Shown one piece after another: positions 1 to 44,315 of a stretch of 44,315 bases of DNA. The DNA is from a virus. The position numbers were made by a program, and so were the translations under genes. The stretch is taken from positions 10,688 through 55,002 of IMG/VR virus record IMGVR_UViG_3300030430_002936; one strand, given 5' to 3'. Under the pieces are notes generated by a model that was not told the DNA's origin, did no database searches, and worked only from the letters and a program-made list of their open reading frames with translations. Each line of letters starts with the position of its first letter. Position 1 is the stretch's first letter.

Positions 1-1577
1 CCGCCATCTAACTCAGCATCGTCATCACCAAAAGCTATACCAGCATTACCATCTGTAGCACCTATAACTTTTAAATAATTACTAGTAGTAGCATCTCTTA
101 CCACTAATGGAAAATCAGGACTTGTATGACCAATACCAATATGGCCATCTGAATCCATAACTAATTTTTGATTTGAACCTACTGTAGAACCTGTGCCGAT
201 AACTAAATCATCAGCTGAATCGTCTAAACCTATATGAAAATCTTGTGCGTTACCGTCAAATATCAAAGCTGTATCTTCTGCACCACCATCACCAATTGTT
301 ATTTTTGGTGTTGTCCCTTTCAAAGTCATAGCACTATTAGTTAGTGTTAATACTTCAGTACCAGCAATATCCATTCTAATGGTATCTTCATCAGAAGATT
401 TTTCGACCATAACTTTAGTATCACCATCTGCGTCTGATAACTGTATGGCGGAATTAATTTGTCCTACGGCTACAGATACTACTTCAATAGATACAGTATT
501 AGCTGGTGCTTCAGAAAAAGTTAAAGTCGTACCACTTATACTGTAAGTTGCTTTTTCTTGATAAACACCACCAACAAAAACTTGCGTATTGTTTTCATTT
601 GCTGGCGCTGCTGATAAGGTAAAAGTTGTATCAGATCCATCGCCAGTAAATTCATCTACTAAAATACTTGAGGCCGCTGCTGCTAAATCTGTAACAGTAA
701 GTGTTATAGCTTCTACTGCTACGCCAGTTGGTGGAGCTACACCAAAAGTTAAAGTTTCTCCAGAAATACTAAAACTATCTTTGTTTTGATAGACACCATC
801 AAAATAAACTTGTACTGCGTTTTCGCTTATTGGTGTAACACCTAATGCTAATGTTGTATCACTATTGTCCCCAGTCATAGTGGCCTTAACTACGTTGGCT
901 CCCTGGATATTATTTAGTGCAGAATAAACTGTAATTACTCTTCCATTTGCGGGAGCTGTAGCAAAAGTTAATGTAGTGCCAGATATTGAATAAACATTTT
1001 GTGCTTGAAAAACACCATCAATAAATACTAATAAATTATTCTCATCTGCGACTGCATTTGAAATGGTAAAGGTAGTATCACTACCGTCTCCTGTAAAAGT
1101 ATTAGTAACTAAAAAATTACCTACACCAATATCACCCCAAGCCGAACCAGAGTAACCTTCAAACTTTGAAGTTGTAGTATTAAATCTAAGATCACCAGCT
1201 GCTGGAGATCCAGCTCTTTGCGCTGTAGTACCAGTTGGCACATTCAAAGCAGTATCGACTTCTCTTATGGTTTTACTAGCTGGCAGAGTACAAAATACAT
1301 CTTTGGTTCCAGCTGAAAAATTAACAGCACTATCACTATTAGAACTACTTAGTATAGTTGTTCTTGATAGTGTATCTGGAGAAGCGTCAGTAACAGTACC
1401 TATACCTACTTCAAACTCTGCTGTACCTTGGCCAGCAATACAATAATATGTTGTATTTGAATTACCTATACCAGCTACAAAAGTTTCAAAACCAGTAGCA
1501 GCACCACCTAAGTTGATGGTGCCAGTACCAGTTGTAGTGGTAGTTTCTTTTACCCTATCGTTTAGGACAAGAGCCAT
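1..1577 (-). CDS. Tail fibre / receptor-binding virion protein (partial, C-terminus off left edge)
   Basis: The frame opens at an ATG at 1577 and stays open to base 1 (525 codons), so the C-terminus lies outside the window. The N-terminal part (DRVKETTTTTGTGTINLGG onward) resembles the start of marine-phage tail fibres. Three tandem repeats of about 62 residues follow, each of the form FTGDGSDTTFTLS...VFVDGVYQ...YSISGTTLTF..APAN. The last 140 residues are rich in G, D and S (GIAFGDDDAELDGG at the edge), as in trimeric beta-structured fibres. It is the last late gene on this side, directly after another virion protein. Fibre identity rests on composition and repeats; receptor specificity cannot be read. 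Confidence 0.75.
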   Translation of the reverse strand, partial: MALVLNDRVKETTTTTGTGTINLGGAATGFETFVAGIGNSNTTYYCIAGQGTAEFEVGIGTVTDASPDTLSRTTILSSSNSDSAVNFSAGTKDVFCTLPASKTIREVDTALNVPTGTTAQRAGSPAAGDLRFNTTTSKFEGYSGSAWGDIGVGNFLVTNTFTGDGSDTTFTISNAVADENNLLVFIDGVFQAQNVYSISGTTLTFATAPANGRVITVYSALNNIQGANVVKATMTGDNSDTTLALGVTPISENAVQVYFDGVYQNKDSFSISGETLTFGVAPPTGVAVEAITLTVTDLAAAASSILVDEFTGDGSDTTFTLSAAPANENNTQVFVGGVYQEKATYSISGTTLTFSEAPANTVSIEVVSVAVGQINSAIQLSDADGDTKVMVEKSSDEDTIRMDIAGTEVLTLTNSAMTLKGTTPKITIGDGGAEDTALIFDGNAQDFHIGLDDSADDLVIGTGSTVGSNQKLVMDSDGHIGIGHTSPDFPLVVRDATTSNYLKVIGATDGNAGIAFGDDDAELDG

Positions 1578-1586
1578 GCTCCTCTC

Positions 1587-2015
1587 CTACGCTATTCTTA
1601 TAATAGCTGTACTTGCTGCTGCTGCAGGAAAAACTATTGTAAAGTCTCCAGCGGTTGAAGTTTTGTCTCCACCAAAATCTATAGTAGCTACTGATTTGTT
1701 AGAATCAGAACTATTATAAATCATACATCCTCTAGCCGTAATTGTAGCTGTGCTAAAAGTCAGATCTGAAAAATCTGTAATAGCAGTAGTGCTATCCAAC
1801 GTAGGAGTAACATTTGTTAGTGTTCCGCCTCCCGAAGAATAATTAGTACCACTAGCTTCATTAGTGGTAGTAAAGGAAGTTGTAGTGGCTCCAAGAGTTG
1901 CAGAGCTTGTGTATAAAGCTAGTTTATAAGTATCTCCCGAACTATTGGTAAAATTGTGATTACCAAGTAGCAACTCTTTCTTAAAACTAGAGGTTAATGT
2001 AGATGTAATAGCCAT
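1587..2015 (-). CDS. Small Ser/Thr-rich virion structural protein
   Basis: A 142-residue protein starting MAITSTLTSSFKKELLLG and ending IVFPAAAASTAIIRIA. It is rich in Ser, Thr, Gly and Ala with alternating beta-like patterns (SDLTFSTATITARGCMIYN), and has no signal peptide or catalytic motif. This N-terminus and the DFGGDKTST stretch match, from memory, a protein common in marine-phage structural blocks next to the tail fibre. It lies 9 bp upstream of the fibre gene in the same operon, which supports a tail or fibre-associated role. Function is inferred from position and composition. Confidence 0.7.
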   Translation of the reverse strand: MAITSTLTSSFKKELLLGNHNFTNSSGDTYKLALYTSSATLGATTTSFTTTNEASGTNYSSGGGTLTNVTPTLDSTTAITDFSDLTFSTATITARGCMIYNSSDSNKSVATIDFGGDKTSTAGDFTIVFPAAAASTAIIRIA

Positions 2016-2030
2016 AATTTACCTTTAATT

Positions 2031-2324
2031 TTATTTTATAGTTTTTGCTAATTCGTTTTCTCCACTTTTAATCAAATCTTGTTTCAAAGTGGATTGATAT
2101 GATTTTATAGCATTTTTTATGTAAATTAAACAAACTTTATAAATAACATCCTTAAAAGCTTTAGCTTGTTCTTTTACATGCGGTTCATTATCTTCAGAAT
2201 AACCAACAATTTTTTCTGTTAATCTTTCCGCCCAAAACTCAGGAGTATGTCCTCCGTAGTTTGTTGTTTTTGTTTCAACTATACCAAGCTCAAAAGAAAC
2301 TCCAGGGGTTATTTCATCTACCAT
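2031..2324 (-). CDS. Conserved phage protein of unknown function (ITPGVSFELG type)
   Basis: A 97-residue protein beginning MVDEITPGVSFELGIVET, with GGHTPEFWAERLTEKIVG and a helical basic C-terminus. The pattern GHTPEFWAER...KIV...PHVKEQAKAFKD recalls a small protein found in tail regions of many marine podophages and cyanophages; its role is not known to me. It overlaps the 3' end of the upstream gene by a few bases, suggesting translational coupling. It could be a minor virion or assembly protein. Confidence 0.65.
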   Translation of the reverse strand: MVDEITPGVSFELGIVETKTTNYGGHTPEFWAERLTEKIVGYSEDNEPHVKEQAKAFKDVIYKVCLIYIKNAIKSYQSTLKQDLIKSGENELAKTIK

Positions 2325-3055
2325 TTTTTTGGCTCTCCAAGAACATTAGGATCATTTCTATCTACCATAATAGGTGTTCTTTCTGGCCTAACTATGGAAG
2401 ATTCATACTCACTTTTTTTCAAAACTTTTAATTTTTTTTCTTCGTCTAAAACAACCACCATAGGGTCTTTCAATCTATGGTAGCCATATAATTTATCTTG
2501 AGCATCCTCATTAGAATCTAATAAAGCAGAACTATTAGCCACTTCTACTTGTATATCTTTGTGCATACATTTATCTAACCAAAATTCACAACAGCCTCTA
2601 CCAGCTTCTGCAAAGTGCAAGTTTCCTTTGTAACTGAAATCAATACCAAACAATTTTAAATTACCCACCTCATTCCAATAAGCAAAAGCTATTGCGTAAG
2701 CAACAGTATTATTCAAATAGTAACAATGACAGTCTCTGACAATTTGTTGTATTGGATATTCAACTACTGGCGGACACCTTTCATCGACTACACAAGAATA
2801 TATTGGTTTGTCATGTTCTTGAAGAAGTTTTCGCATAGTTTCTGTTTGACCACCAGCATCATCACTATCTAAAAATCTTGATGGCGGATCCATCATAAAA
2901 ACTCTGTCATGAAAAATTACACTTGCGACTGAGTTTATAGCCCAAACTTCATCAAAGTGTATTCCGTGTGATTTAGCTAAGTTGTAATCGTGCCAACTTT
3001 TTCCCATACCTACTATAGCTATGGTTTTCCCTTTTAGGGATTCTATCTTCTCCAT
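2318..3055 (-). CDS. Rossmann-type protein resembling the MptE/DUF115 (Maf, sialyltransferase-like) fold
   Basis: A 245-residue soluble protein. The N-terminus KGKTIAIVGMGKSWHDYN has a Gly-rich Rossmann turn, followed by EVWAINSVASVIFHDRVFMMDPPS. Around residues 130-150, NLKLFGIDFSYKGNLHF resembles the GxDFsy...HF segment of MptE-like/DUF115 proteins, which include flagellin-modifying Maf proteins and relatives of pyrophosphokinases and sialyltransferases. A sugar-nucleotide or nucleotide-binding role is therefore possible. It sits among tail genes, so it may modify a virion glycan or be a carried enzyme. The family link is from motif memory, not a search. Confidence 0.5.
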   Translation of the reverse strand: MEKIESLKGKTIAIVGMGKSWHDYNLAKSHGIHFDEVWAINSVASVIFHDRVFMMDPPSRFLDSDDAGGQTETMRKLLQEHDKPIYSCVVDERCPPVVEYPIQQIVRDCHCYYLNNTVAYAIAFAYWNEVGNLKLFGIDFSYKGNLHFAEAGRGCCEFWLDKCMHKDIQVEVANSSALLDSNEDAQDKLYGYHRLKDPMVVVLDEEKKLKVLKKSEYESSIVRPERTPIMVDRNDPNVLGEPKKW

Positions 3056-3065
3056 TTTACCTCCT

Positions 3066-3740
3066 CTAAGTTGTTTGTGAACGTAGGGAGTCGTAACGGT
3101 ATTCGTCTCTTCTTCCTCTACCTTCTGCTCTATTTTTTAGTCTTGAAATTTCTTCTTGGAATCTTCTTTCATATTGTTCTTGTAATTGTGCATCACCTTT
3201 CATAAATAAATATGCTTCAGACAAACAAGCAAAAAGTAAACCATTTCTAGCATTTTGAGATAACCAAGTGCCAGTTGTACTAGAAACAAGTGATGCTGGT
3301 TTATAAATATATTGTAATTCTACCGTGTAATTACTATCAGGTACTGGCGCTAAAACTAACGTAGAACCATTACTAGATGCAGTAGATAACTCTTTGTCAT
3401 AATCTGCATAATACAAAGGCTTACCTCTTAAAGAGCTATCTGTTGGATCTACAGTATATTCTTGCATGAAAGAAGAATGTTTTTTTTCTAAATATGTGTA
3501 ATCTCCACTACCATCGACAACTGCAAGATAGGTGCTCAAAATATAGTCTGAGGGCGCAGTTAAAAATCTATTACCAAGAGTTACATTACCTGAAACATTT
3601 TTTTTAAAAAAATCAAACTGAACTAATTCAAATATTCTTTCTTCTGCATTTTTAATAATGTCATCAAGGGTGCTGACAAAAGTAGTTTCATCATTCTCAA
3701 CATAATTTTGTATCAAAGTTTTTAATTCAGTTAAGGTCAT
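3066..3740 (-). CDS. Head-tail connector/adaptor-like virion protein
   Basis: A 224-residue protein starting MTLTELKTLIQNYVENDETTF. The order is a helical N-terminus (IIKNAEERIFELVQFDFFKK), a central beta-rich section (PSDYILSTYLAVVDGSG, LVLAPVPDSNYTVELQYIYKP), then a C-terminal helix (FACLSEAYLFMKGDAQLQEQYERRF) with a basic tail. This arrangement is typical of podophage adaptor proteins at the portal-tail junction. It shares the motif order yP.P...y.v.l.Y..kP with the protein at 5108-5779, so the two may be paralogous connector components. Confidence 0.6.
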   Translation of the reverse strand: MTLTELKTLIQNYVENDETTFVSTLDDIIKNAEERIFELVQFDFFKKNVSGNVTLGNRFLTAPSDYILSTYLAVVDGSGDYTYLEKKHSSFMQEYTVDPTDSSLRGKPLYYADYDKELSTASSNGSTLVLAPVPDSNYTVELQYIYKPASLVSSTTGTWLSQNARNGLLFACLSEAYLFMKGDAQLQEQYERRFQEEISRLKNRAEGRGRRDEYRYDSLRSQTT

Positions 3741-3756
3741 AATTTATTATATCAAA

Positions 3757-4551
3757 TTAAGGAGTATTTGCTTGTCCACCCATACCTGAGTGATTTGTAC
3801 AATAGTAATAAAGTGTTGGCGCACCTACGGCTACAGTTATTTGAGTGTAAGCACCTGAGCTACCAGGAGTACCATTGGTTGTTACGCCAGTTGTATATTC
3901 ACTTCCACCGCCATGAGTGCCGTTGGCAGTAGTAGAAAATCTTAATGGGTGCCCACCATTAGAAGAATCAGACTGATCAAATCTATAAGTCTCGCCTTCA
4001 GATAAGTTCAAAGTAGGACTTACTGAGCCATTTATATAATATTTATTACCGTAACCATACGAGTTAGTACCAGAAGCAACTGTTACTGTGTAAACAGTAT
4101 CAGCACTAACAGTAGGACTACCTATGGCAGAAGTACCAGCTTGTCCACTTACTGAAACACTTTCAGTTATGTTCCCAGATACAGTAATAGAACCTAAAGC
4201 AGAGGTAACAGCTTGAGAATCTAATGTTTGAGTTACAGTATTATCATTTTCTATAATACTGACAGAACCAACAGATGTATTACTTATTAATCCAAGTATT
4301 GTCCTACCAACTAAATCGTTGTTAGTTGAAACTCTGCCATTACCAACCTCTAAATCTGTATCTGGTCTAGCCTCGTACAAAGCCTCGGGATCTATTATAT
4401 TTCTTGTAGTTTCTAGTTGTGGGTGTTTTTCTTCATAACAAGAAGGACAAGTTTTTGCCCCATTCCATTCTTTTCTTAAATCTTTATATTTGTATTTAAA
4501 ACCACATCTATCACATAAAGCGTATGCAAATTTGCCACTAGCATAAGCCAT
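3757..4551 (-). CDS. Virion protein with N-terminal zinc ribbon and C-terminal cupredoxin domain
   Basis: A 264-residue, two-domain protein. Residues 13-38 carry C13-x2-C16 and C35-x2-C38, a zinc-ribbon pattern. A Ser/Thr/Gly/Val-rich repetitive middle (about 75-150) looks like a beta stalk. Residues 152-262 resemble a small blue-copper domain: His201 in GGHPLRFS, then YYYCTNHSGMGG, giving Cys251-x2-His254-x2-Met257. These are the four ligand types of a type I copper site (His, Cys, His, Met). Similar stretches occur, from memory, in marine-phage structural proteins. Copper binding is inferred from ligand spacing; the domain may only use the cupredoxin fold for attachment. Confidence 0.65.
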   Translation of the reverse strand: MAYASGKFAYALCDRCGFKYKYKDLRKEWNGAKTCPSCYEEKHPQLETTRNIIDPEALYEARPDTDLEVGNGRVSTNNDLVGRTILGLISNTSVGSVSIIENDNTVTQTLDSQAVTSALGSITVSGNITESVSVSGQAGTSAIGSPTVSADTVYTVTVASGTNSYGYGNKYYINGSVSPTLNLSEGETYRFDQSDSSNGGHPLRFSTTANGTHGGGSEYTTGVTTNGTPGSSGAYTQITVAVGAPTLYYYCTNHSGMGGQANTP

Positions 4552-4829
4552 TAGACTTTCCTCGTTTTTCTAATATCTTCTTTGCCTTTTTTAAATATAT
4601 TTACAACTTGGTTCTTACCCATAACTTTAGCTCTTTGTTCACCAACTGTTAATATTTGTATTTTTCTTGCAAATGGCTTATTGATTTTTTTTACTTTTGC
4701 AACAGTAGCTCTTGCATCTTTTGGGGTCGCAAATTTAATTTTTACGGTATCTTTAGGATTTTCATCCGTATATAAACGTCTGCCAGATCCTTTTGGTTTT
4801 TTTCCCGTTCCTTTTTTTGGGTCAGTCAT
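4551..4829 (-). CDS. Small basic conserved phage protein (KGSGRRLYTDENPKDTV type)
   Basis: A 92-residue Lys/Arg-rich protein. The N-terminus is disordered (DPKKGTGKKPKGSGRR); the middle, ENPKDTVKIKFATPKDARATV, looks folded, followed by RKIQILTVGEQRAKVMGK. No known enzymatic motif is seen. It overlaps the next gene at its stop. High basic charge and the structural neighbourhood suggest a DNA- or virion-associated role, but none is demonstrated. Confidence 0.6.
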   Translation of the reverse strand: MTDPKKGTGKKPKGSGRRLYTDENPKDTVKIKFATPKDARATVAKVKKINKPFARKIQILTVGEQRAKVMGKNQVVNIFKKGKEDIRKTRKV

Positions 4830-5007
4830 TTTTTCTAGGCCCGTTACCTTTGTTATTGCCAGAGTCGTACTCAGTTAAAGCTTTATAATACTTTCTAGTT
4901 TCTATAGAAACTTTATACCAAAAAATATTCATACCTCTAGGATTTGAATTTTCACCTATCATAACAATAATGCAAAAAAATAAAATTATAAATAAAAGAA
5001 AATCCAT
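4822..5007 (-). CDS. Small membrane protein, single N-terminal TM segment
   Basis: A 61-residue protein. Residues 2-18 (DFLLFIILFFCIIVMIG) form one hydrophobic segment. A polar tail with several Tyr, Lys and Asn residues follows. It overlaps the start of the following basic gene by 8 bp, so it is in the same operon. Function is unknown; a virion-membrane or lysis accessory role is possible. Confidence 0.5.
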   Translation of the reverse strand: MDFLLFIILFFCIIVMIGENSNPRGMNIFWYKVSIETRKYYKALTEYDSGNNKGNGPRKND

Positions 5008-5009
5008 TT

Positions 5010-5108
5010 TTAAATATTACATAGTAGTTGTTGTTGCTTGATAAGCTCTTCAAGTTCAACAAAATTTATCTGTTGTACTTGTTGAGGGCGACTTTCTGAA
5101 AAGCCCAT
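5010..5108 (-). CDS. 32-residue Gln-rich micro-ORF between structural genes
   Basis: ATG at 5106-5108 overlaps the stop of the upstream connector gene as TAATG, and the frame ends with TAA at 5010. The product starts MGFSESRPQQVQQINFVELEEL and is followed by IKQQQLLCNI (32 residues, helical, Gln-rich). The stop-start overlap is the same as at several junctions in this operon, which is the main reason to believe it is translated. Function unknown. Confidence 0.4.
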   Translation of the reverse strand: MGFSESRPQQVQQINFVELEELIKQQQLLCNI

Positions 5109-5779
5109 TAAACACCTCTTAAATGTGGCCTTATCCTAAAACTAGCTCTATCTTCGTCCTGGTCAGCAGCCCTTCTAAATTCCTCTTCATAAATTGCTTT
5201 TAGTTCTGCTGTTCTTTGTGGAGCTCTTTTTATGCTTATGTAATAAGCAAGACCAGCTGCAAAACAAGGGTAAAATCTAAAAGGTAAATCCATAGTATTA
5301 GTTGCAGTATCAGCATCATCCATTCTAACTAATTTATTAAAAACCAATATGTCTGTGGAATTTTCAGGCGTTGGATAAATTTTAATAGCTGGAGTTGTTT
5401 GTTTATCAAAAAAGAATTGATTAGGTCTAGCCTTTGTATCTTTGTTTGGAATATTTAAATACTCGCTTCTGCTGATTCTACTCATATTGGTGTCTGTATT
5501 TACAGAGTTAGTTGTTCTTCTAACAACCATATCCAATATATCAATTACATTAGTATTTAAACTATAACTATTTGTACCTTCCGTTACTGTTTGAGTAGTT
5601 TGCTCAATAGTCCATTGATTCAAACCTCTGTTAGCCCATTCAGCTAACATAATGTTTATGGATCTTTTGGCGGTTTTTAAATCATAACCAGTCCTAAGTT
5701 CAATACCACATCTTTCAAAAGCTTCTTCTATAAACTCTGTAACATTTGGTTCAAAATTTGTACTGCCTGATAACGCCAT
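5108..5779 (-). CDS. Head-tail adaptor / tail accessory protein (P22 gp4-like role)
   Basis: A 223-residue protein. The N-terminal helical part contains EFIEEAFERCGIELRTG and LKTAKRSINIMLAEWANRG, with NQWTIEQTTQTV next. A beta-rich middle (IKIYPTPENSTDILVFNKLVR) and a C-terminal helix (FAAGLAYYISIKRAPQRTAELKA) follow. The first motif resembles a virion protein found widely in marine podophages at the connector position. The expected function is to join the portal ring to the tail. It overlaps the upstream gene at 5779. Assignment is by motif memory plus position. Confidence 0.65.
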   Translation of the reverse strand: MALSGSTNFEPNVTEFIEEAFERCGIELRTGYDLKTAKRSINIMLAEWANRGLNQWTIEQTTQTVTEGTNSYSLNTNVIDILDMVVRRTTNSVNTDTNMSRISRSEYLNIPNKDTKARPNQFFFDKQTTPAIKIYPTPENSTDILVFNKLVRMDDADTATNTMDLPFRFYPCFAAGLAYYISIKRAPQRTAELKAIYEEEFRRAADQDEDRASFRIRPHLRGV

Positions 5780-6453
5780 TAATCTTCATATAAGTTATTA
5801 AAAGTTATTGCAGGATCTAAGTAACTTTCGTGTCCTTCAGCAGAATGTGTCCATTGTGAAGGTTTAAAGTCAGGAGCACCATCTCCTGTTACCCAAAGAG
5901 CTGGACTTGTAGCCCTTACTCTATTGTTTGGTAAGGCTACTAAGTTACCTTTCCATTTACAATCTTCTGTTATATATAATACATGAGATTGTTTATGTTG
6001 TGCACTATCGTCAGCAATATCGGAGTCAGTATAATCAACAGTAAACAAATATCTGCCTTTAAAAAATTCGCCATCTAATTTACAAAGCCAAGGTGATGAG
6101 CTTACTCTATCCATAACTATTACTGAATGGTTTCTAGATTCACAATCCCAAGGTTGTGCAATATGATCTTCCATCGGTTCAGGAAAATCATCCATAGGAA
6201 TATCAGCCACTAAAGCTTGGATAGGCATTCTAGCCCACATAGCTCCGCCATGGATATTTGGCTCGTTGTTATCTTCACAATCTGACTCACAACCCGTAAA
6301 GACTACTTGAAAACTCAAAGACCTATCAGGAATAGTATTAACTGCAATTACTAAAGCATGTAAATACTCGTCATGGTATTTTTCGTGATTGTGAGTAAAT
6401 TCCCTTCTTACCCAACATTTAAAATGTGGGACATTACTAAGTAAGTATGACAT
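5779..6453 (-). CDS. Conserved phage protein in the connector region, unknown function
   Basis: A 224-residue acidic, Trp- and His-containing protein starting MSYLLSNVPHFKCWVRREFT. It includes GGAMWARMPIQALVADIP and HSVIVMDRVSSSPWLCKLDGEFFKGRYLF. No catalytic motif stands out. The N-terminal CWVRREF..NH..YH.EYLHALVIAVN pattern recalls hypothetical proteins of marine cyanophages and podophages next to adaptor genes. Its stop overlaps the adaptor start, so the two are probably produced together. Confidence 0.6.
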   Translation of the reverse strand: MSYLLSNVPHFKCWVRREFTHNHEKYHDEYLHALVIAVNTIPDRSLSFQVVFTGCESDCEDNNEPNIHGGAMWARMPIQALVADIPMDDFPEPMEDHIAQPWDCESRNHSVIVMDRVSSSPWLCKLDGEFFKGRYLFTVDYTDSDIADDSAQHKQSHVLYITEDCKWKGNLVALPNNRVRATSPALWVTGDGAPDFKPSQWTHSAEGHESYLDPAITFNNLYED

Positions 6454-6482
6454 AAATGTAAGTTGTTTTTTAAACTAAAAAG

Positions 6483-6755
6483 TTATTTCTTTTTACTGTT
6501 TAGATTTAAAGCTCCGCCCTTAGATTTTTTCATCATAGAACCCCCTTTTGATTTCTTCATTAAAGAACCACCTTTTGATTTCTTTAATATAGAACCACCT
6601 TTAGATCTCTTCATCATAGATCCGCCTTTTGATTTTTTCATCATAGCTCCGCCTTTTGATTTTTTCATCATGGCTCCGCCCTTAGACTTCTTCATTAAAG
6701 CTCCGCCTTTGGACATCTTTCTTACGCTATAGCCTTTAGTTTTCTTATAAGTCAT
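6483..6755 (-). CDS. Highly repetitive basic protein with KKSKGG(A/S)MM repeats
   Basis: A 90-residue protein built almost wholly of a 9-residue unit, (L/M)MKKSKGG(A/S), about eight copies in a row, between a short head (MTYKKTKGYSVRKM) and a Lys-rich tail. The DNA repeats with the same 27-bp period between about 6510 and 6725. Net charge is strongly positive. Such a protein could coat or condense DNA, or bind an acidic partner. The regular period suggests growth by unequal recombination or slippage. No family name can be given with confidence. Confidence 0.65.
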   Translation of the reverse strand: MTYKKTKGYSVRKMSKGGALMKKSKGGAMMKKSKGGAMMKKSKGGSMMKRSKGGSILKKSKGGSLMKKSKGGSMMKKSKGGALNLNSKKK

Positions 6756-6762
6756 TTTTACC

Positions 6763-7221
6763 TCAAGATATACTGGTTACTTTTTTACGGTCTTTCATGA
6801 TGGCACCGCATCCATTGGCAACAAATCCGCCATTACTCATTTTAACTCTATTTTGTTTCGACATAGCACTTTTAATTGCTTTATCTCTTGAGCCAAAATA
6901 TTCATCTTTAGATGATTCTATTTTGCCATCGCCATCATAATCTCTTTTTGCTTTTTTCATCGTAACCTCGCCTCCAGCGTTTAGTTTGTTAGAAACATTT
7001 ATTGGTTTGCCTTTTCTTCTTGGGTTGGGATCTTTCTTTCTTTTTCTAGCTACTAGCTTTGCTCTTTCTTCTTTACTAAGACTGTTTGCTCTATTCCTTG
7101 GTAAACACTTAGGTTTTCCTTCTGATTTTTTTCTATCTCCACATTTGCCTTTTATAGAACCATCAGCTCCAATTCTTACCCAATCTTCGTCTAACCAACT
7201 TTGTAATTGTCCTTTACTCAT
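6763..7221 (-). CDS. Basic conserved phage protein with Cys motif and a DxDGDGKI loop
   Basis: A 152-residue Lys/Arg-rich protein. The N-terminus SWLDEDWVRIGADGSIKGKCG, followed by KPKCLPRNRANSLSKEER, recalls a family frequent in marine phages. Residues around 95-110 contain DYDGDGKIESSKDEY. This fits an EF-hand-like loop at positions 1, 3, 5, 6 and 8 but has Lys where the usual Glu12 would be, so calcium binding is doubtful. The C-terminus ends GGFVANGCGAIMKDRKK, a GGF-x-GCGAxxKxRRK-type tail shared in form with the next gene. Probably a minor virion or DNA-associated protein. Confidence 0.6.
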   Translation of the reverse strand: MSKGQLQSWLDEDWVRIGADGSIKGKCGDRKKSEGKPKCLPRNRANSLSKEERAKLVARKRKKDPNPRRKGKPINVSNKLNAGGEVTMKKAKRDYDGDGKIESSKDEYFGSRDKAIKSAMSKQNRVKMSNGGFVANGCGAIMKDRKKVTSIS

Positions 7222-7436
7222 CTTATTTTCTCTTTTAAAACTGCTCCTTGTCCAGGAATAGAAACAAAACCACCATTTCTTTTTTTTGATTTACTAGCAT
7301 AATTTGGATCCTTACAATATCTAGAAGCTGCTAAATTAGCATAAGCACTTGGATAGACATCAAATGTTCTTTTAGCCCAAGCCTTACCTTCTGGACATAT
7401 TTTTCCTTTACTTTTTGGTTTTTTATTATCACTCAT
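7218..7436 (-). CDS. Small basic conserved phage protein (CPEGKAWAKRTFDVYPS type)
   Basis: The ATG at 7436 is preferred because an upstream start at 7475 would lie deep inside the preceding gene. The 72-residue product has CPEGKAWAKRTFDVYPSAY and ANLAASRYCKDPNYA, then a GGFVSIPGQGAVLKEK tail resembling the tail of the neighbouring gene. The upstream gene ends at 7438, so the two are adjacent. The two Cys residues could bind metal. Function unknown; it belongs to a run of small basic proteins beside virion genes. Confidence 0.55.
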   Translation of the reverse strand: MSDNKKPKSKGKICPEGKAWAKRTFDVYPSAYANLAASRYCKDPNYASKSKKRNGGFVSIPGQGAVLKEKIR

Positions 7437-7437
7437 A

Positions 7438-7716
7438 TTAACAATCCCAATCTTTTCTAGCCCAATAGTTTGCACTACACCTATCGGTAGTGCCTTTCAT
7501 ACCAGCACTCCTTGAGCAATAAGATTTTTTTCTTGATTTATCCCTTTTGTGCATACCTAATTTAGCATCACCAAAGGTAATTCTTTTTACTCTTTTGCTT
7601 TCGCTACTACACCCCATAACGAAAACTACTTTTCTTTTTTTTCCATAGCCAGGCTCCCCTTTACGGAGAGCTCTTGGACTATTTAAAGTTACTTTTTTGC
7701 CTTTATACTCAGCCAT
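7438..7716 (-). CDS. Small basic Cys-containing conserved phage protein
   Basis: A 92-residue protein with KRITFGDAKLGMHKRDKSRKKSYCSRS and a C-terminal DRCSANYWARKDWDC. The pattern (K.i.FGD..l..krD.ar+KsfcaR...c....W.r..W.C) resembles a small family encoded by many phages near structural genes, sometimes grouped with DUF5872-like proteins. Four Cys residues could form a metal site. It overlaps the start of its upstream neighbour's stop by 1 bp at 7716. Confidence 0.6.
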   Translation of the reverse strand: MAEYKGKKVTLNSPRALRKGEPGYGKKRKVVFVMGCSSESKRVKRITFGDAKLGMHKRDKSRKKSYCSRSAGMKGTTDRCSANYWARKDWDC

Positions 7717-8123
7717 TATTCGTAGTCTTTTACTAATTCTAAAATTATAGAATAAGTATCGCCTGAACTATGTCCTACTGTAGTGAAGTCTATATCGCCA
7801 GTTTTACCTGATCCAGCATTGTTTGGAATACCAGTAAAAACGTCAGAATAATATTCATCACCAGTAGAGTCAGCAGGTAAGCCTGTTATTAGAACATTAG
7901 TAGAAGCGTCAAATTCAATATTAACGCCCATACCTCTACAAGCCCACCATATTTTAGCTACTTTGACCGCAGTACATGCCTTGCCTTGACTACTACTAGC
8001 CAAAGCAGAGACATCTACTTTTTTTACAGCAGATTCACCTGTTCCGTCAGAAACATTAGTGAATTTCATAATAGCAACTCTTTCACCATCTTGGATGGTT
8101 TGTGATGTTACTGTATCAGCCAT
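7716..8123 (-). CDS. Virion structural protein, beta-rich
   Basis: A 135-residue protein starting MADTVTSQTIQDGERVAIMKF, with TNVSDGTGESAVKKVDVSAL and a C-terminal DIDFTTVGHSSGDTYSIILEL. Composition (Ser, Thr, Asp, Gly, Val) and these motifs match a protein commonly present in marine-phage structural blocks. It starts 10 bp after the preceding gene with a TAAATTATGGC-type junction. Likely a capsid- or tail-associated minor protein. Confidence 0.65.
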   Translation of the reverse strand: MADTVTSQTIQDGERVAIMKFTNVSDGTGESAVKKVDVSALASSSQGKACTAVKVAKIWWACRGMGVNIEFDASTNVLITGLPADSTGDEYYSDVFTGIPNNAGSGKTGDIDFTTVGHSSGDTYSIILELVKDYE

Positions 8124-8133
8124 AATTTACTCC

Positions 8134-8640
8134 TTATGCGTCAGCAAACATAGTTACTAGAGTTCCTGATCCTAAGACAATACCTTCAACGGCATACTTA
8201 GCAGAAGCAATTGCTGTAACTTTGATAATACTTCCAGCGATTCCGCCTTTGGTTGAACCATTTAACGTAATTACATCGTTAGATGCTCCAGAAATAAAAG
8301 TTTTACCTGTGCTGTCGTTTACACCTGTGTATAAACCTCCAACAAATTTGTCAGTACCATCTGTTTTAATATCTAAATCAGTAGCAGCAGTTTCTATTAC
8401 AAAAAAGAAAGAAGCTCCTAAATTATTAGCTTGGTTCGGATCTGTTGGATCTGAAGGACTTGTAGTAACAATACTTGGCAAAGTGAATTTACCGTCTGCA
8501 TCATTACAAGTTAAAATTTTTCCTGCGTGAGCATCAACTGTTAAAGATGTGTCAGCAGTCAAGCTTACTACTGATGTACTACCAGCAGTTATAAAACCAG
8601 AGATAGATTTAACTGGCCCTGAGAATGTTGATTTTGCCAT
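8134..8640 (-). CDS. Putative capsid decoration / minor virion protein
   Basis: A 168-residue Ser/Thr/Gly-rich protein starting MAKSTFSGPVKSISGFIT. It contains SLTVDAHAGKILTCNDADGKF and ASFFFVIETAATDLDI, patterns of beta-structured head decoration or head-fibre proteins. It has a strong ribosome site (GAAGGAGGAAATT) just before the ATG. It follows the capsid and DUF1289 genes after a 93-bp gap that may hold its own promoter. Confidence 0.6.
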   Translation of the reverse strand: MAKSTFSGPVKSISGFITAGSTSVVSLTADTSLTVDAHAGKILTCNDADGKFTLPSIVTTSPSDPTDPNQANNLGASFFFVIETAATDLDIKTDGTDKFVGGLYTGVNDSTGKTFISGASNDVITLNGSTKGGIAGSIIKVTAIASAKYAVEGIVLGSGTLVTMFADA

Positions 8641-8733
8641 AATTTCCTCCTTCGGAAATAAGTCTTATAGTCTTGGCTTGTCTGCTAGGTCAGTCTATAA
8701 AACAATTAATTAATCCTAGATAAATTAATTTTA
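8641..8733 (-). promoter_or_regulatory. Late-block intergenic spacer with a possible sigma70-type promoter
   Basis: The gap between the DUF1289 gene and the 8640 gene holds, on the minus strand, CTGACC, then 18 bp, then TATAAG, about 25 bp before the ribosome site. A short AATTAAT...ATTAATT dyad lies just downstream of the DUF1289 stop. Matches to the consensus are moderate, so this is only a candidate internal promoter that would raise expression of the small virion genes. Confidence 0.3.
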
Positions 8734-9150
8734 TTATACGGCTTGGTCATGTTCAATAGGTAATTTTTCTGTAGCTTCTAAAACTGACTTATGTGCCTCA
8801 TATAATTTTTCGTAAGCTTCTTTTGTTAAATTATTTTTACCATAAGTTTTTATTAGATCTTCACCAATCATTTCTATCAAACATCTTGTTGTAACTAATC
8901 TGCCTCTTATATCTTCGCTTTTTTCTTTGTCGGTCATAATTTTAAATTGTTTCACTTGTCTAATTTCGTACTCTCTTGAGTTTCTAATATTAATTAATTT
9001 TTTTTCTAATTCAGTATAACTGCCCCAATCTCTTATTTCTGCGACAGTTCTCCCACAACCTTTGCATACATCATCAAATGGTATTACAGAGGTGGTACAT
9101 CTACCCACACATGGGGTTTCAGATAAATTATTTGGTTTGTGTAACCACAT
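8734..9150 (-). CDS. DUF1289-type zinc-binding protein with C-terminal helical extension
   Basis: A 138-residue protein. Residues 13-42 read TPCVGRCTT...DVCKGCGRTVAEIRDW: Cys14-x3-Cys18 and Cys29-x2-Cys32 followed by a GR...EI..W helix, the signature of DUF1289. The remaining 95 residues are helical and charged and have no clear match. The start codon follows directly on the U-tract of the capsid terminator with no Shine-Dalgarno sequence, so initiation is unusual. DUF1289 proteins occur in many Proteobacteria, so this may be host-derived. Function unknown. Confidence 0.65.
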   Translation of the reverse strand: MWLHKPNNLSETPCVGRCTTSVIPFDDVCKGCGRTVAEIRDWGSYTELEKKLINIRNSREYEIRQVKQFKIMTDKEKSEDIRGRLVTTRCLIEMIGEDLIKTYGKNNLTKEAYEKLYEAHKSVLEATEKLPIEHDQAV

Positions 9151-9154
9151 TTTT

Positions 9155-9182
9155 AAAAAAAGGGAGAGCCGAAGCCCTCCCC
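9155..9182 (-). terminator. Intrinsic terminator after the major capsid gene
   Basis: On the minus strand GGGAGGGC, loop TTCG, GCTCTCCC (one G-U pair) is followed directly by TTTTTTT. The UUCG tetraloop and seven U residues make this a strong rho-independent terminator 12 bp after the capsid stop. Downstream late genes would be expressed by read-through or from internal promoters. Confidence 0.85.
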
Positions 9183-9194
9183 TCTTTATGATTA

Positions 9195-10100
9195 TTAAGC
9201 TCCTTGAGAACCGTCAACACATCTCCAGTTAGAGAATCCAAATGAATATCTCTCTCTGGCTTTATATCTCATGTTTCCAGTATCAAAATCACCTTCTAAT
9301 GCAGTTTGTAGAGGACTTCTAACAAACATTTTGAACCCATCAGGAACATCTGTTTTCAAGAAGAACGCATCTGGATCTACAAGATAGTGGTTTACCACAT
9401 AACCTTGTGGAAGCATTCCTTGGTTTCTGATTGAGTTAATGTCGTTGTCTGAAGTAGCAACTCTACCAGGAGTATTTAAAAGACGATCCGCCACGAATTG
9501 TAATTGTGGTGGAATAATCAATTTAGTTCCTTGTAAAGCTATGTTCAAACCACGATCATCAGTTTGAGTTGAAATCCTTATCAAAGCATCTTCTAAAGAT
9601 GTTTCGTTAAGGTCAGCAAAAGTTGTTGCTCTGTTAGCAGCAGTACCAGTGCTCAACGGGTGGTCAGTAGCGATTAACGGCTTACCGTCTCCACCAGGAA
9701 AGCTAGTGCTGAATGCGTTGTTCAGAATATTTGCAGCTTTAATTTGTTTAGTATGAGCCATACTTCTAGCTAATGCTTTGGTATATCTCGAACCTAAACG
9801 GTCATACAAATTATCTTCAACAGCTTCTTCAGTTAATGCGAAAGCAAGAGCTACAGTTTCGTGTTCATAACGAGCTGTAAATCCTTCAGTTGCATTATCA
9901 AAAGCTACGCCAGCACCTTCTGCTTTAGTTGGAGCATTACCAAAACCAACAATCATGACTTCTTCTTCGAAAGCTCTATCAGAAGTGTTTTCTTCAAAGA
10001 TTTCAGCATGTTCGTTGTCGTAACGGTTGTACTCCATACCAAAAAGTGCATTTAGACCTGGCTCTAACTCTTTAGCTAATTGTGCTCTATTAATTGCCAT
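9195..10100 (-). CDS. Major capsid protein (Mu gpT-like, HK97 fold expected)
   Basis: A 301-residue protein. Diagnostic stretches are IFEENTSDRAFEEEVMIVG, GVAFDNATEGFTARYEHETV, ALTEEAVEDNLYDRLGSRY and GGDGKPLIATDHPLS, then DDRGLNIALQGTKLIIPP. These follow the gpT-like capsid pattern (etSdRa.EE...GfG....Kaega.i.yd....G....Y.H....laf..T.EaieDdlY). It lies after the scaffold and decoration-like genes and just before a strong terminator, as expected for the most abundant virion protein. Length is normal for the group. Confidence 0.85.
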   Translation of the reverse strand: MAINRAQLAKELEPGLNALFGMEYNRYDNEHAEIFEENTSDRAFEEEVMIVGFGNAPTKAEGAGVAFDNATEGFTARYEHETVALAFALTEEAVEDNLYDRLGSRYTKALARSMAHTKQIKAANILNNAFSTSFPGGDGKPLIATDHPLSTGTAANRATTFADLNETSLEDALIRISTQTDDRGLNIALQGTKLIIPPQLQFVADRLLNTPGRVATSDNDINSIRNQGMLPQGYVVNHYLVDPDAFFLKTDVPDGFKMFVRSPLQTALEGDFDTGNMRYKARERYSFGFSNWRCVDGSQGA

Positions 10101-10102
10101 GG

Positions 10103-10672
10103 TTACACCCCTGTAGTAGTTGAGTAAAAGTGCTCGTTAATTTTAACGATCACATTCACGTTAGCAGAACCTCTTTCGTCATTGTCTGGGTCTTTTGAAA
10201 ACCCAACAATTCTAAAGTTTTCAGCAGCAGATGTTGCCCCTGAATCTACTTCAGCCTTTGATTGGCCAGTAACTGTAGAACCAGCTGTGTAAGCTAAATC
10301 CACGTTAGCACCAACCGCAGTTAACGCAAGAGAACCAGTACATTGTACTTCGTAAAGATTGTTTGGGTCATCTTCAACTAAAGCAGTAATTGTACTTGTA
10401 GATGTTTGTCCTGATGGATAGTGTGCTTTGAACACAACTTGTCCGTCAGTATCAACAAATTTACAACCCCTAAAAATTCCCAATATTGGTTGCTCACCCG
10501 CTGCATCGCAAACGAGTATAGTACCAGCAGCAGTCATTCTTACAGGGTCGCCTGAGAATATACTTCCAGTTGCACCAGAGGCTATTTCGTATTCGGTAGT
10601 TCCATTGTTTTGGACACTTGAACCTAATCTGCCTACTAGCTTAAAACCGAAAGGTGCATCTTTATTTGCCAT
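10103..10672 (-). CDS. Capsid-associated (decoration-like) virion protein
   Basis: A 189-residue protein starting MANKDAPFGFKLVGRLGSS. It is beta-rich, with GATGSIFSGDPVRMTAAGTIL and a C-terminal SANVNVIVKINEHFY. It sits between the scaffold region and the capsid gene, 2 bp before the capsid start codon, the usual place for decoration or head-stabilising proteins. The first 20 residues resemble a protein often encoded next to capsid genes in marine phages. A structural role is inferred. Confidence 0.6.
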   Translation of the reverse strand: MANKDAPFGFKLVGRLGSSVQNNGTTEYEIASGATGSIFSGDPVRMTAAGTILVCDAAGEQPILGIFRGCKFVDTDGQVVFKAHYPSGQTSTSTITALVEDDPNNLYEVQCTGSLALTAVGANVDLAYTAGSTVTGQSKAEVDSGATSAAENFRIVGFSKDPDNDERGSANVNVIVKINEHFYSTTTGV

Positions 10673-10721
10673 AATAAATACCTTTTAATTATGAAAGTTT
10701 AGTAAACAGCGATACTCCCAT

Positions 10722-11204
10722 TTATCTTTTACCGCCACCAAAAGTAACGCTAGATGATCTTCTTGGCCTCTCTATTGGAGAACGATCATCAGATTCCTTC
10801 ATTAAATCATTATCTATTGCTTGTTGCATAGTTTGCGACCTATCTGTGAAATAATTATTTCTTTCTTGTCGAGTTTCTAAAGGAATCTTAGCTAATAAAA
10901 GTCCACCTACACTAATGACTCCAGCATGTTTTCCATCCTGAATCGTTGGTAATTCAAAATTTTGAATTTCCTCAGCCCTTACAAGCTCAAAGCCTTCTCT
11001 CAATCGAGACATAACATTTTTCTTGTCGGGTTGGTTAGCGATTTCAGCACGAATCCATCTGTATTCATAACCTTCAGGAGGTTCTGGAGTTTCTAGAGTT
11101 GATGGGCGTTGCCAAGGTTTGCGAGATTCAAGGGACTCTCGTGTGTCCGCAGAACGTGGAGCTCTGTTAAATTCTTGTTCCTTATTTGTTGTTTTCTTTG
11201 TCAT
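10722..11204 (-). CDS. Conserved head-module protein, unknown function
   Basis: The ATG at 11204 is chosen over a TTG at 11222 because AAAAGGT lies 7 bp upstream and the start then falls just after the scaffold stop. The 160-residue product is highly charged. It contains PPEGYEYRWIRAEIANQPDKKN, VMSRLREGFELVRAEE and ISVGGLLLAKIPLETRQERNNY. This P.G....W...e........v..r...Gw..v pattern is seen in phage head modules beside scaffold and capsid genes. Probably a minor capsid or assembly protein. Confidence 0.55.
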   Translation of the reverse strand: MTKKTTNKEQEFNRAPRSADTRESLESRKPWQRPSTLETPEPPEGYEYRWIRAEIANQPDKKNVMSRLREGFELVRAEEIQNFELPTIQDGKHAGVISVGGLLLAKIPLETRQERNNYFTDRSQTMQQAIDNDLMKESDDRSPIERPRRSSSVTFGGGKR

Positions 11205-11208
11205 GTTT

Positions 11209-12117
11209 TTACCTTTTAACAAATTTTGCGTACTCTTTCAAAGGTACGTTTAGTTTTTTAGCCATTTCTACCTCTGAAGGAGAAAGTCTAACCTGCTTTT
11301 TATTAGATCCTTGAGAATCAGCTCTTGCAGCAGAAGCAACTCTTTGAGTAGCTTGTGGTGCTGGAACAGTTTCAGTTTCTACGCCAAAGTCGTTTGGAAA
11401 CTTAGACCTCAATCTATTATCTAATTCATTGTAATACTCATCAGTTTGACCGTCAAAGCCTTCTTTAACTAAATCATCATGAATAGTAAAGGCAGCAAGA
11501 GTTCTAATTCTATCTTCGCCAAACCATTCATTTTTATCAGCCCAAGCTTCTGCTTTTGGATCAGGCTGAGGCGTTTGCTCTTGCATGTTTTGTTGAGGTA
11601 TTACAGCATCATTTGTAGGGGCTTCTTTAGCCATTTTTATTCTATTTTCTTCGACTGCAATTGTAGATAAAAGGCTAGTTGCTTTTGCAGCCTTATCATA
11701 GTCTTGTGCTTCTTGCGCTTCAGCTAAAACTCTTGTCGCTTGTTGTTTTTGACTTTCAAGCCTTGTTTCTGCTTCTGCATAATAATCTTGATTAATTTTT
11801 TCACTCTTACCTTTTAAGGTTTCATATTCTGATTTCATGCTATTAGCATAATTAAGAGCAGAATCTCTACCTCTTTCAGCTTCTCTTAGCTTTCGTGTAA
11901 GATTGTTTATTCTTTTTTGAACATTATCAGAATAATTTTCTAACTCATCATCTGACTCTGCTTTAGCTTCTTCAGCTTGTTCAGTTTGATTAGCTTCTGA
12001 ATCTGTATTTTCTACAGCTTCAGTTTCTTCTGTATTTTGTTCTTCCTCTATAACTTCAATTTCTTCTACAGCGTCTGTAGATTCTTGCAAGTTTTCTTCT
12101 TGAATTAACTCAGACAT
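11209..12117 (-). CDS. Scaffolding protein
   Basis: A 302-residue, very acidic protein. Residues 1-60 are nearly all Glu, Asp, Ala and Thr; residues about 60-165 form a long coiled coil (VQKRINNLTRKLREAERGRDS, then alternating charged heptads). A Pro/Gln-rich linker follows, then a C-terminal helical domain ending in a basic tail (NVPLKEYAKFVKR). Acidic N-terminus, coiled coil and short basic capsid-binding C-terminus, between portal and capsid genes, are standard for phage scaffolds. No protease motif was seen. Confidence 0.75.
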   Translation of the reverse strand: MSELIQEENLQESTDAVEEIEVIEEEQNTEETEAVENTDSEANQTEQAEEAKAESDDELENYSDNVQKRINNLTRKLREAERGRDSALNYANSMKSEYETLKGKSEKINQDYYAEAETRLESQKQQATRVLAEAQEAQDYDKAAKATSLLSTIAVEENRIKMAKEAPTNDAVIPQQNMQEQTPQPDPKAEAWADKNEWFGEDRIRTLAAFTIHDDLVKEGFDGQTDEYYNELDNRLRSKFPNDFGVETETVPAPQATQRVASAARADSQGSNKKQVRLSPSEVEMAKKLNVPLKEYAKFVKR

Positions 12118-12126
12118 AAAAACCTC

Positions 12127-12618
12127 CTATACAGCAACTATGTCGTCTGGATCTTTTATAGTAGCTAACACTTCATCATCGTTTATCAATCTACATTCGG
12201 CTTCATCACCCAATTTAAAACGACACCCAGCGTATCTACCTATTAATACCCATTGTTTTTCTTGGCACCAAGCGGTACCCCCAAATTTAGATTCATCCTT
12301 ATAACAAAGAGGCCCCATTTTAACTACATAAGCACATACAGAAGCCAATGACTCTCTTTCTACGTGTTGTTGTGTTAACAATATGCCTCCTTCAGATACA
12401 CCTTTACCTTTATAAGGCAAGACTAGAATCCTATACCCTGAAGGTTGTGGCATTCTATCTAATAAAGATGATTCTAATAAAGTTGGATCTAAAACTCTTT
12501 TGCTTTCTTCAACATAAGCTTTATCAGCTTCTGTTTCTTCAGACTGTTCTTCTTTTTGAGATTCTTCTATTTCTTTGGCTATGTGGTTAGGGACTACCAC
12601 CTTGTTCTGGCTCTTCAT
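12127..12618 (-). CDS. GroES-like co-chaperonin (phage cpn10)
   Basis: A 163-residue protein. Residues 1-57 are an acidic, helical extension; residues 58-156 match the cpn10 pattern: PSGYRILVLPYKGKG, then SEGGILLTQQHVERES as the mobile loop region, VVKMGPLCY, WVLIGRYAGCRFKLGDEAE and DDEVLATI. Such proteins cap host GroEL during capsid folding, as T4 gp31 does. Placement between portal and scaffold fits a role in capsid-protein folding. An insertion at about 105-122 (YKDESKFGGTAWCQEKQ) is longer than in bacterial GroES. Start at 12618 has AGGAAAAG upstream and overlaps the preceding gene by 32 bp. Confidence 0.85.
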   Translation of the reverse strand: MKSQNKVVVPNHIAKEIEESQKEEQSEETEADKAYVEESKRVLDPTLLESSLLDRMPQPSGYRILVLPYKGKGVSEGGILLTQQHVERESLASVCAYVVKMGPLCYKDESKFGGTAWCQEKQWVLIGRYAGCRFKLGDEAECRLINDDEVLATIKDPDDIVAV

Positions 12619-12796
12619 ACTCTTTTCCTAGCAGTTCTCTAAAAATACTTTCTGCGTCAACGAGAGAACTGTGTCGCCCACGCAAAAATTCATATTGAGA
12701 CATATCTTTTACCCCATTCAACATTTGGGTTTTGACATCCTCTTGTCGTTCTCTAAGAGCTTTTAAATATTTCTCTCTTAAATCAAATATGGACAT
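12587..12796 (-). CDS. Small helical protein next to portal, unknown function
   Basis: A 69-residue charged helical protein (MSIFDLREKYLKALRERQED...QYEFLRGRHSSLVDAESIF). Small proteins with a similar LR.r...L..a...G...s..e...l.G....l....e pattern are common beside phage portal genes. It overlaps both neighbours: its ATG shares a base with the upstream stop (TAATG) and its 3' end overlaps the co-chaperonin. Role unknown. Confidence 0.6.
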   Translation of the reverse strand: MSIFDLREKYLKALRERQEDVKTQMLNGVKDMSQYEFLRGRHSSLVDAESIFRELLGKEYEEPEQGGSP

Positions 12797-12954
12797 TAAT
12801 AAACGCCATCGAACTTGGTACCAAATTCTGCAATACCACTTCCTTTAACTTTACCTTTACCCATTCCTGGCGTTGGAGTTGTACTTGCTGAAACATTTTT
12901 TTGTTGTTTTAGCTTAACAGTTCCTTTGCCTTGATATTTAATTGAACTTTTCAT
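12796..12954 (-). CDS. Small basic protein between portal and co-chaperonin genes
   Basis: A 52-residue ORF from ATG at 12954 to TAA at 12796, the stop overlapping the next start as TAATG. The product begins MKSSIKYQGKGTVKLKQQKN, is rich in Lys and Gly, and ends EFGTKFDGVY. It fills the gap left between the portal stop and the next gene. No family is recognised. The coupling overlap and gap-filling position support its reality; the ribosome site is weak. Confidence 0.5.
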   Translation of the reverse strand: MKSSIKYQGKGTVKLKQQKNVSASTTPTPGMGKGKVKGSGIAEFGTKFDGVY

Positions 12955-12990
12955 TTTGCTATTCTATTGTATAAATTATAAAAAAGTAAA

Positions 12991-15468
12991 TTATTTATTT
13001 TGTAAATCTATCGATTTAAAAAGTCTTTGTTGTTCTAATCTGTCTTGAGCAGTATCGTCTTTCATCCTAGCAATATCTTCAGAAGCATCAATTCTTTCTC
13101 TATCAACACTAATTCTTGCTTGGCTTTCTTGAATTTTTCTTTCTTGATCTGCAACAAATTGTCTTTGTTCTTGTGCTAATTCTTGACCTTTAAGAGCTAA
13201 CTCTTGTTTTCTAATTGTTACTAAAGGATCTTCATCTGCTGGAGAAGATACAGTTTCAGTAAATTCAGAAACTAATTGAGCCAATATTGGAGCACTAAAT
13301 TGACCTAATATTTGTGCAGCTTGTTGCACTAATTGTTGTTGTTCTTGCCCAGAAGTTTGTTGAGAAGCTTGTTGTAATTGTTGATATTGAGCCATAGCTT
13401 CTGGTGGCATTTGCGATTGTGCTATTGCATCTGCTTTCATTTGCAAGTGTTCCATAATATGCGAAAAGATATTTGCTTGTACTTGTAAATTAGATTGAAC
13501 TGGCGATGTTTTTAAAAGAGATTTATGTATTTCTATATGAGCATCATGGTTTTGCTCAGGAAAAGCTTTAGCTGTTCCACCAAGCAACAAAGTATTATTT
13601 TCAACACCAGCTTCTGTTGGTATTGGTTCTGTAGGCGGAGGTGGTTGTAGTAAGGAATCGATATTATCAACTCCTATGGCAGCATACATTCTTCGATAAG
13701 ATTCATAAATACCATTAGGCCCATGAATCTGTGGATTAGATTGCACTAAATTCATCATTTCTTGAGCCATAGCTATTCTTTGAGCAGAACTAAATATGTC
13801 GGGATTAGATATAGGAATAATATCTACACGATCATCAAAGTCAGTAATTTTTAATTGACCACCGCCATTTGCAGTCATGTAAGGATATTCTGGCGGTAAG
13901 TATTCTTTAAATACTTTAGCCAATAATTTAAATTCTTTTCTTTGTGCTGAATGTAATCTTTTGTGTATTGCTGATAAAACTTTAGTAGATCTTTCCAACA
14001 AAGCCATAGTTGTACCAACTGGTGCTTGTGGATTACCTTGTCCAGTATTTATTTCTGCAATAGAAGCAAATTGTTTACCAGAATTTACAAGAACAGATAA
14101 CAAGGACAATAAAGTTTGGCTTGGTTCTTTGAAAGGCAAAGGTTGTATTGCATCTGCAAGTGAACCTCCAGGTGCATCTACATCTCTAAATTCTCCAGGC
14201 TGAATAGGAGAATCTTCGTCTCGTATTCTAATCCCTCTTGTCTTGAATCCAGCAGGTAGATTCGCAAGAGTTCCTGCGTCTATAAGTTGCCTTAGTATAG
14301 ATGTAGATGCTTTTGATAAGCCACCAATCATGTGTGTTAGACCAAATCCGTAAAATCCTAATCCAGGTAAGAATTTAAAATGAACAAAGTATTCTATTTT
14401 ACTTTTGTACGGATCTTGTTCTAAATAGTTTCTTCTAATTGATAAAACTTGTTGTGAGTTTGAATCAATAGTAACTATGTAAGGTAATTTAACACCAGTT
14501 AATTGACCTTCGCTATTGGTATCTTCAAAGCCATCTAAATCTAAATTACAATGAACTTCATATAAAACAGTTACTTCTGATGAATCGTAAGTCTGTTCTA
14601 CTCCAGCTAATTCTTCTATTTCATCTTTTATCTGCGAAGATTCTTCAGCAGATACTCCATAATCTATATTTACATTTCGATAAAAACCTTGTGCTTGGAG
14701 TTTTCTAACTTCGTTTTCTGGCATTTTTATTATGTTAGTAATTCTTGGACAACTCTCTAAGTCAGTTGTGTAATAAGGCACTATTAAATCTTCAGGAGCT
14801 ACAAACTTAGAAACAGCTCTACCTAATACTTCATCGTAATAAACTTTTTTAAAAGCAGAACCTGCAAGTGGTAAATAAAATAATAATTGATCTAACTCAG
14901 CATCATATTCTTCCATAACGTGAGTTATTTGATAGTTCATAAACTCTTTAACTCTTTGTGCTTGTTCTTCTACGACAGAATTGTATTCACCAACCACTTG
15001 AGTCTTGACTGGCCCATTGGCGGGTAATAATTCTTTATAAGCTTGAGCTTGAAAAGATGTTACTGCTTCACCTAACAAAGGGTGTATAACACCAGAAGCA
15101 CCAGCAAAAGGTTCTGACCTTTCACTATCAAATTTCATGCCTAAATATTTAAGACCATCTTGATAAGTTTTTTCCCAATCATCTCTAGAAGATTTATCTT
15201 TTTCAATACCTTCTGATAATTGTGAAGCTATTTTGTTTAGTTCATCTGGTTCAATTAATTCTGCTAGATTTACATTGAAATTAGCATTGACCATAGGCAT
15301 TTCTTGTTGACCAAAAACTGCACTACCATCTTCTAAGATAGTAAAGCCATCATTTCCTTCACCTTGAGCAACTCCCTCAGCGATTTCAACAAACTCTTGT
15401 TCTTCTAAAGTTTTTGGTTTCTCCTCGTTTAAACTAACTGGAGCAATTGGTTGATTTTCTATAGCCAT
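12991..15468 (-). CDS. Portal protein (P22-type head-to-tail connector)
   Basis: An 825-residue protein. Characteristic segments are SSRDDWEKTYQDGLKYLGMK, SGVIHPLLGEAVTSFQAQAY, PLAGSAFKKVYYDEVLGRAV and LTHMIGGLSKASTSILRQLID, followed by APVGTTMALLERSTKVLSAI. These mark the P22-like portal family, in which twelve subunits form the packaging ring. The C-terminal 180 residues are Gln-rich and coiled coil, like the helical barrel of large portals. It lies between terminase and scaffold genes. Length is within the long-portal range. Confidence 0.85.
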   Translation of the reverse strand: MAIENQPIAPVSLNEEKPKTLEEQEFVEIAEGVAQGEGNDGFTILEDGSAVFGQQEMPMVNANFNVNLAELIEPDELNKIASQLSEGIEKDKSSRDDWEKTYQDGLKYLGMKFDSERSEPFAGASGVIHPLLGEAVTSFQAQAYKELLPANGPVKTQVVGEYNSVVEEQAQRVKEFMNYQITHVMEEYDAELDQLLFYLPLAGSAFKKVYYDEVLGRAVSKFVAPEDLIVPYYTTDLESCPRITNIIKMPENEVRKLQAQGFYRNVNIDYGVSAEESSQIKDEIEELAGVEQTYDSSEVTVLYEVHCNLDLDGFEDTNSEGQLTGVKLPYIVTIDSNSQQVLSIRRNYLEQDPYKSKIEYFVHFKFLPGLGFYGFGLTHMIGGLSKASTSILRQLIDAGTLANLPAGFKTRGIRIRDEDSPIQPGEFRDVDAPGGSLADAIQPLPFKEPSQTLLSLLSVLVNSGKQFASIAEINTGQGNPQAPVGTTMALLERSTKVLSAIHKRLHSAQRKEFKLLAKVFKEYLPPEYPYMTANGGGQLKITDFDDRVDIIPISNPDIFSSAQRIAMAQEMMNLVQSNPQIHGPNGIYESYRRMYAAIGVDNIDSLLQPPPPTEPIPTEAGVENNTLLLGGTAKAFPEQNHDAHIEIHKSLLKTSPVQSNLQVQANIFSHIMEHLQMKADAIAQSQMPPEAMAQYQQLQQASQQTSGQEQQQLVQQAAQILGQFSAPILAQLVSEFTETVSSPADEDPLVTIRKQELALKGQELAQEQRQFVADQERKIQESQARISVDRERIDASEDIARMKDDTAQDRLEQQRLFKSIDLQNK

Positions 15469-15470
15469 AG

Positions 15471-15641
15471 TTAATGTATCGTTCTTAAATCTTCAATATC
15501 GCCATCATACTTCATTCTACCAATTATCTCTAAATTAAGAAAATTAGCTTGTTCAGTTGCAGACTGTAAAGATTCTGCATAAATACAAGGCCCATCTTCA
15601 ATTCTATTTTCACTTATGTACTGCGTAATAAATATATCCAT
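15471..15641 (-). CDS. 56-residue small protein between terminase and portal
   Basis: ATG at 15641 overlaps the terminase stop as TAATG; stop TAA is at 15471, two bases before the portal start. The product begins MDIFITQYISENRIEDGPCI and contains YAESLQSATEQANFLNLEIIG. It looks like a small alpha/beta protein. Tight fit between two essential genes and the coupling overlap support expression. Function unknown. Confidence 0.55.
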   Translation of the reverse strand: MDIFITQYISENRIEDGPCIYAESLQSATEQANFLNLEIIGRMKYDGDIEDLRTIH

Positions 15642-17101
15642 TAATAATAACTTCTAACTATTGGTGCCTGATCATTGTCCTCATAATCATCATGTAATGA
15701 TAATAACCCACCTTCTCTAAATCTAATCAAGGCTTGAGTCATAGTATCGCATAAATCATCATTAGCACCAAAAGGAAAAGAAGCGCATTCTTCTATCATC
15801 TCCTCAGCAAAAGCTTTTTGTGGAGCATACACTAAACCACTTTCAAAAATAGGTGCGACAGAGTGCATTCTCGTAGTTTTATCGTGTCCTCTTGTAGGAG
15901 AATAATTTACAACTGGAATACCTAGCCTTCTAAGTTCGTGAGTCAAAGGCGTACCTGAAGCTTTTGCTTCAATCAAGACCATATCAGGTTCCCAATATTT
16001 ATATTCTTCCATAGCTAATCTTTTTAACTCTGGAAAATCATATCTGCCTTTTTGACAATCTAAAAGTATGATCGAATCTGGTGAATCCTCATCAGGTCTA
16101 AAAACACCCCAAGTTGAAATAGCAGAGTAATCAGCATTTTCTTTTTTAGAAAAAGCAGTATCGTAGGATTGAATTATGTAGCTGACATTTGGCAAAGTAT
16201 CGCTTTCCCATTTTTGCCACCATTCACGTTTAACTATCGAACCCTCTTCAGAAGTTGGAGTTTGCATCCATTGAGCATTCCATTTCATAACTGGCAAAGA
16301 AGCTTTGACCTTTAACAATTCTTCTAATGACCAAAACTCTTCCCATAAAGGATTCTCAGTTTCAGGAAAAATAGCTGGAAACTCTACAACCTCCCATTGA
16401 TCTGCTAAGGCTTCTTTCTGAGCTTCTAATAACTTAGCTGTTAAATCTATGCCACTCCATCTTGTCATAACTAGCACAATAGATCCGCCTGGTTGCAATC
16501 TTTGTCTTGGGCCAGAAGTGTACCATTCCCAACAAGACTCCATAGCGGTAGGACTCATAGCATCTTGTTCAGAATGAGGATCATCAATAATTAATAAATC
16601 CGCACCACGACCTGTAATTGCTCCTCCGACACCAGCTGCGAAATACTCACCACTTTTATTGGTTTCCCAACGACCTGCTGATTTACTGTCAGACGATAAG
16701 CTTACTTCGGGAAATATTTGTTTATAAATATCGCTGTCCATCATGTTTCTAACTTTTCTACCGAACCTAACAGCAAGTTCTCCTGTATGCGTAGTTTGCA
16801 TAATTTTTCTACTCGGATCCCTTCCCATAATCCAAGCTGGAAAATATGTGGAAGCAAATTCAGACTTTGTGTGTCTTGGTGGCATATTAACAATTAATCT
16901 TTTGATCGTGCCATTAGCAATACCTTCTAGTTTTTCTGCAAAGATTTTATGATGACGACCACAAATAAAGCCATCCCACATGTGGTCTATAAATTCTAAA
17001 AAATTAGTTTTGCAGATTTCTTGTTTTTTAAGTAAGTCTAATCTTTCTCGTAAAGCTAAGGCTTCTTTAATCTCCGCATCTGATAAGTGATTGAAACTCA
17101 T
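15641..17101 (-). CDS. terL: Terminase large subunit (packaging ATPase/nuclease)
   Basis: A 486-residue protein. The ATPase part has a Walker A-like MPPRHTKS (about 73-80) with QTTHTGELA after it, and Walker B LLIIDDPH (about 169-176), followed by the coupling motif VLVMTRWSG. The nuclease part has QSYDTAFSKKENAD (Asp314), VLIEAKASGTPL (Glu378) and GANDDLCDTM (Asp448-452), an RNase H-like acidic set. It packages DNA into the prohead through the portal encoded just downstream. Its start overlaps the upstream stop as ATGA. The small subunit is not adjacent: it lies at 26746-27315. Confidence 0.9.
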   Translation of the reverse strand: MSFNHLSDAEIKEALALRERLDLLKKQEICKTNFLEFIDHMWDGFICGRHHKIFAEKLEGIANGTIKRLIVNMPPRHTKSEFASTYFPAWIMGRDPSRKIMQTTHTGELAVRFGRKVRNMMDSDIYKQIFPEVSLSSDSKSAGRWETNKSGEYFAAGVGGAITGRGADLLIIDDPHSEQDAMSPTAMESCWEWYTSGPRQRLQPGGSIVLVMTRWSGIDLTAKLLEAQKEALADQWEVVEFPAIFPETENPLWEEFWSLEELLKVKASLPVMKWNAQWMQTPTSEEGSIVKREWWQKWESDTLPNVSYIIQSYDTAFSKKENADYSAISTWGVFRPDEDSPDSIILLDCQKGRYDFPELKRLAMEEYKYWEPDMVLIEAKASGTPLTHELRRLGIPVVNYSPTRGHDKTTRMHSVAPIFESGLVYAPQKAFAEEMIEECASFPFGANDDLCDTMTQALIRFREGGLLSLHDDYEDNDQAPIVRSYY

Positions 17102-19182
17102 AAACTTTGTATAGCATTTACTATTCCACCTTTTCTATAAGTAGGTAGTCCACTTTTTTTAAATAATTCTCTTAGTTTGTCATCAATTTTTACAAAAGTA
17201 CCTGTATGTGCAAACTCCTTATCAGCGTTATAGCCGTTATTTTCCAATATTTCCTCAATAGCTTGTGGAGCTTTTTTAACTTGAAAAACATATTCTCTTG
17301 GATTTAACCCCTCTTGTTTAAATATTCTTTGTAAAATTTTTGGTATTTTTTCATCATAAAGTTCAAAAACTTGACCTTCGTTAAAGTCTATAGCTTTACC
17401 TGAATCTACTCTAAAAACATCATACCCCTCATCTATAGCTTCAGCTAAATCTCTTCTTAGGACTGGTTCCATATAATTAGTAACAAACCCTTTTGAACCA
17501 CCGCCTTCATCAAAAGGACTTCTTATAAGCTTGTCTGTTATTGGTCTTGCAGAAATAATTTTGTTAAATACTGTATCTTCTGGATTAGTGCCTTTAATAA
17601 ATTGTAGATTAGCACTTGGGTTTTCTCTTAAAAATCCTAAAGTTGAAGGCACCCTACCTTTAGCTAAATCAGATTTTTTAATAATTCTTTCTGTAGATCT
17701 AGCAGGATTATAATATTGTTCTCTCAAAAACTTCTTAAAAGTTTCTTTGGCTCCTGGTCTTTGCACATCACTAAATTTGGGTAAGCCGAACTTAACACGC
17801 ATATCGCCTATAGATTTTTGTAAAGTATTAATAGATTTTTTTATGTCTGTTTGTAAGGATTTTATATCGTTTTTAATTTTTGTTTTTTCGGCAGCATCAT
17901 CTGTATTTTTCAAAGCTTTCTGCAAACTTTTTACTTTGGATTGTAAAATACCTGCTTGATAAACTTCAGCTCCATAATCTTTAATGAATCCAGTAGCATC
18001 CATCTTTGCTAAATCTTCTTTTGAAGCAAATTCTCCGCCTCTTTCTAATTTTTCTGCTAAGTCTTTGGCGTAGTCAGATTGAATCCTATGCAAATGATAA
18101 ACTTTCTTACTTCCCTGAAGCCATTCAGGAGCACCTTCAATAGCCCCTAAACCTGGTAAAGTAACCTCTCCAAATTCAATACCTGAATTGAAGTCGTAGT
18201 TATATTTAGAAATTTCATCAAAAGCTATAGATTTAGTTTCGCCAGGAGTTTTATCATTACCCCTCCCATAGTGAAAGCCACCTTCAGGATGTACAAGACT
18301 ATTTGGATTTTTCATATCTGTATGTAAATGTAATCTTTGCGCTCTACCGATAATTGAATCTCTAATGCCTTGAATGTTGCTGTATTTATCTAGTCTGTTA
18401 GATACTAATTCAGGTTTGAAATAGTCTTTTGCTTCTACAACTTCATATTTATTTCCTTTAGATGCTAAATAATCGTCAAAGTCATCAAGATTTATTTTAC
18501 TTTGCCCACCACCAAATCTAGCTACAAAGTTAGGATGCAGTTGATCAAACTCATCTAAAACTTCAAAGGATCTTAATTCCGCTTTGTTAACCCCATCACC
18601 CGATTGTAATTTTTTTAATAGCAAAGCTATTTTCATATTAGGTTGAAGGTTAGTACCAACCTTATTTCTTATGGCTCTACGCATTTTAGAAACCGTAAGA
18701 CCATCTTCTAACAAATCAGAAAAAGGTTTTTCATTTATATTGGTTATAACTTCTTCAGCAGATTTAGCTGGAGTTTCTAATTTGGTTTCTGCTTTTGTTT
18801 CAATTTTTGTAGAAATTTTTTCCGCAGGTGGCGGTAATTCTTTAAGGGGGGCTGGTAATAGTTTTTTTTCTTCAGGCAAAAGCTTTCCAGCTTTTCTGGC
18901 TCTAAGGAACCTTAAAATAGGTACGAAACTAGCAAGACCTAACGCAGCTAAAGCGCCATACCCAACAGCTCCTAAAGTATCGCCTTCTTGAATATTTTCT
19001 TTGGCTCTTGTGGAAAACTCGCCAACTTCATAAGCAGTAAGAACATCACCAACACCAGGCGACACACTAACCGCAATCTGATCTAAAATTGGTAGTTCTT
19101 CAAATTGTTTGTAAGCATCACGAACCTTACCCTCACCTATCAGTTCGGTTATTTGACTCGCTATTTCTGAACGAGAAGCCAT
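17098..19182 (-). CDS. 694-residue protein with hydrophobic N-terminal segment and IQSD-type polyvalent-protein domain
   Basis: A hydrophobic segment at about 70-93 (TLGAVGYGALAALGLASFVP) follows a helical head; a Pro/Lys/Glu linker follows. The rest is a large alpha/beta region. Two parts, VYHLHRIQSDYAKDLA at about 361-376 and VLRRDLAEAIDEGYDVFRVD with ELYDEKIPKILQRIF near 580-640, resemble in order the EIQSDWHQ...lrYA.enGYD...w..G...FYDkilP segments of phage polyvalent proteins. The function of that region is not known to me. It is transcribed just before TerL, so it is probably a virion or ejected protein. Family link is from memory. Confidence 0.5.
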   Translation of the reverse strand: MASRSEIASQITELIGEGKVRDAYKQFEELPILDQIAVSVSPGVGDVLTAYEVGEFSTRAKENIQEGDTLGAVGYGALAALGLASFVPILRFLRARKAGKLLPEEKKLLPAPLKELPPPAEKISTKIETKAETKLETPAKSAEEVITNINEKPFSDLLEDGLTVSKMRRAIRNKVGTNLQPNMKIALLLKKLQSGDGVNKAELRSFEVLDEFDQLHPNFVARFGGGQSKINLDDFDDYLASKGNKYEVVEAKDYFKPELVSNRLDKYSNIQGIRDSIIGRAQRLHLHTDMKNPNSLVHPEGGFHYGRGNDKTPGETKSIAFDEISKYNYDFNSGIEFGEVTLPGLGAIEGAPEWLQGSKKVYHLHRIQSDYAKDLAEKLERGGEFASKEDLAKMDATGFIKDYGAEVYQAGILQSKVKSLQKALKNTDDAAEKTKIKNDIKSLQTDIKKSINTLQKSIGDMRVKFGLPKFSDVQRPGAKETFKKFLREQYYNPARSTERIIKKSDLAKGRVPSTLGFLRENPSANLQFIKGTNPEDTVFNKIISARPITDKLIRSPFDEGGGSKGFVTNYMEPVLRRDLAEAIDEGYDVFRVDSGKAIDFNEGQVFELYDEKIPKILQRIFKQEGLNPREYVFQVKKAPQAIEEILENNGYNADKEFAHTGTFVKIDDKLRELFKKSGLPTYRKGGIVNAIQSL

Positions 19183-19614
19183 TTACTCCTCTAAGGATCT
19201 AATACCTGATGGTCTTTGTATTGAATCAAGATAAGATCTTGCATTCTGATAAGTTGCCCCAGGCGCTAACTCTCGCAAATATGGAAAGAACATAAAAGTT
19301 GCCTCATTCATATCTTTTGAATTTGCTAAGATTTCTTCAGCAATATCTGAAATTTGATTTCTAGTAGATGCTTTTGAAGCAACTAAGCCTGACATATTTC
19401 TCAGACCACCCATAAATCTTTCTTTCAAAGCCTCAAGACCACTCTTAATTGGTGTCGGAGATCTGCCATAAAGCAAAGGCCCAATTCCTTCTGGCGGAAC
19501 TACAACTTCTTCTGGCTCCATTACAGACATATTTCTATCAGGCGTACCCATTACTACGGTTTCACCTAAGACACTTAAAATATTATTATCTAAATCGGAA
19601 CGCCCTCTAGCCAT
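19183..19614 (-). CDS. Small protein of late-operon start, unknown function
   Basis: A 143-residue protein starting MARGRSDLDNNILSVLGETVV. It has a flexible Pro-rich first half (MEPEEVVVPPEGIGPLLYG) and a helical second half (ISDIAEEILANSKDMNEATF). Its ATG overlaps the upstream stop (TAATG) and its stop lies directly before the 694-residue gene. It may be a minor structural protein. No family recognised. Confidence 0.55.
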   Translation of the reverse strand: MARGRSDLDNNILSVLGETVVMGTPDRNMSVMEPEEVVVPPEGIGPLLYGRSPTPIKSGLEALKERFMGGLRNMSGLVASKASTRNQISDIAEEILANSKDMNEATFMFFPYLRELAPGATYQNARSYLDSIQRPSGIRSLEE

Positions 19615-19907
19615 TACATTAATTCGTCTAATTGTGCTTGAATTTGATTGTTTTGAGCCATTTGTGGTTGGTTTGTTAGCATCTCAGGATTCTTTAAAGC
19701 TTGGTCAGCCATCAATACTTCTTCTAGAGTTAACCCAAATTGATTTAAAAATTCATTTATTTCTTCCTCAGACATGCCAGCAGCTTTCATTTCTGCAATC
19801 ATGTTGATAAGTTCTCCCATAGCCACTTTAGCTTCCTCCATATCTTGACTTGATAAAGTTTCTAATTCTTCGTTCATACCCATTTGTGGGTTCATCATCT
19901 CTTCCAT
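19614..19907 (-). CDS. Acidic Met/Gln-rich small protein, first gene of the late operon
   Basis: A 97-residue acidic helical protein (MEEMMNPQMGMNEELETLSS..., with AKVAMGELINMIAEMKAAGMS next). The start at 19907 has CGGAG 8 bp upstream. It is the first gene after the large intergenic region carrying the candidate late promoter. Composition resembles small proteins that precede terminase modules in marine phages. Function unknown. Confidence 0.6.
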   Translation of the reverse strand: MEEMMNPQMGMNEELETLSSQDMEEAKVAMGELINMIAEMKAAGMSEEEINEFLNQFGLTLEEVLMADQALKNPEMLTNQPQMAQNNQIQAQLDELM

Positions 19908-19999
19908 ATCTATACTCCGTAGTGAGCAGGCCCAAACAATTCTAGAGGAGAAGAGTTTATTAGAAGTCTGAACCTGCTACTTATGCCATACATGCACAT

Positions 20000-20027
20000 A
20001 ATATAACTCAAAAATAGAAATTGTTAA
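20000..20027 (-). promoter_or_regulatory. Candidate sigma70-type late promoter
   Basis: On the minus strand TTAACA, a 16-bp spacer and TATATT lie about 95 bp upstream of the first late gene. Each hexamer has five of six consensus bases. It lacks the TTAC-N5-GTAA dyad found on the early promoters, which fits separate timing of the late block. Confidence 0.5.
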
Positions 20028-20151
20028 AATGATTGTTATTGTTTGTGTGTTTTATTGTGCTTGTACATACCTATGTGTATATACCCCATTTTGGGGGGTG
20101 CCGAGCCCAGGAATCCCGAGCTGGCCAGATTTCCCGACCCGAAAGAATCCT

Positions 20152-20187
20152 AAAAAAAAAGAGCCAAGCATTTCTGCTTGACTCTTC
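20152..20187 (-). terminator. Intrinsic terminator of the 20206-20448 transcription unit
   Basis: Minus strand AAGAGTCAAGCA, loop GAAA, TGCTTGGCTCTT forms a 12-bp stem with one G-U pair. It is followed by nine T residues. This is a strong rho-independent terminator 20 bp after the stop codon and should isolate the early units from the late operon. Confidence 0.9.
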
Positions 20188-20205
20188 CAACTAGGGAGAA
20201 TTGTT

Positions 20206-20448
20206 CTAGCTGTCTAAATCATTCTCCAATCTAGGGTTTTCAACTTGACCATTTATTATGGTGTTGCCTTCCCTTCTCATGCCTTCTTCAGTCATGTTAA
20301 CAACTCTTTGCATGTCGATAGTATCGAACTCAGCGTTAACAATATAAGGCGTTCCATTTATCACTAAGCTAAAAGCTTGGTACTCAACGAAATTGCATTC
20401 AGCACCATTCTCTAACTCTACTTTTATTAATAGTTTTTTAACTCTCAT
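20206..20448 (-). CDS. Small early protein, unknown function
   Basis: An 80-residue protein starting MRVKKLLIKVELENGAECNF, beta-rich at first (YQAFSLVINGTPYIVNAEFD) and acidic at the end. AAGGAGACATT lies directly upstream of the ATG. It is alone in its unit between a weak early-type promoter (20482-20510) and a strong terminator. No family is recognised; likely host-interaction or regulatory. Confidence 0.65.
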   Translation of the reverse strand: MRVKKLLIKVELENGAECNFVEYQAFSLVINGTPYIVNAEFDTIDMQRVVNMTEEGMRREGNTIINGQVENPRLENDLDS

Positions 20449-20481
20449 AATGTCTCCTTAATTGATTAGTTAATAAGGTAA

Positions 20482-20510
20482 GCTTAACACGAGAAGATAC
20501 TAAAAGTAAA
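20482..20510 (-). promoter_or_regulatory. Early-type promoter with degenerate TTAC-N5-GTAA site
   Basis: Minus strand TTTACT, 17-bp spacer, TTAAGC. The -35 side reads TTTACTTTTAGTATC, close to the TTTACAAATAGTAAC motif of the other early promoters. The -10 is poor, so it is the weakest member, and it overlaps the end of the DUF3846-like gene upstream. Confidence 0.4.
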
Positions 20511-20512
20511 AT

Positions 20513-20902
20513 CTATTTGATAGTAATAAATTGTGGCGGAACCAAATACTTTTCTGTCCTAACCAAGTCATCAGCAAAGGCAATCTTTTCACGATACCAA
20601 TTCAAAGACATTTCAGGTGAGACACTCTCTCCCTCGAGATTCGTTCCGACAATCAAACCATTACCAAAGAGGTTGTGCTTATCCAAGTGATCAAAAACAA
20701 ACATGTAGTTTTTATCAATCAACAAACCTTCGTCATCAATATAGATACAATCATTAGTCCCCCGAACCCGAACAGCATCAAAGGCACTACATCTTTTTAC
20801 ATCAGTATGTAAATACTTGTAGATGTCTTTGTAGTTAAGTTCTTTGTCTAACTCTATTGGGAAAATGCCCTTCAGATTACTGTCAATAATATATGCTTTC
20901 AT
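20513..20902 (-). CDS. DUF3846-like small early protein
   Basis: ATG at 20902, overlapping the upstream stop as TAATG, is preferred over a GTG at 20911. The 129-residue product starts MKAYIIDSNLKGIFPIELDK and has NDCIYIDDEGLLIDKNYMFV and NGLIVGTNLEGESVSPEM. The order (beta strand, helix, iyiDDEG...N, GngliVG...) fits the DUF3846 pattern found in phages and plasmids. Function of that family is unresolved. It is co-transcribed with the coiled-coil protein upstream. Confidence 0.5.
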   Translation of the reverse strand: MKAYIIDSNLKGIFPIELDKELNYKDIYKYLHTDVKRCSAFDAVRVRGTNDCIYIDDEGLLIDKNYMFVFDHLDKHNLFGNGLIVGTNLEGESVSPEMSLNWYREKIAFADDLVRTEKYLVPPQFITIK

Positions 20903-21237
20903 TACTTCCACCTCTTCTCTTCGCCAAGTTTAATTATAGCTTTTTCATAAGGTGCATAACCTAAATGTCTTAGAGTAAAACCTCTTTCAGTTTCGCTTTC
21001 TAATCCTTTAAAAGAAATGTCTCTTAGATAACTAATATAAAATAGATATTCCATTCTACTTCTCATGTCATTAAGCTTTTCTAATTTTTTTCGTAAAGAT
21101 TTTTCTTGCTTTTCTATTTTTGCAGTTTCTTCTTTTAAAAGTAAGAATTGCTGAAATATTTCAGTCAAGTCATCTCTGTCAATTCTAGATAAAGCTTCAA
21201 CAGTTTCATCTATTTGCCAATCGGGTTGCATAATCAT
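20902..21237 (-). CDS. Coiled-coil early protein
   Basis: A 111-residue protein with a clear heptad region at about 22-58 (EIFQQFLLLKEETAKIEKQE, then KSLRKKLEKLNDMRSRM). The C-terminus has GFTLRHLGYAPYEKAIIK. AAGGAG lies 5 bp before the first ATG; a second Met two codons later is possible. It is the first gene of the unit behind the promoter at 21265-21293. Function unknown. Confidence 0.6.
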   Translation of the reverse strand: MIMQPDWQIDETVEALSRIDRDDLTEIFQQFLLLKEETAKIEKQEKSLRKKLEKLNDMRSRMEYLFYISYLRDISFKGLESETERGFTLRHLGYAPYEKAIIKLGEEKRWK

Positions 21238-21264
21238 AATGTCTCCTTAGTAGTTAATAAGATA

Positions 21265-21293
21265 ATGGTACATGAAAGATTACTAATTGTAAA
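21265..21293 (-). promoter_or_regulatory. Early promoter with TTAC-N5-GTAA operator
   Basis: Minus strand TTTACA, 17 bp, TACCAT. The dyad TTAC-AATTA-GTAA (21280-21292) covers the -35 box. It would drive the coiled-coil and DUF3846-like genes. The -10 is imperfect; the dyad is exact. Confidence 0.6.
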
Positions 21294-21469
21294 TACTAAA
21301 AGCAAAAATAATTTAACTTAATTTAAACGACACTTCAGAGCAAAAGAAAAAAATTCCACGCAATCCCAGGCGCAGATCCTGCTGTTTCTATTGTGTACTC
21401 TGTAGGAGTTGGTAACTTCAGATAACACCCAGAAGAAAACCCGACACCCGACTCCGACTTCAGTCGCCC

Positions 21470-21556
21470 AATAAAGTGAAACCCCTAGCTAATCGACAAA
21501 GCTAAGGGTTTCTGTTTTGGGACATTATGACCAAGAATAGCAAAGCTATTATTGAT
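21470..21556 (-). ncRNA. Candidate small RNA in early spacer
   Basis: A promoter-like TTGACA-16-TAGTAT (21563-21590) overlaps the stop of the upstream gene. A transcript starting near 21556 would contain hairpin AATAGC-TTT-GCTATT and then a 12-bp stem (AAACCCTTAGCT / AGCTAGGGGTTT) followed by CACTTTATT. No start codon leads to a useful ORF. The U-tract is weak, so the 3' end is uncertain. It may instead be just the terminator region of the gene upstream. Confidence 0.3.
21479..21511 (-). terminator. Stem-loop after the 21587-21841 gene
   Basis: Arms of 12 bp (one G-U pair) around a 9-base loop. The trailing sequence on the minus strand is CACTTTATT, a poor U-tract, so it is a weaker terminator than the other early-unit hairpins or an RNA-stabilising structure. 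Confidence 0.5.
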
Positions 21557-21561
21557 ACATA

Positions 21562-21590
21562 AATACTACCTAAGTTCTACTATTTGTCAA
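21562..21590 (-). promoter_or_regulatory. Early-type promoter overlapping a stop codon
   Basis: TTGACA with TAGTAT at 16 bp or AGTATT at 17 bp. The -35 side TTGACAAATAGTAG matches the early promoter motif, with a degenerate dyad (CTAC-N5-GTCA on the plus strand). It lies at the TGA of the upstream gene and has no gene directly behind it. Confidence 0.45.
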
Positions 21591-21841
21591 GACTCTTCAT
21601 TATACAATTTGCGTAGCAAAGCTTTCCAATCAGCATCTTGGTCATCAGGACTTTCGTAGTAAGAGTTGGTAAAGATTTCAGGTCGATACTTCGACTTTAC
21701 TTTCTCCACACATTTGTCGCACACATACGCAACAAAGATACCACTCGCATCAAACAGCTCGTAAACATAATCTTCATTCCAATCGTATATGTGTCCTCCA
21801 TCACAATTATCCAGTTCCCAATCATCATATTCATCAGTCAT
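21587..21841 (-). CDS. Small acidic early protein with a CDKC motif
   Basis: An 84-residue acidic protein (MTDEYDDWELDNCDGGHIYD...). It contains YVCDKCVEKVKSKYRPEIF followed by an acidic C-terminus. The Cys-x2-Cys with an upstream Cys-x2-His (CDGGH) could form a small zinc site. Short proteins with CDKC..K...yrpeIF are seen in other phages. It is alone in its unit, behind the promoter at 21876-21904. Function unknown. Confidence 0.6.
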   Translation of the reverse strand: MTDEYDDWELDNCDGGHIYDWNEDYVYELFDASGIFVAYVCDKCVEKVKSKYRPEIFTNSYYESPDDQDADWKALLRKLYNEES

Positions 21842-21875
21842 TATATTCTCCCGAATAGTTGATTAAGTTTCACTT

Positions 21876-21904
21876 ATTATAACTAAGTGGTTACTAAATG
21901 TAAA
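21876..21904 (-). promoter_or_regulatory. Early promoter with exact TTAC-N5-GTAA operator
   Basis: Minus strand TTTACA, 17-bp spacer, TATAAT (perfect -10). The dyad TTAC-ATTTA-GTAA spans 21891-21903 and covers the -35 box. The leader to the next ATG is about 30 bp with GGGAGAA as ribosome site. Confidence 0.8.
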
Positions 21905-21975
21905 GTAGGGCCTGGTGGATCACCATAGCCTCGGATCCTGGGTGTTTCTATATGTGTGTATATATATAGTTGCTT

Positions 21976-22004
21976 AAAAAAAGAGAGCAACCCCGAAGGG
22001 TTGC
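21976..22004 (-). terminator. Intrinsic terminator with UUCG tetraloop
   Basis: GCAACCC-TTCG-GGGTTGC followed by TCTCTTTTTTT on the minus strand, about 20 bp after the stop of the gene at 22022-22276. Strong rho-independent terminator. Confidence 0.9.
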
Positions 22005-22021
22005 CCGACCTCCGACTCCGA

Positions 22022-22276
22022 CTAAAAAAATCTTTTTTTATTGAAATCGTATGTTTTTAAAATATCGCAAACAAGCCATTGCCAACAAAACGACTCGCTA
22101 TTATCTGCACTCGAAATTGCAAGACACCCACAATCTAAATGCTTTTGGTCTAAGAAGAAATCGTAGTCAATATCCTCATCAGAGTTGATGTGTCCAAACA
22201 TTTCAAATGTTCCTTGTTTAAGTTCAAGCTTCATATAAAACTCGTGATGTTCTATTCTATCTAGGTATTCCGACAT
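22022..22276 (-). CDS. Small early protein, unknown function
   Basis: The ATG at 22276 is chosen because GGAG lies 6 bp upstream and the upstream gene stops one base earlier; a start at 22300 would overlap that gene by 23 bp. The 84-residue product begins MSEYLDRIEHHEFYMKLELK and contains CGCLAISSADNSESFCWQW. It has several Cys and Trp residues and an acidic centre. The stop TAG is part of the TAGTCGGAGTCGG motif. No family recognised. Confidence 0.55.
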   Translation of the reverse strand: MSEYLDRIEHHEFYMKLELKQGTFEMFGHINSDEDIDYDFFLDQKHLDCGCLAISSADNSESFCWQWLVCDILKTYDFNKKRFF

Positions 22277-22277
22277 A

Positions 22278-22577
22278 CTAAGCTCCAAAATGGTCAACAA
22301 GAATTCTGATACTCTTGTAAGCGTGTTCTTCTAGTTCTTCTGTTGGTATATCATTAGGGTTTTCAACACCATACCATTCGCTATAATGTTTTTCTTCTTG
22401 CTCACCAATCAGATAACTTAGACTACCTACGGCTTTGCTTAGCTCTTGGTTTTGGATTACTGACTTTACTCCAAAGTAATAACCAACATCATATTCTTTA
22501 TCATCAGTTTCTGATTTAAGAACAACGTCTATAAGTTCGTCAGTCAAGTTAGCTTTGGCTTCTTTTAATAGTTTCAT
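22278..22577 (-). CDS. Small acidic early protein, unknown function
   Basis: A 99-residue helical protein starting MKLLKEAKANLTDELIDVVL, with DVGYYFGVKSVIQNQELSKA and many acidic residues. CGGAGAAACATT precedes the ATG. It is the first gene of a two-gene unit behind a perfect -10 promoter (22600-22628). No domain is recognised. Confidence 0.6.
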   Translation of the reverse strand: MKLLKEAKANLTDELIDVVLKSETDDKEYDVGYYFGVKSVIQNQELSKAVGSLSYLIGEQEEKHYSEWYGVENPNDIPTEELEEHAYKSIRILVDHFGA

Positions 22578-22599
22578 AATGTTTCTCCGTTAAGATTTA

Positions 22600-22628
22600 A
22601 TTATAACATACATGTTACTATTTGTAAA
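22600..22628 (-). promoter_or_regulatory. Early promoter with exact TTAC-N5-GTAA operator
   Basis: Minus strand TTTACA, 17 bp, TATAAT. The dyad TTAC-AAATA-GTAA (22615-22627) covers the -35 box. Best overall match of the family; it drives 22278-22577 and 22022-22276. Confidence 0.85.
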
Positions 22629-22713
22629 AAACCACTTTTGTCATCCAAATCGAGAACCATTTTCTGGAACCACCTGGTCTATTGTTTTTGTGTGTTTACA
22701 TTCTGATCCAAAT

Positions 22714-22740
22714 AAAAAAAGGGCAGTCCGAAAACTGCCC
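22714..22740 (-). terminator. Intrinsic terminator
   Basis: Minus strand GGGCAGT-TTTCGG-ACTGCCC followed by seven T residues. It ends the three-gene unit 23304-22759. Confidence 0.9.
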
Positions 22741-22758
22741 CGATTATTCCGACTCCGA

Positions 22759-22821
22759 CTAACCTAACCAATAATCAACGATTACAACCAGAACGATTAG
22801 AGTAATAAGCATGACCTCCAT
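22759..22821 (-). CDS. 20-residue single-TM micropeptide (DYWLG type)
   Basis: ATG at 22821 overlaps the stop of the upstream gene (TAATG); stop TAG at 22759 runs into GTCGG. Product MEVMLITLIVLVVIVDYWLG: a hydrophobic helix with a conserved-looking DYWLG end. It closely resembles the micropeptide at 26607-26678 on the other strand (9 of 20 aligned positions identical, most others conservative). AAAAGAG lies 8 bp upstream. Probably an inner-membrane peptide that modulates a host membrane protein; the pairing of two copies is the main support. Confidence 0.55.
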   Translation of the reverse strand: MEVMLITLIVLVVIVDYWLG

Positions 22822-23168
22822 TAAATTGCTCTTTTAATGTTATCAGTCAAATTATTATATCGCTCTGCAAAATAATCTATAACATATTCAAATTCATATA
22901 TTGGCTTTTTGTAACTATCACATCCCCAATAACCTTCGACAACTTGCTCTCTGGTGTTTAGCCAAATAACTGGCCCACCCCCAGCAAGTAAAATTATAAC
23001 TCCAGTTACATTATTCCATTGGTCAATTACATATTCCCAACTGTAAGGCTCATAATAGTTTTTTTCTTCTGGTTCAGAAAATTGCATTCTTCCGCTTGAA
23101 CAATCATCAGCATAACCGTCAACCATTTCTCGTAGTCTTATTTCACAATCTGTTAATTTTTCAGCCAT
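22821..23168 (-). CDS. Early protein, conserved-looking phage family, unknown function
   Basis: A 115-residue protein starting MAEKLTDCEIRLREMVDGYA. The middle holds WEYVIDQWNNVTGVIILLAG and PVIWLNTREQVVEGYWG; the end is YVIDYFAERYNNL. It looks like a compact alpha/beta fold. Its start overlaps the upstream small ORF by 8 bp and its stop overlaps the micropeptide start, so three genes are coupled. Confidence 0.6.
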   Translation of the reverse strand: MAEKLTDCEIRLREMVDGYADDCSSGRMQFSEPEEKNYYEPYSWEYVIDQWNNVTGVIILLAGGGPVIWLNTREQVVEGYWGCDSYKKPIYEFEYVIDYFAERYNNLTDNIKRAI

Positions 23169-23304
23169 TCAAACGCCTCCTGGCTCTCGCCCTTTTATTT
23201 TTAATGTGGACTTTGGCTTGGCGTAATGAATTAAACTCCAGACCGTCTATAAAAATACGGTAATGACCGTACTTATTTTTTTCATATTTAAGTTTTTCAC
23301 TCAT
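23161..23304 (-). CDS. 47-residue basic early protein
   Basis: ATG at 23304 behind CGGAGAAAAAGAT; stop TGA at 23161 inside the start of the next gene (ATGGCTGA overlap). Product begins MSEKLKYEKNKYGHYRIFID and continues GLEFNSLRQAKVHIKNKRAR, with a strongly basic C-terminus. Length and charge suggest a nucleic-acid or regulatory role. First gene of the unit behind promoter 23335-23363. Confidence 0.6.
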   Translation of the reverse strand: MSEKLKYEKNKYGHYRIFIDGLEFNSLRQAKVHIKNKRARARRRLNG

Positions 23305-23334
23305 ATCTTTTTCTCCGTTTATTAGTGAGCTTTT

Positions 23335-23363
23335 ATAATACCTAATTGGTTACTATTTGTCAA
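23335..23363 (-). promoter_or_regulatory. Early promoter (TTGACA-17-TATTAT)
   Basis: Perfect -35, 17-bp spacer, TATTAT. The -35 side TTGACAAATAGTAACC matches the family; the dyad has one mismatch (TGAC-AAATA-GTAA). It drives 23304-22759. Confidence 0.8.
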
Positions 23364-23464
23364 CATATTACAGAGCAAATGCGTATTGATTCTGGCGGTA
23401 ATGTCAGCCTGGGCAGCTAGAACTGCGTGTGATCCTTATTGTGTACTTTAGATATTTAAAAGAT

Positions 23465-23490
23465 AAAAAAAAGGGGAGCAAAAGCTCCCC
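23465..23490 (-). terminator. Intrinsic terminator
   Basis: Minus strand GGGGAGC-TTTT-GCTCCCC followed by eight T residues, about 20 bp after the stop of the 23507-23692 gene. Confidence 0.9.
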
Positions 23491-23506
23491 CCGACTGCTC
23501 CCGACT

Positions 23507-23692
23507 TTAATCTTGAATTGGCATATCAGCTTTTTCAGTTAAAAAATCTCTGCCTAAAAGTCCTTCTTCTTCTACAAATGTTTCAAATATTTGCAGTTCT
23601 TTTAAAAAGTTTTTAGTCAAACTTTCTTCTAAAACTTTTCGAAAAACTTCGGCAGATAATCTGTCAGGACAATTAATAGTAAATCTAATCAT
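23507..23692 (-). CDS. Small early protein, unknown function
   Basis: A 61-residue protein starting MIRFTINCPDRLSAEVFRKV, then LEESLTKNFLKELQIFETF and an acidic end. AGCGGAGAAAAA precedes the ATG. It is alone between promoter 23719-23747 and a strong terminator. Resembles a small alpha/beta fold; no family recognised. Confidence 0.6.
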   Translation of the reverse strand: MIRFTINCPDRLSAEVFRKVLEESLTKNFLKELQIFETFVEEEGLLGRDFLTEKADMPIQD

Positions 23693-23718
23693 TTTTTCTC
23701 CGCTTAATTTATGAATCC

Positions 23719-23747
23719 ATTATGTCAGCTAGTTTACTATTTGTCAA
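23719..23747 (-). promoter_or_regulatory. Early promoter (TTGACA-17-CATAAT)
   Basis: Perfect -35, 17-bp spacer and CATAAT. TTGACAAATAGTAAAC is nearly identical to the other early promoters over 14 bases. Drives the 23507-23692 gene. Confidence 0.8.
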
Positions 23748-23836
23748 CTATTTTTTTTTGCAACCAAATTGATCCAGAGAAGTTGATCTGGTGGATCAAG
23801 ACCTGGAGATCCAAACTGGTGTGTTATAATTGTGTT

Positions 23837-23936
23837 AATTAACTCCAGAAACCACGCCCGACAAGTCCCAACAGCAGTCCCGACATGTGAGCCGACTTTG
23901 TTGATCCTATTCAGTTGGGAAAAACTGCTTTTTTTT
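23837..23936 (+). ncRNA. Candidate plus-strand small RNA with CCGAC motifs
   Basis: An extended -10 box (TG-T-TATAAT, 23822-23830) without a clear -35, then about 100 bases ending in CAGTT-GGGAAA-AACTG and a run of eight T residues. The RNA would carry three CCGAC copies that are complementary to the GTCGG motifs at the 3' ends of the leftward early mRNAs. The terminator stem is only 5 bp, so the call is tentative. Confidence 0.25.
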
Positions 23937-24025
23937 ATAGTAAGCGACCAAACGAGAGGGGTAATGCGATTTCCTTTTCTGATAGCAACGACTGAATATT
24001 TTTTATTATTTTTTATAGTTACTTA

Positions 24026-24053
24026 TTGTAATCTCATGAATAGTGTCTATAAT
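24026..24053 (+). promoter_or_regulatory. Rightward early promoter with exact TTAC-N5-GTAA operator
   Basis: TTGTAA, 16-bp spacer, TATAAT; the dyad TTAC-TTATT-GTAA (24019-24031) covers the -35. It drives the operon from 24088. The same dyad in the other direction gives a possible minus-strand -35 (ATTACA) with ATAATA 17 bp away. Confidence 0.75.
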
Positions 24054-24087
24054 ATACAGATAGTAATCATTCATTTACGGAGAATAT

Positions 24088-24507
24088 ATGAAAAACTTAA
24101 TACAAGAACTATGTGAGAAGGAAGCAAAACTCACTTTTTATAACGACCATTTGAAATGCTTAGTTGAGTTTCAATGGGACTTTGAAAGGAAGGTTTTAGG
24201 AACAGAACTAAGATTTTCTTTAGCCAACAAACAGAAAGAAATTGATAAAAAACTTGAAGAAGTTAGAACTCAATTAGCTTTTCTGAACTCAAGCTTTGAA
24301 GTTAAATACGGTTACAGCTTTATTAAAGAATTTAACAGACAAGCTTGGATAAACGAACAAGCCAACAAATTAAACCAAATAGATTGGGAAGAATGCGAAG
24401 ATTTTTATTTGGAAAGTTATCAAAAAGATTTACAAAGATATGATGACCAAAGAGATCAAGCCATTAAGTTTTTTGGAGAAAAATTTGTTAATGGAGAATT
24501 AGACTAA
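24088..24507 (+). CDS. Helical early protein, unknown function
   Basis: A 139-residue charged helical protein starting MKNLIQELCEKEAKLTFYND, with coiled-coil-like KQKEIDKKLEEVRTQLAFL. ACGGAGAATAT precedes the ATG. First gene of the rightward operon; stop overlaps the next start (TAATGA). No domain recognised. Confidence 0.65.
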   Translation: MKNLIQELCEKEAKLTFYNDHLKCLVEFQWDFERKVLGTELRFSLANKQKEIDKKLEEVRTQLAFLNSSFEVKYGYSFIKEFNRQAWINEQANKLNQIDWEECEDFYLESYQKDLQRYDDQRDQAIKFFGEKFVNGELD

Positions 24508-24779
24508 TGAGCAGTAATAAAAGTCTATTGAGAAAAGAAATAAGATCAATAATCCAAATTATTGATACTAGAAATTTATCAGACGAACAAAGCGAAAAAC
24601 AATATGACGATTGGTGGTGTGGCGAAAAAGATGAATGCTATCTAACCAACAAAATGTTTGATTGTTGTGAAGATATTATGTCGTCTGACGAATGGGACAA
24701 AGCGAGAATTTTTTGGGATAGAGCAACGCCTAATGAAACTCTTGATTACATTGAAGATTTTATTAACAAACAAGAATAG
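24507..24779 (+). CDS. Small early protein, unknown function
   Basis: A 90-residue protein starting MSSNKSLLRKEIRSIIQIID, rich in Trp and Asp in the middle (YDDWWCGEKDECYLTNKMFD). Translationally coupled to the preceding gene by a one-base overlap. No family recognised. Confidence 0.6.
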   Translation: MSSNKSLLRKEIRSIIQIIDTRNLSDEQSEKQYDDWWCGEKDECYLTNKMFDCCEDIMSSDEWDKARIFWDRATPNETLDYIEDFINKQE

Positions 24780-24787
24780 GAGGAGAT

Positions 24788-24955
24788 ATGTTCAATATAG
24801 TTGAAGTTATAAGAAAAAAGGGAGATGACATCAATAAATCTTATGTGGTAGTTGATGTTGCCACGAGAAAAACCGTAGCTGATTTCAACCACAAGTACCA
24901 AGCAGAAATGTTTATTACAAGAAAGACAGATTACAAAGCAATAGAGGAGAAATAA
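24788..24955 (+). CDS. 55-residue early protein
   Basis: ATG at 24788 behind AGGAGGAGAT, an excellent ribosome site; TAA at 24955. Product begins MFNIVEVIRKKGDDINKSYV and continues VVDVATRKTVADFNHKYQA. A small mixed alpha/beta protein. It fits exactly between neighbours, and the next ATG follows one base after its stop. Function unknown. Confidence 0.65.
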   Translation: MFNIVEVIRKKGDDINKSYVVVDVATRKTVADFNHKYQAEMFITRKTDYKAIEEK

Positions 24956-24956
24956 A

Positions 24957-25148
24957 ATGAATGAACAGAAACTTTATGAGAAGGCAAAGAAAATTGCTTT
25001 TCAAAAGAAGTGTTCTACCAACCAAATCTTAAAACCTTTACTAGTAAAGCATGGGTTTGAAGATGAAAATGGTTATGCTCTCAAGACTATTTGCATACAA
25101 GTAGGTCTTACCGAAAACCTAGATCAAATTCCTACGGAGGAGAAATAA
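24957..25148 (+). CDS. 63-residue early protein
   Basis: Starts MNEQKLYEKAKKIAFQKKCS behind GAGGAGAAATAA; helical with a helix-turn-like second half (STNQILKPLLVKHGFEDENG). Its stop overlaps the next start (TAATG). Function unknown. Confidence 0.6.
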   Translation: MNEQKLYEKAKKIAFQKKCSTNQILKPLLVKHGFEDENGYALKTICIQVGLTENLDQIPTEEK

Positions 25149-25414
25149 TGAAAGCCACAAGAAAATATTACATTAGAGTAAGGGCAGAGTATGTTGGCTA
25201 TTACGAAGTAGAAGCCAAAGATATTTCAGAAGCAGAAGATAAAGCAAGTGATCTATTGCACGAAGATATGAATGATCCGATTTATGGTGATTTTGATTTT
25301 GAGCAATACGATCCTAGAGATTCTTTGCCTTATAACGAAAGTAATAATCCCGATAAGTACCAAAGCATAGGATCAGATAACCAAGATATTTTTATACAAG
25401 AGGAGAAAGCATGA
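25148..25414 (+). CDS. Small acidic early protein
   Basis: ATG at 25148 (GGAGGAGAAATA upstream, TAATG overlap) is chosen over an out-of-context start at 25091. The 88-residue product begins MKATRKYYIRVRAEYVGYYE and contains VEAKDISEAEDKASDLLHED. The first half has the beta-strand then a.s..eA...A form of small phage domains such as DpdA-adjacent or DUF-type proteins; no exact name is offered. Confidence 0.6.
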   Translation: MKATRKYYIRVRAEYVGYYEVEAKDISEAEDKASDLLHEDMNDPIYGDFDFEQYDPRDSLPYNESNNPDKYQSIGSDNQDIFIQEEKA

Positions 25415-25647
25415 AACACAAATACGTAAAAGTACATTGGGAAACCGAAGAACTTGATAGATATTACAGAAAAAATGACTATCCTGAAAAAGTTTGGAAG
25501 GACAACGAAGGTATGCCATTTGGTATTTATCTTCTAGAGATATTTGATGAAGAAGATGATTTTGGGTCTATCGAATATGTAGAATGGTTCCGTACCGAAG
25601 AAGAAAGAGACAAAGAATTTAGCAAATTAATTAAAGAGGTAGCATGA
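25411..25647 (+). CDS. Small acidic early protein
   Basis: A 78-residue protein starting MKHKYVKVHWETEELDRYYR, with FGIYLLEIFDEEDDFGSIEY and a helical C-terminus. It overlaps both neighbours by 4 bp (ATGA). Function unknown. Confidence 0.6.
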   Translation: MKHKYVKVHWETEELDRYYRKNDYPEKVWKDNEGMPFGIYLLEIFDEEDDFGSIEYVEWFRTEEERDKEFSKLIKEVA

Positions 25648-26030
25648 GTACAAAATTAAAAGAACTTAGCCATGATTTATCTTACTTAATAGATTATTTA
25701 GAGAAAAATGATTTGATTGGTTGCACTACGACAGCAGAAACAATGGCAATTGATCTGAAAAATGATTTTTGGAAAGACGAATGGGAAGCTGACTACGAAG
25801 ATGAAGAAGGTCTCACAGAAAAATTTTATGAAGATTTCCACGAGTACTGCCCTGAGTATTTACATTGTGATAGTTGTGATAAATACGGCATGAGCGGTAA
25901 TATGATTTTTGACGGAGATTTTTATTGCGACTTGTGTCATTTAAAGGATCACTTAGAAGATTTAGAAAAATTAGTTAACGATTTAGATAATCAATTTTTA
26001 GATGATCTAAGGAGAATGGTATATCGCTAA
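25644..26030 (+). CDS. Early protein with a treble-clef/zinc-ribbon-like CxxC pair
   Basis: A 128-residue acidic protein. Residues 70-100 read PEYLHCDSCDKYGMSGNMIFDG then FYCDLCHLKDH: Cys75-x2-Cys78 and Cys95-x2-Cys98, likely one zinc site. The N-terminal half (about 1-65) is helical and acidic, and the C-terminus is helical. Such zinc proteins in phage early operons often bind RNA, DNA or host transcription factors; which applies here is unknown. Confidence 0.6.
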   Translation: MSTKLKELSHDLSYLIDYLEKNDLIGCTTTAETMAIDLKNDFWKDEWEADYEDEEGLTEKFYEDFHEYCPEYLHCDSCDKYGMSGNMIFDGDFYCDLCHLKDHLEDLEKLVNDLDNQFLDDLRRMVYR

Positions 26031-26248
26031 TGCAGAACTTAAAACTTAAACAAGTACAAGATGCCATAGAGTATCTGAGAACAATACAAAGCGATCTGAA
26101 TCCAAGAAAAGCTAAGTTAGGCAATAAACCAATAGTTTGGATTTCGGTTAATAATCAAGAAGATTTCAGTTTGCTTTCTCAAGCTATAAAGAGCATGAGG
26201 AATGTAAAGTGGATTGGTATAATATTAGAAACAGAGGAGGTAATATGA
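26030..26248 (+). CDS. Small early protein, unknown function
   Basis: A 72-residue alpha/beta protein starting MQNLKLKQVQDAIEYLRTIQ, with KPIVWISVNNQEDFSLLSQA in the middle. Start and stop overlap both neighbours (TAATG, ATGA). No family recognised. Confidence 0.6.
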   Translation: MQNLKLKQVQDAIEYLRTIQSDLNPRKAKLGNKPIVWISVNNQEDFSLLSQAIKSMRNVKWIGIILETEEVI

Positions 26249-26607
26249 AGCCATATATGTATGTAACACATAACGAGGGAGTCAATCAAAATGCGATTTT
26301 TGGATCAAGTTTAATTGGCTACGTTAAATGTTCTTATCAAGAGTTGATTGATGCTTTTGGAGAACCACAGATAATAGACTTATCATCTTCAGACGGTAAG
26401 ACTGATGTCGAATGGGAGATTGAGTTTCAAGACGGAACTTATCTACACATTTACAATTGGAAAAACGGTAAGAACTATTTAGGTGAAGAAGGTCGTGAAG
26501 TTGAAGATATGACTGAATGGAATGTTGGCGGTCATACAGCAAAAGACTTGGATAAGCTTAAATTAGTTTTCCAAATGAACAAAATCAAAGCCCTAATAAG
26601 CCATTAA
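26245..26607 (+). CDS. Phage protein of the YxELxxxFGEP type
   Basis: The ATG at 26245 follows GAGGAGGTAAT and overlaps the previous stop as ATGA. The 120-residue product contains CSYQELIDAFGEPQIID, DVEWEIEFQDGTYLHIYNWK and NYLGEEGREVEDMTEW. This layout (ty.eL...FGeP....d...eW...F.dG....IY.wk.g..y.G) is widespread in phages, without a function that I can name. It lies at the end of the rightward operon. Confidence 0.6.
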   Translation: MKPYMYVTHNEGVNQNAIFGSSLIGYVKCSYQELIDAFGEPQIIDLSSSDGKTDVEWEIEFQDGTYLHIYNWKNGKNYLGEEGREVEDMTEWNVGGHTAKDLDKLKLVFQMNKIKALISH

Positions 26608-26678
26608 TGGTAGGTTGGGAAATTGTATTGCTTACATTAATCGGAATAGCTTTCTTAATTGACTACTATTTGGGTTAG
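26607..26678 (+). CDS. 23-residue single-TM micropeptide (DYYLG type)
   Basis: ATG at 26607 overlaps the stop of the preceding gene (TAATG); TAG at 26676-26678. The product is MVGWEIV followed by LLTLIGIAFLIDYYLG: one hydrophobic helix with an Asp-Tyr-aromatic-Leu-Gly end. It closely resembles the peptide at 22759-22821 on the other strand. Both are last in their operon and start on a stop-start overlap. Confidence 0.55.
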   Translation: MVGWEIVLLTLIGIAFLIDYYLG

Positions 26679-26712
26679 ACAAGAGGTGTAATTAGCAGTT
26701 AAAATACAAAAC

Positions 26713-26760
26713 GAAGTAGAGCGATACTTGTCTTTTTCTCCCCTTTTATTGCTCTACTTC
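26713..26760. terminator. Inverted repeat between rightward operon and terS; possible terminator
   Basis: GAAGTAGAGC (26713-26722) and GCTCTACTTC (26751-26760) are perfect 10-bp arms around a 28-base loop. The right arm lies inside the last codons of terS. On the minus strand the stem is followed by GTTTTGTATTTT, fitting termination of terS transcripts; on the plus strand no U-tract follows, though the loop is T-rich. Confidence 0.5.
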
Positions 26761-27315
26761 ACTTTCTAAATCACTCACATTATTATTTTCTAAAGCGTTA
26801 TCTTGAATAACTTGTGCTTCTATTGTCTGGCCAAGCAGACTTTCCAGGCGATTTTCGACTTCTTCTCTACTCATCTGATCTATTTTTCCAAACATTACTT
26901 CCTTACGATCTACAATCAGACCCCCGACTCTTAATAAACTATTCTGAGCAGAGATTGCAGCGTTAAATGAACCAGCCTCTAAAGCTTTGTCCCGAATGTC
27001 ATAAAGGTCTTGTACGGCACGATCATAATTTAGTTCATACTTTTTCTTAACTTCATTCATAAGGTAGTTGTATTCGGATCTAATCAGAGGATTGCTCATG
27101 AGTTTGTTTGCAGCTTGTCGTGGATCCTTATAGCCAGCTTTCGCTGCCGACTCAATCAAAGATAGTCTAGGATTATTGACAGCAGTCCAAATGAATATTC
27201 TTTGTCTGCGATTTAATTTCTTATCCAGGTTGCAAGTTTCGATAGGGGGAGTATCTTTTTCAGCAAGTAGATTGCCTTCGTAAGTTGTATCATGTTTCTT
27301 TTGATAATCTGCCAT
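26746..27315 (-). CDS. terS: Terminase small subunit
   Basis: A 189-residue protein. Residues about 31-75 (KLNRRQRIFIWTAVNNPRLS, LIESAAKAGYKDPRQAANKL, then MSNPLIRSEY) form the helix-turn-helix of terminase small subunits (l..kQ..Fi......n...AA..AGY.......a.kLm..p.i). A coiled helical segment (about 80-130) for oligomerisation and an acidic C-terminus follow. It recognises the packaging site and works with TerL, which is encoded over 9 kb away on the same strand. The gene sits alone between early operons. No clear ribosome site precedes the ATG. Confidence 0.8.
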   Translation of the reverse strand: MADYQKKHDTTYEGNLLAEKDTPPIETCNLDKKLNRRQRIFIWTAVNNPRLSLIESAAKAGYKDPRQAANKLMSNPLIRSEYNYLMNEVKKKYELNYDRAVQDLYDIRDKALEAGSFNAAISAQNSLLRVGGLIVDRKEVMFGKIDQMSREEVENRLESLLGQTIEAQVIQDNALENNNVSDLESEVEQ

Positions 27316-27375
27316 GATTTTTTAGCGTATTCTAATACGACCTCCTCCCACCATTCTCCCAATAGTGTGTAGCAA

Positions 27376-27404
27376 GGGTACACTCCCGATTAGTTAGTTG
27401 TCAA
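27376..27404 (-). promoter_or_regulatory. Candidate terS promoter
   Basis: A perfect -35 TTGACA followed at 17 bp by GTACCC (poor -10). A short dyad GTGTA-GCAAGGG-TACAC (27367-27383) overlaps the -10 position, so expression may need an activator or be blocked by a repressor. Weak evidence. Confidence 0.35.
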
Positions 27405-27502
27405 GGATTTTAGAGTATTTAAGGGTATTTTCTTATTATTCCTATGACAAAAATGAAAAAAATAAAATATTAATGAAAGCCTTATAAATAAAGGGTTTGC
27501 GG

Positions 27503-27521
27503 TGTCATAAATACCATGACA
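27503..27521. promoter_or_regulatory. Operator-like inverted repeat TGTCAT-N7-ATGACA
   Basis: Perfect 6-bp arms around AAATACC in the gap between the 27536 gene and terS. A further CTATGACAAAAAT copy lies at 27442-27454, matching CCATGACAAAAAT at 27514-27526. This pair of ATGACAAAAAT direct repeats plus the dyad looks like a protein-binding site. Confidence 0.35.
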
Positions 27522-27535
27522 AAAATCAGACAATA

Positions 27536-27829
27536 TTAATTTTCTGGATCTAAGTCAAAATCAGCAGTAAAAAAGATGCTTTCTTCGCCTAAGTAATCAT
27601 CAGGCAAGTGTGCGTCTAATGTTTCATTAACCAGGCGTACTGTTTCTTGTTCTGATTGTGTGATCTGCATTATCTTTTGCAAAGAGTAAGACAGCATACA
27701 AAGGCTAGTCATTAGTTCCGACTCACCTCTAACACTATGATTATTGAGAATACTATCGCATTTGTTTATCAGTTCTTGTGCCGTAGGTTTTCCCAACTTT
27801 TCTTTCAAATTTATGACCTGATAACTCAT
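27536..27829 (-). CDS. Small protein with possible leaderless mRNA, unknown function
   Basis: A 97-residue protein starting MSYQVINLKEKLGKPTAQEL, with LMTSLCMLSYSLQKIMQITQ and an acidic end (FFTADFDLDPEN). A perfect TATAAT (27835-27840) ends 5 bp before the ATG, so transcription would start at or next to the start codon; no ribosome site is present. Probably a regulator or small early protein. No family recognised. Confidence 0.55.
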   Translation of the reverse strand: MSYQVINLKEKLGKPTAQELINKCDSILNNHSVRGESELMTSLCMLSYSLQKIMQITQSEQETVRLVNETLDAHLPDDYLGEESIFFTADFDLDPEN

Positions 27830-28036
27830 ACTGAATTATATACATACTTCCAGATAAAAGGGCAAGGGCGGAGAGATTTCTAGCTAGGCTCTCTCCGAAG
27901 CCTTAGCCGTTTAATTGGGAGAATGACATGAACGGCACTAGAATTAAGGGAAGTAACTTAAAAAACCTCCCCTTAACTACAATTAGTGGACATATTATAC
28001 TTTTAGTGTGTATAATGCAACAAGAGGTAAGAGTTT
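27830..28036. promoter_or_regulatory. Divergent promoter region with inverted repeats
   Basis: Contains the -10 of the leftward 27829 gene, the perfect inverted repeat CGGAGAGA-N13-TCTCTCCG (27869-27897) whose centre holds CTAGCTAG, a TTAAGGG...CCCTTAA pair (about 27943-27976), and a rightward promoter TGGACA-18-TATAAT (27987-28016). The repeats may be operators or transcript hairpins. No ORF was supported here. Confidence 0.5.
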
Positions 28037-28171
28037 ATGGAAGAAGATAAATATCAACAATTAATACATCAACTTGCTATGGCAGAGTTCGATCTCAAAA
28101 GAGCTAAACAATGGCGAGAAGAAATTATCAGTAAATTAAAAGAGGAGGAACCACATGCAAAGTCTGCCTGA
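28037..28171 (+). CDS. 44-residue helical protein before the exonuclease
   Basis: ATG at 28037 behind AAGAGGTAAGAG, TGA at 28171; it overlaps the exonuclease start by 17 bp. Product begins MEEDKYQQLIHQLAMAEFDL and continues KRAKQWREEIISKLKEEE, a single charged helix. First gene of the rightward recombination operon. Function unknown; its 3' end also carries the exonuclease ribosome site (GAGGAGGAACC). Confidence 0.55.
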   Translation: MEEDKYQQLIHQLAMAEFDLKRAKQWREEIISKLKEEEPHAKSA

Positions 28172-29039
28172 AATATTAGAACCGCATAAGAATTATGTTT
28201 TAAACGAAGCATATTACTTTCCAAAGCTAACCAATAGCTTTTATCACAACAGCCCAGGCGTAAGTTCATCAACCATAAGAAAGTTTATGGATAGTCAAGT
28301 ACACGCCTTATATGAAGAGATTGAGGACACGCCAGCCCTAAGATTTGGTACGGCAGCTCATGCCCTTATTGTCGAAGGTCAAGAAGCTTTTGATAAAGAT
28401 ATTGCAGTTATAGTCGGATCTCCCTATACAAGCGCTAATAAGTCGCTAAAAGCGGACTATGAGCAAAGGGGTTATACCGTTATCAATAATCAACAAAAGG
28501 ATGATATTTTTGCTATGGAAGAAGCACTTATACCAGAAGCGAGTAAGTATCTTAATCCAAATGAGCTAGATTATCCTTCTATATTTGAAAGTCCATACGA
28601 AGCATCATTCTATTGGTATGAAGGAGAAACACTTTGTAAATTAAGATCAGATGTTATTAGACATCCAATAGGCCAACCGTATTCAGAAAAGAACATAATT
28701 ATTGTCGATTACAAAACTACAATGGATTGTTCGCCAAGAGGATTTACTAGCTCGGTTCGTAAGTACGGCTATGATTTACAAGCTTCTTGGTACAAAAGAG
28801 GTTATGAAAAAGCGGGATTTAAGGTAGAAGGTTTTTACTTTGTCGCACAAGAAAAAAAGAAACCTTATGCTAGTAAAATCTTCAAAATGTCTGAAAAAGA
28901 TTTAGTAGCTGGGTGGATAGCTCTAGAAGGCACTTTAGGGCTATATAGAGACGTTATGAAGGGCGAAGAGCCTATGATCCACAATTCTCCTAATCTTGTA
29001 GAAATTAAGCTCAGAGAGGACAGTAATGCAAACATTTGA
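28155..29039 (+). CDS. RecE-like PD-(D/E)XK exonuclease
   Basis: A 294-residue nuclease. SSSTIRKFMDS at about 37-47 is the binding helix before LRFGTAAHALIVEG (His69). The core is CKLRSDVIRH (Asp166) and IIIVDYKTTMD (Asp185-Tyr-Lys187), followed by YDLQASWYKRGYE (Gln209) and FYFVAQEKKKP. These are the motifs of exodeoxyribonuclease VIII/YqaJ-type phage exonucleases, which make 3' single strands for annealing. With the Sak4 and DUF669 proteins downstream it completes a phage recombination set. Confidence 0.8.
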   Translation: MQSLPEILEPHKNYVLNEAYYFPKLTNSFYHNSPGVSSSTIRKFMDSQVHALYEEIEDTPALRFGTAAHALIVEGQEAFDKDIAVIVGSPYTSANKSLKADYEQRGYTVINNQQKDDIFAMEEALIPEASKYLNPNELDYPSIFESPYEASFYWYEGETLCKLRSDVIRHPIGQPYSEKNIIIVDYKTTMDCSPRGFTSSVRKYGYDLQASWYKRGYEKAGFKVEGFYFVAQEKKKPYASKIFKMSEKDLVAGWIALEGTLGLYRDVMKGEEPMIHNSPNLVEIKLREDSNANI

Positions 29040-29280
29040 AGAAGAGTTAAAAGAATTGGTAAGGCAATTAGTTAGATGTGAAAAAATTACCAAATCGGTA
29101 AAAGAAAAAAATCAATATGATCCAAGGGCCATGAAATCAATTTGGGAAATTTGGACTACATGTATGGAACACCACCAAAGAATAACCGATAGGCAACTTA
29201 TGGTGTTTGAAAGACTCAACCATGAACATCAAGTACAGCAAATTGAACAAAAAAACAAATTGAGGTTAGTAAAAAAATGA
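29026..29280 (+). CDS. Small helical protein, unknown function
   Basis: An 84-residue, charged, helical protein (MQTFEEELKELVRQLVRCEK...). It overlaps the exonuclease end by 14 bp and the next gene by 4 bp (ATGA). It may be an accessory of the exonuclease, but no motif shows this. Confidence 0.55.
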   Translation: MQTFEEELKELVRQLVRCEKITKSVKEKNQYDPRAMKSIWEIWTTCMEHHQRITDRQLMVFERLNHEHQVQQIEQKNKLRLVKK

Positions 29281-29498
29281 GTAAGTTTAAAGATGTTGTT
29301 ATTGATTTAGAAGTAAAGGCTGGAGATTATTTTGAAGCTTATCGACAAGGAAAGTTCAAATCTATTAAAGAATGCAGACAAGCTTTTTTAGATGAAGTGG
29401 GCGATTATGCAGAACCTATATTCGACCAGGCTTTAGAAGGCTTAGATACTTTCATAATGGCTACAGACGTAAAACGTAAATACTTTCCTGACAAATGA
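29277..29498 (+). CDS. Small protein, unknown function
   Basis: A 73-residue protein starting MSKFKDVVIDLEVKAGDYFE, with KEFR-like helix IKECRQAFLDEVGDYAEPIF. Overlaps both neighbours by 4 bp. No family recognised. Confidence 0.55.
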   Translation: MSKFKDVVIDLEVKAGDYFEAYRQGKFKSIKECRQAFLDEVGDYAEPIFDQALEGLDTFIMATDVKRKYFPDK

Positions 29499-29746
29499 GA
29501 AAGAAACCCTATAGAAATATTACGCTTACAAAATTTCAGACAGAGATTGTAGAGCAAGTAAAAAGATTGTTAGATACTAACAAAAGAAACGATGCTATCG
29601 GGCATATAATAGAAACTTATTGGCTTAATAATTACCACCATATAATTGGTATAGGAAAAATAAAACTTATGGAAGAAGAAGCAAAAATAAATTACTTAAA
29701 TTCAATAAAAAAATTAGAAGAAAATGGAAATAATAAAAGTCAATAA
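29495..29746 (+). CDS. Small basic protein, unknown function
   Basis: An 83-residue protein starting MRKKPYRNITLTKFQTEIVE, continuing QVKRLLDTNKRNDAIGHIIE. A beta strand then two helices recalls ribbon-helix-helix proteins, but the match is not firm. Overlaps the previous stop by 4 bp. Confidence 0.5.
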   Translation: MRKKPYRNITLTKFQTEIVEQVKRLLDTNKRNDAIGHIIETYWLNNYHHIIGIGKIKLMEEEAKINYLNSIKKLEENGNNKSQ

Positions 29747-29921
29747 AAATAATTTTATAGAAGTAGAATTAGACATAAGAAAAGGCGATTTAATGAATTC
29801 TACTATGATTTATTTAACAGTAAAAGATTTAGAAGATGTAGAAAGATTTAAAAACCTTTGCTACAACAACAAAAAAGTTTATTTATTTGCAGAAGAAAAG
29901 GAAGATAATGAGAGAAGATAA
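29724..29921 (+). CDS. Small protein, unknown function
   Basis: A 65-residue protein starting MEIIKVNKNNFIEVELDIRK, with YLTVKDLEDVERFKNLCYN. It overlaps the previous gene by 23 bp, and its last 14 bp also code for the start of the next membrane peptide. Function unknown. Confidence 0.5.
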   Translation: MEIIKVNKNNFIEVELDIRKGDLMNSTMIYLTVKDLEDVERFKNLCYNNKKVYLFAEEKEDNERR

Positions 29922-30006
29922 GTGGGCTATAGCTTTGGGAATATGTATCTTAATAGGATTGCTAATACTTTCTTGGAATATAGCGACTGGAATAGTCAGC
30001 TTATGA
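29908..30006 (+). CDS. 32-residue single-TM peptide
   Basis: ATG at 29908 behind AAAAGGAAGATA; TGA at 30006. The product is MREDKWAIALGICILIGLLI followed by LSWNIATGIVSL: a short charged head and one hydrophobic helix. Its stop overlaps the next start (ATGA). A longer GTG-started frame at 29922 was rejected in favour of this pair. Confidence 0.5.
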   Translation: MREDKWAIALGICILIGLLILSWNIATGIVSL

Positions 30007-30110
30007 AATTAACAGCAAAAGATTTTATAATATTATTGTTATCTGCAACTTTGATATTTTTGTTAGCTAATATAGATGTTTGGATTGTGTTTGGAGAAGT
30101 ATATGACTAA
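30003..30110 (+). CDS. 35-residue single-TM peptide
   Basis: ATG at 30003 inside the ATGA overlap; TAA at 30110. The product starts MKLTAKDFIILLLSATLIFL and ends LANIDVWIVFGEVYD: one hydrophobic helix with an amphipathic end. It forms a coupled pair with the preceding TM peptide, so the two could act together in the membrane. No family recognised. Confidence 0.5.
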   Translation: MKLTAKDFIILLLSATLIFLLANIDVWIVFGEVYD

Positions 30111-30213
30111 CACAAAAATAAGACATGCTGGTAAACTAACTAAAAAAACTTTACAGAGATTACAGAAACACGTAGAAAAAAGGAGAATAAATGATCGCTT
30201 ATTACAGAATTGA
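30103..30213 (+). CDS. 36-residue basic peptide
   Basis: ATG at 30103 (overlapping the preceding stop region), TGA at 30213. Product begins MTNTKIRHAGKLTKKTLQRL and continues QKHVEKRRINDRLLQN: one strongly basic helix. It overlaps the next small ORF by 23 bp. Expression is plausible, unproven. Confidence 0.4.
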   Translation: MTNTKIRHAGKLTKKTLQRLQKHVEKRRINDRLLQN

Positions 30214-30331
30214 AGGGGAGGTTATATTAGGTTATGACCATAAAGACGATTGCATCTATCGCATGTATATTGCAGATCCAATAGCAAGATCAAAACATAT
30301 ACTTAATATTCAAGATGAGCTTAGAAGTTAG
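30191..30331 (+). CDS. 46-residue small protein
   Basis: ATG at 30191 behind AAAAAAGGAGAATAA, a strong ribosome site; TAG at 30331. Product begins MIAYYRIEGEVILGYDHKDD and continues CIYRMYIADPIARSKHILNI. Small beta-containing protein. Overlaps the next gene by 17 bp. Function unknown. Confidence 0.55.
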   Translation: MIAYYRIEGEVILGYDHKDDCIYRMYIADPIARSKHILNIQDELRS

Positions 30332-30518
30332 ACAAGACTATCTAGCAGAAGTTCAACAAGGAGACGCTGTAAAAACTATTGAAGCTTCTAATTGTGTTTC
30401 TTTTGATGATGCTTTTGAAAAGGTTAAGTCTTTGTCGCCAAATTGTTTGATCAAAAAAATTACTAACAAAACTACCAAATCTTTTACAATTTACTATACG
30501 AGAACCAATGGGGATTAA
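30315..30518 (+). CDS. Small protein before the methyltransferase
   Basis: A 67-residue protein starting MSLEVRQDYLAEVQQGDAVK, with FDDAFEKVKSLSPNCLIKKI and a beta-strand end. Overlaps the methyltransferase start by 11 bp. No clear ribosome site, so coupling to the previous gene is likely. Function unknown. Confidence 0.5.
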   Translation: MSLEVRQDYLAEVQQGDAVKTIEASNCVSFDDAFEKVKSLSPNCLIKKITNKTTKSFTIYYTRTNGD

Positions 30519-31941
30519 AGTATTAAGTTTGTTTGACGGTATGAGTTGTACTCAGTTAGCTCTACAACAATGTGGTATTGAAGTAGATACTTATTACGCA
30601 AGTGAAATAGATAAATACGCTATCCAAGTAACTCAAAAAAACTTTCCAAATACCATTCAAATCGGAGATGTGTGTAACGTAGATCCTAAGAATTATAAAG
30701 ATATTGACTTAATAACTTGCGGTTCTCCATGTCAAGGTTTTAGTTTTGCTGGAAAGCAGTTGGCCTTTGACGATCCAAGGTCTGCATTATTTTTTGAGTT
30801 CATAAGAATATTAAAAGAAATAAAACCAAAATACTTTTTGTTAGAAAATGTAAGAATGAAACAACAGTTTCAAGACGTTATTACAGATCAGGTTTCTGCT
30901 TGTTATCCAGACTTCCAGGGAGAAGATTTATTTGAGGGTAAGATAAAGCCTATCCTAATTAATTCTGCTCTTGTATCAGCTCAAAATAGGCTCAGGTTGT
31001 ATTGGACTAACATACCAAATGTTGAACAGCCAAAGGATCAAGGAATAGTTTTAAAAGATATTTTAGTTAAGGAAGAAGAATGGCAAGAAGAAGTGCCACA
31101 ATACTTACAAAATCATTTCGATGGTGAACCAAGAGCTAACCTAGTAAGACATATTGATGTTGGTAAATCTAAGACTTTGACAGCGACTATGTACAAAGGA
31201 CAAATTCAGAGTTGGATAAAAAAAGATGTAGAAATATCTGACAAATTAAATGATAGATTGACAAACAATCCTAGATCAAGAGCTTTCCAACCGAATCAAG
31301 AAAAAAGCGGTGCCTTACTTGCAAATCAACACAAACAATCAACCGATAGTCTTTTTGCTTTGAAAGAGCCAAAACAAGTTGGCAAAATTAAAAATGGTGG
31401 ACAAGGTAATCGCATTTATTCTCAAAATGGAAAATCATCTTCTTTGTCCGCACAGTCTGGCGGTACTGCTGGAGTTGGAAATACTTTAGTTGAAACTAAA
31501 CCTAAACAAGTGGGTATTGCTACAGACATAAAAGGACATGACATACTAAAAAGAGTTTATTCGCCAGAGGGTAAGTCGCCTACATTAAATACTATGCAAG
31601 GTGGCAATAGAGAGCCTAAAGTACTGTCTGGTGCTTGGAGAGCTAGATCCTATGATGATGAAGGACAACGAGTTAAATGGAAAGAAACAAAACCAAAACA
31701 AATGTTAGAGTTAAGAAAGGATGAAAAAAGTAATGCTTTAAGTTCAGTAGAAAAAGATAACGTAGCTGTAAGCGAAGAAAAACTATCTTGGAGAAAATTA
31801 TTGCCAATAGAATGTGAGCGCCTTCAAACGGTTCCAGATAATTACACAAACTGTGTTTCTAAAACACAAAGGTTCAAAATGCTAGGTAATGGCTTTACAG
31901 TTTCTGTTATATCTCACATTTTGAAAAATATGGAATTATGA
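30508..31941 (+). CDS. DNA (cytosine-5-)-methyltransferase
   Basis: A 477-residue enzyme with all main C5-methyltransferase motifs: motif I VLSLFDGMSCTQLAL (about 5-19), motif IV GSPCQGFSF with catalytic Cys75, ENVRM (motif VI, about 113-117), SAQNRLRLYWTNI (motif VIII), the IECERLQTVP region, and motif X LGNGFTVSVISHIL at the end. The region of about 210-420 before motif IX holds repeated modules (KSKTLTAT, GKSSSLSAQSGG, GKSPTLNTMQGG, KSNALSS). It transfers methyl groups from S-adenosylmethionine to cytosine, probably to protect phage DNA. No restriction enzyme is nearby. Target sequence cannot be read. Confidence 0.9.
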   Translation: MGIKVLSLFDGMSCTQLALQQCGIEVDTYYASEIDKYAIQVTQKNFPNTIQIGDVCNVDPKNYKDIDLITCGSPCQGFSFAGKQLAFDDPRSALFFEFIRILKEIKPKYFLLENVRMKQQFQDVITDQVSACYPDFQGEDLFEGKIKPILINSALVSAQNRLRLYWTNIPNVEQPKDQGIVLKDILVKEEEWQEEVPQYLQNHFDGEPRANLVRHIDVGKSKTLTATMYKGQIQSWIKKDVEISDKLNDRLTNNPRSRAFQPNQEKSGALLANQHKQSTDSLFALKEPKQVGKIKNGGQGNRIYSQNGKSSSLSAQSGGTAGVGNTLVETKPKQVGIATDIKGHDILKRVYSPEGKSPTLNTMQGGNREPKVLSGAWRARSYDDEGQRVKWKETKPKQMLELRKDEKSNALSSVEKDNVAVSEEKLSWRKLLPIECERLQTVPDNYTNCVSKTQRFKMLGNGFTVSVISHILKNMEL

Positions 31942-32201
31942 AAATAACAAGACGTAAAAAGAAAAATAAAAAAGCTGAAAAAGAATACAACGAAACCTTA
32001 TGGAATACTTTGAAAGAACAATACGAAGAATCTGAAGTAGTAAATACGGTAAATGAAGCTGTAGATATTATGGAAAAATTTATAGATGAAGTTGCACATG
32101 ATTGGACAGATACTGGCCACAAACAAAAATTAGAAAAAGCAGAAAAAAAATTAGCAAAAGTATCAGTTGCTTTTGAAATTATAAAATTAAATCTTAAATA
32201 A
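31938..32201 (+). CDS. Small charged helical protein
   Basis: An 87-residue protein starting MKITRRKKKNKKAEKEYNET, basic first and then amphipathic helical (VVNTVNEAVDIMEKFIDEVA). Overlaps the methyltransferase stop by 4 bp (ATGA). Function unknown. Confidence 0.55.
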   Translation: MKITRRKKKNKKAEKEYNETLWNTLKEQYEESEVVNTVNEAVDIMEKFIDEVAHDWTDTGHKQKLEKAEKKLAKVSVAFEIIKLNLK

Positions 32202-32203
32202 TC

Positions 32204-32359
32204 GTGCAAAAAACAAAAAACTTTCAACAACATAATTCGGTTTGTGGTTCTAGAGGAAAAAAAACTAGCCAGGGCATACATAAAAACACCATGACTAGCA
32301 CTATGAACAAACACAAAAGGAGACAATCAAAATTAAAATATAGAGGACAAGGAAGATGA
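32204..32359 (+). CDS. 51-residue basic protein with GTG start
   Basis: GTG at 32204, TGA at 32359; its stop overlaps the next ATG as ATGA (32356-32359). Product begins MQKTKNFQQHNSVCGSRGKK and ends KHKRRQSKLKYRGQGR: small, basic, probably disordered and nucleic-acid-binding. Support is the exact gap fill and the coupling overlap; the GTG start lacks a good ribosome site. Confidence 0.45.
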   Translation: MQKTKNFQQHNSVCGSRGKKTSQGIHKNTMTSTMNKHKRRQSKLKYRGQGR

Positions 32360-32574
32360 AAAAACTAAATAAAAAAATATATGTAATCAATCTTGAAAAA
32401 AGAATTGATCAAATGGCAGAGGAAAGAAAAGAGTTAAAGACTGCTTTTCAATGTTTGGTGAATGCTTTAGAAGTACAACAAGAAAAACAAAAGTATTGTC
32501 CTTTGTTGCAAATGAATTTAGATAGAGCTAAGGGGATTCTTGAGAAGGGGGAGCATATACAAGACTCCCCCTAA
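32356..32574 (+). CDS. Small helical protein at end of recombination operon
   Basis: A 72-residue protein starting MKKLNKKIYVINLEKRIDQM, with a coiled middle (ERKELKTAFQCLVNALEVQQ). ACAAGGAAG precedes the ATG. Its last codons form part of the terminator stem. Function unknown. Confidence 0.55.
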   Translation: MKKLNKKIYVINLEKRIDQMAEERKELKTAFQCLVNALEVQQEKQKYCPLLQMNLDRAKGILEKGEHIQDSP

Positions 32575-32580
32575 TTTTTT
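32546..32580 (+). terminator. Intrinsic terminator overlapping a coding end
   Basis: AGGGGGAG (32546-32553), an 11-base loop, CTCCCCCT (32565-32572), then AATTTTTT. The stem includes the last coding triplets and the stop of the small gene. It separates this operon from the convergent DUF669/Sak4 unit. Confidence 0.85.
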
Positions 32581-32582
32581 AA

Positions 32583-33062
32583 TTAAAAAGGAGGTGGACT
32601 TACTTCTGCCTCATCAGATTTAGTTTCAGAAGTTTGTGGAAAGTCGTTCTTAAATTCATAAGATCTCACGACAGTTTTAGTCGTAGTACGAGTCTTACCG
32701 TCATTATCTTGCCAATCTTCATCTACATTTCTGAGATTCATTAGTAATTCTTTACCAACGTAAGCTGAAGCATCATCTGGGTACTTTTTAAACCCTACTG
32801 CTTTAGCCAATCTAGTAAACTTTTCAGTTGCAATTCTTCTTACATCTTCGGTTGGATGCCAAAGACTGAAGTATTCAACATGATCTTTATATTTACCATT
32901 ATCTACTTGAAAAGTTATTTTTAAAGTGTTGTTGCCTGATTTAGATTCATACTTAACACTTTCGATTACCTTACAAGTATAAGTTCCTTCTGGAGCCACG
33001 CTTGGCCCAATAGGCATTTCATCAACAGAATCAATGAAATCAACGTCTGCAAAATCTACCAT
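32583..33062 (-). CDS. DUF669 single-strand DNA-binding protein
   Basis: A 159-residue protein: PEGTYTCKVIESVKYESKSG, LKITFQVDNGKYKDHVEYF and WHPTEDVRRIATEKFTRL, then KELLMNLRNVDEDWQDNDG. This is the DUF669 fold found beside Sak4 recombinases, with an acidic disordered tail ending EAEVSPPPF, like the partner-binding tip of bacterial SSB (IPF). It would coat single-stranded DNA and recruit the recombinase. It is 2 bp after the Sak4 stop. Confidence 0.8.
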   Translation of the reverse strand: MVDFADVDFIDSVDEMPIGPSVAPEGTYTCKVIESVKYESKSGNNTLKITFQVDNGKYKDHVEYFSLWHPTEDVRRIATEKFTRLAKAVGFKKYPDDASAYVGKELLMNLRNVDEDWQDNDGKTRTTTKTVVRSYEFKNDFPQTSETKSDEAEVSPPPF

Positions 33063-33064
33063 TA

Positions 33065-33799
33065 TTACCCCGCTTTAGTTAAAGGTTCTTCTTGTGTGGC
33101 TTGTTTCGTCTTTCCGAATCCTAACTTATCAATAAGTTTTGTAAGATTAGGTTCTTCAAATGGATTTAACTTACCACTCCTATCTTTAGCCACATGACCT
33201 TGACCAGTTTCAGTTTGCAACCATCTTCTTTTAATTACATTACCTTCTTCGTCTTGATCTTCAATTATCCTTAACGCTAATACTTCATCAAAGAAATAAG
33301 TAACCGCTTGACCTAATTTAGTACCAACCATTTTTGGTTCAAAGTTAGGTATGCCGTCAGCAATAGTTCTTTCACTTTTAGCTAAAAAGACAACGTGCAT
33401 TTTAAGATCTCTATAAGCTCTCATAACATTAGTCATGCTTTCTTGCACATTACCGTATGCAGCTCTAGGATCTTTGTTTCTTGATTTTTCAAAATTAAGC
33501 AAGATTTCACTTATCTCTGATATTGAATCTAGACAAACGGTGTCGTACTTAATTTCACCAGATTCTAAAAGTCTATGAATTTCCATGACTTCAGCAGCCT
33601 CTTTAACTTCTAAAGCATCAACATTCTTAGAGTCTTTAATAGAAAGTAAACCAGCTTCGGCAGATATAACAAGTGTCTTGCCTGGTGCTGTTTCACATAT
33701 AGTTGTTTTACCTGAACCAGCTTCGCCAAAGATAAGGATTTTAGCTCCTTGATCATCTACTAACTGACTAGGTGTAACGATTTTATTTTTTATGCTCAC
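33065..33799 (-). CDS. Sak4-type RecA-like ATPase / single-strand annealing recombinase
   Basis: A 244-residue P-loop protein: Walker A GEAGSGKTT at about 25-33, then TLVISAEAGLLSI, Walker B YDTVCLDSIS (Asp91), and KMHVVFLAKSERTIADG and EPKMVGTKLGQAV further on. This is the AAA_24/Sak4 pattern of phage recombinases that pair with DUF669 proteins. Promoter 33836-33864 with a degenerate early dyad precedes it, and AGAGGTGAAG is its ribosome site; the start codon is ATG at 33799. Confidence 0.85.
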   Translation of the reverse strand: MSIKNKIVTPSQLVDDQGAKILIFGEAGSGKTTICETAPGKTLVISAEAGLLSIKDSKNVDALEVKEAAEVMEIHRLLESGEIKYDTVCLDSISEISEILLNFEKSRNKDPRAAYGNVQESMTNVMRAYRDLKMHVVFLAKSERTIADGIPNFEPKMVGTKLGQAVTYFFDEVLALRIIEDQDEEGNVIKRRWLQTETGQGHVAKDRSGKLNPFEEPNLTKLIDKLGFGKTKQATQEEPLTKAG

Positions 33800-33835
33800 T
33801 CTTCACCTCTCTGTTTTAATTAATGAACTTGAAAG

Positions 33836-33864
33836 ATTATAGTCTATACTATACTATGTGTAAA
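33836..33864 (-). promoter_or_regulatory. Promoter of Sak4 operon with palindromic operator
   Basis: Minus strand TTTACA, 17 bp, TATAAT. The spacer contains the perfect palindrome TATAGT-CTAT-ACTATA (33838-33853) and further ATAGT repeats, and the -35 side has GTAA/ATAC dyad halves. The Cro/YdaS-like gene starts 23 bp to the right on the other strand, so this is a natural autoregulatory site. Confidence 0.7.
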
Positions 33865-33886
33865 CATTTATTAAGAGGAGCAAAAA

Positions 33887-34207
33887 ATGAATGAAATTTG
33901 GAAAGCGAATTACTACCACCGACAAAAAAAGTTATCGGATGAGGCATTAAAAAATCTAAAAAAATCTGGACATGAGCCAGAGTTTCAAAACAAAAAAGTA
34001 AAGCACTATTCACTTAAAGACTATATTGAGTTCTTAGGAGTAAAAGAATCTGCAACCACTTTTGATTGTTCTGAAGCATCTATCAAAGCTTGGCGATATG
34101 GCTATAGAAATCCATCTATAAAACAAGCTCATCAAATAATCAAAGCAACAGAGGGTAAGTTAACTTACGAATCTATATTTGGAAACATACAAGATTTACA
34201 GTCTTAA
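33887..34207 (+). CDS. Cro/YdaS-like helix-turn-helix regulator
   Basis: A 106-residue basic protein. The C-terminal half (about 43-100) is YSLKDYIEFLGVKESATTFD, then CSEASIKAWRYGYRNPSIKQ and AHQIIKATEGKLTYESIFG: the form of small Cro/YdaS repressors (helix, C/S.eaSI.aWr.G.r.P...A..I...tgG). The N-terminal part is Lys-rich. AAGAGGAGCAAAAA precedes the ATG. It faces the Sak4 promoter across a palindrome, and is the best candidate in the window for the factor that reads the early TTAC-N5-GTAA sites; that link is inference. Confidence 0.7.
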   Translation: MNEIWKANYYHRQKKLSDEALKNLKKSGHEPEFQNKKVKHYSLKDYIEFLGVKESATTFDCSEASIKAWRYGYRNPSIKQAHQIIKATEGKLTYESIFGNIQDLQS

Positions 34208-36337
34208 ATGTTTCAAATTAATTTATCAGAGGAGGACTCTCCTTATGAATTAGCTATGGCTTACTATGAAGAAGGCCTCAGCGTAATTCCTTTGCAGAGA
34301 AAAGATAAAAAGCCCCCAAAAAATTTAGGTTCTTGGGAAGAATACAAAACTAAAAGACCAGAGAGAGAAAAAGTTGAAGAGTGGTTTAAAGATAGAGATG
34401 ATCTTGTTGTTGCTATTGTTTGCGGTAAGTTTATTGTTGTTGATGCAGATACTCCCGAAGCTATGACTTGGGTAGAGGAAAATCTACCAGTAACGCCATA
34501 CAAAGTCATAACTGGTAAAGGTATGCACTTTTACTATAACAATCCAGAAAACTTCACAACCTTTGCAACAAGAAGAACAAACGAAACTCCAATAGAAAGA
34601 CTGATTGATATAAGAGGGGAAGGCGGTCTTATTATAGCTCCATATAACAGACACGCTAACGGTGCGATTTATAAACCAGTTTTTCTTGATGGGTGGAGTG
34701 TTTATGATATTGGAGACTTGCCAGACTTTACTGAAAAAGAATGGTACAAAATTACTGGTGTACCTAAAGAGTCAGGGGCAAAAGACAAAAACATAACTGT
34801 ACCTTTCTCTTTAGATGGAGTTAACGAAGGATCAAGAAATGATCAAGCAGCAAGGATAGCTGGGTACATGATTTCCAAAAATGTAAATTTAAATTTTACA
34901 AAATTCTTTTTAAGGTCGTGGAACACTAACAACAATCCGCCACTTACCATAAGAGAAATTGACCAAGTAGTAGATAGTGTGAAATCTACACATGACAGAA
35001 AAAATCAAAAAGCTCCTTTGTTTGTTCAAGCAGTTGATAACATAAAACCACCAAAAGATTTGTATGATCCACCTGGTCTGTTAAAAGACATGTATAACTT
35101 CTGTGAAGATATTGCACAAGTTCCTCAGCCTGAACTGTCTATGGTTGCTGCTCTATCCTTAGCATCTGTATCTTGTGGCAGAGTTTATAGAACCAACATG
35201 AATAACTTTTCTAGTTTGTTTTTTATGTGTATCGCAAAGTCTGGACAAGGAAAAGAAAACATTAAAACATTTGTTGAAACCATTCTTAACGAATCACAAC
35301 ATTCAAAGTTAATAGTAGGAGACGGCTATACATCAAGTGGCGCTGTGCATTCAATACTTAGACAAAGACCAACTCAAATTACTATTATGGATGAATTTGG
35401 TAAAAGGTTAGAGTCAATAGGAGGTCAGCAAAATTTTAACAGAGAAGATGGACTTCAAACTTTAATGGAAGCTTGGGGTCGATGCCATGGTACTTTGCGA
35501 CCAGATAATTATTCTTTGATGAATGTGCCTGATCAATATAAAGATCAATTTATGAATAGGCTAACCCATAAGCCAAACATAACTTTAGTAGGCTTATCAG
35601 TACCTAAAAACTTTTATAAAGCTTTGAATAGCGGAAGGATAGCAGATGGCTTTTTAAATAGATTCTTAATTGTAGAATCAAAAGAACCAAGAAGAGTTGC
35701 TCAACTTAAAAAATTTAGAGAAGCACCACTAAGGATTGTTAATTGGGTAAATTATGTCAGACGACCTATTAATGATTTTTATGAAGTAGCTATTGACAAT
35801 GCTGATATTGATCTTGAGCAAGTCGTCTTAGACTTTGACCAAGACGCAGAATTAGTGTTGCAGGACTTTGCATCTGAGATTGTAAAAAGGCAAGATATAC
35901 TTGAGAAAGATAATTTAGAGCCATTACTATCAAGATCCAGAGAAAAAGCCATGCGACTATCCCTTTCAGTTACTTTAGCGGAGAACCCCAAAGCAAAAAA
36001 GATTCCAGGGGACATTATGAAATGGTGTGTTGATTTTGTTAGATACTATGACTTACTTTTTATTGAAGCATGTCGTGATAGGGTTGCAAGTTCAGCTATT
36101 GAATCAAAAATTAAACAAGTGCTTTCATTCATTAGATCGAGAAACGGTGAAGGTATATCAAAAAGAGAAGTTGATAGGCACGAATTATTTAGAAGCATGA
36201 AGTCTTATGAGGTAAAAGAAATTATAGAAAGGCTTATGAATGCTAGAGAGATTCAAGAGGTAGAAGTAAAAGTGGGAGGAAAAGGTAGGCCAACTAAAAG
36301 ATTAGTGGCTGTCGATCCAAACTTTTTTGAGGAATAG
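34208..36337 (+). CDS. Primase-polymerase fused to DUF3987-type helicase domain
   Basis: A 709-residue replication protein. Residues about 10-180 are a bifunctional primase/polymerase: LSVIPLQRKDKKPP, VVDADTPEA (Asp79, Asp81), ITGKGMHFYY (His107) and DIRGEGGLIIAP. A primase C-terminal helical part follows (about 205-262). Residues about 295-500 are an ATPase of the DUF3987 kind with AKSGQGKEN (Walker A, about 343-351) and ITIMDEFGKR (Walker B, about 391-400). It probably makes primers and unwinds DNA at the origin. No phage polymerase is seen, so a host polymerase is needed. Confidence 0.8.
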   Translation: MFQINLSEEDSPYELAMAYYEEGLSVIPLQRKDKKPPKNLGSWEEYKTKRPEREKVEEWFKDRDDLVVAIVCGKFIVVDADTPEAMTWVEENLPVTPYKVITGKGMHFYYNNPENFTTFATRRTNETPIERLIDIRGEGGLIIAPYNRHANGAIYKPVFLDGWSVYDIGDLPDFTEKEWYKITGVPKESGAKDKNITVPFSLDGVNEGSRNDQAARIAGYMISKNVNLNFTKFFLRSWNTNNNPPLTIREIDQVVDSVKSTHDRKNQKAPLFVQAVDNIKPPKDLYDPPGLLKDMYNFCEDIAQVPQPELSMVAALSLASVSCGRVYRTNMNNFSSLFFMCIAKSGQGKENIKTFVETILNESQHSKLIVGDGYTSSGAVHSILRQRPTQITIMDEFGKRLESIGGQQNFNREDGLQTLMEAWGRCHGTLRPDNYSLMNVPDQYKDQFMNRLTHKPNITLVGLSVPKNFYKALNSGRIADGFLNRFLIVESKEPRRVAQLKKFREAPLRIVNWVNYVRRPINDFYEVAIDNADIDLEQVVLDFDQDAELVLQDFASEIVKRQDILEKDNLEPLLSRSREKAMRLSLSVTLAENPKAKKIPGDIMKWCVDFVRYYDLLFIEACRDRVASSAIESKIKQVLSFIRSRNGEGISKREVDRHELFRSMKSYEVKEIIERLMNAREIQEVEVKVGGKGRPTKRLVAVDPNFFEE

Positions 36338-36339
36338 CT

Positions 36340-36801
36340 ATGAAAACACCAAGCTTAGAAACCAAAGATGATCAAAAACGAGAAGAAAGAGTTGCAGGAT
36401 TTTTAGAAGGTTTGTGGGGAGTTACTTGTCATAAGTTACCAACTAATTACAGTTTAGATTATTGGATAGAATCTAAAAATAATTGCTTTTGGTGCGAAGT
36501 AAAATGTCGTTCTTTTCCTGCAACTAAGTATGAAACTTTTATTGTGTCTGCAAATAAGTTAAGAAAAGGAGCCTCTTTTGCAAGATCAAGTGGCGTTCCT
36601 TTTATTATTGTATGGGCTATGAAAGATAGCGTTTGGTATCATCAATGGGATCCTGAACATGAATACGATATAAGGATGAATTTAAAAGAGGATCCAAAGT
36701 TTGAAGAGGATAACGAGCCATACGTTCATTTTCCAAAAGATATATGTAAATGTTTGTCAGAAAAGCCATTAGGCTTGGACAGAGAGGAAATAGGGTTTTA
36801 G
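36340..36801 (+). CDS. PD-(D/E)XK nuclease, Holliday-junction-resolvase-like
   Basis: A 153-residue protein. Catalytic-type residues are a Glu in the first helix (KREERVAGFLEGLWG), Asp40 in NYSLDYWIE, and Glu53-Val-Lys55 in CFWCEVKCRSF. VSANKLRKGASFARSSGVP and FIIVWAMKDSVWY follow, in the order of small resolvase-type nucleases. It starts 2 bp after the helicase stop. It would process recombination or replication intermediates; resolvase versus other nuclease cannot be settled here. Confidence 0.65.
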   Translation: MKTPSLETKDDQKREERVAGFLEGLWGVTCHKLPTNYSLDYWIESKNNCFWCEVKCRSFPATKYETFIVSANKLRKGASFARSSGVPFIIVWAMKDSVWYHQWDPEHEYDIRMNLKEDPKFEEDNEPYVHFPKDICKCLSEKPLGLDREEIGF

Positions 36802-36811
36802 AATATGCTAT

Positions 36812-37174
36812 ATGAACTTAGAGCAATACTATTTAGAGTTGTCTATTTTTGTTGCTTCAGTAATTTCAGGATTAGCCTTAAAGGATTGGTCAGTAAGTTT
36901 TATCAAAGGATTAAACTTTAAAATGAACCCACAATTCAAAGAAGGCGATAAAGTAAAACTTGATGGAGAGGAGGCTGTTGTAATAAAAATCGGCATGACT
37001 ACTTCTGTCTTTGGTGTTACTGCCAAGGATGGTTACACTTGGCGATATGTTCCAAATCAAAGGATTGATTATTTGAAATTAGAAAAAATAATTGATAAAG
37101 ATTTACATGTCGATAGTACTGAGGAGAAGAAAGCTAAATTAGAAAAAATATTAAGAGGTGAAGCAGATGATTGA
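36812..37174 (+). CDS. Small membrane protein with MscS-like beta domain
   Basis: A 120-residue protein: an N-terminal TM segment (LELSIFVASVISGLALKDW, about 8-26), a basic linker, then FKEGDKVKLDGEEAVVIKIG and MTTSVFGVTAKDGYTWRYVP, ending with PNQRI and a charged helix. The segment f..GD.V.ldG....V.kIg...t......g.....PN..i resembles the beta domain of MscS mechanosensitive channels. It directly precedes the holin and overlaps it by 8 bp, so a part in lysis or membrane control is plausible. Confidence 0.55.
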   Translation: MNLEQYYLELSIFVASVISGLALKDWSVSFIKGLNFKMNPQFKEGDKVKLDGEEAVVIKIGMTTSVFGVTAKDGYTWRYVPNQRIDYLKLEKIIDKDLHVDSTEEKKAKLEKILRGEADD

Positions 37175-37586
37175 TAAATTTTTAGGCCCAATAACAGGCT
37201 TGTTAGACAAGATAGTTCCAGACAAAACAAAAAAAATGGAACTTGAACATGCAATCAAAACTCAGATGTTTGAGTTATCAAAGCAACAAAACGAAATAAA
37301 TTTAGCTCAAGCTAAACATGCTTCTGTGTTTGTGGCGGGAGCCAGGCCGGCTATCATGTGGGTGGCTTGTTTGGGCTTGTTGTGGAGCTTCTTCTTAGCT
37401 CCAATAATGAATTGGGTAGTTGTTATTTCAGGATCTTCAATTCAACCACCTGTATTAAATACAGAAGGATTAATGACTCTGACTTTATCTTTACTTGGTC
37501 TTGGTGGATTGAGAACTGCTGAAAAATGGAAAGGCGTGGCTAGAAACAATATGGTAGAAGAGAATGTTAAAGACGCTTACAAGTAA
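37167..37586 (+). CDS. Holin (3-TM/GTA-holin type)
   Basis: The ATG at 37167 is preferred (AGAGGTG lies 6 bp upstream) over a GTG at 37158. The 139-residue product has an amphipathic N-terminus (MIDKFLGPITGLLDKIVPDK), a helical linker, KHASVFVAGARPAIMWVACL leading into a TM, a second TM segment through LAPIMNWVVVISG and a third at LMTLTLSLLGLGGLR, ending TAEKWKGVARNN. The RPaimW...l and lGlGGlRTaEK motifs are typical of the 3-TM holin family. It would permeabilise the inner membrane; no endolysin was recognised beside it. Confidence 0.8.
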   Translation: MIDKFLGPITGLLDKIVPDKTKKMELEHAIKTQMFELSKQQNEINLAQAKHASVFVAGARPAIMWVACLGLLWSFFLAPIMNWVVVISGSSIQPPVLNTEGLMTLTLSLLGLGGLRTAEKWKGVARNNMVEENVKDAYK

Positions 37587-37800
37587 GGAAAGAGAAACTT
37601 TTGCAAAAGATTGTTTTAAAATTTTAAGTTTTAATATTCCAAACATAAAGTCTTTAGATACTTTGTACGACCACTACAATAAAAATTATCAAGTTATACA
37701 CATGTGTAAAGATATATATCCTAAAGGCTATGAAAATATGATGGATTTATTTAGAAAAAGAAAAGAAATGCTAAAACTAAACAATAGGTCTGTTAGCTAA
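37564..37800 (+). CDS. Small protein after holin, convergent with the late operon
   Basis: A 78-residue basic protein starting MLKTLTSKERETFAKDCFKI, with LYDHYNKNYQVIHMCKDIYP. It overlaps the holin end by 23 bp and its last 24 bp overlap, on the opposite strand, the end of the 1119-residue late gene. No lysozyme or amidase motif is visible. Function unknown. Confidence 0.5.
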   Translation: MLKTLTSKERETFAKDCFKILSFNIPNIKSLDTLYDHYNKNYQVIHMCKDIYPKGYENMMDLFRKRKEMLKLNNRSVS

Positions 37801-40800
37801 TCTTTCTGCAAAGTCTAATCTCTCAGGAGAAAGGGGATCTACATTTACTGGCTCAACTTGTGGTAATGGCGTACTACTTTGTAAGTTTCTAATATTTCTT
37901 TGACTTTCATCCCTTAAATCCCTTAACGAATCTTGAAAAGATTTAATCTCTTGTTGGTTTTGTCTTTCTATATCTTGTAATTCTTCTTGGCCTCTTTGTA
38001 AACCAACTTCAGCTTGTTGACTACCTTCTGCTATAGCATCACCAACCAATCTGATTCCAAGTTGTCTAGCAGATCTAATAAAAAATTGTATTACTCTGCC
38101 AACAGATCCAGGGTCTTTTTTAGCTAACAATTTTAGTATAGCTGGATTAGAAAAAGCTTGTCTCATAATTGCTAAACCAGCAACGGTAGGCAACATACCT
38201 ATACTCAAAGCGTTTACTGCAATACCCGCAGCTACAAGTGTACCAGCTGACTTTTCTATGGTTAAACCATCAAGCGCAGATTGTAATGCTCTAAACCCAA
38301 GTAATGATTCTTTACCAAACATAGCCTCCAAAGTTGTATCTCCATAACTATCTAGAGTTCTTCTAAGTCTGTCTGGTTTAAATATATCTGTAATTTTTTC
38401 TTTGGAAGGATCAAAAGAATCTTTCAATAATTTAGATAAACTAGCTTGTTGTATTTCAACAAATGTTTCTGGATCAACAGTTTCTTTTACAATCTGAATA
38501 TTTGCAGCGCTATTAGGTTTAAATACAACATCTGCAATCTCATCAGTACCAGAGACATCTAACCTCTTTATGATAGAGTTTTGCTCAAAAGCAATTCTTT
38601 CCTTTGCAGCGTTAGATTTATTTTTCAAAGCATCCAAAAATCTTTGCGCAGTAGAAGTATCTCTAAGTCCGCCATCAGTCTCTACAATTTGATTGATTAA
38701 ATTTTCTAACTCTAATGGCTGTTTGTTATACATGCTTGGAGTTATTCTTCTTAATTGAGTAACTGTATCTATAATATTTTTATAGCTTGGCCCAAAAATA
38801 ATTTCCATTTTGCCTTCTTTAGTTCTATCAAATTTTAGTATTTCGTCTGCAAACTTTTTAAAATCTAAAGATTTACTGGTTTTGTCATAAGATTCACGCC
38901 AAGCATCATGCAAAATTTTTCTCTGTAACTGTGTTTTTATATACTGTTCTCCACCAAATTTATCCATGTCTTTTTTGAAAGCTGCCTGATCAAGCACTCC
39001 TTTTTTCGTGTTTATTTCCTCTAAATATTTTTCGTGGTTTTTTATTGCTTGAAAAAAATCTTCAAACGGTTTTGTGTCTTTAGAACCTGATAAGATAAAC
39101 TCATCATAAACGCTATTAATATTGTAATTACCTTGTTGCGAATCTCCAATAATTTGTTTTATTTTTAAAGAATCAAAAGGCGCAAGTCTTTCTCTCGCTA
39201 ATTTATTTGTTGCTTTTAGCTCCATTACGGCATCAGAAATATCTTTACTAGCAGTTTTGTCTAAATCTTTATTTATGTAAGCTTTAAATCTTCCTTTTTT
39301 ATTAATCATTTTTACTAGAGAGTTTGGATTTTCTAAAATATTTAAAAGACCAGGATTAACAAGGGCATCATCTGGGTTATCTAAAATTTTAATTATGTCG
39401 TCTAATAAAGAAGTGTTTCTACCTACATTAAGACTATTCAATCTTAGTCCTTTCAAAGTAGATAAATCGTTTCTAATTCTTTGTAAGTTTTCACCAAATT
39501 TTAATTCTGCTTTTTGTGCTCTACCTATTTCAGGAAATTTTGCATTTAGAGCTGTAGGAGGCAAATCTTCCCAATATTGTAAAAAACCATTTTCATACTC
39601 AAGAGCACTACTTATTCTTCTTTGCCTATCTATTAATCCTGTTACAAATTTTGTTACTTCATCTGCACTATGATCGTCAATTTCTTTTGGCGCTTGAATT
39701 GTTAATTCGCCTGGGTTTCTGCCATATTTACGACCATAAGCTTGAGTTATTTTGCTTATATGTTCAGAAATAAGTTTATTTAAAGAAATGCTTATACCTT
39801 CAACTAAGTCAGGATCGTCTTTACCTGCGGCAAGTAGCATTTTGTCAGCGTTTATGTATTTTTCTCGTAATTGATCTTCTACTGCCTTATGTGATTTTGA
39901 AAGGCTGTCTATTAAAACTTCTCCTATCTCTTTTCTATTCAAGGCATTTGCAAAATCATCAGCAGAAGTTATGCCCTCCATAAGTTCCTCTACAAGTTTA
40001 TTTACTTGTTTGTTAGTTTTGATTTCTGCTTTATTTAACTTTTGTCTTGCAGCACTCAAAGCACCAGTAATTTGTTCTCTTGTAGATTCTTTTACAAATT
40101 CTTCACCAGCAAAGTTTTCCCCATTTATTAATCTATTCAATCTATCTATTTCTTCTCTTAAATAAGCTTTGGTACTAAGAACTCTTTTATTACCTAAAAC
40201 AGTTTCAGCAACTGCTTGTAGCCTACCTGGTATAACTCTGTTCAAAGCAGATTGAGACGGCAAAGCCTTAAATTCATTCTTACCAACTTTGCCCTCTTTT
40301 ACAGCTTTAGCTATTTCTTTTTCTGTAGCTTCTCTGCCTAAAGATTTATCAAGTTTCATGACATCTAAGATAGACCTACCCTTAATTGCTTGTTGTTGAA
40401 ATCTTAAATTATCAAAAGGAGCTTGTTTGCCTAAAAGCAAAGAATAAAATTTAAAAAGACCTTCACCCAGTCCTTGTCCAGCAAATCCTAAAACGCCTTC
40501 ATAAGCTAAAAGGTTTCTTAACTCATCTCTACTTTGTGCTTGATACCCTTGATTTATTTCATAAGCTTCTTCTAATCCCTTACCAGTAGCTCCCCCTAAA
40601 CCCGAAAGCAACATATTAGCCATAGCCGACCTACCACCTAAAAGATTAGTCAGAGCTTTTGCTGCTCTTAACTGTGGAACTAAAGCTATCACACTACCAA
40701 ATATAGGCCCTACAACGCCTGAAAAATCTGCAAGATCATATTTATTAAAACCAAAAGTTCTTTCGTCTATAACTGTATTTTGTTCTAGCTGTTCTCCATT

Positions 40801-41136
40801 TTTTAAGGTGATGGTTCTAATTTGATCGCCAAGACCAAGCATCTTCATGCCCTCTGGTGTTAGGGCTAGTTGTCCCGAAGAATCTACTGCGTATTCATTA
40901 CCAACATACTTACTAAGTATTTTTTCTCTTTCTACTTCGTTTTCCGCTAATCCTAGGTCAAATCTAAGTTGTGCGTCTTTTACTCCACTATCATAATTAA
41001 AAAAAAGATTATCTGCTTGTGGCGCTAAAGTTCTTTCTGCGATTATGGCTTTTACTTTAGCTCTAGCTTCATCAGGAGAGTTAGCTTCGACCTCTAGTGA
41101 TTCTGTATCAGTAACATTAACTTTATACCTTTGCAT
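37777..41136 (-). CDS. Large internal virion (ejection-type) protein
   Basis: A 1119-residue mainly helical protein. An N-terminal domain (MQRYKVNVTDTESLEVEANS...) precedes a small hydrophobic region (FSGVVGPIFGSVIALVPQLR), a long helical body, and a hydrophobic stretch near residue 980 (GTLVAAGIAVNALSIGMLPT). The C-terminus is coiled coil and Gln-rich. Size, helicity, hydrophobic patches and position at the end of a three-gene set fit podophage proteins ejected into the host envelope. No lytic transglycosylase catalytic motif was recognised. Confidence 0.6.
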   Translation of the reverse strand: MQRYKVNVTDTESLEVEANSPDEARAKVKAIIAERTLAPQADNLFFNYDSGVKDAQLRFDLGLAENEVEREKILSKYVGNEYAVDSSGQLALTPEGMKMLGLGDQIRTITLKNGEQLEQNTVIDERTFGFNKYDLADFSGVVGPIFGSVIALVPQLRAAKALTNLLGGRSAMANMLLSGLGGATGKGLEEAYEINQGYQAQSRDELRNLLAYEGVLGFAGQGLGEGLFKFYSLLLGKQAPFDNLRFQQQAIKGRSILDVMKLDKSLGREATEKEIAKAVKEGKVGKNEFKALPSQSALNRVIPGRLQAVAETVLGNKRVLSTKAYLREEIDRLNRLINGENFAGEEFVKESTREQITGALSAARQKLNKAEIKTNKQVNKLVEELMEGITSADDFANALNRKEIGEVLIDSLSKSHKAVEDQLREKYINADKMLLAAGKDDPDLVEGISISLNKLISEHISKITQAYGRKYGRNPGELTIQAPKEIDDHSADEVTKFVTGLIDRQRRISSALEYENGFLQYWEDLPPTALNAKFPEIGRAQKAELKFGENLQRIRNDLSTLKGLRLNSLNVGRNTSLLDDIIKILDNPDDALVNPGLLNILENPNSLVKMINKKGRFKAYINKDLDKTASKDISDAVMELKATNKLARERLAPFDSLKIKQIIGDSQQGNYNINSVYDEFILSGSKDTKPFEDFFQAIKNHEKYLEEINTKKGVLDQAAFKKDMDKFGGEQYIKTQLQRKILHDAWRESYDKTSKSLDFKKFADEILKFDRTKEGKMEIIFGPSYKNIIDTVTQLRRITPSMYNKQPLELENLINQIVETDGGLRDTSTAQRFLDALKNKSNAAKERIAFEQNSIIKRLDVSGTDEIADVVFKPNSAANIQIVKETVDPETFVEIQQASLSKLLKDSFDPSKEKITDIFKPDRLRRTLDSYGDTTLEAMFGKESLLGFRALQSALDGLTIEKSAGTLVAAGIAVNALSIGMLPTVAGLAIMRQAFSNPAILKLLAKKDPGSVGRVIQFFIRSARQLGIRLVGDAIAEGSQQAEVGLQRGQEELQDIERQNQQEIKSFQDSLRDLRDESQRNIRNLQSSTPLPQVEPVNVDPLSPERLDFAERLANRPIV

Positions 41137-41140
41137 TTCA

Positions 41141-43033
41141 CTAATAATTTATTTCTTGTATTTTTTTTATTATTTCTGCAGCTTTTTCAGCATCTTTAAA
41201 AGTATTAGTAGGATCAAAATTTATAGCATCTTGCATAGCTTTTGAATGATTCAAAGCTCTTCCTTGTCCAAACTCACCAGCTTCTTGTAAGAAAGAAAAA
41301 TTTGTTTCCATATTATTTCTGTATCTATTCATACTGTCTAAAAGTGTCTGCCTAGAAGCTTTTAATTTTTTTTCAACAATTTTTGGGTTAGTAAAAAGAT
41401 CAAAAGAACCAAAAACTTCTTTAACTATATCCCTATCTAAATTAGAAATGGTTCTTCCTGATTCGCCAAGTATGTCTTTAATCTTTTGGTTTCTTAAAAC
41501 ATTAAGTATTGATGCTACTTGACTTGCAGCACTAGGATCTCTTTTAACACCAGCAGCTGCAAATGCACTATCTTTAATAATATCAAACTTACCTTTTAAA
41601 CCTCCAAGCTGTGCAGCCCCTTGTTCTTTTGCTTTTTCTACATATTCTAGAACTTCATTTATTAAAGCTACGGCAGCTCTAGCACCTGAAAAATTACCAG
41701 CGTTTTCATTAAAATCTATTGATGCTTCTTTAATAGTTTTCAAATCCCTTATCGATGGGCCAGTATCTTTGCCTGTTTGTTTGATTTGTTCTTTTCTTAA
41801 TTCTATTTCTGCTTCAGCTTCAGCTGCACGTTTTGCTGTTTCAGAATCTACAAAGTCTGCTGTACCTAAAGGTATGCCCATAAATGATCCAGTCCTTACT
41901 AATTGCTTACCCATACTGCCTAAAAAGTCTTTGAATTTTTGACCGCCAAAAGTATCTGCAATAGCTAAATCTTTTATGTATTTATCTTCGTCAGCTAAAA
42001 ATTGATTTCTTTGCTCTTGAGTCAGCTCAAAAGTAGTATCGTCTAAATCTTCTCTAATCCTATCTTCTTTTTCTTTTTTAGTTAATGTAGATCTATCCAC
42101 TTTATCTAATGCAGCTTGTGCCTCACCCTCTTTTATTCTTCGCTCTAAATCAGCTTGGGTATCTACATCAGGGGGAAGCTCATCAACACTATCTTGTGTT
42201 TCAATAGTGTTAGCAGCTATAGTTTCTGTTGGTAATTCTTCAGATACATCAGCTTCCATTTGAGTTTGAGAAGGGACATCTAAATCATCTATTTCGCTTT
42301 GTAATCTAGCAGCTCTGAAAAGATCATCTAAAGATTTTTTGCTTCTAAAACCACTTTGCAAAGCTTCTCCAATATTTTTACCTTCATCTGCTATTGGTGA
42401 AGTAAAAAAATCATCAATTTTTTTAAAAGGCTCAACTTCATCCCTAGCAATTTTTCTTCTCATATCTCTTGCTCTTTCAGGACTAAATATCGCTAAAAAA
42501 TCAGGATTGTTTTTAGCCATATAACCTAATTTTCGATACAAATTCATTAACTCTTCACCACCCTCTACTAAAACATCTTTAGCCATTCTGTAAGGAATTA
42601 GTGGATTTCTGTGCAAATCTCTTATACCCCCTCTATTTTCTAAAGCTTGGCTTATTATTCTTTCTACATTACTACCTAAAAGAACATCAGGACTATTTAA
42701 CATGCCATAAACATCTAAAGTAAAGTAACTATCGCCATTAACTATATTTGATAAATACGAAGGATCGACAGTAATAATTTCACCAGTAGATAGTCTTATT
42801 TGGTTTTCGCCTAATCCTGAATCTGTAATTACTTCAGGGGTATTTGTTACCACATTATCAATAATGGGATTTACTTCAAACTCAGGTCTTTCAAAACTAC
42901 CAATACCTATTTCAGCAGTAGGAGGTGGCATGTTCATTTGTGGTCTTGCTCCGCCTCCGCTTTCACCAATAACAGTAACATCAGGACTTACTGCTGAAGT
43001 TTGTCGAAACATATTTCTATCAAAAATTGACAT
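41141..43033 (-). CDS. Internal virion protein
   Basis: A 630-residue protein. The N-terminus is Pro/Gly-rich and flexible (GESGGGARPQMNMPPPTAEI); the middle has NRGGIRDLHRNPLIPYRMAK; the remainder is charged and coiled coil (about 290-430), ending in a helical domain. A short hydrophobic stretch is absent. It lies between the other two large virion genes, with a 4-bp gap to the 1119-residue gene. Function by position and composition only. Confidence 0.55.
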   Translation of the reverse strand: MSIFDRNMFRQTSAVSPDVTVIGESGGGARPQMNMPPPTAEIGIGSFERPEFEVNPIIDNVVTNTPEVITDSGLGENQIRLSTGEIITVDPSYLSNIVNGDSYFTLDVYGMLNSPDVLLGSNVERIISQALENRGGIRDLHRNPLIPYRMAKDVLVEGGEELMNLYRKLGYMAKNNPDFLAIFSPERARDMRRKIARDEVEPFKKIDDFFTSPIADEGKNIGEALQSGFRSKKSLDDLFRAARLQSEIDDLDVPSQTQMEADVSEELPTETIAANTIETQDSVDELPPDVDTQADLERRIKEGEAQAALDKVDRSTLTKKEKEDRIREDLDDTTFELTQEQRNQFLADEDKYIKDLAIADTFGGQKFKDFLGSMGKQLVRTGSFMGIPLGTADFVDSETAKRAAEAEAEIELRKEQIKQTGKDTGPSIRDLKTIKEASIDFNENAGNFSGARAAVALINEVLEYVEKAKEQGAAQLGGLKGKFDIIKDSAFAAAGVKRDPSAASQVASILNVLRNQKIKDILGESGRTISNLDRDIVKEVFGSFDLFTNPKIVEKKLKASRQTLLDSMNRYRNNMETNFSFLQEAGEFGQGRALNHSKAMQDAINFDPTNTFKDAEKAAEIIKKIQEINY

Positions 43034-44046
43034 TAATAAATTAATCCTCTTGAATCTGTTTGTTGTGGATTATATATATTAACTGCTGGAGTCATTTGTG
43101 GTTGTTGATTCTGATTTTGATTTGTTGAATATACAGTTGGATCTTGCGGTCTTTGTGCAAATGTATTTATGTTTGGCATGAATTGCGAGAAAGTATTTAA
43201 GAAGCTTCCAAGACCAACAGCCCTAGGATCAGGTGCTCTGCCAAACTGAGAAGTTATGTTTGCAGTCGTAGGAGAATAAGATGGCAATATTGTCGATAAG
43301 ATTCGCATAGTTTCTAAAGGATCATTTCTTTGTGCAGTTGCTCTATTAAATTCTGCTGCGCTTCTTATATCGTCTAATTTTCTTTGTGTGCTGCCAAGAC
43401 CTAATAAATTCTGAATACCAGTTTGCGTTAATCTTTGCGTGTCGCCAGCAAGATCTCTAAAATCACCAAACAGATTTCTTCTGTCTGTAATCTCATCTCT
43501 AAGTCTAGATATAGAATCTCTATAACCAGCTTGGCGTATGCCAGCAAGTTCTTTACCTAAACCTCTACTAAATTCCTCTAATCTGTCTTGTGCTCCTAGT
43601 CTAGCTCTAGAACCAAAAGCAGACTCACCAGCACCTAAAGCGTTAAATCTTCTTTGGTTTTCAGACATATCAAAAGCTTTTACAGCGTCTTTTGTATATT
43701 GGTCAATAACCGCTTGTTGATAGGGATCTTCAAACTTTTTGTAAGCAAAAGGATCTTGTAGATCTCTTATAGCACTAAGTTGATCTTCACCAGACGTTAA
43801 GAATCTTTCAAAATTACCTATACCACTTCTAAGTCGATCTAAGCCAGCTTGTTCTAAATCAGTAAGATCTGCAAATTTTTGTTCTGGTAAAGGAGTTTCA
43901 AATCTTTTTCTAGCTATTTGTTGGAGTTGATTAATAAAACCTGGAGTCTCTTCTGTACCAAAGAAAAGACTTCTTAGATAAGGATCGCCTACTGTATCAA
44001 CTACTTGTTGATTTGGCCTTAATATTGGTCTGCTGTAAATAGCCAT
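43033..44046 (-). CDS. Internal virion protein
   Basis: A 337-residue protein starting MAIYSRPILRPNQQVVDTVG. It has a helical centre rich in Arg, Ala and Gln (ALGAGESAFGSRARLGAQDR, LEEFSRGLGKELAGIRQAGY) and a Pro/Asn/Gln-rich C-terminus. Repetitive Arg/Gln helices are usual for podophage internal virion proteins. Start overlaps the previous stop (TAATG), and its own stop overlaps the next start. Confidence 0.6.
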   Translation of the reverse strand: MAIYSRPILRPNQQVVDTVGDPYLRSLFFGTEETPGFINQLQQIARKRFETPLPEQKFADLTDLEQAGLDRLRSGIGNFERFLTSGEDQLSAIRDLQDPFAYKKFEDPYQQAVIDQYTKDAVKAFDMSENQRRFNALGAGESAFGSRARLGAQDRLEEFSRGLGKELAGIRQAGYRDSISRLRDEITDRRNLFGDFRDLAGDTQRLTQTGIQNLLGLGSTQRKLDDIRSAAEFNRATAQRNDPLETMRILSTILPSYSPTTANITSQFGRAPDPRAVGLGSFLNTFSQFMPNINTFAQRPQDPTVYSTNQNQNQQPQMTPAVNIYNPQQTDSRGLIY

Positions 44047-44306
44047 TATGCGTAACCCTCGTTGTATTTTTCAAAAGTTTTCATTAATTTCATCATATTT
44101 TTTGCACCTTTTTTTCTACTTGGTTTACCAGTAGGAGTGAGACATAACACTCCTTTTTCTTTGTGCGTTTTGTCTGGGCTTATTTTATAACCGCCTAATC
44201 CTTTGTTGGCAGAAGCAGTCATAACAAACTCACCATCGGACAACATAGCTGGTATATCATCAGAAGTTCCAGTTCCTGGGCCTTCAGATTCTCCACCATC
44301 TCTCAT
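44046..44306 (-). CDS. Small phage protein with DDIPAMLSDGEFVMTA motif (start uncertain; frame open to right edge)
   Basis: An 86-residue product from the ATG at 44306, but the frame (GTT TTA GAT ATG) is open to the window edge, so the N-terminus may be incomplete. GPGTGTSDDIPAMLSDGEFV is a motif found in many marine-phage virion-associated proteins, often within longer proteins. A basic C-terminus follows (GKPSRKKGAKNMMKLMKTF). Its stop overlaps the internal virion gene start (TAATG). Position links it to the late operon. Confidence 0.6.
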   Translation of the reverse strand: MRDGGESEGPGTGTSDDIPAMLSDGEFVMTASANKGLGGYKISPDKTHKEKGVLCLTPTGKPSRKKGAKNMMKLMKTFEKYNEGYA

Positions 44307-44315
44307 ATCTAAAAC

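Follow-up and report, generated by a model that had tools for sequence, protein, structure and literature searches.

The question raised by this locus is whether the similar gaps separating a row of tiny early genes are repeated cassette spacers between which genes are exchanged, and what the short word GTCGG recurring in them is for. The window referred to below is the whole analysed stretch of viral DNA, 44,315 nucleotides long. The analysis confirmed that the six minus-strand gaps, A to F (23960-19908), with the small genes between them, are a real repeat; the promoters and terminators mentioned throughout are sequence predictions. The spacers are as follows.

23693..23960, minus strand: spacer A, with three GTCGG, ACACA, four GATC, CCAGG and a promoter, without an upstream terminator.
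23305..23506, minus strand: spacer B, with two GTCGG, a terminator (23492-23471), ACACAATA, GGATC, CCAGG and a promoter (23363-23335).
22578..22757, minus strand: spacer C, with two GTCGG, a terminator (22741-22720), GGATC, ACACA, CCAGG and a promoter (22628-22600).
21842..22021, minus strand: spacer D, with three GTCGG, a terminator (22006-21985), ACACA, CCAGG/GGATCC, GATCC and a promoter (21904-21876).
21238..21458, minus strand: spacer E, with three GTCGG, ACACAATA, GGATC, CCTGG and a promoter (21293-21265).
19908..20205, minus strand: spacer F, the final spacer ahead of the late operon, with a terminator (20188-20157), one GTCGG plus TCGGG variants, CCTGG, three ACACA and a weak promoter (20027-20000).

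The composition of these gaps supports the preliminary description of the spacers as repeated promoter/terminator modules between small genes. When 1,519 nt from the six gaps were compared with 500 dinucleotide shuffles of those spacers, GTCGG was found 14 times (shuffle mean 0.66), ACACA 11 times (1.8), GGATC/GATCC 10 times (1.9), CCWGG seven times (2.0) and the promoter core TTKACAWWTAGTA six times (0.0), and for each of them 0 of 500 shuffles gave as high a count. The core has six exact matches in the whole window against 0.06 expected and is confined to the array. The predicted sigma-70-like early promoters sharing it reach 9-11 of 12 consensus matches in five gaps. The predicted -10 boxes of A to E end at 23719, 23335, 22600, 21876 and 21265, and that of the small-RNA-like unit described below ends at 21563.

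The claim that every gap keeps the same element order (GTCGG, ACACA, GGATC, CCWGG, promoter) stood for spacers A, B and E, in which the order is exact, but not for C, in which GGATC lies 14 nt ahead of ACACA, for D, in which CCWGG and GGATC overlap, or for F, which is without GATC. A hairpin terminator at a constant place had also been proposed, but its position varies: it lies 3' of GTCGG in B, C and D, 5' of GTCGG in E and F, and is missing from A. A predicted stem-loop upstream of the promoter is clear in B, C, D and F, and that of E sits in a small-RNA-like unit. Since its placement relative to terminators varies, GTCGG was ruled out as a terminator part. The two exceptions noted earlier, counted in the + order, a first gap without GATC and a last gap without a terminator, were both correct.

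The composite order recurs beyond this genome. After 95 deduplicated GTCGG clusters in relatives, the spacing of the elements is near-fixed: ACACA peaks at 0-50 bp (66, versus 3-11 per 50-bp bin upstream), GGATC (32) and CCWGG (36) fall in the 50-100 bp bin, and promoters peak at 100-150 bp (13).

The small genes between the spacers behave differently among the relatives (designated by L and a number), as listed below.

23507..23692, minus strand: A61 (61 aa), with unrelated genes in its place in L188, L201, L193 and L197.
23304-23161, minus strand: A47, a small gene between spacers B and C.
23168-22821, minus strand: A115, likewise a small gene between spacers B and C.
22022..22577, minus strand: the two-gene unit A99 + A84b, absent from L188.
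21587..21841, minus strand: A84, absent from L198, L199, L404 and L295.
21237-20902, minus strand: A111, replaced in L267, L201, L289 and L295.
20901-20513, minus strand: A129, DUF3846-like, slightly under the Pfam cut-off.
20206..20448, minus strand: A80, retained by most close relatives.

Gene gain, loss and replacement between spacer copies, which the preliminary description had proposed looking for, were all found in relatives; neither a lack of similar gaps nor small genes changing independently of the spacers was observed there. Of 61 homology breaks in 13 relatives, 26 fell at start codons and 27 at stop codons, each against 6.4 expected, with genes called by a simple ORF rule and with relatives that are not independent of each other. 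Therefore, the small genes are swapped from start to stop between conserved spacers. GTCGG was not a preferred break site in the same 13 relatives (9-10 of 61 breaks versus 6.3 expected). In L188, the A99 + A84b unit is missing precisely between two copies of TAGTCGGAGTCGG, with the junction within TAGTCGGAGTCGG, and in L267 one gene lies between two TAGTCGGAGTCGG copies. GTCGG as a general, integron-like recombination joint was rejected, as there is one exact case (L188) and no overall excess at breaks.

This exchange is comparable with that around the promoter early stem-loop (PeSL) elements of T4-type phages, which are reported to be terminator and early promoter composites between hypervariable small genes, tied to gene shuffling (Arbiol 2010; Comeau 2014; cited in PMC4503421). 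The array likewise has repeated composites between exchanged small genes, with a predicted early promoter in the gap (weak in F), in most gaps a predicted terminator, and gene gain, loss and exchange between copies in relatives. The likeness to PeSL proposed earlier applies to how the array works, but not to the phage family or to a fixed terminator. Unlike T4 PeSL, the composites here belong to a podophage family, contain extra ordered GTCGG, ACACA and GGATC/CCWGG elements with a terminator of variable position, and include a word, GTCGG, that reaches beyond the cassettes. A search for a T4-type match found none, and the closest isolates by TerL are pelagiphage podophages.

Single-gene units with their own promoters are common in early phage regions, and these could be plain conserved regulatory spacers, with gene turnover as normal phage mosaicism and the other motifs as lineage-specific drift. 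Sister isolates with the same layout and other motifs agree with this. HTVC023P and HTVC027P, among the closest isolates with about 60% TerL identity, also carry small genes and long gaps in the stretch from terS to terL; they, 023Pt_psg01 and DSL-LC04 share the single-gene layout, and GTCGG enrichment was not found in these four. HTVC027P-type relatives instead carry GCTTGAA heptad arrays between terS and terL, and terS is inverted in the HTVC027P group. However, ordered and spaced non-promoter elements are kept in many relatives, and GTCGG is under codon-level selection, so that we regard plain spacers as unlikely.

Gap E contains a further unit that is predicted to be non-coding.

21478..21590, minus strand: small-RNA-like unit, with a promoter (21590-21563) followed by a core, a GC-rich hairpin and a weak T-rich tail.

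It is headed by the predicted seventh promoter of the family (21590), and its invariant core is AATAATAGC-TTT-GCTATTCTTGGTCATAATGTCCCAAA. The unit is kept in nine relatives, in several of which both flanking genes are replaced or lost. RNAalifold detected no compensatory pairs in its alignment; by eye, a C-G to G-C swap, missed by the gapped alignment, was seen between variants of the terminator stem. Pairing of the core with array start regions was rejected as weak (array mean -15.7 versus -12.9 for shuffles, sd 1.1), with best hits not above shuffles, and Rfam and PADLOC searches gave nothing convincing.

GTCGG had been described as merely a part of the regulatory cassette, and this view was not upheld, because the word is strand-polar across the interval from the small terminase gene to the late operon, the limits of which are as follows.

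26746..27315, minus strand: small terminase gene terS, Terminase_2-like, with two same-strand GTCGG at 26924 and 27147.
19454..20134, minus strand: end of the GTCGG-marked interval, from the array's last minus-strand GTCGG (20134) to the first opposite-strand GTCGG (19454), where the late operon starts.

In 104 dereplicated intervals from relatives, GTCGGG occurred 787 times on one strand and 36 times on the other, and in L404 the last + and first - GTCGGG are 35 bp apart, within the equivalent of spacer F. The terS coding sequence contained 85 GTCGG against 19.1 by codon shuffling, in all three frames, and 0 on the other strand; terS also has the densest coding signal (62 per 10 kb; 123 versus 31, z 26). 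In homology-supported genes on the opposite strand, antisense GTCGG was enriched (89 versus 36.5, z 11). Exchangeable + strand array genes showed hardly any excess (16 versus 12.7), as is expected of newcomers, if newcomers they are. The one-strand polarity, the copies in all frames of terS and the antisense copies indicate that GTCGG(G) is a directional DNA signal on one strand from terS to the late operon, independent of the direction of transcription.

This evidence bears on a role in RNA, in which GTCGG would act in antitermination, RNA processing or early mRNA decay within a long transcript from terS through the array. GTCGG often begins directly at stop codons and precedes the terminators in B, C and D, and sense copies are rare in late genes (portal, 5 versus 17.9), as such a role would predict. 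The strong antisense enrichment in opposite-strand gene runs and the variable placement relative to terminators make it highly improbable, and the same antisense enrichment ruled out a 3'-end RNA tag at stop codons as the main role. Slightly better placed, yet still improbable, are replication-origin-like composites, with GTCGGGT iterons, an ACACA/DnaA-box-like tract and a GATC-rich stretch by the promoter in several copies. Clustered short repeats with a favoured 7-bp spacing, GATC clusters in some relatives (L053), TATACACA-type words and a minimum of the window's cumulative GC skew near 24 kb agree with an origin, whereas the many copies and the dispersed GTCGG inside terS are unexpected of one. 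The ACACA context is merely A-rich and yields no DnaA-box consensus, by which ACACA as DnaA boxes was ruled out.

Our best guess for the function behind the signal is packaging or DNA-end processing, and the first candidate, although a doubtful one, is packaging initiation, in which the small terminase would bind GTCGGG repeats in its own gene and the following spacers as a pac region, so that headful packaging would proceed in the direction of terL and the late genes. The pac site of P22 lies inside terS, and that of SPP1 contains direct repeats where the terminase gene begins (PMC9611059, PMC4737164); here too, directional repeats lie within the small terminase gene, which has the densest coding signal, and close to it, but as several clusters over 5-9 kb. 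The polarity runs from terS to terL, and the genome is self-closing with a 77-bp overlap, compatible with headful packaging. Against this, clusters are found as far as about 9 kb away from terS. We know of no pac region as wide as ~9 kb. Moreover, terS of the sister clade is inverted and without GTCGG, and SF6 terminase biochemistry showed little specificity for pac repeats (PMC4737164). A Chi-like role, halting a host RecBCD/AddAB exonuclease that comes in at a packaging end close to the late operon, and stimulating recombination, would also account for the gene turnover in the interval; we consider it quite unlikely. GTCGGG has strict polarity toward the late-operon boundary, and an exonuclease VIII-like gene is present in the phage, as is an AAA_24 ATPase. 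The Chi sites of lambdoid phages cluster in the stretch from replication genes to packaging site, which is unusually variable (PMC3784561); GTCGGG is likewise a short motif concentrated in a gene-variable interval, from replication genes to the packaging/late region. Unlike Chi, however, the word has another sequence, forms tight clusters with a preferred spacing of 7 bp, and is not over-represented in two candidate bacterial genomes of weak host identity, namely MAG G013, carrier of a close phage relative (z 1.2-1.3), and G372, an AT-rich 1.2-Mb rhodopsin-bearing chromosome. The opposite arm is barely above codon expectation: the polarity flip downstream of terL, considered as a second Chi arm, is mostly codon usage, beyond which we saw sense depletion and two small excesses, one antisense in terL and one intergenic.

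Taken together, we consider it probable that this locus is an early cassette array with genes swapped between conserved composite spacers and a GTCGG(G) directional layer on top. The array would be the early region of a lytic podophage family, in which each small gene or gene pair may form its own transcription unit, starting at a strong host sigma-70 promoter with the family-specific TTKACAWWTAGTA core and usually ending at an intrinsic terminator. The composites of GTCGG cluster, ACACA, GGATC/CCWGG and promoter stay put, while the genes between them are lost or are replaced over their whole length, start codon to stop codon, a pattern of exchange observed in the relatives; the recombination behind it may be steered by the conserved flanks. 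The reader of GTCGG(G) is most likely a phage DNA-handling protein. We tentatively propose a phage-encoded directional code, in which GTCGGG words mark one strand of the early interval and are read by the phage DNA-handling machine, sister lineages use GCTTGAA there, and cassettes are exchanged inside. In abundant marine podophages, hardly any early gene has a known function, and their gain and loss are not understood; the mapped exchange points with conserved spacers make early-gene gain and loss testable by sequence alone.

The virus record comprises 55,002 bases, of which the window covers positions 10688-55002, and its ends share a 77-base overlap; therefore, the map closes into a circle. 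The genome encodes a large terminase (TerL), a portal, a small terminase, an exonuclease VIII-like protein, a primase-polymerase/helicase, and a C5 cytosine methylase, and its TerL shows about 60% identity to the nearest isolates, namely phages DSL-LC04 and 023Pt_psg01 and the pelagiphages HTVC027P and HTVC023P. The MAG Gammaproteobacteria bacterium TMED104 bins a whole phage-sized contig of 53 kb (L404 / G013:C4) with 99% TerL identity; this possible host hint is weak evidence, since the contig may be a binning artefact.

The six minus-strand gaps between the small early genes (spacers A-F, window 23960-19908) are repeated composites, as the preliminary description had claimed: GTCGG, ACACA, GGATC/GATCC, CCWGG, and the promoter core each far exceeded dinucleotide shuffles of the same six spacers, a comparison that measures departure from shuffled sequence and not the surprise of finding gaps picked beforehand. 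This weakness is absent from the tests on relatives (GTCGG polarity, terS codon shuffling, breaks, spacing, and antisense ORFs). The promoter likeness goes beyond the -35/-10 boxes, with TTKACAWWTAGTA occurring six times in the window, all within the array, against 0.06 expected. The fixed element order described earlier was exact in three spacers (A, B, and E) and close to exact in the other three (C, D, and F), except that the place of the terminator was inconstant, the predicted terminator being the least constant element. Promoters, terminators, and transcription units are predictions throughout. GGATC also reaches about twice its expectation across the whole genome (94 vs. 49), the spacers not being its sole place.

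Once duplicates had been dropped, relatives beyond the close group supplied 95 GTCGG clusters. Downstream of these, ACACA lay at 0-50 bp; the GGATC and CCWGG elements came next, at 50-100 bp, followed by promoters at 100-150 bp, whereas counts of the same elements upstream were far lower. The composite spacer is conserved in relatives. In L268, three composites are closely placed with no called array gene between them. Separately, a GTCGG cluster in L053 is followed, at 6484-6700, by a group of six or more GATC sites, most of them GGATCC/AGATCC, which recalls GATC-rich plasmid origins.

The proposed shuffling of genes between copies was borne out when the array was compared with thirteen relatives. 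Here and elsewhere in the analysis, ORF calls followed a simple longest-first rule. Along the array, homology ended close to a start codon in 26 of 61 cases and picked up again close to a stop codon in 27 of 61, each against 6.4 expected. Since the relatives have common ancestry, z-scores overstate their independence. The gene A61 is replaced from promoter to stop codon in L188. In L267, the replacement of A84b reaches to the stop/GTCGG of spacer D, and A111 is replaced there as well as in L201 and L289, while A84 is absent from L198, L199, and L404. The A99+A84b unit, flanked on both sides by TAGTCGGAGTCGG in the window, is absent from L188, with the junction within TAGTCGGAGTCGG. The exchange presumably proceeded by recombination.

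The likeness to the PeSL elements of T4, compared by description only, stood as regards the way of working; however, the array is not classed as PeSL, because the genome is not T4-type and the terminator place varies among the spacers. We rate the polar GTCGG motif as the more novel part.

Gap E contains a further unit:

Window 21590-21478, minus strand: small-RNA-like unit with its own array-family promoter, core, and hairpin.

This candidate combines an invariant core, roughly 40 nt long and bearing a small hairpin, with a terminator-like hairpin and was kept in nine relatives, even where both adjacent genes differ; Rfam gave no family match for it. Between the divergent operons, window 24080-23880 is conserved (79-97% in close relatives), partly tandemly duplicated in L179, and possibly an origin or control region.

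GTCGG forms a second layer over the spacer composite. In 104 dereplicated intervals read from terS towards terL, the most strand-polar hexamer was GTCGGG (787 vs. 36); downstream of terL its scaled count was 12 vs. 65, an apparent flip that codon background largely accounts for and that calls for cautious reading. On the terL strand, GTCGG density was 12-38 per 10 kb at 10-2 kb before terL and dropped to 0.8 per 10 kb in the last kilobase. The terS genes contained 85 GTCGG vs. 19.1 expected from synonymous-codon shuffling, in all three frames, with 0 on the other strand, and a comparable excess was not found in terL or portal. Opposite-strand genes of the interval carried antisense GTCGG in excess, both in all called ORFs (209 vs. 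86) and in those with homologs in other loci (89 vs. 36.5), while the exchangeable plus-strand array genes showed little excess. Because the motif is antisense in opposite-strand genes, GTCGG tracks the DNA strand rather than the transcript.

Three DNA-level roles remain, namely packaging initiation, Chi-like end protection, and an origin-like function. Packaging initiation by the small terminase is ranked first, as a tentative and in itself rather unlikely reading; the strongest coding signal sits in terS, and pac lies inside the small terminase gene in P22 and contains direct repeats in SPP1 (PMC9611059, PMC4737164). For end protection, lambdoid phages concentrate Chi in a variable region between the replication genes and the packaging site (PMC3784561), but neither of two bacterial genomes tested, neither being an established host, showed a GTCGG excess. 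The equivalent terS-terL interval of the HTVC027P-type sister clade holds strand-polar 7-bp repeats:

L174 16505-16626 and 17395-17434, also L405-L484: GCTTGAA-type heptad arrays of HTVC027P-type pelagiphages.

As these arrays occupy the same interval, they suggest that the position of the motif is constant while its word, GTCGG or GCTTGAA, differs between clades.

Follow-up and report, generated by a model that had tools for sequence, protein, structure and literature searches.

Introduction

Among the described systems closest to the peptides analysed here are the Ibs/Sho type I toxins (IbsC, 19 aa; ShoB, 26 aa), which share with them a length of about 20 residues, a single short hydrophobic helix and genes of unusually small size. 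In contrast to these toxins, our two peptides and their relatives (the DY micropeptides) are acid-flanked, operon-terminal and probably translation-coupled; no antisense RNA was found for them, and no sequence similarity to the toxins was seen. The very small conserved phage genes of Fremin et al. 2022, who reportedly catalogued predicted small genes across phage genomes worldwide, are the same kind of object. The hydrophobic intergenic microproteins of the Enterobacteriaceae, of 15-70 codons, are mostly predicted to be membrane proteins and are under purifying selection, and some start 10 nt or less from the upstream stop (Fesenko et al., PMC11188072). The DY peptides are like them in size, hydrophobicity, selection and starts near gene ends, but they are phage genes, with two paralogs at fixed positions in one genome and a position that outlasts sequence.

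A model for how such peptides might work is provided by lambda CIII and SpoVM (PMC1838920), short peptides of phage and host that associate with the membrane and inhibit FtsH, a host membrane protease. However, CIII (54 aa) and SpoVM each form an amphipathic helix, while the DY micropeptides are uniformly hydrophobic between two acids; instead of the amphipathic helix of the FtsH inhibitors, an uninterrupted hydrophobic core was found between E and D. Gp11 of the Staphylococcus phage PhiNM1, a small membrane protein that is encoded by an early gene and inhibits enzymes of the host envelope (PMC11237401), is likened to the DY micropeptides by description and not by sequence relation. The DY family and its conserved paired placement appear to be new; the kind of gene, hydrophobic microproteins, is already known. 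Genes of 20 codons escape standard annotation, and here conservation, paralogy, selection and position together reveal two real ones.

Results

Two micropeptide genes at the ends of two clusters

The window, the whole stretch of DNA analysed, comprises the 44,315 nucleotides from base 10688 to base 55002 of a 55,002-base viral metagenome record (IMGVR_UViG_3300030430_002936) from a marine virus of bacteria. Two micropeptide ORFs had been claimed on its opposite strands, and both are present: the left gene (MEVMLITLIVLVVIVDYWLG, 20 aa) at 22759-22821 on the minus strand and the right gene (MVGWEIVLLTLIGIAFLIDYYLG, full peptide 23 aa) at 26607-26678 on the plus strand, each followed as an ORF, through its orthologs and by analysis of codon changes. 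The TAATG overlap predicted for the pair was found too, with one base shared between start and upstream stop at each gene (TTTAATG and ATTAATG), and each is indeed the last gene of its cluster. The left start was assigned to M1 because M4 is replaced by I in locus L083 and by L in L300. By composition, both peptides are very hydrophobic and carry a net charge of -2 or -3.

The left gene closes a three-gene cluster. The first gene (23161-23304, minus strand) encodes 47 aa, and the second (22821-23168, minus strand), directly upstream of the micropeptide and overlapping it by 1 nt, encodes a 115-aa soluble protein. A sigma-70-like promoter, TTGACA-17-TATTAT, precedes the cluster (23335-23363, minus strand; 11/12 matches, suggestive only), and an intrinsic terminator with a 9-bp stem and a T-run (22720-22741, minus strand) lies about 18 nt past the left stop codon; a similar hairpin is also present 3' of the left copies in L095 and L100. 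Because minus-strand sigma-70-like promoters with 11 of 12 matches (at 23747, 23363, 22628 and 21904) alternate with intrinsic terminators (at 23492, 22741 and 22006), this region may consist of small independent clusters encoding 61 aa, 47-115-20 aa and 99-92 aa, a reading that is suggestive only, since promoter-like sites overall showed no excess over the shuffled expectation. Just the middle cluster has a terminal micropeptide; its neighbours, ending at 23507 and 22022, run directly into their terminators without a micro-ORF.

The right gene is the last of a rightward cluster (24088-26678), before which lies a sigma-70-like promoter, TTGTAA-16-TATAAT (24026-24053, plus strand; 10/12 matches). 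Directly upstream, and again with a 1-nt overlap, is a gene for 120 aa (26245-26607, plus strand), whose product is unrelated to the 115-aa protein when the two are compared by eye. Past the right stop codon, a 14-bp hairpin (26713-26760) lies between convergent genes. The gene facing the cluster is that of the terminase small subunit, terS (26746-27315, minus strand; phrog_51, E=4e-10; Terminase_2 below cut-off), and it served as the positional marker for the right site across relatives.

Orthologs and selection

The original prediction was of a genuine family, not described before, with duplicated copies, and it named two outcomes that would speak against this: no homologs in relatives, or equal rates of synonymous and nonsynonymous change. 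Neither occurred, and the family with its two paralogs is supported; the membrane location and early timing that were also proposed are predictions. Homologs of the DY micropeptides are present in at least a dozen contigs; the left micropeptide is conserved in L082, L083, L084, L300 and L306, and in L095, L096, L100, L256 and L311 the left copy is MEIVLLTLIALVVLVDYLLS or close to it. Counted on minimum spanning trees, which are approximate and leave the omegas rough, the changes in the right family (11 distinct DNA variants) were 20 synonymous and 16 nonsynonymous (omega ~0.30, P=4e-4), and the left family (8 DNA variants) gave an omega of ~0.35 (P=8e-4), both with P<0.001. Without selection on residues, 72% of the changes in the right family would be expected to be nonsynonymous. 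Moreover, 13 of its 15 residue changes keep the hydrophobic/polar class. Judged from these codon changes, both micropeptides are real protein-coding genes under purifying selection. Note that the DY-type sequence family was found in one phage clade only.

Kinship of the left and right copies

The identity reported for the two peptides of the window, 9 of 20 aligned residues, was confirmed. Their hydrophobic cores share 4 of 13 residues, against a shuffled mean of 2.3 (P=0.17), and their flanks 5 of 6; since the core identity is no better than that of shuffled cores, the window pair alone is weak evidence of kinship. In relatives, the left MEIVLLTLIALVVLVDYLLS and the right WEIVLVALIGIVVLVDYYLG are identical at 13 of 20 positions, with 9 of 13 in the core (P=5e-4). 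This core match, together with the matching flanks, shows that the left and right copies are homologous, that is, paralogs. As each group is orthologous across relatives, the duplication is older than the group.

The pattern common to the copies is an invariant E, 13 hydrophobic residues, D, an aromatic residue and a short variable tail. The fixed DY-aromatic-LG end that had been claimed did not hold, because left relatives end in DYLLS and right relatives in DYYFG or DHYLG; the fixed part of the DY micropeptides is E-13 hydrophobic-D, and the C-terminal tail varies.

Position is conserved beyond sequence

A membrane micro-ORF overlaps or adjoins the end of the 115-aa homolog gene in 24 of 63 distinct loci. 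The peptide types behind these homologs include LEVAIVLYLLVFLIAGRDRG, LELTIFIYLLVFLMGGRGRG and FIMALIIGLLVFLLEKPDRDRD, and in L085 and L086 one extra gene stands between the 115-aa homolog and MELGCLLVLGILVLVYMFDG or a variant of it. At the terS-convergent end, distant relatives carry peptides of the STLFFIALFLYVLIFVLDRPNQK or IEAIPGILIIVLILILHKVFGDK types; membrane micro-ORFs other than the DY type occupy this end in the L085, L112, L058 and L065 lineages, and none was found there in L034 and L051. Both sites are filled in every locus read that spans both (the window, L082, L083, L085, L086, L095, L096, L100, L110, L113, L114 and L118). Purifying selection was seen in the LEV type (omega 0.44) and the DRPNQK type (omega 0.17) too. 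Across the loci compared, the phage clade keeps micropeptides of predicted membrane type at both positions even where the sequences no longer align. With only 20 residues to compare, the non-DY types may be homologs of the DY type or may have come to fill the same role independently. Placement at operon ends offers a simple rule for finding more such genes.

The terS-convergent micro-ORFs of L102 and L104 overlap the hydrophilic tail of terS in antisense, and were set aside because the reverse reading of a hydrophilic gene tail gives a seemingly hydrophobic peptide.

Proposed function

Our tentative proposal, to which we give somewhat less than an even chance, is that these are translation-coupled, single-span inner-membrane micropeptides, probably early, that modulate a host membrane target. 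Their translation would start by termination-reinitiation at the ends of the 115-aa and 120-aa genes. Peptides of such length are still inside the ribosome tunnel at termination; being 20-24 residues long and shorter than the tunnel, they could therefore insert into a membrane only after release. Post-translational insertion into the host inner membrane would place one helix there, formed by the 13 residues between the fixed E and D. This helix might then pack against a protein or complex in the host membrane (transporter, channel, protease or translocase), inhibiting or re-tuning it early in infection. The target is predicted to be other than the upstream product because the upstream partners are non-homologous at the two sites and because L300/L306 is a recombinant, in which the left peptide stands behind a diverged allele of the 115-aa gene.

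Over its 13 residues the core averages 3.1-3.6 on the Kyte-Doolittle scale, and its octanol transfer energy is near -10 kcal/mol. Against the proposal, a hydrophobic span of 13 residues is shorter than the usual transmembrane helix, and it has no positive flank. The length should suffice to act on membranes, since an IbsC variant of 15 residues, ten of them hydrophobic, remains toxic (PMC8309996). Micropeptides kept across the clade at defined operon ends would form a compact set of candidate host-membrane modulators. A more elaborate possibility, which we find doubtful, is a two-part membrane device, in which one short acid-flanked micropeptide ends each of two early operons and the pair is kept at fixed positions while the sequences turn over, possibly as a hetero-oligomer acting on the host inner membrane.

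The main rival, an unlikely one in our view, is that the peptides are membrane-depolarising toxins on the pattern of IbsC or ShoB, both type I toxins: their insertion would collapse the proton gradient and aid host shut-off or lysis. Size and hydrophobicity match those of IbsC, already toxic in its shortened form; by composition both are small hydrophobic single-span peptides, and duplicated copies are typical of type I toxins. However, those toxins are mostly cationic at the C-terminus (IbsC, ShoB and DinQ are exceptions), whereas the micropeptides carry two or three net negative charges. Moreover, they are operon members behind other genes and not free-standing toxin mRNAs, an Rfam search gave no match, and the lack of excess promoter-like sites points the same way. 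From what the sequences offer, modulation of a host inner-membrane protein early in infection is the most likely function.

The stop-start overlap would also suit a role as small subunit or as membrane tether for the directly upstream protein (115-aa or 120-aa), as would the recurrence of membrane micro-ORFs behind the 115-aa family. We consider this more improbable than a toxin, since the two copies follow unrelated genes, another gene intervenes in L085/L086, and in L300/L306 it is a diverged 115-aa allele that precedes the left peptide. In addition, most distant 115-aa homologs have no micropeptide, and a fused membrane segment is absent from 67 homolog sequences of the 115-aa protein.

As these would be single-span membrane peptides in a phage, and as the factors behind superinfection exclusion are in many cases small membrane proteins, a minimal holin, antiholin or superinfection-exclusion factor was also weighed. 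We hold this to be slightly less probable again: no lysis gene was recognised beside the micropeptides, and the known holins, pinholins and exclusion proteins are, to our knowledge, far larger. Superinfection exclusion is in any case a special case of the host-membrane modulation proposed here.

Membrane-type micro-ORFs are enriched at gene ends

Micro-ORFs were counted when they started at -26 to +5 from the upstream stop, and the downstream DNA was dinucleotide-shuffled for comparison. Behind 250 non-redundant gene ends of the clade there were 21 membrane-type micro-ORFs, against 0.79 +/- 0.85 in the shuffles; when an acidic residue was required at positions 2-6, the numbers were 16 and 0.2. 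With ATG starts in clade loci, membrane-type terminal micro-ORFs numbered 16 against 0.42 by shuffle, and other, non-hydrophobic ones 12 against 23.6, fewer than chance.

This last result bears on the idea that the ORFs are translational devices at operon ends, placing ribosomes near the terminator or acting as arrest peptides, with the peptide itself inert. The micropeptides are always cluster-terminal and overlap the previous stop, and the left ORF ends close before its terminator, as such a device would. Yet selection acts on residues, only hydrophobic terminal ORFs are enriched, and the clusters ending at 23507 and 22022 enter their terminators without such an ORF. We regard this explanation as quite improbable.

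Gene ends with a membrane-type micro-ORF made up 30 of 337 (8.9%) in the clade, whose loci came in part from searches for these very genes, and 3 of 270 (1.1%) in other viral contigs, a control drawn by hydrophobic DNA pattern with its own sites excluded and not a perfectly random sample (Fisher P=1.5e-5). These control contigs came from a search of viral contigs with the degenerate pattern TAATG-NTN-GAR-(NTN)8, in which the matches listed were almost only out-of-frame chance ORFs. Short ORFs in AT-rich intergenic DNA generally have hydrophobic products (PMC11188072), and the shuffles preserve composition. That the micropeptides are themselves chance ORFs of this kind, as the mostly chance matches to the raw pattern might suggest, is very improbable and already refuted in the main by purifying selection, with orthology, the composition-keeping shuffles and the viral control sample also against it.

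Database searches and relatives

A tblastn search of the phage collection with the right-type peptide gave no match, and neither did a near DNA search in phages or a Pfam search of the micropeptides. The PHROG profile search gave no significant match, the best being phrog_25022 with the right peptide (E=0.064). In bacterial and archaeal genomes, 0 of 83 candidate stretches were confirmed, in a search whose sensitivity is limited by the short queries.

The 115-aa protein has at least 364 related loci and a confident AF2 model (pLDDT 93.6). It has no Pfam match or solved relative, and the comparison of its model with the PDB gave at best E=0.07 with Foldseek and Z 4.6 with VIA-align. With viral relatives only unnamed or 'hypothetical' and no good structural match, it was set aside as a clue to function.

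The cultured relatives HTVC027P, HTVC023P, DSL-LC04 and 023Pt_psg01 contain no clear family member. DSL-LC04 has one membrane micro-ORF with a GTG start, MGFWALTFIFLLLPWVLFI, and HTVC027P one weaker candidate. The terminase of the window is 57-63% identical to those of the Pelagibacter phages HTVC027P and HTVC023P and of phage DSL-LC04, and a 99% identical terminase is encoded by a 53-kb contig that binning had placed in a gammaproteobacterial MAG.

The 115-aa protein and its gene neighborhood

The gene directly upstream of the left micropeptide gene (22821-23168, minus strand) encodes a 115-aa member of a large family of marine phage proteins, present at no fewer than 364 loci and with members also in Phaeobacter, Ruegeria and Vibrio phages. 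The core of this family is GGGP-(I/V)(W/Y)-T-GYWG. Its fold was predicted with a confident model, and no clear relative of this fold was found among solved structures. Two of the loci compared, L300 and L306, combine a window-type left micropeptide with a 115-aa gene of the type seen in locus L095, and from these sequences they appear to be recombinants.

Note that small gene clusters lie in a row on the minus strand at 21876-23747. Each is preceded by its own strong predicted sigma-70-like promoter, and an intrinsic terminator is predicted at most of them.

A close relative and other micro-genes

The MELG and MIEA micropeptides are both encoded on L347, a 53-kb contig of the MAG Gammaproteobacteria bacterium TMED104, which represents a close relative of the window phage (99% in TerL). 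This contig hints that the host may be gammaproteobacterial and not Pelagibacter.

The window also contains a third, unannotated membrane micro-gene, MREDKWAIALGICILIGLLILSWNIATGIVSL (29908-30006, plus strand). Codon changes among its variants gave an omega of roughly 0.06, indicating very strong purifying selection, and in several relatives an exonuclease gene lies directly 5' of it.

Other gene-end membrane micro-ORFs, of the types MIDILIIIFIAFLVSLGERPED and MIFEFVLVCLGLLLLINYFTR, recur in more distant relatives (L014, L015, L017, L018 and L021; L009, L010 and L012). Isolated look-alikes, MFEILFVIFVFWLIMRAWSPN and MFEFMVVVLLIYIAVKMHDNNNNRPGF, were seen in the unrelated viral contigs L168 and L199.
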